From Caulobacteraceae bacterium (GTDB lineage Bacteria > Pseudomonadota > Alphaproteobacteria > Caulobacterales > Caulobacteraceae): DNA of 35,705 bases. Position numbers and translations under genes: made by a program. The stretch covers positions 1 through 35,705 of the forward strand of contig JAFANN010000216.1 of NCBI GenBank assembly GCA_019232665.1, written 5' to 3'. Positions 1 to 35,705 of the stretch are shown piece after piece; the first letter of the stretch is position 1; every line of letters begins with the position of its first letter. The notes beneath the pieces are model-generated. The model saw only the letters and a list, made by a program, of their open reading frames with translations. It made no database searches and was not told where the DNA came from.

Positions 1-287
1 GTGGACAGGCGCCGACGGCGGACGAGGTTGCCGATCCGCTGCGCCAGGGGATGGGTACGGACGCGTCCCCCGCCAGCGATCTCGTCGAGCGCCTCCGACC
101 ACCAGGTGAGCCGGATCTGCGCCATCAGCGGACTGCTGGTGACGCGGATCGCTCGCGCCAGTTCGGCGTCGAAAGCGTAAAGGGTCAGGAAGTCCGACCG
201 GGCGACGGGATCGCCGATCAGTCGGCTAGCCAACCACTGGTCCGGGTGGGTGCGGCGGACGACGTCTTCAATTTCGTCGCCCGCCAA
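1..287 (-). CDS. squalene/phytoene synthase family protein (partial, N-terminal part)
   Basis: This open frame runs off the left edge and supplies about 95 residues. The translation contains DFLTLYAFDAELARAI followed by MAQIRLTWWSEALDEI, the pattern of the first helices of the squalene/phytoene synthase (trans-isoprenyl diphosphate synthase) fold. An in-frame stop (TGA, 290-288) lies directly before TTG at 287, so TTG is the likely start, only 4 bases after the stop of the upstream membrane-protein gene. In alphaproteobacteria such single genes near secDF often resemble mitochondrial NDUFAF6, a complex I assembly factor, rather than carotenoid or hopanoid enzymes. The Asp-rich substrate motifs that would separate the two possibilities are mostly outside the window. 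The family call is fairly secure and the function is open. Confidence 0.75.
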   Translation of the reverse strand, partial: MAGDEIEDVVRRTHPDQWLASRLIGDPVARSDFLTLYAFDAELARAIRVTSSPLMAQIRLTWWSEALDEIAGGGRVRTHPLAQRIGNLVRRRRLS

Positions 288-291
288 TCAA

Positions 292-912
292 TCACCCGAA
301 GAAGGTCTGATACATCGCCATCGAGGTCAGCATCGGCAGCGACAACAGGGTGTTGATCCGCGACGCCAATGTGGCGATCCGAGCCGCCCGCGCCTTCGCG
401 TCGGCGTCGGCTTCCTTAATGCCCAGCGCGATCTTCTGGTTCTGCCAGATGACGCCCCAGACGTTCAGGAACATGATGATCGCCAGCCAGATGCCGATGC
501 CCATCAGCGTGTAGCTGCGATTGAACGGCGCATCGGCAGGATGCGCGAAGCCGAAGGAGAACACGCCCTCGGCGTACTCGCGGCCCCGAAGGGCTGCGAT
601 TCCGATTCCGGCCAACACGGTGAACAGCGCCGACCAGCGGAACCAGAACAGTGCTTCTGGCGTGATGTACTTCGAGATCGCCGGTTTGAGTTCGTTCGGA
701 ATTTCCGGCATTTTGCGAGTTTGCACAAAGTTGAAGTAGTAAAGCAGACCAATCCAGAGGATGCCGAACACCACGTGCATCCAGCGAAACACCGCTTGCC
801 AGAAGATACCGTCAAAGGCGCCGTGCGCCGAACCAAAACTGAAGATCATGATCAGAGCGAGCACGAAGCTCAGGATCATGGTGTTACGAAAGTTCAGAAG
901 CAGTGCGGACAT
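292..912 (-). CDS. urate hydroxylase PuuD N-terminal-domain-like membrane protein
   Basis: A 206-residue, mostly hydrophobic protein with about five to six membrane segments. The stretch RWMHVVFGILWIGLLYYFNF is characteristic of the urate oxidase N-terminal domain family (PF06181), whose full-length members (PuuD) carry a C-terminal cytochrome c domain and hydroxylate urate. Here the protein ends after the membrane domain and no CxxCH haem site is present, so urate oxidation is doubtful. Conserved His residues in membrane segments could still ligate haem, which is inference. The start at 912 has a strong ribosome site (AAGGGGAG). It sits between the Mth938-domain gene and the squalene-synthase-like gene, probably co-transcribed with both, and shows no neighbouring purine-catabolism genes. 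Confidence 0.75.
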   Translation of the reverse strand: MSALLLNFRNTMILSFVLALIMIFSFGSAHGAFDGIFWQAVFRWMHVVFGILWIGLLYYFNFVQTRKMPEIPNELKPAISKYITPEALFWFRWSALFTVLAGIGIAALRGREYAEGVFSFGFAHPADAPFNRSYTLMGIGIWLAIIMFLNVWGVIWQNQKIALGIKEADADAKARAARIATLASRINTLLSLPMLTSMAMYQTFFG

Positions 913-1003
913 GATCTCTCCCCTTCAGTGTCGACACCCAAGCTGTAGCTTGAGCATTCACCTGTTCGGGGGCGAACGCAACGTCGGTGATTGCGTGTAC
1001 AGT

Positions 1004-1372
1004 TTAGAGCTGGATGAGGGCGGTGGCGGGCCGGCGTCCTTCCGAGACCAGGAAGACGTAGGTGCGCGCAGCGTTGGGCGTGGACATGAACTCCAGCCCA
1101 AGCCCCGCCTGCTGCAGCGCCGCCCTCACCTCCCGCGGCGGAGGGGCTTGCACGGCGCCGGTGCCTAGCAGGACGAATTCAGAGACGGCGGGACCGGCGG
1201 CAATGATGCTGGCGAAATCCTCGACCTTCAGTTCCGCCATCGATCCGGGCCGCCATGGCTCGGCCGCGTCGTCGAGGATCAGCAGGGATCCCGGGCGCCA
1301 TTCTCCCGATACGCGGAAGCCGCCGGGGCCGAAGGCGTCGATGCTCGGAGCCTGCCGGGCGGGCGTCGCCAC
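1004..1372 (-). CDS. Mth938-like domain-containing protein (NDUFAF3-like)
   Basis: A 122-residue soluble protein starting with GTG at 1372, preceded by AGGGG. It has the DUF498/Mth938 layout: an N-terminal FGPGGFRVSGE strand pair, then EFVLLGTGA and a C-terminal helix-strand ending in NAARTYVFLVSEGRRPATALI. The human family member NDUFAF3 is a complex I assembly factor, and bacterial members have no proven reaction. It lies downstream of secDF, separated by two palindromic repeats, and upstream of a squalene/phytoene-synthase-like gene that resembles another complex I assembly factor, NDUFAF6. The family assignment is strong, and a role in complex I biogenesis is inference from the two homologies. 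Confidence 0.85.
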   Translation of the reverse strand: MATPARQAPSIDAFGPGGFRVSGEWRPGSLLILDDAAEPWRPGSMAELKVEDFASIIAAGPAVSEFVLLGTGAVQAPPPREVRAALQQAGLGLEFMSTPNAARTYVFLVSEGRRPATALIQL

Positions 1373-1384
1373 CGCCGCGAACCC

Positions 1385-1438
1385 CTAGAGCAAACCCCGT
1401 TCAGACGAGACCGTCTGAACGGGGATGATTTGCTCTAG
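1385..1438. repeat. large palindromic element (REP-like), unit 1
   Basis: Outer arms CTAGAGCAAA (1385-1394) and TTTGCTCTAG (1429-1438) are perfect inverted repeats. Inside them CCCCGTTCAGACG (1395-1407) and CGTCTGAACGGGG (1412-1424) form a 13-base perfect stem with a 4-base loop. The only asymmetry is ATGA at 1425-1428. It lies between the secDF stop and the Mth938-gene start. Its size and position fit a dispersed intergenic palindrome that could act as a transcript-stabilising or terminating hairpin. Copy number cannot be judged from one window. Confidence 0.75.
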
Positions 1439-1449
1439 ACTCAATAGTG

Positions 1450-1501
1450 TAGAGCCTGATTCAGCGTTCGCATCTGTCCCGTGCAAACCCATCAGGCTCT
1501 A
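1450..1501. repeat. palindromic element, unit 2, overlapping the secDF stop codon
   Basis: TAGAGCCTGAT (1450-1460) and ATCAGGCTCTA (1491-1501) are perfect 11-base inverted repeats around a 30-base centre. The outer end is shared with unit 1 (TAGAGC). The right arm includes the secDF stop codon (1499-1501), so the structure would form at the very end of the secDF message. It may be a second repeat unit or a terminator-like hairpin; there is no T-run. Confidence 0.6.
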
Positions 1502-4039
1502 GGGCCGGGCTGGCTGCGGCGCGATCGGCTTGGCCACCTCGTCCTCGCGCTTCACGCCCCACAGCAGGATGATCGGCGAGGCGACGTAGATCGACGAGTA
1601 GGTGCCGATCACGATGCCGAACAGCAGCACGATCGATAACGGCCGCAGCGATTCTCCCCCGAAGATCGCCAGACCCGAGAGGGCCAGTAGCGCCGTAAGG
1701 CCGGTGATCACTGTGCGCGAGAGCGTCTCATTGACGGAGAGGTCGATCAGGTCGCGCAGGGCCATCCGTTTGTACTTCCGCCGGTTTTCGCGCAGGCGGT
1801 CGAACACGACGACGGTGTCGTTCATCGAGTAGCCGATGATCGTCAGCAGGGCCGCGATGATATCGAGGCTGAACTCCAGACGCAGGAGCAGAATCAGGCC
1901 GAACGAGAGGGTGACGTCGTGGAACAGGGCGACCACGGCGCCGAGCCCAAACTGCAGCTCGAACCTGAACCAGATGTAGATCAGCATAAGGCCGATCGCA
2001 GCCAACAGGGCGCCCGCCCCACGCACCTTGAGCTCGTCCGACACTTCAGGTCCGACGACGTCCGTCCGTGAGAAGGTCACAGGCCCGATCGCCTGCGTAA
2101 CCGCCGACTTGACCCGTACGGCGGTGGAGTTGGCGTCGGCGCCAGCCGGCGTCTGGAAGCGAACGACCGCGTCGTCGGGCTTGCCGAAGGTCTGGACCTG
2201 AATGTCGCCGAGGTGGAGGTTGCTCACCGCGCCCCGCACCTTGCCCAGATCGACAGGCTTCGCGCCCGTGTTCAGCTCGATCACCGTGCCGCCCTTGAAG
2301 TCGATACCCAAGTTCAGGCCCGGATAGAAAAAGCCGATCGCAGTCGCGATGACGCCGATGATCGACAGGGTGGCGAACAGCCTGGCCAGACGAACGAAGC
2401 GCACGTGGGACTTTTGCGGGAGCGCTTTGATCAGAGGCCAGAACTCGCGCTTTTCGGCGTAGATCGGCAGCGACTTGGCCCGGAAGGCGCGGAACCACCA
2501 GCCGATCAGCACCTGGGTGATGAGCACCGCGGTGAACACCGAGGTGATCACGCCGATGAACAAGGTCCAGGCGAAACCCTTCACAGGTCCTGATCCGAAC
2601 TGGAACATGATCATCGCGGCGACCAGAGTGGTGACGTTGGCGTCGATGATCGTCACGAGCGCACGACTGAAACCGGCGTCCGCTGCGCTCATCGCCTGTC
2701 GTCCCGACCGGACCTCGTCGCGCATGCGTTCGTAGATCAGGACGTTGGCGTCCACGGCGACGGCCAGGGTGAGCACGAGCCCCGCTATACCAGGCAAGGT
2801 CAGGGTCGCCTGGGTGACGCTCATCGCCCCCACGATCATCAAGCCGTTAACGATCAGTGCGATGGCCGCGAAGACGCCGAACAGGCCGTAGGACAGGATG
2901 ATGAAGGCGAAGATCAGCACGGCGCCCATGAGGATCGAGACCTGACCCGCCTTCACCGCGTCGGCTCCCAGCTCGGCGCCTACCGTGTGCTGCTCGACGA
3001 TCTTGAGTGGGGCCGGCAAGGCGCCTGACTTCAGAAGCAGCGCGAGGTTGTGCGCGGAGTCCTCGGTGAAATTACCCGTGATCTCACCGCTGCCGCCGGT
3101 GATGGCGGTCTGGATCACGGGCGCCGAGATGACCCGGCCGTCGAGGACGATGGCGAAGGGCTTGCCAATGTTCTGGCTGGTCGCTTCGGAGAAGCGGCGG
3201 GTGCCCTGGCTGTTGAAGGCGAAGTTGATGTCCGGCTGGTTGTTCTGGTCGTGACTGGGGCTCGCCGCGGTCAGCATCTCACCGGTGACGAGGGCCCTCT
3301 TCTTGACCACATAGGCCGCCGAGTGTCCGTCGTCGCTCGGCAGCACCTGATCGTCGGGAGGGATCCTGCCGGCCTGCATGTCCTCAGGCGAGATCTGCGA
3401 GTCGACCATCTGGAAGGTCAGCTTCGCAGTCTTGCCGATCACCTCCTTGAGACGCTCGGGATCGCTCTCTCCCGGAGCCTCGACGACGATCCGGGCCGAG
3501 CCTTGCTGGGTGATCGCAGGCTCTTTGGTGCCCAGGGCGTCGATGCGCTTGCGGATGATCTCGATCGATCGGGTCACCGCATCACGAGCCGCAGCGGCTG
3601 CGGCCTGGGGCACAAACGCGACCTGGATGGTCTGGTCCGGTCCCTGGCGAATTGTGATATCGCGCCCGCCTGTGAGCAGCCGCTCCCCAAGGTTGTTGTT
3701 CAGCAGATCGTAGGCGGCTTGCGCCTTGGTCGGATCGTCAATGCGGACGCTGATCGTGTTCCCATGTACACCCAGGCCGCTGAACGGGTACTGCGCAGTT
3801 TGGAGCTTGGTGCGGATGTCCTCGGTGAGGTTCGTCAAACGCTCCTGGTTGAGCGCGTTCGTGTCCACCTCGAGCAGCAGGTAGGACCCCCCCTGCAGGT
3901 CCAGACCCAGGTTGATGCGCTGATGCGGCAACCAGCTCGGCAGGGAGCTGGGCGAGACGATATTAGGCAGGGTGAAGATCAGGCCGAACAGAAACGAGAC
4001 GGCGACCAGAATGATCTTCCAACGGCTCAGTGCGAGCAT
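1499..4039 (-). CDS. secDF: protein translocase subunit SecDF (fused SecD and SecF)
   Basis: An 846-residue single chain joining SecD and SecF, the proton-driven accessory of SecYEG that pulls preproteins through the inner membrane. The SecD half starts with a membrane anchor (about 8-28) and LGLDLQGG (44-51), then a large periplasmic domain, then five membrane helices (about 365-515) with VDANVLIYERMRDE (429-442). The SecF half restarts at about 555 with another anchor and LGIDFKGG (577-584) and ends in the conserved IGYSMNDTVVVFDR helix. The ATG start at 4039 is 28 bases after yajC, so the two form the usual yajC-secDF operon. Fusion is known in Firmicutes and some alphaproteobacteria. No frameshift is seen at the junction. 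Confidence 0.97.
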   Translation of the reverse strand: MLALSRWKIILVAVSFLFGLIFTLPNIVSPSSLPSWLPHQRINLGLDLQGGSYLLLEVDTNALNQERLTNLTEDIRTKLQTAQYPFSGLGVHGNTISVRIDDPTKAQAAYDLLNNNLGERLLTGGRDITIRQGPDQTIQVAFVPQAAAAAARDAVTRSIEIIRKRIDALGTKEPAITQQGSARIVVEAPGESDPERLKEVIGKTAKLTFQMVDSQISPEDMQAGRIPPDDQVLPSDDGHSAAYVVKKRALVTGEMLTAASPSHDQNNQPDINFAFNSQGTRRFSEATSQNIGKPFAIVLDGRVISAPVIQTAITGGSGEITGNFTEDSAHNLALLLKSGALPAPLKIVEQHTVGAELGADAVKAGQVSILMGAVLIFAFIILSYGLFGVFAAIALIVNGLMIVGAMSVTQATLTLPGIAGLVLTLAVAVDANVLIYERMRDEVRSGRQAMSAADAGFSRALVTIIDANVTTLVAAMIMFQFGSGPVKGFAWTLFIGVITSVFTAVLITQVLIGWWFRAFRAKSLPIYAEKREFWPLIKALPQKSHVRFVRLARLFATLSIIGVIATAIGFFYPGLNLGIDFKGGTVIELNTGAKPVDLGKVRGAVSNLHLGDIQVQTFGKPDDAVVRFQTPAGADANSTAVRVKSAVTQAIGPVTFSRTDVVGPEVSDELKVRGAGALLAAIGLMLIYIWFRFELQFGLGAVVALFHDVTLSFGLILLLRLEFSLDIIAALLTIIGYSMNDTVVVFDRLRENRRKYKRMALRDLIDLSVNETLSRTVITGLTALLALSGLAIFGGESLRPLSIVLLFGIVIGTYSSIYVASPIILLWGVKREDEVAKPIAPQPARP

Positions 4040-4067
4040 CGCGCTATGCCTTCAGCTTATCGCGGGC

Positions 4068-4445
4068 TCAGGACTTCGTGTCGTTCGCGGCCGGTTCTCC
4101 GCGCGCGCGAACTTCCGAAATCATCGATTTGACAACCTTCACAGTCACGTTCTGGGCGATCTCCACGCCAAGCTCCTGGTCCTCCACCCGGACGACCTTG
4201 CCGATCAGGCCGCTGTTGAGGATCACCGTGTCTCCCCGCTTTATCGATGAAACGCGCGCCGCGTGCTCCTTGGCTCGCCGCTGCTGAGGCCGGATTGTCG
4301 TGAAGTACAGAAAGCCAATCATCAGAACGCCGTAGAAGACGATCTGACCTTGGGGGCCGGCGAGAAAGCCCATCAGCCCGTTCGCGGGAGCAGCCACGGC
4401 GGCGGAAATCAGCGCCTGAGACAGGATCGCCGGGACAAGAAACAT
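4068..4445 (-). CDS. yajC: preprotein translocase subunit YajC
   Basis: A 125-residue protein with one membrane helix (about 35-55) followed by TIRPQQRRAKEHAARVSSIKRG, the signature of YajC, and a small basic cytoplasmic domain. YajC joins SecDF in the holotranslocon. I chose ATG at 4445 because GGAG sits five bases before it; a GTG two codons upstream at 4451 lies too close to that site. The gene is divergent from the DUF815 ATPase gene, with 115 bases between the starts, and leads the yajC-secDF operon. A small GC hairpin lies in its leader (4467-4484). Confidence 0.95.
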   Translation of the reverse strand: MFLVPAILSQALISAAVAAPANGLMGFLAGPQGQIVFYGVLMIGFLYFTTIRPQQRRAKEHAARVSSIKRGDTVILNSGLIGKVVRVEDQELGVEIAQNVTVKVVKSMISEVRARGEPAANDTKS

Positions 4446-4466
4446 CGTCACTCCGAAGGATTGCCG

Positions 4467-4484
4467 GCGCCGTCCTTACGGCGC
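4467..4484 (-). promoter_or_regulatory. small hairpin in the yajC leader
   Basis: GCGCCGT (4467-4473) and ACGGCGC (4478-4484) form a 7-base perfect stem with a 4-base loop, about 20 bases upstream of the yajC start on the minus strand. The loop reads AAGG on the transcript and could pair with the nearby CCTT. This is a structural observation only, with no proof of regulation. Confidence 0.3.
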
Positions 4485-4560
4485 GGGAAAAAAAGTCGCG
4501 GGAAGCTATGCGCTCGGCGCCCCTTTTGCAATCACGGCCGCCGGGCATAGGAAACCCATC

Positions 4561-5400
4561 ATGGACGATACCTTCCCCGAGAGCCTGCGCCGTATTGCCG
4601 CCGCTCTGGACCGACTGGCGCCGCCGGCGCCGGCGAAGCCTGACTTCTCCGCGGCGAAGACGTACCGGCACGATCCGGCGAGCGGCGCCTTCATCCCCGC
4701 TCCCGACTTCCCCCTGGCGCTAGACTTGCTCGTGGGCGTGGGGCGGCAGAAGGCGCGGCTGGTGGAGGCGTTCGAGCGCTTCGCCCACGGCTATCCCGCG
4801 AACCACGTCCTTCTCTGGGGCGCGAGGGGGGCGGGAAAGAGCGCCCTCGTCAAAGCCGCCTTCATCCAGACGGCCCGGATTGAGGACAGCCTGCGCCTTG
4901 TCGAGGTGGACCGCGACCGCGTCACCGCCCTGCCCGCCTTGTTCGATTTGCTGCGAACCCTGCCCGAGCGTTTCCTCGTCCTTTGCGACGATCTCTCGTT
5001 CGAAGAGGGCGCCTCGGCCGCCAAGGCGCTGAAGTCCGCACTTGAAGGGGGCGTGGCGGGTCCGCCAGCCAACGCGCTCTTCGTCGCCACCTCTAACCGG
5101 CGCCATCTGATGCCGCGCGAGCACACCGAGCGTGACGGTCCCCTGGCGAGCGCCGAAGACGCCGAGGAGCAAGTGAGCGTCTCCGATCGCTTCGGGCTTT
5201 GGATCGGCTTCGGCCCGATGGACCAGGACACCTACCTGGATGCGGTGCGCGGGTACGCAGACCGGTTTGATCTCGCCGTGAACGACCTCGAGCAGCGCGC
5301 CCTGCAATGGGCGCGGCTGCGCGGCGGGCGCTCAGGGCGGGTCGCCTGGCAGTTCGCCCGTGACCTCGCAGGGGAGTTGGGGAAACCGCTGCCTCTCTAA
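4561..5400 (+). CDS. DUF815 family ATP-binding protein
   Basis: A 279-residue AAA-like ATPase. Walker A GARGAGKS is at 87-94, Walker B FLVLCDD at 138-144, and TSNRRHLMPRE follows as the sensor-like segment with the DUF815 fingerprint; near the C-terminus is GGRSGRVAWQFARDL. The family is widespread in proteobacteria and its substrate is unknown. The gene stands alone on the plus strand between two minus-strand operons: it diverges from yajC and ends 38 bases before the convergent dipM gene. ATG at 4561 is the first start and the encoded N-terminus (ESLRRIAAALDRLAP) is typical of the family. Confidence 0.9.
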   Translation: MDDTFPESLRRIAAALDRLAPPAPAKPDFSAAKTYRHDPASGAFIPAPDFPLALDLLVGVGRQKARLVEAFERFAHGYPANHVLLWGARGAGKSALVKAAFIQTARIEDSLRLVEVDRDRVTALPALFDLLRTLPERFLVLCDDLSFEEGASAAKALKSALEGGVAGPPANALFVATSNRRHLMPREHTERDGPLASAEDAEEQVSVSDRFGLWIGFGPMDQDTYLDAVRGYADRFDLAVNDLEQRALQWARLRGGRSGRVAWQFARDLAGELGKPLPL

Positions 5401-5438
5401 GCAGTGGCGTTAGCGGCGCCCGAAGGCTCGCTCCAGCC

Positions 5439-6785
5439 TCAGCCCGTGGCGCTGCTCGCGGATGGGAGCACCAAGAGCGGATCGACCGGTCGAGCCGTCT
5501 CGCCGGCGCTGGCCTTGTACCGCACCTCGAAATGGAGCTGGGGCGAGGCGACGCCGCCGGACGTGCCGACCTGGCCGATCTCCTGTCCCTGAGTGACGTT
5601 CTCGCGCATCTGCACGGTGATATGCGAGAGGTGCGCGTAGGCCGTGACCCATCCGTCCGGGTGCTGGATCAGCACGAGATTGCCGTAGCCGGGGATCTGG
5701 TTGCCGGCATAGACCACGTCGCCAGCGGCGGCCGCATGCACGACCGAGCCTTCGGGGGAGCTGACGTCCACGCCGTCATTGCGCACGCCAAGTCCCTTGG
5801 CGCCGAAGCGATTTATCACTTCGCCCTGCACCGGCCAGATGAACCGATTGTGGGCCAGGGCGGCGATCTGGGTGTCGCTCAGCGCCGGCGCGCCCGCCTC
5901 TGAAGGGCTAGGGGTGGGAGGCAGATATCCCGGCGATGAGGGCGTAGGCCGCGGCGTCGGCGTGTACACCCCACCCCGCGGCGTCGCCTCGTATGGCGAC
6001 TGGTAGCCGGGAGAGGCGGACGCGTAACTCCGGCCATAGGAAGGCTCGGACATCACCGTGCGCGCTGGCTCTATTTCGACCGGACCGTGGTCGTGGAACT
6101 CGGCCGGGAGCGCGATCTGATCGCCTGGGCGAAGGCGCGCGCGCTCGGACAGGTCGTTGACCTGGGCCAGTTCAGGGAGGTTCACGCCGAAGCGACGCGC
6201 GATGAGGGCCAGGGTGTCGCCGGACTCCGCGACGTAGGCTTTCTCGACGGGGATCTTCAGCTTCTGGCCGGGAGTCAGGTGATCCGGGTGGCGCAGGTGG
6301 CTGGCCTCGGCGATTTCGTCGGGGGTCGTCTGGAGGTCGCGAGCGATGGCGTCGAGATGGTCATGCCGCTGAACGATATATTCGCGAAACATCCCCTTCG
6401 GCGTCACGACGTGGCCCGTCGCCGCATAGCGGGCCGGCATGCGGCGCATCACTGGTGGCGGGGGCGCCGATGGCGCCGCTGCGACCGGCGGGGGAGTCGT
6501 GGCGGGAGCCGAATGCGTCGGTTGAGATGAGCCGACGGGCGGCAGATTCGAACTCTCCACGCCAGTCGAAGGCGCGGGAGTCGCTTGCGGCGGGGGCGAC
6601 TGAGCCGGAGCCGCGGCCGGTGGCTGCGCCGTCGTGGGTGGCGCCTGGGTCGTTGGATAGGCCGGGCGCACGGGCGCGGCCGGAGACTGCCCCGAACCTG
6701 TGGGGTAGGTGGGCGTCGTGGAACAGGCCGCCAAGCCGCCGGCAAGGATCCCTAAAGCAGATCCTCTGATCAAAAACCGCTTCAT
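5439..6785 (-). CDS. dipM: DipM-like LysM/M23 (LytM) family envelope protein, predicted lipoprotein
   Basis: A 448-residue exported protein. The leader ends in a lipobox, LAAC (Cys21), followed by a long Pro/Ala/Thr-rich linker, two LysM peptidoglycan-binding repeats (about 135-179 and 182-227), a second Pro-rich linker, and a C-terminal M23/LytM domain (about 315-439). Two zinc-site residues are replaced: Asn336 stands where the HxxxD histidine belongs, and Gln416 replaces the first His of HxH. That matches non-enzymatic amidase activators such as NlpD, EnvC and Caulobacter DipM. The place after surE-pcm supports DipM, although I recall Caulobacter DipM having four LysM repeats. I chose ATG 6785 (GGAG upstream) because it begins a proper signal peptide; a TTG at 6851 overlaps the pcm stop. 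Confidence 0.85.
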   Translation of the reverse strand: MKRFLIRGSALGILAGGLAACSTTPTYPTGSGQSPAAPVRPAYPTTQAPPTTAQPPAAAPAQSPPPQATPAPSTGVESSNLPPVGSSQPTHSAPATTPPPVAAAPSAPPPPVMRRMPARYAATGHVVTPKGMFREYIVQRHDHLDAIARDLQTTPDEIAEASHLRHPDHLTPGQKLKIPVEKAYVAESGDTLALIARRFGVNLPELAQVNDLSERARLRPGDQIALPAEFHDHGPVEIEPARTVMSEPSYGRSYASASPGYQSPYEATPRGGVYTPTPRPTPSSPGYLPPTPSPSEAGAPALSDTQIAALAHNRFIWPVQGEVINRFGAKGLGVRNDGVDVSSPEGSVVHAAAAGDVVYAGNQIPGYGNLVLIQHPDGWVTAYAHLSHITVQMRENVTQGQEIGQVGTSGGVASPQLHFEVRYKASAGETARPVDPLLVLPSASSATG

Positions 6786-6847
6786 GGCTGCTCCGTCATA
6801 CGCGCGCCGTTCACGGGATGCGAGCGCCCCGTCCAGATCCGTCAAAC

Positions 6848-7516
6848 TCAAGGTTCCCTCGCCACCCCCTGCAGGAGCGGAACGAAGCGCACATCACAAA
6901 GGACTTCCTTGGCGAAACCGCCGGCTCCGTCCCCCGCATAGCGAATGAGCTTCTGTACGGGGCCCTTGCCGACGGGAGCCACCAGCACGCCCGAAGGTTT
7001 GAGCTGGTCAAGCAAGGTCTTGGGCTCCTCCGGCGCCGCCGCAGTGACCAGAATGCGGTCGAACGGCGCCTGTTCAGCCCAGCCGAGGAAACCGTCCCCG
7101 AACCGGGTGATGACATTCGTCAATTGGAGCGCCTCGAACCTGGCTTCGGCTTCGCGCATCAGGGTCCGGTAGCGTTCGACCGTATAGACGAGACGGGAGA
7201 GGCGGGCCAGGACCGCGGTCTGGTACCCGGACCCAGTGCCGATCTCCAGGACGCGCGCCCTGGGCTCGAGCGTCAGGGCCTGCGTCATGAGTCCGACGAT
7301 GTAGGGCTGGCTGATCGTCTGACCGCAGGCGATCGGCAGGGCCGAATCTTCCCACGAACGGTCCTTGAACAGATCGGGAGTGAACAGGTCGCGGGGTGTC
7401 TTTTCGATGGCCGCGAGCACTGCAGGGTCGCTCACGCCCTGCGTGCGCAGTCCAAGGACGAGGCGCGCCAGTTGCGTCTCGCGCTCGCGTGGCTCTCCCT
7501 TCGCCGGCCGCCTCAT
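6848..7516 (-). CDS. pcm: protein-L-isoaspartate O-methyltransferase
   Basis: A 222-residue SAM-dependent methyltransferase that repairs isoaspartyl residues in aged proteins. The SAM-binding motif VLEIGTGSGYQTAVL is at about 89-103, preceded by the family's LPIACGQTISQPYIVGLM substrate loop, and FDRILVTAAAPEEP follows. The ATG at 7516 overlaps the surE stop in ATGA, so translation is probably coupled to surE. The pairing with surE is the classic stationary-phase survival arrangement. Length and motifs are complete. Confidence 0.96.
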   Translation of the reverse strand: MRRPAKGEPRERETQLARLVLGLRTQGVSDPAVLAAIEKTPRDLFTPDLFKDRSWEDSALPIACGQTISQPYIVGLMTQALTLEPRARVLEIGTGSGYQTAVLARLSRLVYTVERYRTLMREAEARFEALQLTNVITRFGDGFLGWAEQAPFDRILVTAAAPEEPKTLLDQLKPSGVLVAPVGKGPVQKLIRYAGDGAGGFAKEVLCDVRFVPLLQGVAREP

Positions 7517-8322
7517 GTCCGCTCGGCCCTGGACAGGTTCCGCTCCTCGGTCGCGGCGCCGTCGATCACCCCTTTCAGGCGCTCCACCGTCGCGTCGTGG
7601 GTCAGGTCGATGTGCAGAGGCGTGACCGAGATGCGGCCGTCATAGGCCGCCCTGAGATCGGTTCCCTGGTCCGGACGAGAGGGAATGTTGCGAAACCCCA
7701 GCCAGTAGTACTCGCGACCGCGCAGGTCCGTCCGCCGCTCGGCGAAACGGGTGCGAACGTCCCGAAATCCTTGCCTCGTGACTTCCACCGACTCGATTCG
7801 GTTCGCCGGCCCAAGGGGAAAGTTGATATTCAGAATGACGCTCGGCGGCCACCCCGCACGAACGAGGCGGGCGAGAAGATCGGGGGCAAACCGCTCCGCG
7901 GGCTCGAAGTCCGAGCGCCGGTCGCCCTGATACTCGCCCATCATCTGGGAGAGGGCGATCGACGGGACGCCCATGGCCATCCCCTCGATGGCGCCGGCGA
8001 CCGTGCCGGAGAGGCTCACATCCTCAGCCGCGTTCAGGCCTCTGTTCACGCCAGACAGGACGAGGTCCGGCTTGCCTCCCTCCACAAGCTCCTGAATCGC
8101 CAGCATCACGCAATCGGTCGGCGTCCCCCGAACGGCGAAACGCCGCTCGCCCAGGCGCCGCACGCGCAATGGCTCGGCGAGAGTGAGCGCCCGCGAGGCG
8201 CCCGATTGCTCGGTTTCCGGCGCGCAGATCCAGACGTCCTGACTGAGGGAGCCGGCGATAGACTCCAACGCGGCGAGACCCTGTGCGTGGATGCCGTCGT
8301 CGTTGGTCAGAAGGATGCGCAT
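7513..8322 (-). CDS. surE: 5'/3'-nucleotidase SurE
   Basis: A 269-residue metal-dependent nucleoside monophosphate phosphatase. The N-terminus [16 protein letters not shown] carries the DD metal ligands (Asp8, Asp9). APETEQSGASRALT holds the conserved Ser region and LVLSGVNRGLNAAEDVSLSGTV the Asn ligand and active-site loop. It starts in TGATG, overlapping the serS stop by one base, and its own stop overlaps pcm. This gives a tight serS-surE-pcm run. Confidence 0.96.
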   Translation of the reverse strand: MRILLTNDDGIHAQGLAALESIAGSLSQDVWICAPETEQSGASRALTLAEPLRVRRLGERRFAVRGTPTDCVMLAIQELVEGGKPDLVLSGVNRGLNAAEDVSLSGTVAGAIEGMAMGVPSIALSQMMGEYQGDRRSDFEPAERFAPDLLARLVRAGWPPSVILNINFPLGPANRIESVEVTRQGFRDVRTRFAERRTDLRGREYYWLGFRNIPSRPDQGTDLRAAYDGRISVTPLHIDLTHDATVERLKGVIDGAATEERNLSRAERT

Positions 8323-9596
8323 CAGGCCTCCGCCTCGATGCGCGTGAGCCCACGCATGTAAGGGTGGAGCGCCTGAGGCACGGCGATGGCGCCGCCTTCA
8401 TCCTGATAGGCCTCCATCACCGCCACGAGCGTGCGCCCGACGGCGAGGCCAGATCCATTGAGCGTATGGACGAAACGCGCCCCCTTCTCGCCCGGCGCCT
8501 TGCACCGCGCGTCCATCCGGCGCGCCTGGAAATCCCCGCAATTCGAACAGGAGCTTATCTCGCGGTAGGTCTCCTGCGACGGCAGCCAGACTTCGAGATC
8601 ATATGTCTTGCGCGCCGTGAACCCCATGTCGCCCGTGCAGAGCATCACTGTGCGAAACGGGAGCTCCAGCCTCTTCAGGATGCTTTCGGCGCACTGGACC
8701 ATCCGCTCGTGTTCGTCGTCGGACTGCTCGGGGGTGGTGATCGAAACGAGCTCGACTTTGTTGAACTGGTGTTGCCGGATGATGCCTTTGGTGTCTCGGC
8801 CAGACGCGCCGGCTTCCGACCTGAAACAGGGCGTCAGGGCGGTCACGCGAAAGGGGAGTTCGGCCTCCGACAGGATCCGGCCGGCGGCGAGATTGGTGAG
8901 GGAGACCTCCGCCGTCGGGATCAGCCATCGATCGTCGGTGGTCCGGAACAGGTCCTCCGCGAACTTGGGCAGTTGGCCCGTCCCGAAAACAGCCTGGTCG
9001 CGCACCAGCAACGGAGGCGCGACCTCCATGTAGCCGTGTTCCTGGGTTTGGACGTCCAGCATGAACTGGCCCAGCGCCCTCTCGAGCCTGGCCAGGCCGG
9101 CCTTGAGGACCACGAAGCGGGCGCCCGACATGCGCGCCGCGCTCTCGAAGTCCATCATTCCGAGGGCTGAGCCGAGATCGGCGTGATCCTTCGCAGGGCT
9201 GTCTGCGAAGGGTTCGCCCCACCGCCTGACCTCGACATTCGCGTGCTCGTCAGCGCCCTCCGGGACCTCCGCAGCGGGAAGATTCGGCAGCGCCGCCAGG
9301 AGCTCATCGAGGCGAGAGGCGACGCTTGCTTCGCGCTCGCCAAGATCCGCTATCGAACCCTTCAAGGTCTCGACCTCAGCCATCAAGGCGTCGGCCGGTT
9401 CGCCCTTCGCCTTGGCGCGACCGATCAGGCCAGAGAGCTCCTTGCGTCGCGCCTGGTCCTGCTGAAGCGCTGTCTGGGCATGACGCCGCGCCTCGTCCAG
9501 GCCGAGGATCTCCTCGACGGGCGCGTCCACGCCGCGTGCGCGCCAGCCAGCCGCGTAGGCGGCGGGGTCGTGACGGATGGCCCGGACGTCATGCAT
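8322..9596 (-). CDS. serS: seryl-tRNA synthetase
   Basis: A 424-residue class II synthetase that charges tRNA-Ser. The N-terminal long coiled-coil arm (about 30-100) is followed by the catalytic core: motif 2 around [20 protein letters not shown], the FNKVELVSI strand, and motif 3 [16 protein letters not shown] near the C-terminus. I start it at ATG 9596 ([11 protein letters not shown]), the usual family N-terminus; a TTG six codons upstream (9614) is less likely. It lies between tatC and surE in the conserved alphaproteobacterial order. Confidence 0.96.
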
Positions 9597-9672
9597 GGGA
9601 GGGGCGTGAGACAATCATCAAGCTGAGGCGGCTTCCTTAAGGCGCGTCGGAACCGCCGCCAAGGGCGACCGA

Positions 9673-10563
9673 TCAGGCAGGCGACAGATCGCGCGCTGCG
9701 TCTTCCTTGCTACGCCGGAACTCGATCAGGGACACGCACCAGATCGAGACGAGGTAGAGAAGGCAGATCGGGATGGCCAACGACGTCATGCTGATCGGAT
9801 CGGGCGGCGTCAGGATCGCCGCCACCAGGAAAATCCCGACGATGGCGTAGCGAAAGCCGGCGCGCAGCATCTTGGATGTCACCAAGCCGGCCATTCCAAG
9901 AAGCGACAGCACCACCGGCAGCTGGAAGCACAGTCCGAAGGCCAGAAGCAAAGTCGTCACCAGCGAGAGGTAATCTGATACCTTGGGCAGCAGCTCGACC
10001 GAAACGTTCCCAGCTCCGACGATCTGCTGATTCAGCGAGAACCACAGGACGAACGGCAGCATGACGAAATAGACGAGGGCCGCGCCCATGGTGAAGAGCA
10101 CGGGCGAGGCGATCAGGAACGGCAGAAAAGCCCGTCGCTCACGCCGATACAGGCCAGGCGCGACAAAACGATACAGCTGCCAGGCTAGGACGGGAAAGCT
10201 CACCACAATCGCCCCGAAGACAGCCAGCTTCACCTTGGTAAAGAAGAATTCGAGCGGAGCGGTGAATACGAGCCGCAGATGCTCGACGCCGGGCGGCGCC
10301 GGACGAAAGCCTGTGAGCGTCAGAAGAAGATCGAACGGGCCGTGATGCGCCCCGGGCGCCCTTTGGGCCGCCAGGAGTCCGGCCCCGACTTCGAACGGGT
10401 GCAACAGGAAGATGTAGATCTGGCCGGAGAAGTAGAAACAGACCAGGAAGCCGATCACGAGGGCCACGGCGCACCTTATCAGCCGCTGCCGCAGCTCGAT
10501 CAGGTGCTCCATCAGCGGCGCGCGAGAGGCCTCGATCTCGGCTTCGTCGTGAGAATTGCTCAC
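9673..10563 (-). CDS. tatC: twin-arginine translocase subunit TatC
   Basis: A 296-residue polytopic inner-membrane protein, the receptor for RR signal peptides. The N-terminus reads PLMEHLIELRQRLIR, the TatC hallmark (conserved Glu in HL.ELR), followed by six predicted helices. FLPFLIASPVLFTMGAALVYFV and FGLCFQLPVVLSLL are family-typical segments. GTG at 10563 overlaps the tatB stop in GTGA. A possible client in this window is the EpsI-like protein, whose leader has a TRRDLL motif. Confidence 0.96.
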   Translation of the reverse strand: MSNSHDEAEIEASRAPLMEHLIELRQRLIRCAVALVIGFLVCFYFSGQIYIFLLHPFEVGAGLLAAQRAPGAHHGPFDLLLTLTGFRPAPPGVEHLRLVFTAPLEFFFTKVKLAVFGAIVVSFPVLAWQLYRFVAPGLYRRERRAFLPFLIASPVLFTMGAALVYFVMLPFVLWFSLNQQIVGAGNVSVELLPKVSDYLSLVTTLLLAFGLCFQLPVVLSLLGMAGLVTSKMLRAGFRYAIVGIFLVAAILTPPDPISMTSLAIPICLLYLVSIWCVSLIEFRRSKEDAARDLSPA

Positions 10564-11015
10564 AGGGCGGCGCGCGCAGGATGTGTCGGCGCGTCACTCG
10601 AGGGTTCGATTGGCGGCTCCTCCGCGGCCTCGACGGTCGTGCCGCTCTTCCCTGCTCCTGGGTCAGCCGAGACGGCAGGCAGTTCCGGCGCGCCGGCAGG
10701 CGGCTGATCGCCCTCTCGCAGGCCAGTGTGGATGTCGTCGAACACTTCCTGCATCCCCGATTCGGGTCCAAGGCCCACGGCTGTCTGCAGGTTCTGACCG
10801 GATCTCAACGCCTCGACCTCGCGTCGCAGCTCATCGAGTTCCGATTGGCGCGCCATCTCGTCGAAACTCGCCCGGAATTCGGCGGCCATGGCGCGCATGT
10901 GGGCGACGAAACGCCCAACCTTGCGCATGAGGACGGGCAAGTCCTTGGGACCTACGACGATCAGCGCCAGCACGCCGATGATCGCGAAGTCGAAGATCCG
11001 TCCTTCAGGAAACAT
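10560..11015 (-). CDS. tatB: Sec-independent protein translocase protein TatB
   Basis: A 151-residue protein with one N-terminal membrane helix (FAIIGVLALIVVGPKDLP, including the conserved GP hinge), then an amphipathic helix and a long charged coil (FDEMARQSELDELRREVEALR), ending in a low-complexity Pro/Ala tail. The longer tail separates it from TatA. It lies 50 bases after the tatA stop and overlaps tatC by 4 bases. The start ATG 11015 has only a weak ribosome site. Confidence 0.93.
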   Translation of the reverse strand: MFPEGRIFDFAIIGVLALIVVGPKDLPVLMRKVGRFVAHMRAMAAEFRASFDEMARQSELDELRREVEALRSGQNLQTAVGLGPESGMQEVFDDIHTGLREGDQPPAGAPELPAVSADPGAGKSGTTVEAAEEPPIEPSSDAPTHPARAAL

Positions 11016-11065
11016 GCGCCGGCTATCTCGTAATCAGGCTGCGTTACGGCCCGCGCGCCGGCCGA

Positions 11066-11278
11066 TCAATGGGCGACGGTGTCCTTTTCCGACTCGGGGC
11101 GGGCGAGCGGCTGGGCGGGGGGCGGGGGCGGCGGCTCTTCGCCTTTGAGGCCGTCGCGGAACGCACGGATTCCCTTGGCTGCATCGCCCATGATGCCCGA
11201 AAGCTTTCCGCGGCCGCCGAACACCAGGAGCACGACGAGAGCCAGAAGTAGGATGTGCCAAGGCGATAGGCTGCCCAT
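11066..11278 (-). CDS. tatA: Sec-independent protein translocase protein TatA
   Basis: A 70-residue TatA: a short N-terminus, membrane helix [16 protein letters not shown], then [25 protein letters not shown], the conserved amphipathic helix, and a Pro-rich tail. The start is ATG 11278, preceded by GGAGAAGG with ideal spacing. The longer frame up to 11341 adds an unrelated charged N-terminus and is rejected. It leads tatABC, 120 bases downstream of the scpB stop. Confidence 0.94.
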
Positions 11279-11398
11279 AATACCTTCTCCACGAGACCGT
11301 TCAGGCCCCCAACGGCGAACGGCGTGAAATCTTGCGGTCAAAGGATATAGGGGGTTTCGCCAGTGGGCGCCAACCGCGCCCGCGCCGCACCGGGGCCC

Positions 11399-12049
11399 TT
11401 AGTTTCCCCCTTGGACGTTTTCGTCCAAAAAATCCTGATGGAACTGCGGCTCTTCGTCGGCCTCGAGCGGATCCTCCTGAAGGTCCGCCCCGACCTCCGC
11501 GAGAACGAAGTTGGCAGGCATGTCCGCCGAAAGCAGACCAGCCGCCTTCATCTCCGCAGCCCCCGGAAGATCGTTAAGGCTCTCGAGCCCGTAGTGCGCG
11601 AGGAACGTTTCGGTTGTGGCCCAGGTGACGGGACGGCCGGGGCTGCGCCGACGTCCCCGCATCCGCACCAGCTCCATCTGCAACAAGGCGTCGAGGGTCC
11701 CCTGACCAGATTGGACGCCTCGGATCGCGTCGATCTCCGAGCGCGTCACCGGCTGGTGATAGGCGATGATCGCAAGCGTCTCCTGCGCCGCCCGTGACAG
11801 GCGCCGTGGCTCCTCCCGCTCCTTCGTCATCAGGAACGCCAGGTCCGGGGCGGTGTTGAAGCGCCACCCCGAGCCGATCTGCGAGAGGATGACGCCGCGG
11901 CCGAGATAGCGCTCGCCCAATGCCTTGAGGGCCGAGGAGATATCGGCGCCCTCGGGAAGCCGCTCGGCGAGGTCCTCGAGGGTCAGGGGCTCGGCTGCGG
12001 CGAAGAGCAGCGCCTCCACCATCCGCTCGGTCTCCGACGCGTCGATCAC
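11399..12049 (-). CDS. scpB: segregation and condensation protein B (ScpB)
   Basis: A 216-residue non-SMC subunit of the SMC-ScpAB condensin, made of two winged-helix domains: MVEALLFAAAEPLTLEDLAERL in the first, and RLSRAAQETLAIIAYHQPVTRSEIDAIRGV in the second, the strongest family signature. The start is GTG 12049, which overlaps the scpA stop in GTGA; a longer reading to 12220 would run back into scpA and lacks family similarity. An acidic tail extends beyond the core. Confidence 0.94.
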   Translation of the reverse strand: MIDASETERMVEALLFAAAEPLTLEDLAERLPEGADISSALKALGERYLGRGVILSQIGSGWRFNTAPDLAFLMTKEREEPRRLSRAAQETLAIIAYHQPVTRSEIDAIRGVQSGQGTLDALLQMELVRMRGRRRSPGRPVTWATTETFLAHYGLESLNDLPGAAEMKAAGLLSADMPANFVLAEVGADLQEDPLEADEEPQFHQDFLDENVQGGN

Positions 12050-12843
12050 GCGCTCACGCTCGCGCGCAGATAGAGGGGATCGAAATGCGCCGTCTGCTGC
12101 AGTTCGAGATCGCCCTCCTTGGCCAGTTCGAGGGCGGCGGAGAGGGTCGAGGCCACGCGCGAGGCCGCGCTCGCCCCGCTGCAGTCCTCCGAGGGCGCGA
12201 CCTTGGGAAGCGCCGTCCAATCGGTCAGGCTCGGAAGGAGCGTTCGCAGGCGCTCGCGCGCATCGTCCAGGCGATAGGCCTCGACCGGACGGGGGCGGTA
12301 GCTGCGCTCCTCATCCCTTCTGCGGGCCTCGGCGTAGGCGCTCATCAGCTCGAGCAGGTCGCCCTCGAGACGCCGCCGCGACACGATCGTGACCGCCTCA
12401 GGGTCCCCGCGCATGAAGACGTCGCGCCGAAGTTGCGGGCGTACGGCCAGCGCCTCAGCCGCACGACGGATTGCGTCCAATCGCGCCAGGCCGAACGCGA
12501 GCCGCGCGGCCATCTCCTCCGCGGGACGCTCGGGCTCAGGGGGCCGCTCGGCCTTGGGCAGGAGGAGACGCGACTTCAGGAAGGCCAGCCAGGCGGCCAT
12601 GACCAGGTATTCCGCCGCCAGGGCGAAGCGCAGGCTCCGGGCGGCGCGTACAAAGGCCAGATACTGCTCGGCCAGGCGCGCAATGGAAATCTGGAGAAGG
12701 TCGACCTTCTGCGACCGCGCCAGGTCGAGGAGGACGTGCAGCGGGCCTTCGTAGGGCCCAAGAGCGACGATCAGCGCCTCGCCATCGGCGGCGGCGCTCT
12801 CCACCGCTTCGAAGTCGAATTTCGGCTGAACGTAGGCGTTCAC
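12046..12843 (-). CDS. scpA: segregation and condensation protein A (ScpA)
   Basis: A 265-residue kleisin that bridges SMC heads. The N-terminus YEGPLHVLLDLARSQKVDLL matches the family's Y.GPL.LLL.LI....DI signature, followed by AEYLVMAAWLAFLKSRLLLP. The C-terminal part holds the second winged-helix SMC contact region. GTG 12843 overlaps the nagZ stop in GTGA, and its own stop overlaps scpB in the same way. Confidence 0.94.
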   Translation of the reverse strand: MNAYVQPKFDFEAVESAAADGEALIVALGPYEGPLHVLLDLARSQKVDLLQISIARLAEQYLAFVRAARSLRFALAAEYLVMAAWLAFLKSRLLLPKAERPPEPERPAEEMAARLAFGLARLDAIRRAAEALAVRPQLRRDVFMRGDPEAVTIVSRRRLEGDLLELMSAYAEARRRDEERSYRPRPVEAYRLDDARERLRTLLPSLTDWTALPKVAPSEDCSGASAASRVASTLSAALELAKEGDLELQQTAHFDPLYLRASVSA

Positions 12844-13853
12844 ATGGCCCCCACCGCCAGGGCGGCGCTCAACCTCGCCCTGACGTCCCGATCATCAATC
12901 GATTCGGGCGAATACGGGCGCCTCACCAGGGCAGCCCTCGCCCGCTCTGCGGCCCGGCCTGCGAGAGATCGGGCGCCCGCGGCGACCTCGCGCATCTCCC
13001 CAGGATCGCCGTTGCAGTGCAGGACGATGTCGCAGCCGGCGTCCAGAGACGCGCGGGCGCGGTCGCGGATCTCGCCGCTGAGGGCCTTCATCGAGAGGTC
13101 GTCGCTGACCAGCAGGCCATCGAAGCCGATCCGGCCACGGATGACCTGCGAGACCACCTCCGGCGATGTGGTGGCGGGCCGCCGCGGATCGACGGCCTCG
13201 AACACCACGTGAGCGGTCATGGCGATCGGCATGTCCGAGAGCCGGCGAAAGGCCTCGAAGTCGACCCGGTCCAGCTCCTCCAGGCCCGCGCGGACGACGG
13301 GGAGCGCCTCGTGACTGTCAGCGCCGGCGCGGCCGTGGCCGGGAACATGCTTGACGACGGGCAGGACTCCACCGGCCATAAGCCCCTCGGCGGCGGCGCG
13401 AGCCAGCCGCGCTACCTCGGCCGGATCGTCGGAATAGGCGCGGTCGCCGATGATGTCGTGGGCGCCGGGCGCCGGCACATCCGCCACCGGCGCGCAGTCC
13501 ACGTCGATCCCTACCGCGGCCAGGTCGTGAGCCATCAGGCGCGCCGACAGCCGTACGAGCTCACGGCGCTCGTACGGGTCGGCGACGGCCTGGAATGCGC
13601 GCGCCGGCGGGTAAGCCGGCCAGTGCGGCGGCCCCAATCTCTGGACCCTCCCCCCTTCCTGATCGATCAGGATCGGGGCGTCCGGCCGGTCCACGAGTCC
13701 CCGCAGCGCGGCCGTGAGCCGCCGGAGCTGCCCAGGGCTCTCGACGTTGCGGCGAAAGAGAATGAACCCCCACGGGCGCGCTTCGCGGAAGAAGGCTACC
13801 TCATCCGCGGTCGGCGCGAGCCCCGAGAGGCCGAAGATGCAGGCGAGCGTCAC
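12840..13853 (-). CDS. nagZ: beta-N-acetylhexosaminidase NagZ
   Basis: A 337-residue glycoside hydrolase family 3 enzyme that removes GlcNAc from cytoplasmic muropeptides in cell-wall recycling. It shows ILIDQEGGRVQRL, the catalytic loop KHVPGHGRAGADSH with the Asp-His dyad, and FDGLLVSDDLSMKAL with the nucleophile Asp. The preferred start is GTG 13853 (VTLACIFGLSG), which overlaps the SPOR-gene stop in GTGA; the frame is open upstream to 13895 but those codons lie inside the SPOR gene. No signal peptide, as expected for NagZ. Confidence 0.95.
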   Translation of the reverse strand: MTLACIFGLSGLAPTADEVAFFREARPWGFILFRRNVESPGQLRRLTAALRGLVDRPDAPILIDQEGGRVQRLGPPHWPAYPPARAFQAVADPYERRELVRLSARLMAHDLAAVGIDVDCAPVADVPAPGAHDIIGDRAYSDDPAEVARLARAAAEGLMAGGVLPVVKHVPGHGRAGADSHEALPVVRAGLEELDRVDFEAFRRLSDMPIAMTAHVVFEAVDPRRPATTSPEVVSQVIRGRIGFDGLLVSDDLSMKALSGEIRDRARASLDAGCDIVLHCNGDPGEMREVAAGARSLAGRAAERARAALVRRPYSPESIDDRDVRARLSAALAVGAM

Positions 13854-14653
13854 CTGACGAAGCAGGTTCTGCCGGCAGACTTCAGGCGGTCGCACGCCGC
13901 CTGGGCGGCTTCGCGAGAGGCGAAACCGGTGATGAAGGTGCGGTAGAGGGTGGCGCCGTCACGATCGACGGGAACCACCTTCTTGCCCTTGCCGGCCAGC
14001 GAACCGGGTGCGGCGGCGGCGGCCGCGCTCCAGCCCTGGTCGGCCTGAGCCGCGGATGAGAAGGCGCCGATCTGGATCTCCGCGGGGCCTGTCGCCTCCG
14101 CCACCTTCACGGGCTTGGCCGCCGGCTTCGGCACAGGTCCCGTGGACCGATCGATGAGGGCGCCGAGAGGATCGCCTCCCGCCGACTGAGCCGGGGCCGG
14201 CTTATGCTCCGCCGCCGGCGACGAGGGCGCAGCTTGCGGATGTGGCGTCGCTGCGGCGGTCTGGGCGATCGGAGGAGCCTGAACCGCTGGCGCCTCGGTC
14301 GGTCGCGGGGTCGCCTGCTCGGGGGTGGGCGCGAACGTCGGCGCGGCGGGCGGCGCGCCGCTATCCTTGTAGATCGACAGGCCGGCGGCAGGGTTCGGCG
14401 GTTCCGGCTGAGGCGGGGCGGCGACGCGCACGTCGCGGAGCGGCGTTCCGACCGGTTGCGGCGCATCGCTCGATCCGCGCGTTCCCGAGCGATAGAGCCA
14501 GAAGACGCCGGCCCCGGCGACGAGCAGCACCAGCACGCTCAGGATCAACGTTACGGGCGCGGGCCGGCGCGAGCGCTGCCCTGCGCCATGGCGGCCAAGG
14601 GTAAGCGGGGGCTCTTGGGCCATCCCATAACTGCGTCGATCGGTTTCGGCCAT
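13850..14653 (-). CDS. SPOR domain-containing membrane protein
   Basis: A 267-residue bitopic protein: short cytoplasmic N-terminus, one membrane helix (about 34-53), a long Pro/Ala-rich periplasmic linker, and a C-terminal SPOR domain (about 190-267; AEIQIGAFSSAAQADQGW, then TLYRTFITGFASREAAQAACDRL). SPOR domains bind denuded glycan strands at division sites. ATG 14653 has GGAG upstream; an earlier in-frame start at 14704 adds an unlikely N-terminus. In related genomes argS often lies between this gene and dgt; here dgt ends only 120 bases upstream of this start. Confidence 0.9.
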   Translation of the reverse strand: MAETDRRSYGMAQEPPLTLGRHGAGQRSRRPAPVTLILSVLVLLVAGAGVFWLYRSGTRGSSDAPQPVGTPLRDVRVAAPPQPEPPNPAAGLSIYKDSGAPPAAPTFAPTPEQATPRPTEAPAVQAPPIAQTAAATPHPQAAPSSPAAEHKPAPAQSAGGDPLGALIDRSTGPVPKPAAKPVKVAEATGPAEIQIGAFSSAAQADQGWSAAAAAAPGSLAGKGKKVVPVDRDGATLYRTFITGFASREAAQAACDRLKSAGRTCFVR

Positions 14654-14773
14654 GAACGCTCCGGAAGCCGGGCCGGTCCGCACGGCGGATCGGCGAATCG
14701 CCACCCCAGTCTAGCCCGCGGGGACTTCCGGTCACTAATGACGCCGAGAGGTGAAGGGAGGGTTGATCCGGTC

Positions 14774-15955
14774 TCAGGCCCACGGCTCGAGATGGAACAG
14801 GCGCCGGTGCTCCTCGATGGCGTAGCGATCGGTCATCCCCGCCACATAGTCGCAGATCACCCTCGCCCGGCCTGCCTCGTCCATCTCCCTAAGGTGCGCG
14901 TACCACTCAGCAGGCAGGACATCCGGCTCTGCCAGGAACAGGCCGAACATATCCGCCAAGATCCGGCGCGCCTGGCTGCGGCTGCGGTTCACCCGCCAAT
15001 GCCGGTACATCCGCTCGTGCAGAAAGGCGCGAAGCCTTGCCAGCGGTTCGACCAGATCGGCGGAGAACGCGACCAGAGACCGCCCCAGGCGCCGGACATC
15101 TTCCGGGGATTCAACGCGCCCTTCGCCCGCGCGGCGGCGCGTCTCGCGCAGGACATCGTCGACCATCAGGCCGATCATCCGCCGCACCATCTCGAGCCGG
15201 GTCAGCGACGGCTCCAGACCGGGGTAGTCCTTGCGGACGCCGAGCAGGACCGGTCCCACGAGCGGCACGCTCTCTAGCTCTTCGAGGTCGAAGACGTGGG
15301 CCTGCACGCCATCGTCCACGTCATGATTGTTGTAGGCGACATCGTCGGCGATCGCGGCGACCTGGGCCTCCGCCGAAGGCCATTCGCCGAGCTCGAGCGG
15401 GAACTTGGCGTCGAACGCTCCGACCGGCGCCCAGACCGGCTGATCCAGCCTGGCTGAGACCGGACCGTTGTGTTTGACGACGCCTTCCAGCGTCTCCCAG
15501 GTGAGGTTGAGGCCGTCGAACGCCGGGTAACGCCGCTCGATCTCAGTCAGAACCCGAAACGTCTGCACGTTGTGATCGAACCCGCCGAAGCGCCTCATCT
15601 GACGCTCCAGTTCGTCCTCGCCCGCGTGCGCAAACGGAGGGTGGCCGAGATCGTGGCCAAGCGCGATCGTCTCGGCGAGATCGGAGTCCAGCCCGAGCGC
15701 CCGCGCCAGCGACCTCGCGATCTGCGCCACCTCCAGCGAGTGGGTGAGACGGGTCCGGTAGTGGTCGCCTTCGTGCGCGACGAAGACCTGTGTCTTCTCC
15801 TTCAGACGCCGGAAGGCAGTGGCGTGGATGATCCGATCCCGGTCGCGCTCGAACGGCGTTCGGGTGGCGCTCGGCGCCTCGGGATGAAGACGGCCGCGGG
15901 ACTTCGCCGGATCGGCGGCCCAGGTAAGCCGCGTCTCGCTCCTGGTCTCGGTCAT
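14774..15955 (-). CDS. dgt: deoxyguanosinetriphosphate triphosphohydrolase-like protein
   Basis: A 393-residue HD-domain enzyme of the dNTP triphosphohydrolase family that releases tripolyphosphate from dNTPs. The metal-binding H...HD...D pattern is visible in [19 protein letters not shown] and [40 protein letters not shown] is also typical. The frame is open far upstream, but ATG 15955 (MTETRSE) follows AGGGG at good spacing, and upstream codons overlap the divergent erpA gene. It leads the long minus-strand housekeeping block. Confidence 0.93.
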
Positions 15956-16033
15956 TACGACCCCTGCTCCCATGGGCCTTGGCGTAGACGCCCGCGCGCC
16001 TCCATATAGCGCGGACAAGCAATTGGAATGCCG

Positions 16034-16396
16034 ATGAGCGATCTCACCCTGGCTCCCCCTCGAGGATCCACCGTCCCGGTAACCCTTTCTACGGCCGCCG
16101 CTCGCCGGATCCGCGAGATCGGCGCGGGAGAGGGCCGCCCCCTCATGCTGCGGGTGGCGGTGGACGGCGGAGGCTGCTCCGGCTTCCAGTACCGCTTCGA
16201 ACTCGTGGAGCGCGCCGAGCCGGACGACCTGCGCGTCGAATGCGACGGCGCGGCGGCCCTTGTCGACGAGGTTTCGCTCCCCTTCCTGAAGGGGGCCGAG
16301 ATCGACTTCGCCGAGGAGCTCGCGGCCTCGGAATTCCGCGTCCACAACCCCAACGCCAAGTCGAGTTGCGGCTGCGGCGTCAGCTTCACGGTCTGA
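16034..16396 (+). CDS. erpA: iron-sulfur cluster insertion protein ErpA
   Basis: A 120-residue A-type Fe-S carrier. The three cluster-binding cysteines are visible: one in [12 protein letters not shown] and two in the C-terminal [23 protein letters not shown] is the typical first helix. I prefer ATG 16034 because TTGGA lies six bases upstream; ATG 16028 is two codons earlier but directly abuts that site. It diverges from dgt and is followed 39 bases later by xth on the same strand. Whether ErpA, IscA or SufA is the precise name cannot be settled by sequence alone, but the dgt neighbourhood is usual for ErpA. Confidence 0.92.
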
Positions 16397-16435
16397 ACGA
16401 CCTATGGGGGGTAAGACGTGGGGGACCGGGCCGCG

Positions 16436-17215
16436 ATGAAGATCGCCACCTGGAACGTCAATTCGATCAACGCGCGCCTGGACACGGTCCTGGGTTGGTT
16501 CAAGGCCGAACGGCCTGACGTCGCCTGCCTCCAGGAGATCAAGTGCATCGACGAGAAGTTCCCGACCGAGGAGTTCCAGAGCCTCGGCTATAACGTCGCC
16601 GTCAACGGACAGAAGTCCTACAACGGCGTGGCCGTCGTCTCGCGCACGCCCCTGGAGGACGTCGAGAAAGGCCTTCCCGGTGACGATGCCGACGATCACG
16701 CGCGCTATCTCGAGACGGTGATCTCGGGACCCAGTCCAGTGCGTGTCGCGTCGATCTACCTTCCCAACGGCAATCCCATCGGGACCGAGAAGTTCGACTA
16801 CAAGCTCGCCTGGATGCGACGGCTGCAGACCCACGCGCGGGCGCTGCTCGATCTGGAAGAGATCCTGGTTCTGGCCGGCGACTACAACGTAATCCCCGAG
16901 CCGGCCGACGCCGACGACCCGGCGTCATGGGCAGGCGATGCGCTTTTCCAGCCCCAGACGCGGGGCGCGTTCCGGTCCCTGAAGTGGCTCGGACTGACGG
17001 ACGCCTACATGGCCGCCGATGGCGCAGCTGGCGGCTACACCTTTTGGGACTACCAGGCGGGCGCCTGGCGGCGAAACCACGGCATCCGCATCGACCACCT
17101 TCTCCTCTCGCCGGCCGCGGCCGACCGTCTTCGGAGCGTGACCATCCACAAGGACATGCGCGGGGCCGACAAGCCGTCAGACCATGTCCCCGTGGTTGTG
17201 GAGCTGGAGATCTAA
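16436..17215 (+). CDS. xth: exodeoxyribonuclease III
   Basis: A 259-residue AP endonuclease / 3'-5' exonuclease of the endonuclease-exonuclease-phosphatase fold. [15 protein letters not shown] gives the Asn ligand, [10 protein letters not shown] the catalytic Glu, [14 protein letters not shown] the Asp-Asn pair, and [12 protein letters not shown] plus [13 protein letters not shown] the terminal Asp and His. ATG 16436 gives the universal N-terminus; GTG 16418 is possible. Its stop codon overlaps the convergent ilvD stop by 4 bases. Confidence 0.95.
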
Positions 17216-18948
17216 ATATCGGCGTAGACGTGCCGCTCGGCCTTCATCCCTGGGTGGGTGACAGCGCCGAGATGCGCCGGTCCAACCGTGTTGGCGAACT
17301 TCCACAACGCGCCCGAGCCGTATGAGGTCTCGCGTGGCTGCCAGTGCCGCTTGCGGTTCTCCAGTTCGATGGGATCGACTTCGAGGTTGATCACCCCCGC
17401 ATCCGCGTCGATGGCGATGATGTCGCCATCGCGCACGAGGGCGATCGGCCCCCCCTCCTGCGCCTCAGGTCCGATGTGCCCGACGCAGAGACCGCGCGTA
17501 GCGCCAGAAAACCGCCCGTCGGTGACAAGGGCGACCTTGTCCCCGCGCCCCTGTCCCGACAATGCGGCGGTCGTCGACAACATCTCCCGCATGCCAGGAC
17601 CGCCCCTGGGCCCTTCGTAACGGATCACCAGCACGTCGCCGTCCCGGTAATCACCGCGCTCGACCGCCGCGAAGCACGCCTCCTCGCCGTCGAAGACGCG
17701 CGCGGGACCCCGGTGGTGGCGGTGGGACGTCATGCCCGCGACCTTCACGATCGCCCCCTCGGGCGCGAGACTCCCCCAGAGCCCGACGACGCCCCCGGTC
17801 GGCGAGAGAGGCCGGCTCGCAGGCCGCATCACCTCCTGGTCGTCGCGCCAGCGAACGTCGGCGACGTTCTCGGCGAGGGTCCGTCCGGTGACGGTCAGGC
17901 AGTCGCCGTGGACGAGACCGGCGTCCAGGAGCGTGCGCAGCAGCATCGGCACGCCACCCGCCTCCCCCATGTCGCGGGCGACGAAGCGGCCGCCCGGCTT
18001 GAGATCGGCGAGATAGGGGGTGCGCCGCATGATCTCGGCCACGTCCCGCAAGCTGAAGTCCACGCCGCATTCGTTGGCCATCGCCGGCAGGTGCAGAGCC
18101 GCATTGGTCGAGCCGCCCGTGGCCGCCACGACCACGGCGGCGTTCTCGAACGCCTTGCGCGTGCAGATGTCACGGGGCCGCACGCCCGCCTCGATCAGGC
18201 GCACGACGGCTTCGCCCGAGGCCTCGGCGTAGCGGTCGCGACCGGTGTCAGGCGCCGGCAGGGCTGAAGAATACGGGAGGGCAAGGCCGATCGCCTCGGA
18301 CACGCAGGCCATGGTGTTGGCCGTGTACTGTCCCCCGCAAGCGCCGTCTCCAGGACACGCCACCTTCTCCAGCGCCTCGAGGTCCTCGTCCGACATGCGC
18401 CCGGCCGAGTGCTGGCCGACCCCCTCGAAGACGTCGACGACCGTCACGTCCCGACCCTTGAAGCGGCCAGGCATGATCGAGCCGCCATAGACGAAGACGG
18501 ACGGCACGTTCAGGCGAAGCATGGCCATCATCATGCCCGGCAGGCTCTTGTCGCAGCCGGCGACGCCGACGATCGCGTCATAGCCGTGCCCTCGCACGGT
18601 GAGCTCCACCGAATCGGCAATGAGTTCCCGGCTCACGAGGCTGGAGCGCATCCCCTCGTGGCCCATCGCGATTCCGTCGGTGACCGTGATCGTGCAGAAC
18701 TCACGCGGCGTGGCGCCCCCGGCTTTGACGCCCCGGCTGGCGGCGTTCGCCTGCCGCATCAGTGCGGTGTTGCACGGCGCAGCCTCGTTCCAGCAAGACA
18801 CGACGCCGACGAAGGGCTGGGCGATCTCCCGCGTCCCGAGGCCCATCGCGTAATAGTAGGACCTGTGCGGGGCGCGTGATGGCCCCTCCGTCACGTGGCG
18901 ACTGGGTAGGCGGGATTTGTCCCAACGTCCATCTTGGGTCTTGGTCAT
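17212..18948 (-). CDS. ilvD: dihydroxy-acid dehydratase
   Basis: A 578-residue Fe-S dehydratase of branched-chain amino acid synthesis. Cluster cysteines fall in VVSCWNEAAPCN, VGVAGCDKSLPGMMMAM and ACPGDGACGGQYTANTM. The C-terminal half shows VRYEGPRGGPGM-like motifs (VIRYEGPRGGPGMREML) and DGRFSGATRGLCVGHIGPEA. Related sugar-acid dehydratases share these motifs, but GACGGQYTANTM and FCTITVTDGIAMGHEGM favour IlvD. It is monocistronic, divergent from ppa and convergent with xth. Confidence 0.93.
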   Translation of the reverse strand: MTKTQDGRWDKSRLPSRHVTEGPSRAPHRSYYYAMGLGTREIAQPFVGVVSCWNEAAPCNTALMRQANAASRGVKAGGATPREFCTITVTDGIAMGHEGMRSSLVSRELIADSVELTVRGHGYDAIVGVAGCDKSLPGMMMAMLRLNVPSVFVYGGSIMPGRFKGRDVTVVDVFEGVGQHSAGRMSDEDLEALEKVACPGDGACGGQYTANTMACVSEAIGLALPYSSALPAPDTGRDRYAEASGEAVVRLIEAGVRPRDICTRKAFENAAVVVAATGGSTNAALHLPAMANECGVDFSLRDVAEIMRRTPYLADLKPGGRFVARDMGEAGGVPMLLRTLLDAGLVHGDCLTVTGRTLAENVADVRWRDDQEVMRPASRPLSPTGGVVGLWGSLAPEGAIVKVAGMTSHRHHRGPARVFDGEEACFAAVERGDYRDGDVLVIRYEGPRGGPGMREMLSTTAALSGQGRGDKVALVTDGRFSGATRGLCVGHIGPEAQEGGPIALVRDGDIIAIDADAGVINLEVDPIELENRKRHWQPRETSYGSGALWKFANTVGPAHLGAVTHPGMKAERHVYADI

Positions 18949-19027
18949 CTCAATCGGCCGATCTAGAGGAGCCGCCTACCTAACCGAGCGCCGCTGATGG
19001 CGCAAAAGCCTAAGCGAGATCTGCAGT

Positions 19028-19558
19028 ATGGACCTTCGTAAAGTTCCGGTGGGCATAAACCCGCCGGGAGAGGTCAACGTCGTGATCGAGGTCCCAATCG
19101 GCGGAGAGCCGATCAAGTACGAGATGCACAAGGAGTCGGGCGCGCTCGTCGTCGACCGCTTCCTGTACACAGCCATGAGATATCCGGGGAACTATGGCTT
19201 CATTCCGCACACCCTTTCCGACGACGGGGACCCGTGCGACGTCATCGTGGCCAACACCCGCGCCATCGCTCCCGGCGCGATCATGAGCTGCCGCATCGTG
19301 GGCGTGCTACGGATGGAGGACGAAGCCGGCAGCGACGAGAAGCTGATTGCGGTGCCCAGCTCGAAGCTCACGCCGCGGTATGATCATGTGTCGGAGTACA
19401 CCGACCTTCCGGAAATCACCCTTCGCCAGATCGAGCACTTCTTTGCCCACTACAAGGATCTCGAGCCGGGCAAGTGGGTGCGCATTCTCGGCTGGGGTGA
19501 TGCGGCGATGGCGCGGCAGGTCGTCGAAGCCGCCCTCAAGAGGGCGGCCGATCACTAG
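19028..19558 (+). CDS. ppa: inorganic pyrophosphatase
   Basis: A 176-residue family I soluble pyrophosphatase. The signature [10 protein letters not shown] (about 65-74) holds the metal-binding Asp residues, preceded by [13 protein letters not shown], with [15 protein letters not shown] near the C-terminus. The length equals the bacterial norm. It diverges from ilvD with a 79-base gap that must hold both promoters; I could not identify convincing -35/-10 elements there. Confidence 0.96.
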
Positions 19559-19588
19559 GACTGTCCAGACCATCCGCGGAGAGTCGGC

Positions 19589-20569
19589 ATGACGCGTCGC
19601 CTCCCCATCGCGCGCGGGCCGTGTCTGCGGCCGGCGTTCGAGGGGCTTGGCGTCGCGGTCGCCCTTGCCGCCTGTTCGCCGGCGTTCTCCCACGCTCCGC
19701 CGAACGCCTCCGGCGCAATCGCCGCGCGCCTACCGGACGGACGGAAACTGGCGTTCCACTGTTCCGGCAGGGGCGGCCCGACCGTCGTCTTCGAATCCGG
19801 CTGGGGCGCGGACTCCGGCGCGTGGGTGCGCGTCCTGCCAATGGTCGCGCCTTCAAGACGGGCCTGTGCGTACGATCGGGCGGGGTACGGCGCGAGCGAC
19901 GCGGGACCCGACCCTCGCGACGCCGCAGCCATCGTCCGGGATCTGCATGCAGGTCTTGAAGCCGCGCGTATCCGTGGACCCTACATCCTGGCGGCGCACT
20001 CCGCTGGCGGCCTCTACGTGCGGCTCTTCGCTGCGAAATACCCGAAGGAGGTCGTCGGCCTCGTTCTTGTCGACCCTAGCGTCGAGCACCAGGATACGCG
20101 CATCGCCGCCATCTTCGGTCCCCGCGCCGGCTCGATCGCGCCGCTGCAAGACCGCTCCGCGCGATGTCTGGCCGCCGCCCAAGGGGGCCGGTTGCCCTCA
20201 GCCGACCCGGCGCTCTCCGTCTGCATCCCGTCTGGTTACAAACAAGGCCCCGCCTCACTCGTCGGCTTATGGGCCGCGGAGAAGTCCGAGATCGATACCC
20301 TGTTCACCACCTCGTCGGACGAGGTGCAGCGGGACGCCGAACAGCTGGGCGCCATGCCGCTCGTCGTGCTCACGGCGGCCGGTACGGCCACCGACCCGAA
20401 TCCCGGGTTGTCCGTTTGGGCGGAGCTTCATCGGCAGGTGGCGGCGACGTCTAGTCGTGGCTCAGCGCGGCTGGTGGATCGAACCACGCACATGATGATG
20501 TTCCAGCGCCCCGACGCGATCGTCAGCGCGATCGACGACGTCGCTGCCGCGGCTCGCCGACGTCAGTAG
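19589..20569 (+). CDS. alpha/beta hydrolase, predicted lipoprotein or secreted
   Basis: A 326-residue alpha/beta-fold hydrolase. The N-terminus has a hydrophobic leader ending in VALAAC (Cys29), a plausible lipobox. The oxyanion region is VVFESGWGADSGAW, the nucleophile elbow is AAHSAGG (Ser138), and a late His is in DRTTHMMMFQRPD; an acid candidate lies in VLVDPSVEH. The substrate is unknown. It follows ppa by 30 bases on the same strand, possibly co-transcribed, and its 3' end overlaps the convergent sugar-transferase gene by 7 bases. Confidence 0.85.
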   Translation: MTRRLPIARGPCLRPAFEGLGVAVALAACSPAFSHAPPNASGAIAARLPDGRKLAFHCSGRGGPTVVFESGWGADSGAWVRVLPMVAPSRRACAYDRAGYGASDAGPDPRDAAAIVRDLHAGLEAARIRGPYILAAHSAGGLYVRLFAAKYPKEVVGLVLVDPSVEHQDTRIAAIFGPRAGSIAPLQDRSARCLAAAQGGRLPSADPALSVCIPSGYKQGPASLVGLWAAEKSEIDTLFTTSSDEVQRDAEQLGAMPLVVLTAAGTATDPNPGLSVWAELHRQVAATSSRGSARLVDRTTHMMMFQRPDAIVSAIDDVAAAARRRQ

Positions 20570-21231
20570 GCGGCGGGGTGGAAGGCGAAGATCAGGAGGG
20601 TGCGCAGCAGGATTTTGATATCGAGCAGAAGCGACCAGTTCTCGATGTATTCCAGATCCTTCTCGATGCGCGCGGCCATGTCGGCGACATCCTCTGTGCG
20701 CCCGCGCAGCCCGCAGACCTGAGCAAGGCCTGTGAGGCCGGGCTTGGTCATGAACCGCCGGTCGTAGCCGGGCACCAACTCGCCGTAGTAGGAGTCGTGG
20801 GCCAGGGCGTGAGGGCGCGGCCCGACCAGGGACATCTCCCCCTTCAGCACATTCAGCAGTTGCGGCAACTCATCAATGCTCGTGCGCCGGATAATGCGTC
20901 CCACGACGGTAATGCGATCGTCGTCACGCACGGCCTGGACGATGGTCGGTCCATCCTCGCACACTCGCATGGAGCGGAATTTGTAGATGACAAAAGAACG
21001 GCCGGCGTAGCCCGTGCGTCTTTGGCAAAAAACCGGCCAGCCGCGGGACTCGAGGACGATCAACAGGGCGACCGTCAGCAGGAGCGGCGAGAGGAGAAGC
21101 AGACCGATCCCGGCGCCTAAAATGTCAATTGTTCGCTTGAGTGGATCAGCGGCCACCCGACGAATTCCGGGCTCGATCGCAAACGAACCTTCGTCCATCC
21201 AGGTTTCGGGAAGGTCACGAGGCATCGTCAT
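20563..21231 (-). CDS. short initiating sugar transferase (ExoY/WcaJ-type, PF02397)
   Basis: A 222-residue polyprenyl-phosphate sugar-1-phosphate transferase, the enzyme that loads the first sugar on the lipid carrier. One hydrophobic N-terminal segment (LGAGIGLLLLSPLLLTVALLI) is followed by VFCQRRTGYAGRSFVIYKFRSM, RRTSIDELPQLLNVLKGEMSLVGPRPH and FMTKPGLTGLAQVCGLRG, all family signatures. It lacks the extra membrane helices of long WbaP/WcaJ enzymes. ATG 21231 is chosen; the frame is open to 21312 but that part shows no similarity. It lies 336 bases downstream of the EpsI-like gene and so may have its own promoter. Confidence 0.92.
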   Translation of the reverse strand: MTMPRDLPETWMDEGSFAIEPGIRRVAADPLKRTIDILGAGIGLLLLSPLLLTVALLIVLESRGWPVFCQRRTGYAGRSFVIYKFRSMRVCEDGPTIVQAVRDDDRITVVGRIIRRTSIDELPQLLNVLKGEMSLVGPRPHALAHDSYYGELVPGYDRRFMTKPGLTGLAQVCGLRGRTEDVADMAARIEKDLEYIENWSLLLDIKILLRTLLIFAFHPAAY

Positions 21232-21567
21232 CGCCAATGAACGACAACACTGTTCATACTTTACCCCGCTTCGTCGGCTAGGTCGCGGCGCCAGCCGTAA
21301 CAAGGTGACCATCGCAGTACACGACAGATCACCGGCCCGACCCCCGAAAGCGGCGATCCTTACTGAGGCTCACACTGCCGGACCGCCAAAATCTACACGA
21401 TTTTTCCCGGACTTAAAACCTCCCGTTCATCCCGCGCCCATTCCACGCCCTCATTCTGGATGAGGCCGGCGCGAGCATCCGCACCCCGGACACCATCATC
21501 CAAACGACCGAAGTTGGTTCAAGTTGCGTCCGTCGTGCGCCCGCCCGTTGGCGAACATCGCAGGATG
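21232..21567. other. 336-base gap between the EpsI-like gene and the sugar transferase
   Basis: I find no convincing gene here on either strand. It contains an AT-rich patch (21388-21420) with a weak inverted repeat, AAAATC (21388-21393) and GATTTT (21399-21404), which could belong to a promoter for the sugar transferase or a weak terminator of the upstream operon. Neither is established. Confidence 0.4.
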
Positions 21568-22266
21568 TCAGACGACCCTGGCCAGGGCGTCGGCTCGTTG
21601 TGACCCGATCAACACATCGCGAGTGTTCGGCGCCATCGCCTTGATCAGGGCTGGGATGAGATTGCCCATGGCCGCGATCGACGCCGCCGGGTCCGCGTCG
21701 GCTACGGAGAACCGCGCAAGCACGCCATCGGCGATATCTCCGCGCATCGCCGTCGCGAGTCGATCCTCCTGCTGCTGCAGGTGGGTCATTGGTAAATATT
21801 CGCCCAATCTAGACCAGTACAAAATCGTCTCTTGCCGGTCGGGTGCTCGGGCGATCATACTGCGGCCAGGTATGGCGACGCCCTGCGAGAGTGCGATTTC
21901 AGTCGGTCGATTGTCATAAATCGCGTATCCGAAGAACGGATAACAGATCTCAGGGCGGTGCAGCTGAAGCTTGTCATCCTGCGTATCGCCATACGCAAGC
22001 AACATCATGATCTCCGGCCCTCCCGACGAGGACGAGTACACACGACCGACGGTCTGCCCATAGAGCGTAGCCGCCAGGCTATCCTCCCGGGGCGCCACCA
22101 GATCGGAGACGTCACGCGCCGTATAGGAGCCGAACCGGTAAGGAACGATCGAGGCGAGGGACCGCCGCCCGAGCAGGGAAATGCGCCGCCGCGGCTGCAG
22201 CGCATAGGCGGCGCCCGCCCCTCCTAGGCAGAGCGAGCCAACCAGCAGGTCCCGACGCGTTGTCAT
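21568..22266 (-). CDS. exosortase-associated EpsI family protein (DUF3485)
   Basis: A 232-residue protein that partners exosortases in polysaccharide loci. The diagnostic motif HRPEICYPFFGY starts at residue 103, and LAYGDTQDDKLQLHRPE is typical of the family. The N-terminus MTTRRDLLVGSLCLGG is unusual: it has a twin-arginine pattern (TRRDLL) before a short hydrophobic stretch, so it may be a Tat substrate or a Tat-like membrane anchor. ATG 22266 overlaps the exosortase stop in ATGA; the longer frame to 22335 lies inside the exosortase gene. The biochemical role of EpsI proteins is not established. Confidence 0.88.
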   Translation of the reverse strand: MTTRRDLLVGSLCLGGAGAAYALQPRRRISLLGRRSLASIVPYRFGSYTARDVSDLVAPREDSLAATLYGQTVGRVYSSSSGGPEIMMLLAYGDTQDDKLQLHRPEICYPFFGYAIYDNRPTEIALSQGVAIPGRSMIARAPDRQETILYWSRLGEYLPMTHLQQQEDRLATAMRGDIADGVLARFSVADADPAASIAAMGNLIPALIKAMAPNTRDVLIGSQRADALARVV

Positions 22267-23159
22267 GCGCGCGCTCCCGTGGCCCTCCAGCGGTGGGCGC
22301 CAAAGGCCACGGCGCGGTCGATGGCGAAGACGCACAGGATCGCGATCGCGAATAGGAAGATACCCGCCGTAAAGTGAAGGTAGCCTTGGGCGACGTCGTT
22401 ACCGGCGTAGTAGGTCAATAAAATGAGGACCATGATCCTCAGTATGTTAGCGACGATGGCTATCGGGATTACCATCACCGTCATTAGGATAGAATATAGG
22501 ATCTTTTGGCCACGAACGAGGTATATGTAGAGAAGACTTACCGCAGTGAGCCCGACGATCGAATTCATCCCGGAGCAGGCGTCTTCGACCAGCAATTGAT
22601 ATTGGGCGACGAAGATGGTGACCCCCTGCCGAGCGACAGGGAGACCGAAGTTCGCCAGTGCGGACGTCGACGCCCAGGAGACGAACTCCTTCAGGGGCGC
22701 CGTGACCTGGGACAACAGGGCCTGGGGCGGTGGGATGACGAAGGCGAGGTAGAGAAGTGGGAACCACTCGCGCGCCATGACGCGAAGTCCGAACTTCGCG
22801 TAGAGCATGGCCATGAACACGCCGAAGAGGCCGGCGGTCTCGAAGGTCACGAAGTCATAGGCGCGGCCGAAGATGAACGAGACGAGCGAGGGGATGATAA
22901 CCGCCAGCGTGACGCCAAGGTTTCCTGGTTTGGCGGCCTCGATCATCGATGGCAGGCGGCGCCAGAGGAGCCAGGCGCCCGTCACGAGGACGACAGGGCC
23001 GTAGGCTCCAAATTCGCCCGACCAGGACTGGCGGATCAGATCCTGGACGGCGAGCGCGCCAAGCACCGCCAGCCCCGCAGCCAGCGGCCACAAGGCGCGT
23101 AAATCCCAACCGGACGAGTGGGCGGGCGCTTGGCCGGCCGTCGCGTCCACTGGGCTCAC
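22263..23159 (-). CDS. exosortase (EpsH/Xrt family transpeptidase)
   Basis: A 298-residue polytopic inner-membrane protein with about eight helices. The exosortase catalytic triad is visible: Cys195 in VEDACSGMNS, Arg241 in VANILRIM and His262 in GYLHFTAGIFLF. Exosortases cleave C-terminal PEP-CTERM-type sorting tags and are often linked to exopolysaccharide genes. I start at GTG 23159, which overlaps the CpsD-like stop in GTGA; GTG 23168 is three codons earlier. No PEP-CTERM-type substrate is encoded in this window. Which exosortase subclass it is cannot be told by eye. Confidence 0.92.
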   Translation of the reverse strand: MSPVDATAGQAPAHSSGWDLRALWPLAAGLAVLGALAVQDLIRQSWSGEFGAYGPVVLVTGAWLLWRRLPSMIEAAKPGNLGVTLAVIIPSLVSFIFGRAYDFVTFETAGLFGVFMAMLYAKFGLRVMAREWFPLLYLAFVIPPPQALLSQVTAPLKEFVSWASTSALANFGLPVARQGVTIFVAQYQLLVEDACSGMNSIVGLTAVSLLYIYLVRGQKILYSILMTVMVIPIAIVANILRIMVLILLTYYAGNDVAQGYLHFTAGIFLFAIAILCVFAIDRAVAFGAHRWRATGARA

Positions 23160-23866
23160 GCGCCGCACAAGACGGAGCCGACGACCCGTACTCCGTCGCT
23201 GGTGAGTTGGTTGGCCAAGGTCCGGACGTCCTTTACGAACGTCTTGCCCTTCCCGGCGACGATCAGGCTGTAGCCGATCACGGAACTGATCTGCTTCGCC
23301 CCGTGCGACCGGTTTGAGGGCGGCGTATCGACGATCGTCGCTTCAAAATTCCGCAGACAGAAGTCCATCAGCCCCTTGAAGCGATCACTCGCCAGCAACT
23401 CCATCGAGTTGGCGGCCGGCGATCCGGCATAAATCACCGATAGGTTCGGAAGGACCCGTGCGTCGACGAATTCGTCGTACGGCGTGTCGTCCGCCAGTTT
23501 CCGGACGAGACCGGCCGGTGGACGCTGCGGGCGGATCATTCGTTCCAGTCCCGGCTGTTGCAGGTTGGCGTCCACCAGAAGTGTGTTCACGCCGATTTGC
23601 GAGAGGGCTACGGCGAGGTTCGCCGCCGTGAACGTGGTTCCGATCCCGACGCTCGCCCCGCAAACCGCAAGGGCGCGCCGGCCCATGTTGAGATGCTGCG
23701 TGACGATGTGAGAACGCAGGCCACGAATCGCCTCTGCTTCCGGGCTCGTCGGATGCGTCAGCGTCACCAGGGAGGACGAGAACCCGAAGTTCTGCGTCGC
23801 CGGCGTGGCTGTCTGCTCGGCGTGCGGGGAGAGGAAGTCCCGCATGGAAATCGTCGTGTCGGTCAT
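23156..23866 (-). CDS. CpsD/CapB-like P-loop protein with a degenerate Walker A motif
   Basis: A 236-residue MinD-like protein of the bacterial tyrosine kinase (BY-kinase) group that partners Wzz/GumC co-polymerases. Walker A' LLVDANLQQP (96-105) and Walker B TIVDTPP (177-183) are present, but the Walker A segment reads GIGTTFTAANLA (74-85) where GEGKS/TT.AANLA is expected, so the phosphate-binding lysine is Thr77. The C-terminus lacks a tyrosine cluster. It may therefore be a non-catalytic regulator or bind nucleotide differently. Its ATG overlaps the GumC-like stop (ATGA) and its stop overlaps the exosortase start (GTGA), placing it firmly in the operon. Confidence 0.88.
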   Translation of the reverse strand: MTDTTISMRDFLSPHAEQTATPATQNFGFSSSLVTLTHPTSPEAEAIRGLRSHIVTQHLNMGRRALAVCGASVGIGTTFTAANLAVALSQIGVNTLLVDANLQQPGLERMIRPQRPPAGLVRKLADDTPYDEFVDARVLPNLSVIYAGSPAANSMELLASDRFKGLMDFCLRNFEATIVDTPPSNRSHGAKQISSVIGYSLIVAGKGKTFVKDVRTLANQLTSDGVRVVGSVLCGA

Positions 23867-25215
23867 GCGCGGGCCGCCCGCGCCGGGCTACGCGCCGTCC
23901 GCCTGCGCCCGGCCCGCCGATCGCCCGTCGCCGCGCGGGGAGCGCCCACGACACCAACAACAGGTGACTCTAGCACGTGATCAAGCTCTTCCACGCTACG
24001 TACTTTCCGGTTGAGAAGCTCCAGCAGCATCGACCCGAGAACACCAACCAAGAGACCAAGGACGATGGAACCCGGGATCTCGAGTAACCAGTTGGGGAAC
24101 AAGGGCGAAGACGGAGCCGGCGTTGGCAAGGGCGTGAGGGCGGCTGCGTTCGTCTGGTCTGCCTGGACGCGTAAGACTGCGAATTTGGCGGCAGCCGTTT
24201 CGTACTGATTGCGACGGAGATCCACATCCTGCTGCAGGGTCTGCAGGTGAGCGATCTGCGGGCTCTTGGCGAGCACCTTTTCCTTCTGGGCCGCGATTTG
24301 GCGATTCACCTCGGCCGTCAGAGCGCTCGTTGCGGAGATCGCCGCATGAGCGGCGCTCTCGTCCTTGCGGTTGAGCACCTCGAGTTCCGACTTCCTCTTC
24401 TGCAACTCGATCATCGCCGGATTGTTCGGCCCAAGGGTCTTGGACGCCGCGCTGATTTGGGAGTTCACCGAAGCGAGCTCCATAGATGACTGCTTCGCCG
24501 AATTCACCATCTCTGGTGGGATCATCACCGGCGCGCCCTGTGACGCCATCGACTGCAACCGTGCGGTGTCTACGTCGGTCCTTTCTCCGGCCATCTCAAG
24601 GCCGTTGGCGCGCTCATATTGGGCCTCAACCTCGGTCGCCTCATCAAGCTTCGCCTTGAGCTTTTCAAGTTCGACCTCGTACCATTGGGCGGTCCTCGCA
24701 GCGTCCTCTGTGCTCATCTCCAAGGAGGTCTTCAAGTACGCCGCCCGCAGGGCGTCGGCGACTGCCTTGGCCGCCGTAGGATTGTTCGCGGTGTAGCTGA
24801 TCTCGAGGATCGTACTGTCCTTGAGGGGCTTCACCTTCGTATTGCCCGCGATGATGTCCGCCGCCCATGCGCGGAATTCCCTGTGATCACCCGACCCGCG
24901 GTTCCCGTACCTCTGGATAAGGTTGGGATCGGAGAGCCAGCCGAGTTCGTCGACCACCTTGCCGGTCACAGTGTAGTCAGTGATCAGGCTCATTTGGTTG
25001 CCCACGTAGGCTCCCGACGCCGCCCCGCTGCCCGCCGCGATCTCATTGGTCACCGGATCGGGCTTGACCAGGTTGAGCAGCACACGCGACTTGCCCTCCC
25101 AGATCGGGGGCACGATGAGCGAAACGACGACCACGCCGATGAGGCAGCAGACCGTGCACATGGCGATGAACATCCGCCGTGCGAGAATGATCTGCCAAAG
25201 CGCGTTTATGCTCAT
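23863..25215 (-). CDS. GumC/Wzz-family polysaccharide co-polymerase (chain-length determinant)
   Basis: A 450-residue inner-membrane protein. Membrane helix 1 is at about 14-36 (FIAMCTVCCLIGVVVVSLIV), followed by the Wzz domain (IWEGKSRVLLNLVKPDP) and a long periplasmic coiled coil (about 180-360, rich in Glu/Lys/Ala/Gln). Membrane helix 2 is at about 372-400 (IPGSIVLGLLVGVLGSMLLELLNRK), and about 49 cytoplasmic residues end in an Arg/Ala-rich tail. The kinase domain found fused in some relatives is here the separate CpsD-like gene, overlapping in ATGA. It would set polymer length and bridge to the OPX protein encoded 116 bases upstream. Confidence 0.92.
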   Translation of the reverse strand: MSINALWQIILARRMFIAMCTVCCLIGVVVVSLIVPPIWEGKSRVLLNLVKPDPVTNEIAAGSGAASGAYVGNQMSLITDYTVTGKVVDELGWLSDPNLIQRYGNRGSGDHREFRAWAADIIAGNTKVKPLKDSTILEISYTANNPTAAKAVADALRAAYLKTSLEMSTEDAARTAQWYEVELEKLKAKLDEATEVEAQYERANGLEMAGERTDVDTARLQSMASQGAPVMIPPEMVNSAKQSSMELASVNSQISAASKTLGPNNPAMIELQKRKSELEVLNRKDESAAHAAISATSALTAEVNRQIAAQKEKVLAKSPQIAHLQTLQQDVDLRRNQYETAAAKFAVLRVQADQTNAAALTPLPTPAPSSPLFPNWLLEIPGSIVLGLLVGVLGSMLLELLNRKVRSVEELDHVLESPVVGVVGAPRAATGDRRAGRRRTARSPARAARA

Positions 25216-25238
25216 GCAATCGCTCCGCTTCCCGATCG

Positions 25239-25250
25239 TCCCTTAAGGGA
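25239..25250. promoter_or_regulatory. perfect 12-base palindrome in the GumC-like leader
   Basis: TCCCTTAAGGGA lies in the 116-base gap between the OPX gene stop and the GumC-like start, the widest gap inside the core export genes. A symmetric site upstream of a start could be an operator. No second copy was seen in the window, and its function is unproved. Confidence 0.3.
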
Positions 25251-25331
25251 CTTCAGGGATCGCCCATCCCCCGACAGGAGGCAAGCGCCGCACTGGTCGC
25301 CCGCCTATATATCCGTCCGGGAAGATGCATA

Positions 25332-26156
25332 TCAGAACAGTCGTTCCCCGACCACCAGAACATCGCCGGACCGTACGGGCTGCTCCAGATCGATATGGCC
25401 CTGCTTCTTTCCGTCGCGGGTGAGGGTGACGCGGCTATAGGTTCCCTGATCGGTTATCCCACCGCCCCGCGACAGCGCCATCCGGACCGTCTCCCCTGGA
25501 GTGATCGGGTAGGCGCCAGGAGCCTTCACCTGTCCAGACACATAGACCAGGTCCGCAGGCGGACTGTACAGCTTGTCGCCGGGCGCGACATATGGGTCGT
25601 CCTTGGAATCGCCTCCGGCGAGGTCGGCAATGCGGATCTTCCGCTCGTGACCATTACGCGGAGTATAGTCCACGTAGTCCGCTCCGCTCTCCCTGACTCC
25701 TCCGACACGAGCGACGATTTCCGACAGGCGATACGGGTGGTCGATCGGCACGAGGCCCGGCTGGTTGAAGTTACCAAGGACCGTCATATACTTGCTGCCA
25801 AACGAGACGACGTCGATCTTGACGATCGGCGCCGCGTAGAACCCCCCGCTCTTGAGCTTTTGGGCCACTTCGTCGGAGAGCTGACCCACGGTCTTGTTTG
25901 CCGCCTTGACCACTCCGATCATCGGCAGACGAATGACTCCGTCTTCCGTGATCCGCTGTTTGGTCGTGTAGTCCGCCTGCCCCAGCAGATCGACCTCGAT
26001 TACGTCGGCGGGACCAAGCACATAGTCCTGCGACGCGCCCATGGTCTCGGCAGGCGCGGGGGCCGGGGTTGGCGTTTGAGCGAACGCGCTGGCGCCCAGA
26101 CCGGACAGGAGCGCGATCACAAAGCTGATAAGAAAGGCGCGGAAGCGGGATGTCAT
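25332..26156 (-). CDS. polysaccharide export (OPX) protein, short GumB-like
   Basis: A 274-residue exported protein with a Sec-type leader (cleavage near AFA-Q, about 27), a PES domain starting at about 44 (DYVLGPADVIEVDLLGQADYTTK), and two SLBB-like domains (about 122-195 and 203-270). It lacks a lipobox cysteine and ends right after the last SLBB domain (VLVVGERLF), so it has no C-terminal amphipathic helix like that of E. coli Wza to form an outer-membrane pore. Such short OPX proteins probably use a partner beta-barrel, and the gene directly upstream encodes one. ATG 26156 follows GGAAGGA; a start at 26186 would precede the leader. Confidence 0.92.
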   Translation of the reverse strand: MTSRFRAFLISFVIALLSGLGASAFAQTPTPAPAPAETMGASQDYVLGPADVIEVDLLGQADYTTKQRITEDGVIRLPMIGVVKAANKTVGQLSDEVAQKLKSGGFYAAPIVKIDVVSFGSKYMTVLGNFNQPGLVPIDHPYRLSEIVARVGGVRESGADYVDYTPRNGHERKIRIADLAGGDSKDDPYVAPGDKLYSPPADLVYVSGQVKAPGAYPITPGETVRMALSRGGGITDQGTYSRVTLTRDGKKQGHIDLEQPVRSGDVLVVGERLF

Positions 26157-26188
26157 GCACGGTCCTTCCAAGTTTGGCGCGCTCAAGT

Positions 26189-27535
26189 TCAGAACGTTGT
26201 ATGGGCGGTCATCGACACAGTTACATCATTATAATTGTATGGAGTAAAGTTTGCTGTCCTTTGTGAGTAACTTATCGCAGGTCGAAGCGAGATATGTCTA
26301 TTTAAACGGAAATTTGCATTCGTATAAAAACCGTTTATTGTCTGCTCAGTGAGAATGAAGGCAACAGGAAATAAAATTCCCTCGTAATTTTCATGCGTTC
26401 TAGAGTAACCGGCAGAAATAGATAACCGGTCTCCAAGAGCGTAGGCGGCCTCCATGCCATAGATTTCGGTTATCAGAAACGTCGCTTCGATCTCGTTCGA
26501 CGGGGTAACGCCCCTTCCCGCAACCAAAGTCAGGGTCAACCGTGGGTTTAACGCGTAGGCGATGTTAGCATCATAAGTGATGCCGCTGAATCCTTGCGTG
26601 AAAGCAGTATTGGGCTCAAGTCTTGTATAGTTCACGGACAGCGAGCCCGAGAGGCGTGAGCCCACTGTGCGCGCCAAGGTCACACCGCCGCCCATCGTCT
26701 GAAAACCGAATCCAGTGGTCATGCTGCCGAAGGGCACGAATCGATTTGGGTAGTCGACCTTGCTATACTGGCCATCAATAGTCGCCGAGCCCAGGACAGG
26801 ATTGCGGTAGGTTATGCCTCCCGAACCGGAAAATATATGCGCGTCGATCGCTTGGAACGATGGAGAGCTGTTGGTCACCCACACCTCGGACACGTTCGCT
26901 GTGGGTGCGAAACCGATGCTTCTGCCACAGATCGCGGTAAAATCCACGACTGCGTTGGTTTGAGTGTCCTTGGCGGCAAGGACTGGGCGTGTGCCTCCGA
27001 CAGAGATCGGAAGAGTTGAAAGGTCCGCCTGCGAGCGATCATATGCCCCGGCAAAAGTTCCCTGGCATAGGCTGAATTGACCGACCGCGCCGGCGCCGAG
27101 CTTAATGTTGTCTCGGTCAAGAAATGAATTGCGAGCATAGGCCTTATAGCCAAAGGCCGCGTCTAGAAACACGGTTTCACGGCCGAAAACTTCAGAAAAC
27201 AAGGCGTTGGCGGACGGTAAGACGTAAAAGTCCTGCTGCTTCACGCCACGGGCGGCGGCGAGGGCGGCGCTCGAGCGGGCAACGTTGCTGTCATAGGCTG
27301 TCGTCACATCGACGCCAATCTGCCTCTCGTCGACTCCGGGAGTTATCTGAGGCGCCGAGATTCCGAAGGTCGGCAATCCTGCGACCTGAGCCGCAGAAGG
27401 CGAGGAGATCATCCCCACGGCGACCGCGGTGAAAGTCGCTGCCAGAAGATGTCCTCTCGCCAAAACGGGCGAGCGGACAGGAGGAACGCGAGACACGCTC
27501 CCCCACCGGTCGGACGGAGAAGGCCGTCTGTCCAT
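26189..27535 (-). CDS. outer-membrane beta-barrel protein of the exopolysaccharide locus
   Basis: A 448-residue protein with a long N-terminal leader ending near SAAQVAG, then alternating polar/hydrophobic strands throughout and a C-terminal Phe (MTAHTTF), the signal for outer-membrane insertion. It resembles the barrel proteins found beside exosortase/OPX genes (BBP2_2-like). ATG 27535 follows a near-perfect GGAGG at five bases. It lies 17 bases after the EpsD-like gene and 32 bases before the OPX start. Composition is odd: 26221-26400, coding for the last strands, is about 36% GC by count, whereas the 5' end is about 63%. The likely job is the polymer pore, by inference. Confidence 0.82.
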   Translation of the reverse strand: MDRRPSPSDRWGSVSRVPPVRSPVLARGHLLAATFTAVAVGMISSPSAAQVAGLPTFGISAPQITPGVDERQIGVDVTTAYDSNVARSSAALAAARGVKQQDFYVLPSANALFSEVFGRETVFLDAAFGYKAYARNSFLDRDNIKLGAGAVGQFSLCQGTFAGAYDRSQADLSTLPISVGGTRPVLAAKDTQTNAVVDFTAICGRSIGFAPTANVSEVWVTNSSPSFQAIDAHIFSGSGGITYRNPVLGSATIDGQYSKVDYPNRFVPFGSMTTGFGFQTMGGGVTLARTVGSRLSGSLSVNYTRLEPNTAFTQGFSGITYDANIAYALNPRLTLTLVAGRGVTPSNEIEATFLITEIYGMEAAYALGDRLSISAGYSRTHENYEGILFPVAFILTEQTINGFYTNANFRLNRHISLRPAISYSQRTANFTPYNYNDVTVSMTAHTTF

Positions 27536-27552
27536 TTCGCCTCCGGACTCGG

Positions 27553-28491
27553 TCAGTTACCGCCCGAAGACGCTTGGGCGCCCGACGCGCTAGACGCCGG
27601 AGCGGCAGGTTTTGCCGCGGATGGCGGCTGCGCCTGGCCGGTAGCCGTCGAATTCAACGAGCCCGCCTCAGCGAACTCCTTGCTGAATTTGACCTGCTTC
27701 AGGTTCTGAACGAACAGCTGCTGGAAGCGTCTCCGGACCGCCTCTTCCGTGCGCTGCTTCGTCACGATTTGCTGGGCCAGGGGGACCGCCTTGTCGGCGG
27801 GCACCGGCTCGATCCGGGTGTCCTTGATCTGGTTGACGGTGATCAGCTGGCCTGCGGGAAGGACGAAGAGCTCGCCTGGCGGCAGCTTCTGGATCGCCGC
27901 GAGGAGCCGCGGATCGGCGGTGAGGGCGTCAAGCCCAGCCGTGGTCCGCTGGAACGGGATCTTGTCCTGGGTGAGCAGGGCCTGGATCTGGTCGAATGTC
28001 TTCAAGGGCTCGAGCGCAGTGAGGATCGCCGGATCCGTTGGACGCCTCATCTGCAGCTGATCCAGAACGTAGATCTTGCGCTGGGCGAACATATCGGGAT
28101 TGGCGTCGACGAAGCGCTGCGCTTCATCCTTCGTGGCTTGCGGCACCTGCGAAACGATCTTCTGCTGCAGCGATTGCACCAGCAGAGCGTCGATCGCACG
28201 CTGTTTCGCGAGCGCAAAGTCGGGGGTCTTCTCAAGACCTTCCTTGCGGGCCTCGTCCGCCACGATGCTCCGGCCGACGATGTTCCGGATGGCCGCGGTT
28301 TCGGCGACCTTCAGAGTTTTGGCGTCGGGAGCGTTGTAATTCCCAAGTTCTGCGCGCACGTCGCGCATCGTGATTTCCTGCCGGCCCACGGTGGCGACCA
28401 CCTGTCCGGTTGGAGTCTTGGCCCCGTTGTTACACGCGCCGAGCACACCGCACACAGCAGCGGCCAGAACAATCCCCGCCCGTCGATCCAT
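27553..28491 (-). CDS. EpsD-family peptidyl-prolyl cis-trans isomerase lipoprotein
   Basis: A 312-residue periplasmic lipoprotein. The leader ends in VLGAC (Cys20); then comes a SurA-N-like helical region (ATVGRQEITMRDVRAELGNY; IVADEARKEGLEKTPDFALAKQR) and a degenerate parvulin-like segment (KLPPGELFVLPAGQLITVNQIKD), ending in an Ala/Ser/Gln-rich tail. EpsD proteins accompany exosortase-type polysaccharide loci. Being first in the operon and next to the barrel gene, it may help fold the barrel. The ATG at 28491 has a weak ribosome site. Confidence 0.87.
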   Translation of the reverse strand: MDRRAGIVLAAAVCGVLGACNNGAKTPTGQVVATVGRQEITMRDVRAELGNYNAPDAKTLKVAETAAIRNIVGRSIVADEARKEGLEKTPDFALAKQRAIDALLVQSLQQKIVSQVPQATKDEAQRFVDANPDMFAQRKIYVLDQLQMRRPTDPAILTALEPLKTFDQIQALLTQDKIPFQRTTAGLDALTADPRLLAAIQKLPPGELFVLPAGQLITVNQIKDTRIEPVPADKAVPLAQQIVTKQRTEEAVRRRFQQLFVQNLKQVKFSKEFAEAGSLNSTATGQAQPPSAAKPAAPASSASGAQASSGGN

Positions 28492-28723
28492 TATTAGATT
28501 TCTCTGCTTCCGCGCCTGAGCCTGGCCCGATGCTCGAATCCTTAGCCATTGCGCCGGTGCAGGTCAAACGAGGGATCGGTTCCCGTCCGCCGCCGTTCCA
28601 ATTCAAGACTTTTTGGCCACACTGGCTGAGCCGTTTCACCTATCGCGGGGCGTTTGGCTTGAGAACCGCGAGAGACTGACTATGACTGCGTATTCGTTCT
28701 AGAACCGACTCGGGGAGTGAAGG
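28492..28723. promoter_or_regulatory. divergent intergenic region between the EPS operon and the His-rich protein gene
   Basis: This 232-base region must hold the promoter of the EpsD-led operon (minus) and that of the small His-rich gene (plus). A perfect 10-base palindrome, GTTCTAGAAC (28696-28705), lies just upstream of the small gene's ribosome site. No -35/-10 pair was clear enough to place. Confidence 0.35.
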
Positions 28724-28966
28724 ATGAAATTTTCGGCTATTGCGGCCATGACGGCGGCCGTTGCGTTCGCTGGCGCGGCCGCAGCCCAGGAACTTGCACC
28801 CCAGGCAACCATGCAACCGATTCCCAATCCGCCGGAATCGGGCGCGTCGTCGCACCACGGCGGCCACCACAAGGCGGGCAAGCACCATCATGCGTCCGCC
28901 AAGAGCAAGAAGTCGTCAGCCTCGACCGAAGCAGCGCCGGCCGCCGCCCCCGCTTCGCCACAGTAA
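28724..28966 (+). CDS. small His-rich secreted protein of unknown function
   Basis: An 80-residue protein with a clear Sec leader (MKFSAIAAMTAAVAFAGAAAAQ, cleavage after about 21), then a Pro-rich segment, a His/Lys/Ser-rich core (SSHHGGHHKAGKHHHASAKSKK) and an Ala/Pro tail. GGGGAG and AAGG precede ATG 28724. The His cluster could bind metal ions in the periplasm, but low-complexity His/Lys stretches also occur in small alphaproteobacterial envelope proteins of no known role. The gene stands alone on plus and is followed by a strong hairpin. Confidence 0.75.
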   Translation: MKFSAIAAMTAAVAFAGAAAAQELAPQATMQPIPNPPESGASSHHGGHHKAGKHHHASAKSKKSSASTEAAPAAAPASPQ

Positions 28967-28972
28967 GCCGAC

Positions 28973-29004
28973 CTGGCCCTGGGCGGAGTAGCGCCCAGGG
29001 CCAG
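28973..29004. terminator. strong bidirectional hairpin between convergent genes
   Basis: CTGGCCCTGGGCG (28973-28985) and CGCCCAGGGCCAG (28992-29004) form a perfect 13-base GC-rich stem with a 6-base loop. It sits in the 45-base gap between the His-rich gene (plus) and the TonB-dependent receptor gene (minus). There is no T-run, so it is terminator-like rather than a canonical intrinsic terminator, and could serve both strands. Confidence 0.7.
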
Positions 29005-29011
29005 CGGCCTG

Positions 29012-31029
29012 TCAGCGGCCCCCGGCCAACCTGACGCCCGCGCTCACGACCCTGGGCGGGCCATAGCTGTATAGGCCGGCGACCGATTCATTCTGCTGTA
29101 CTGCGGCGTCGAACAGATTATCCGCCGCAATGAACAGGGTCACACGAGAACTCACGGAATATTCGGCTCTGACGTCAACGACAGTCGCCGCGGCGAGCGG
29201 CAGTCGGTTCTGATCGTCGACGAACCTCTCGCCTTCATGGCGCAGGCCGCCGATGATCTTGACGCGTTGCAAAGGAGCCCAGGTCGCAAAGGCGGTCATT
29301 ACGACCGCTGGCGTCTCTGCCGGGCGAAGACCGTCGAGATCAGCCGCGGCCTTCCCGCCATCGACCCGAGCATGCGTCCAGTCGAACGCGGTCTGCAGGC
29401 TCAGGCTCGAAGTGATCTTGAGGTCCGCCGTTCCTTCGGCGCCGTAGGCGTTCACCGCCCCGACGTTTTCCCGCTGCAAAAGCGCCCCTCCGGCGGGCAC
29501 GAAGCCGACCACTGGATCCGTGTAGGGACCGTCCCTCAAGGTCACGTTGGTCACCGGATTGTTGAGCCGATTGTAGAAGACCGTCAGGGTCCAGGTGAAA
29601 GCGCCACGGGTTCCACCGGCTCCGCCTTCGCCGCCGTACAGCCTTTCCGGAACGAGGTAGGGATTGGCCTTGGTGACGTTGTTGCCGACACGAAAGCTGC
29701 GGAACAGCTCGTTGAGGGTCGGGGGACGGAACCCGGCGTAGATCGCGGTCCGGAGCCATTCGAAACCGTCCAGATCGTATCGGGCGCCGGCGCGCCCGCT
29801 CGGGATCACGCCGCCGCGTGAGCCATAGTTCGTCTCTACTCCCTTGGACGGCGAGGTCGAGGGGCGCTCGATGTCGTGGCCATCGAAGGTCTGCCAGTCG
29901 TCGAGGCGGCCATCGGCGGTGAGGAGCAGGCGTCCCAGGCTCTCCGTTCCCTCGGCGTAGACTCCTCCATCGAAGGTCTCCCCTCCAGCGCGGCGTTGCT
30001 TCGTCAGCACCCCTCGGACATTGTTGAAGTTCTCCCGATCTTCTCCGCCATCGGCGCGGGCGTCGGCGCCGATCTCGAACGTCGTGTGGGTCCAGACGCG
30101 GCGCGCGGCTGCATTGGCGCCCAACCCTAGTGCGGGCGTCGCGAACTGGTTGTCGGAGAGCGAGGCCGTCTTCTGGTTTGTCGAGACGGAAGCGGAAGTA
30201 TTCGCGAGGTCGGACGCCAGGGCCCACAGCTGTCCTCGCCAGCCCCACAGTCCAGGCGAGGGATCCGCCTCCGCAGTGAGGCTGACCTGCCCGCCCCGCG
30301 CGCGCGAACCGGCGTAGATCGTGCCGGCGCCCCGGTTCTCCTGGTAGGCTGAAATCCGCAGGGCGCCGACGGCCCGCCCAAAGTCGCGCAGGAAGCGGCC
30401 GCTGGCTGTCCAATCATACAGGGAGAGGCTTGTGTCGGCCGGCCCCCTCCCCTCCCGGACGGGAATCCATCCATTCGAACTCTCGCCCGCCGCCGAGAAG
30501 GTGGCGAGGGTGTCGCCAACCGCGACCGTGCCGACGCCAGCCCCCCGTTCCCAGTTAAGGGCGCCGACCTGGCCGTCCACGAGCCAGTCCCCGGCCTTGG
30601 GCGCTGGCGTCTCGAGCGACACGACGCCGGTGAGGGCCCCCGCGCCATAGGGTCCCGATCCGCGCCGAGCACGACATCGGTCGAGCCGACCGTCTCCGGA
30701 GGCAGAGCGGTGAAGATCACCCAGCCGCCGAAGGGGTCGTTCTGTGGCACCCCGTCCAGCGTCACCAGGGCGCGGCTCGCCGCCGAGCCAGCGATCCCCC
30801 GCAGGGTGACACCCTGGGTAGTGGGATTGGCTCCAAAGCTGGAGACCCGACGAAACAGGGAGAACCCCGGGACGAGCTCCAGAGCGTCGTCTAGGCGCGG
30901 TGTCGTTCGCAGCGCCTCGGTCGGCAGCTGGATGATCGAGAACGCGGCGTCGGCAGGGCTGGGCGGCAGGCGGGGCGCCCGCACGACCACCGTTTCAACC
31001 GCTGGCGGGATGTCTGAAATCGGGGGCAT
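29012..31029 (-). pseudogene. TonB-dependent receptor with a frameshift and no signal peptide
   Basis: Two frames together give a receptor of about 672 residues. The first frame (from ATG 31029) encodes the plug domain: ETVVVRAPRLPPSP, then GANPTTQGVTLRGIAGSAASRALVTLDGVPQNDPFGGW, ending at STDVVLGA. The second frame continues with GPYGAGALTGVVSLETP and the whole barrel (DLDGFEWLRTAIYAGFRPPTLNELFR and others) to 29012. One C is missing on the plus strand near 30660-30661 (CCGATCCGCG where CCGATCCCGCG would restore GAGSGPYGAG). The protein also begins almost at the plug: an in-frame stop lies three codons before ATG 31029, so there is no room for a leader. Decay is likely; a single-base sequencing error would explain the frameshift but not the missing leader. 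The ligand is unknown. Confidence 0.75.
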
Positions 31030-31038
31030 GGCCGCTCG

Positions 31039-31434
31039 TCAGGCCGGGACGATCGTCTTGCCGACGGGCGCCAGGGCAATTCCCGCAAGCTTGAAGTGCT
31101 GAATGCCGAACGGAATGCCGATCAGCGTCACGCACTGGGCCACGCCCACCACCAGGTGCGCCAGCGCGATGTACCAACCGGCGAACACCAGCCAGACGAC
31201 ATTCAGGAGCAGCCCCAGTGTCCCCCCGCCGGGCTCCCCCCTGCCTGTGACCCAAGCCCGATCGACGACCTGTCGCCCGAAAGGCGCGAACGAGAACACC
31301 GCGATGCGGAACACCGACGGAACCCAGGGGAGGCCGACGATGGTGATCGCGAGGACGCAACCTCCGATCACCCATGCAATGCCGACGGCAAAGCCGCCGA
31401 AGATGAACCAGAGGACGTTGAGCACCAGCGCCAT
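31039..31434 (-). CDS. YccF domain-containing inner-membrane protein
   Basis: A 131-residue membrane protein made of two YccF repeats: NVLWFIFGGFAVGIAWVIGG with ITIVGLPWVPSVFRIAVFSFAPFG, and NVVWLVFAGWYIALAHLVVG with VTLIGIPFGIQHFKLAGIALAPVGK. The family has four hydrophobic segments and no established function. ATG 31434 follows GGGAG at six bases. It lies directly upstream of the broken receptor gene and diverges from msrA. Confidence 0.92.
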   Translation of the reverse strand: MALVLNVLWFIFGGFAVGIAWVIGGCVLAITIVGLPWVPSVFRIAVFSFAPFGRQVVDRAWVTGRGEPGGGTLGLLLNVVWLVFAGWYIALAHLVVGVAQCVTLIGIPFGIQHFKLAGIALAPVGKTIVPA

Positions 31435-31574
31435 CCGAGGACTCCCGCCCGCTCACCCCATCGCGGATGCGTGAGGTTTGTCGATTGTGTGTAACCAACG
31501 GCGCGGCGGACACGGATTACCGCACCGAATCTCGCCGTCGACGACGGACGTCATCAGACCAAGGTCGCAGCCTC

Positions 31575-32288
31575 ATGTCCATGCACGCTTCCCCAAAGGC
31601 TTTCGCCGTGGCGTCTGCGCCATTTGTCGGCCTGGCCGTGGCCGCGGCATCACTCGCGAGCGTCTTCGGCGTCGCGCGAGGCGCGGATCGCCCTGTCCTC
31701 GCGCCAGCGCCAACTTATTCTCCCGCGTCTCAGGGACGCGAGGAGGTCGCTGTCCTCTCCGGCGGCTGTTTCTGGGGCCTGCAGGGTGTCTTCGATCACG
31801 TTCGGGGGGTGAAGCAGGTCCTGGCGGGCTACGCCGGCGGCACGAAATCGACCGCGGACTACGAAACCGTGAGCACGGGCTCCACGGGTCACGCGGAGTC
31901 CGTCAGGATCGTTTTCGATCCCCAGCAGATCAGCTACGGCACGATACTGCAGCTCTACTTTTCCGTTGCGACCGATCCAACGCAGCTGAATCGTCAATTT
32001 CCAGATGAGGGACCTCAGTACCGCGGTGAAATCTTCTACGTAAACCCCACTCAAAAAGAAATCGCCGTGAAGTATATCGGCCAGCTGCAAGCGGCCCACG
32101 TCTATGGGCGTCCGATCGTCACCAGGGTCGATCCGTACTCGGGATTCTACCGCGCTGAGGACTACCATCAGGACTATCTGCTCAAGCACCCCGACGCGCC
32201 ATACATCGCCACGTATGATCTTCCCAAGGTCAGGTCTCTGAAGACGATGTTCCCGCAGCACTACCGGGCCGACCCCGTCAGGACCTGA
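31575..32288 (+). CDS. msrA: exported peptide-methionine (S)-S-oxide reductase MsrA
   Basis: A 237-residue MsrA with an N-terminal hydrophobic leader (about 9-34), so it probably acts in the periplasm on oxidised methionines. The catalytic motif GGCFWG is present, with YAGGTKSTADYETVSTGSTGHAESV and YHQDYLLKHP typical of the family. The only cysteine after the leader is the catalytic one, so it is a one-Cys type that needs an outside reductant. ATG 31575 is chosen because it begins the leader; the frame is open to 31467. No msrB is nearby. Confidence 0.92.
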   Translation: MSMHASPKAFAVASAPFVGLAVAAASLASVFGVARGADRPVLAPAPTYSPASQGREEVAVLSGGCFWGLQGVFDHVRGVKQVLAGYAGGTKSTADYETVSTGSTGHAESVRIVFDPQQISYGTILQLYFSVATDPTQLNRQFPDEGPQYRGEIFYVNPTQKEIAVKYIGQLQAAHVYGRPIVTRVDPYSGFYRAEDYHQDYLLKHPDAPYIATYDLPKVRSLKTMFPQHYRADPVRT

Positions 32289-32372
32289 CTGCGCCGCACT
32301 GCGGCCCTCGTCGCGGGAGCCGAACCGGCGAGATCCTGCCCGGCTCGGGAACGAGCGCGGCTTCTGCGCCTT

Positions 32373-32397
32373 TGGGTCACGCACACGCCCTGACCCA
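32373..32397. promoter_or_regulatory. inverted repeat just before the lipid-kinase start
   Basis: TGGGTCA (32373-32379) and TGACCCA (32391-32397) are perfect 7-base arms around an 11-base centre, ending next to the AGGA ribosome site of the gene starting at 32406. It could be an operator or a leader hairpin affecting ribosome access. Function is unproved. Confidence 0.35.
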
Positions 32398-32405
32398 GGA
32401 CATTC

Positions 32406-33332
32406 ATGCCACTCAGCGACCCGTCAGCCTCAGCAGTTCTGTCAGCTTCGGCGGTTCTGCATGAGCGCCTGGTTGCGATCCTCAACACGGCCAGCGGCAG
32501 CTTCACCCCTCAGGCGCCGGACGAGGTGCGCGCAATCTTCGACGCCGCCGGTCTCACGCACGGCGACGTCGTCTGCGTCTCGCCGATGGAGCTCGACCGC
32601 GCCCTGAACGAGGCCGTGGACAGGGCCGACGTCCTCGTCGTGCTCGGGGGAGATGGGACCATACGCGCTGCGGCGGAAAAGTCCGGCCACAGCGACAACG
32701 TGCTCATCCCCCTGCCCGGTGGGACGATGAACATGCTTCCGCGCGCCTTGTACGGGTCCCGGGACTGGAAGGACGCCCTCGCGGAGACCCTGACCAATCC
32801 CCAGCTCCACTGCGTGAGCGGCGGACGCGCCGGCCCCCTGGCCTTCTACGTCGCCGCCGTCGTCGGAGTCCCAACGCTGTGGGCCGACGCGCGCGAGGCC
32901 GTGCGAGAGAGGCATTTCTTCGAAGCGGCCAAGCGAGCCGCCAGGGCGCTGCGACCCTCCATCTCCGAACCGCTCGACTACGTCTTCGACGGCGGCGTCA
33001 CAGGCTCGGCGCAAGCCGTCGCCGTCATGTGTCCGCTGGTCTCGAAGGTGATGCACGAGGACGAGGAACGCCTCGAGGCGGCGGCCATCAACACCCGCTC
33101 CGCGGGCGAGATCCTGCGCCTCGGCGTCAACACCCTTTTCAATGACTGGCGCGACGATCCGGCGGTGGTGCGCGCGAAGGTGCGCAAGGTCGTCATCTCG
33201 GGCCATGGCCGAATTCCCCTGACCGTCGATGGCGAACTCGTGCGGCTTGGACGGCATGTGGAGATCGAGTTCACCCCCCTCGCCTTTCGCTCGCTCATCC
33301 CCGCCGAGTCCAGCGCCCCGCCCGAGGTCTGA
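32406..33332 (+). CDS. diacylglycerol kinase family (DagK-like lipid kinase) protein
   Basis: A 308-residue protein with the DAGK catalytic-domain fold: ILNTASGSF near the N-terminus, VLVVLGGDGTIRAAAE holding the nucleotide-binding GGDGT, and IPLPGGTMNMLPRALYG, the conserved PGGTxN motif. The C-terminal beta-sandwich follows (VVISGHGRIPLTVDGELVRLGRHVEIE). Such soluble kinases phosphorylate diacylglycerol or related lipids such as sphingoid bases; the substrate cannot be read from sequence. It ends 52 bases before the Sir2 gene on the same strand. Confidence 0.9.
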   Translation: MPLSDPSASAVLSASAVLHERLVAILNTASGSFTPQAPDEVRAIFDAAGLTHGDVVCVSPMELDRALNEAVDRADVLVVLGGDGTIRAAAEKSGHSDNVLIPLPGGTMNMLPRALYGSRDWKDALAETLTNPQLHCVSGGRAGPLAFYVAAVVGVPTLWADAREAVRERHFFEAAKRAARALRPSISEPLDYVFDGGVTGSAQAVAVMCPLVSKVMHEDEERLEAAAINTRSAGEILRLGVNTLFNDWRDDPAVVRAKVRKVVISGHGRIPLTVDGELVRLGRHVEIEFTPLAFRSLIPAESSAPPEV

Positions 33333-33384
33333 ACCGACGGCGCCGGCACTTGACAGCCGCACGCGCGACGGCGACGCCAAGGGT

Positions 33385-34167
33385 ATGGCTCCCAACCTCC
33401 ATCAGAGGCCCGTGAGCTCGCGTAGCGCGCTCAAGGGGTTGATCGACAGCTCCCGGCGGATCGTCGTCTTCACCGGCGCGGGCGTCTCAACGGAATCTGG
33501 CGTGCCGGACTTCCGCTCACCCGGCGGCGTCTGGAGCCGGATGAAGCCAATCTACTTCCAAGATTTCGTGGCCAGCGAAGACAGGCGACGGGAGTCCTGG
33601 ACCCGAACCTTCAGCGGCGCCGCCGGGTGGACCGGCGCAAAGCCAAACGCCGGCCACCTCGCCGTCGCCCGCCTGATCGCCAGCGGCAAGGCGAGCGTCG
33701 TCATCACCCAGAACGTGGACAACTTGCACCAGGACTCCGGCGTCCCCGCGGAGAAAGTGATCGAACTGCACGGCAACGCCACCTATGCCGCCTGCCTGGA
33801 ATGTGGTCTCCGCCACGAGTTCGTCGATCTGAAGAGGCCATTTCTGGAACGAGGGGAGATCCCCGCCTGTCGTTCATGCGGGGGGCTGGTGAAGTCGGCC
33901 ACGATTTCATTTGGCCAGCCCATGCCAGAGCGGGCGATGGCTCGCGCCGAGGCGGAAGCCGCCGCCTGTGACCTCTTCCTCGTCCTAGGCTCGTCCCTGG
34001 TCGTCTATCCGGCGGCCGGATTGCCGTTGTACGCCAAGGGCTCGGGAGCCCTGCTAGCGATCGTCAATCGCGATCCGACCGAGCAGGACGCCGTCGCCGA
34101 TCTCGTCCTCCACGACGAGATCGGGCCGGTAATGAGCGAGGTCAGTCCGCCGCTTCGCACCGCGTGA
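33385..34167 (+). CDS. Sir2-family NAD-dependent protein deacylase
   Basis: A 260-residue sirtuin. The NAD-binding motif FTGAGVSTESGVPDFRSPGGVW starts near residue 27, the TQNVDNLHQDSG loop and catalytic His in ELHGNATYA follow, then four zinc cysteines (CLEC and CRSC) and LFLVLGSSLVVYPAAGLP. It removes acyl groups from lysines using NAD. I chose ATG 33385 (MAPNLHQ) because the frame upstream lies inside the lipid-kinase gene. Its 3' end overlaps the convergent phosphoesterase gene by 26 bases. Confidence 0.92.
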   Translation: MAPNLHQRPVSSRSALKGLIDSSRRIVVFTGAGVSTESGVPDFRSPGGVWSRMKPIYFQDFVASEDRRRESWTRTFSGAAGWTGAKPNAGHLAVARLIASGKASVVITQNVDNLHQDSGVPAEKVIELHGNATYAACLECGLRHEFVDLKRPFLERGEIPACRSCGGLVKSATISFGQPMPERAMARAEAEAAACDLFLVLGSSLVVYPAAGLPLYAKGSGALLAIVNRDPTEQDAVADLVLHDEIGPVMSEVSPPLRTA

Positions 34168-35705
34168 TCCCGGCGGCGCTCAGGAGCCGGGCGCGGTCCT
34201 CGCGCAGATCCTTGCCGTTTCTGCCTTCTGGATAGGGCGCATCGCCTCTCATGCCGCGCCACAGCGCCAGATTGTACGCGGCGGTGTCGAGGTCGTCCTC
34301 CCGGCTGAAGTCCTGCCCCTTCATGGCCGCGGCCCAGTAGGCTGCGGACCGTGTCCGCGGCCGGCAGGCCTGCGCCGAGCGCTCGGGCGGGAGGGGAAGA
34401 GCGGTCTGGCGAAGAACCGCCGAGGGATGCGCTTCAAACGTCCACTCGGCCTTGCTGGTGTCGAACACGTCTGCCATCGGCTCGGCCAGGGCGTCGTTGA
34501 GACCCATGGGCCCAAGGCCGAGGACTGCTTCCATCGTCGCCACAAGGTTGACCGTCGCATAGCGCCGCGAGACCACTGCACCCTGCTTCACGTAAGCCCC
34601 GACGATATAGGCCGGCGCCCGGTGGGCGTTCACGTGATCGGGTCCGTCCTGGGCGTCGTCCTCGACGACAAAGATCAGGGTGTCCTTGGCGAAGGGACTG
34701 TGGGCGACTTTCTCGACCAGGAGACCGAGGGCGTAGTCGTTGTCCGCAAGCTCGGTCTCGACCGTATCGACGCCGTCCAGCCCCTTGCCGAAGTCGCCGG
34801 TGTGGTCGTGGGCCAGACGCACCATCATCAGCGCCGGGGCCTTGCCGTCGGCGACGAAGCCATCGAACTCCCGCTCCCACTCCTTGAAACGCCAGTAGTC
34901 CGGGAACGACTGATCGAACCCGCGGAAGTAGGGATCGGTGATTCCCATCAGCGACGCCTTGGCGGGCGTGAACACCTTGATCCCGTCCTTGAACGGATCA
35001 CGGACCAGGGGCGTCCGGTACTTGCCGGTCCCAGGCTGATAGAGGGCGAGGTCGCCGTAGAAACCCCAGTTGCGCACCGAAAGGCCGGCCTTCAGCGCCT
35101 GATCCCAGAGGTACCCCTGTCCTTCCGCCCCGTCCGGGCCGTCGGGCGCTGCGACATCGCTCGTCCCGGGAAGCGAGTTCGGGTCGGTCGGGCCCAGGGG
35201 GTTGGCGCCGACGCGCTCCGCCGACGTCGCGAAGCCGACGTTCAGGTTCCGATTGTCCCCCTCCTGATCATACTGGAGGCCGCGTCCGGCGTAGTTCACC
35301 GGCGCCTCGCGCTCGGTCCAGTCGTTCGTGCGGCTGGCGAGGGACCAGTTCCAACCGGTGTTGCTGCTCTCGCCGCTGTCGAAGAACCGGTCGAGGTCGA
35401 CGAACCGCCGCGCCATGGCGTGCTGGTTAGGGGTGAGCGCGCGTCCAAACACCGCCAGACGGGGATCGCCGTCGCCCACCTCCAGGTCGCCCAACACCTG
35501 ATCGTACGTCCGGTTCTCCTTCACGATGTAGATCACGTGCCGGATGTGCGCGCGGAGGAAGGCCATCTTCGCCTGGTCCGCGGGGGAGAGCGTGTCGAAG
35601 ACGTGGTTGTTGGTCTCGACGCGCCGCGTGAGCCGTCCGAGATCACCGGCGCTCGGGACCCGGAAAGTGAGGAATCCGGCCTTCTCGTTCTGCCAGACAT
35701 ACTGA
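34142..35705 (-). CDS. phosphoesterase / alkaline-phosphatase-like protein (partial, C-terminal part)
   Basis: The frame stays open to the right edge, giving about 520 residues of the C-terminal part. The first visible residues (YVWQNEKAGFLTFRV, then TRRVETNNH) look like the end of a YncE-like beta-propeller, leading into HVIYIVKENRTYDQVLGDL, the phosphoesterase-family (PF04185) active-site segment. TPNQHAMARRFVDLDRFFDSGESSNTGWNWS, MMVRLAHDHTGDF and FVVEDDAQDGPDHVNAHR supply further metal and active-site residues. The layout fits bifunctional YncE/phosphoesterase proteins, usually secreted; the leader lies outside the window. An apparent start at 35566 is internal. The substrate is unknown. 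Confidence 0.88.
   Translation of the reverse strand, partial: QYVWQNEKAGFLTFRVPSAGDLGRLTRRVETNNHVFDTLSPADQAKMAFLRAHIRHVIYIVKENRTYDQVLGDLEVGDGDPRLAVFGRALTPNQHAMARRFVDLDRFFDSGESSNTGWNWSLASRTNDWTEREAPVNYAGRGLQYDQEGDNRNLNVGFATSAERVGANPLGPTDPNSLPGTSDVAAPDGPDGAEGQGYLWDQALKAGLSVRNWGFYGDLALYQPGTGKYRTPLVRDPFKDGIKVFTPAKASLMGITDPYFRGFDQSFPDYWRFKEWEREFDGFVADGKAPALMMVRLAHDHTGDFGKGLDGVDTVETELADNDYALGLLVEKVAHSPFAKDTLIFVVEDDAQDGPDHVNAHRAPAYIVGAYVKQGAVVSRRYATVNLVATMEAVLGLGPMGLNDALAEPMADVFDTSKAEWTFEAHPSAVLRQTALPLPPERSAQACRPRTRSAAYWAAAMKGQDFSREDDLDTAAYNLALWRGMRGDAPYPEGRNGKDLREDRARLLSAAGITRCEAAD

Follow-up and report, generated by a model that had tools for sequence, protein, structure and literature searches.

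How a polysaccharide could leave the cell by way of an OPX protein that appears too short to span the outer membrane is the question raised by an exosortase-linked operon of a Caulobacteraceae bacterium, found in a 35,705-nucleotide stretch of contig JAFANN010000216.1 (the window). A sequence-only reading had proposed that this protein forms a two-part conduit with the beta-barrel encoded directly upstream, and our computational follow-up points to the same answer. ORF and profile scans show a minus-strand operon of the order epsD-L-E-F-G, followed by exosortase V and epsI and then by a phosphoglycosyl transferase catalytic domain:

27553..28491, minus strand: EpsD-like PPIase-family protein with the lipobox VLGAC, 312 aa (ORF, profile scans)
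26189..27535, minus strand: outer-membrane 18-strand beta-barrel, EpsL homologue, 448 aa (ORF, profiles, alignment, model, structure comparison)
25332..26156, minus strand: short OPX protein, EpsE homologue, 274 aa, with Poly_export and two SLBB stretches (ORF, profiles, model)
23863..25215, minus strand: EpsF-like polysaccharide co-polymerase (PCP), 450 aa (profile scans)
23156..23866, minus strand: EpsG-like protein of the BY-kinase fold, probable pseudokinase (profiles and alignment of relatives)
22263..23168, minus strand: exosortase V (XrtV; NF035943, 319.5 bits, cut-off 313)
21568..22335, minus strand: EpsI, V-type (NF045608, 240.8 bits, cut-off 228)
20563..21312, minus strand: phosphoglycosyl transferase (PGT), catalytic domain only, 249 aa (profile scans)

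By profile scans, the kinds of gene present are thus D, E, F, G, H, I and L, with the PCP and the BY-kinase-like protein adjoining the OPX/barrel couple, and the XrtV gene within the operon bears out the proposed linkage to an exosortase. The surroundings comprise secDF, tatC, serS, surE, scpA, scpB, ilvD and msrA, among others, and the window proteins scanned (part of the ORFs) include no Wzx, Wzy or further glycosyltransferase. Promoter-like sites show no excess over shuffled sequences (2 vs. 1.7) and terminator-like sites are fewer than in shuffles (3 vs. 6.3). The GC content over the barrel gene is ~50% vs. 60–65%, a dip that could reflect a recent replacement. A second OPX/barrel couple, of the XrtA type, is encoded on another contig (C129) of the same genome, where the OPX protein (TIGR03027, 212.6 bits, cut-off 180) and a deacetylase (TIGR03006, 398.2 bits, cut-off 276.2) score above their cut-offs and the barrel slightly below its own (TIGR03016, 88.3 bits, cut-off 90.85).

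The OPX ORF spans 25332–26186 on the minus strand, and its ATG at 26156 gives a protein of 274 residues. As the sequence-only reading held, it combines PES and SLBB domains (Poly_export, 65.9 bits; SLBB_2, 68.1 bits in two stretches) and ends after the last SLBB domain: in all 79 relatives (80 loci minus the locus L175), the chain stops with the profile match, 0 residues lying beyond it, and the terminal residue is Phe. The N-terminus, MTSRFRAFLISFVIALLSGLGASAFAQT, has the sequence of a type I signal and is free of Cys, and among the 79 relatives 1 shows a lipobox-like pattern, in agreement with the lipobox having been called missing. The equally predicted want of a Wza-like helix is seen in the AlphaFold model (63-row alignment, pLDDT 88.9), which has no C-terminal helix and ends in a strand (E235-240 of 243). 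Residues 4–241 of the model align on residues 74–345 of Wza (VIA-align; Z 18.4, rmsd 4.7, 235 residues), a match that, in the domain naming of PMC9601211, corresponds to D1–D3 and ends at Wza 345–349, leaving the D4 helix without a counterpart; the class 3 OPX protein WzaB (9n9a) is matched at Z 15.3. Hence, the window EpsE has the D1–D3 fold in common with E. coli Wza but has neither the D4 helix nor the lipid anchor, and it scores 142.1 bits against the NCBIfam EpsE equivalog TIGR03028, below the cut-off of 262.65. Schwabe 2022 delimits composite OPX/beta-barrel translocons by an OPX protein of ≤280 aa with a PES domain (PF02563), no C-terminal alpha-helix and an outer-membrane beta-barrel gene ≤5 genes away, and the window OPX protein agrees with this in size, PES domain, missing helix and nearby barrel. 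It has neither the outer-membrane-spanning C-terminal helix (D4) of Wza and class 1 OPX proteins nor the type 2 signal peptide of the EpsY-type lipid-anchored myxobacterial OPX proteins; the latter is not a defining class 3 trait, since ~30% of class 3 OPX proteins are Sec/SPI by the account of Saidi 2022 (PMC9603273).

The gene directly upstream encodes, as claimed, a barrel of 448 residues with a terminal Phe and a strong ribosome site (GGAGG immediately 5′ of the ATG); the mature protein is predicted to start at about residue 50. It matches BBP2_2 (45.8 bits, cut-off 23.7) and, at 69 bits, stays below the cut-off of 275 of the NCBIfam EpsL equivalog TIGR03014, which is matched by all 16 barrels in alignment A2; judged by these profile scores, it is an EpsL homologue and not an equivalog. 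The strand number, left by the earlier reading to structure prediction, is 18 in the model (68-row alignment, pLDDT 91.6), which has short helices between strands only and is devoid of the plug domain that had been named as a sign against a conduit. Foldseek places TonB receptors and porins in its top rows for the barrel. Once the matches are re-aligned, AlgE comes first among the solved structures (5d5d; Z 20.8, rmsd 5.2, 306 aligned), but a BenF-like porin (Z 20.4) is level with it and OprD-family porins follow at a distance of up to about one Z unit; therefore, the fold by itself is no proof of export. A search of solved-structure sequences with the barrel profile returned weak TodX matches only (E 0.05–0.07). 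All 68 alignment rows share Cys157 and Cys203 (residues 108 and 154 in the numbering of the predicted mature protein); going by strand order, this invariant pair would sit where strands 5 and 6 end on the periplasmic side. Conservation is nearly equal in the periplasmic and extracellular strand halves (1.95 vs. 1.90), and we do not take it as docking evidence.

A single-protein OPX search of the genome-contig database found no relative, whereas an alignment-based one yielded 85 relatives, from which 80 OPX-anchored loci were kept (overlapping in part with the G-numbered genomes below); by this search, the OPX/barrel couple also occurs in Phenylobacterium and Sphingomonas strains. The barrel gene lies directly upstream of the OPX gene on the same strand in 69 of the 80 loci, an adjacency too frequent to be due to chance. 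The 11 others include four same-genus loci without a barrel in the operon (L096, L097, L099, L101), two ended near the OPX gene by a contig edge (L098, L112), one distant Zixibacteria locus (L175) and four Sphingomonas loci without XrtV in the stretch examined (L142, L150, L158, L160). These Sphingomonas loci have the window-type OPX protein and no EpsL barrel was found in the stretch examined; a scan of part of their ORFs for another barrel gave a Porin_O_P protein in L150 only. Of 149 genomes sampled from the family, 17 encode the OPX orthologue (E ≤ 1e-60; next best genome, 8e-19), and the barrel (E ≤ 1e-20) is present in 17/17 of these and 1/132 others, namely G020, which has an OPX gene ~4.5 kb off; these genomes are related, and the counts are given without a probability. 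At E ≤ 0.001, two more barrel matches appear, a remnant in G055 and one beside another OPX gene in G144 (E 1.4e-8). Sixteen of the 17 OPX-bearing genomes also encode XrtV, the exception being G045, whose operon contig is just 3,978 bases long; so do 2 of the 132 others (G055 and, below the cut-off, G040). As it co-occurs nearly as tightly, the pattern of occurrence links the barrel with the entire operon and not with the OPX protein alone. A class-wide sample of 385 genomes adds little, because an OPX match better than 1e-40 occurs only in the window's genome (G000) and G284, and in both the contig also carries a barrel; barrel matches at E ≤ 1e-5 occur in 76 of the 385.

The two genes are also found apart. 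Four genomes (G085, G070, G063, G110) have an operon that reads EpsD-OPX without a barrel and encode a homologous barrel on a different contig, and in a fifth (G046), the barrel likewise lies on a different contig and the operon contig ends at the OPX gene; the relocated barrel of G070 has one in-frame stop, which is either an error or decay. In a tree of OPX, PCP and XrtV, these five genomes make up one side of a branch (100/98), a grouping that the barrel tree also shows, though not firmly supported (76/90), and a single move of the barrel would explain this most simply. Within ~5 kb of each of the five relocated barrels lies a Wzx homologue (Polysacc_synt_3), a Wzy homologue (Wzy_C) or both (both at L084, L085 and L087; Wzy at L086; Wzx at L088), and the three loci scanned for them show nearby acyltransferase, methyltransferase, hexapeptide-transferase, oxygenase and beta-helix genes. 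Elsewhere, Wzx and Wzy homologues lie on the operon contig (G062), Wzx lies ~5 kb from the OPX gene (G098), and Wzx and a partial Wzy homologue lie on separate small contigs of the window's genome. From these positions, we infer that the most fitting role for the operon is that of export half in a Wzx/Wzy pathway, to which the unlinked homologues would belong.

A sixth genome, the 100% complete G055, has a decayed operon: EpsD, XrtV, EpsI and PGT are in place, OPX and PCP are lost, EpsG lacks its start and the barrel is split into two fragments. Thus, in this single genome, exosortase V has outlived the exporter. No Wzx homologue was found in G115, G063, G055, G034 and G076, and no Wzy homologue in G115, G055, G034 and G076; the absence from G055 is unspecific, since both also went unfound in G115 (83% complete), where the exporter is present. 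Taken together, the unlinking in five genomes, the decay in the sixth and the co-divergence over 60 rows described next suggest that the OPX-barrel pairing outlasts operon linkage.

Distance correlations over these 60 rows (the window plus 59 loci) give barrel-OPX (0.823), PCP-EpsG (0.799) and XrtV-EpsI (0.820) as the best partners, with the barrel distances following those of OPX better than those of the four other operon genes compared. Lower values are seen for two adjacent pairs, OPX-PCP (0.726) and EpsG-XrtV (0.759), and barrel-EpsI (0.777) and OPX-EpsI (0.78) are high despite not being adjacent; barrel-XrtV, at 0.751, lies below barrel-OPX. When XrtV and EpsI are controlled for, the barrel has a partial correlation of 0.503 with OPX, 0.139 with PCP and 0.103 with EpsG. 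On adding the five relocated rows (65 rows), the values become 0.505, 0.130 and 0.137; out of 2000 permutations, 0, 64 and 32, respectively, attain them. If only the five relocated rows are compared with one another (10 distances), the barrel and the OPX protein show no correlation (r −0.03), and the barrel distances from relocated to other rows correlate best with those of OPX (0.753).

The first gene of the operon had been taken to encode a periplasmic PPIase that could fold the barrel. The family assignment stands, at scores under the cut-offs (TIGR02925, 100.1 bits, cut-off 108.9; Rotamase_2, 24.6 bits, cut-off 27), but the protein is a predicted lipoprotein on account of its VLGAC motif and not a free periplasmic one. 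The folding role found no support: among the 69 barrel-bearing loci, 17 have EpsD immediately before the barrel, 22 have it elsewhere in the stretch examined and 30 lack it there, and in the four same-genus operons that have no barrel and are long enough to tell, it still adjoins OPX. Having stayed with OPX after the barrel left, EpsD was dropped as a dedicated barrel chaperone.

EpsG is probably a pseudokinase, as judged from its motifs. The Walker A lysine is absent in 84 of 85 aligned proteins (a count that includes paralogues), the window's among them, with Cys at this position in 59 and Lys in L175 alone. The last 25 residues are free of Tyr in 71 of 84 relatives, and the window EpsG itself lacks a C-terminal Tyr cluster. 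A stand-alone fold without Walker A lysine and Tyr tail is what marks the BY pseudokinases of bipartite PCP-2 systems of the EcpK/EpsV and HfsB/HfsA kind, and in the account of PMC12004946, M. xanthus EcpK, which along with HfsB the window EpsG resembles, likewise has a stand-alone BY-kinase fold without catalytic residues. They differ in that EcpK has none of the motifs, whereas the Walker A′ and B aspartates are kept in most EpsG relatives.

The exosortase V system is represented by XrtV and a V-type EpsI, both over their cut-offs, and by PEPxxWA-CTERM proteins in the genome. At E ≤ 1, there are 40 matches to the latter in the window's genome (the best one over the cut-off), 14–66 in six same-genus genomes with the exporter, 21 in G098, 6 in G062, 5 in G055, where the exporter is lost, and 0–2 in five genomes without XrtV; the count says little about the exporter, since G062 has a whole exporter and yet just 6. 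As reported by Haft 2006, methanolan production was unaffected by EpsH disruption, in line with the exosortase being separable from export. A limited literature search found no relevant paper on XrtV, exosortase V or PEPxxWA-CTERM.

The XrtB-type eps operons, in the gene order of the Methylobacillus methanolan operon, are another close comparison. Their EpsE and EpsL (TIGR03028, TIGR03014) are the same kinds of gene as in the window, whose proteins score far below the equivalog cut-offs. The composite OPX/beta-barrel translocon, which the sequence-only reading brought up as a proposed third type of export from Myxococcus work, is already published (Schwabe 2022, PMC9601211; Saidi 2022, PMC9603273); the words EpsL and exosortase are absent from the main texts of both papers. 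According to PMC9601211, M. xanthus EpsY/EpsX (also WzaX/S/B and their barrels) share with the window a short OPX protein without an outer-membrane helix and the neighbouring genes, EpsX shares with the window barrel its 18 strands and AlgE as the closest structural relative, and EpsX and EpsY interact and stabilise each other, the interaction evidence drawn on here for the composite translocon coming from Myxococcus. Unlike EpsY, the window EpsE carries two SLBB stretches and, in place of a lipobox, a type I signal, and unlike EpsY/EpsX, the couple belongs to an exosortase operon and its barrel to the EpsL/BBP2_2 family. Vibrio cholerae VpsN/VpsM is a further short OPX/barrel couple, likened here through its listing in PMC9601211 only. 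The locus had also been called an alphaproteobacterial candidate; it is a well-supported one, but it was preceded by prmC/prmD (promonan) of the alphaproteobacterium Sphingomonas sp. LM7, where, as described in PMC11340318, the barrel gene directly precedes the OPX gene, PCP and kinase-like genes follow, and deletion of prmC or prmD leaves the strain EPS-negative. LM7 differs in that an AAA+ gene separates OPX from PCP and that its cluster also contains the synthesis genes, and the likeness drawn here is one of gene order.

Other roles for the barrel have to be weighed against the composite translocon. Its tie with OprD-family and BenF-like porins, its 18 strands, which fit substrate-specific porins, and the modifying enzymes that adjoin the relocated barrels besides Wzx/Wzy homologues would suit a porin, passive or for uptake, of the OprD/BenF or Porin_O_P kind that handles polymer sugars or breakdown products, with the OPX protein using another, unlinked barrel. 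We hold this to be quite unlikely, as the barrel tracks the OPX operon (17/17 vs. 1/132 genomes), decays jointly with it in G055 and, among five partners, co-diverges best with OPX. The barrel could also serve exosortase V as an outer-membrane exit or anchor factor for PEPxxWA-CTERM proteins, its link to OPX being one of operon neighbourhood only. The presence of XrtV in the same operon and in 16 of the 17 genomes with barrel and OPX, and the 40 PEPxxWA-CTERM matches of the window's genome against 5 in the exporter-less G055, speak for such a role; however, G055 keeps XrtV, EpsI and these 5 matches despite its broken barrel, G062 has 6 with a whole exporter, five genomes moved the barrel away from XrtV into Wzx/Wzy surroundings, the barrel-XrtV correlation is lower than that of barrel-OPX, and the locus L155 has barrel and OPX without XrtV in the 18.7 kb examined. 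All this makes it very unlikely that the barrel serves exosortase V in this way.

Hardly probable, too, is an arrangement in which the OPX ring reaches the membrane by unseen means (a partner lipoprotein or insertion of the ring top) and the barrel helps with assembly or modification, as Wzi/GfcD may assist Wza. Wzi- and GfcD-like barrels are indeed encoded near class 1 and 2 OPX genes according to PMC9603273, but the window OPX protein, unlike class 1, has neither D4 helix nor lipobox, and the 1,230 short OPX proteins surveyed in PMC9601211 show a dichotomy of helix (535) or coupled barrel (453).

We therefore consider it likely that the OPX protein and the barrel constitute the two-piece outer-membrane end of a Wzx/Wzy-type exopolysaccharide exporter, a composite OPX/beta-barrel translocon. 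This is the best-supported reading and it is carried by the short helix-less OPX protein, the 18-strand barrel modelled without a plug domain, their adjacency (69/80), their co-occurrence (17/17) that persists when they are unlinked, one joint decay in G055 and their co-divergence. Speaking against it are the nearly equal co-occurrence of XrtV, the in-frame stop in the relocated G070 barrel, the missing correlation among the five relocated rows, the high barrel-EpsI value, the structural tie with porins, the four Sphingomonas loci without an EpsL barrel in the stretch examined and the GC dip over the barrel gene. In such an exporter, EpsE would probably form a periplasmic ring of D1-D2-D3-like domains, to which the EpsF/EpsG co-polymerase would hand the polymer; with the ring ending short of the outer membrane, the AlgE-like 18-strand EpsL barrel, presumably docked on it, would provide the passage across.

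The couple is a further case of the published design, neither a new kind nor, given the Sphingomonas system of PMC11340318, the first alphaproteobacterial example. The fresh evidence offered here is the natural unlinking of the two genes and one joint decay. Going further, the barrel of this lineage might be a separable, fast-evolving, polymer-specific gate that travels with Wzx/Wzy and pairs with the OPX protein, in a conduit also needed by exosortase V; we regard this as unlikely, but if true, PEPxxWA-CTERM proteins would be processed or displayed in step with polymer export.

The barrel of the window (the EpsL homologue, 26189-27535) carries cysteines at mature residues 108 and 154 that are invariant across all 68 barrels compared. 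These are predicted from structural modeling to sit at the periplasmic ends of neighboring strands, and could possibly form a disulfide near the putative docking side for the OPX protein. The G+C content of the barrel gene drops to ~50% in its 3' half (window 26000-26999), against 60-65% in the surrounding sequence.

The EpsL barrel is not found in the stretch surrounding the OPX gene of the Sphingomonas jeddahensis locus (L150), where a Porin_O_P protein (12043-13566) is encoded after the OPX, PCP and kinase genes and is perhaps a different type of barrel working for the same OPX protein. Across all four Sphingomonas loci without the EpsL barrel (L142, L150, L158 and L160), the divergent gene adjoining the OPX gene upstream codes for a beta-helix protein with RTX repeats.

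One related genome (G055) and the window genome itself contribute three further loci:

G055, contig C51, L092 6210-10913: decayed exosortase V operon
Window genome, contig C129, L052 7611-12963: second OPX/barrel couple, of the XrtA type
Window genome, contig C14, L053 5949-7873: further short OPX gene

The decayed operon retains exosortase V, EpsI, EpsD and the PGT, with the OPX and PCP genes deleted, EpsG cut and the barrel broken; five PEPxxWA-CTERM matches remain in this genome. The short OPX gene of L053 lies immediately 3' of a gene for an HtrA-like PDZ protease.

The kinase of the XrtA-type couple retains an intact-looking Walker A motif. Among the EpsG proteins of operons like the window's (that of the window, 23156-23866, and 84 related proteins), the Walker A lysine is gone from 84 of the 85 aligned, with a cysteine recorded in 59 of those lacking it, and the tyrosine tail is mostly missing too. 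The EpsG proteins of these operons probably constitute a family of BY pseudokinases.
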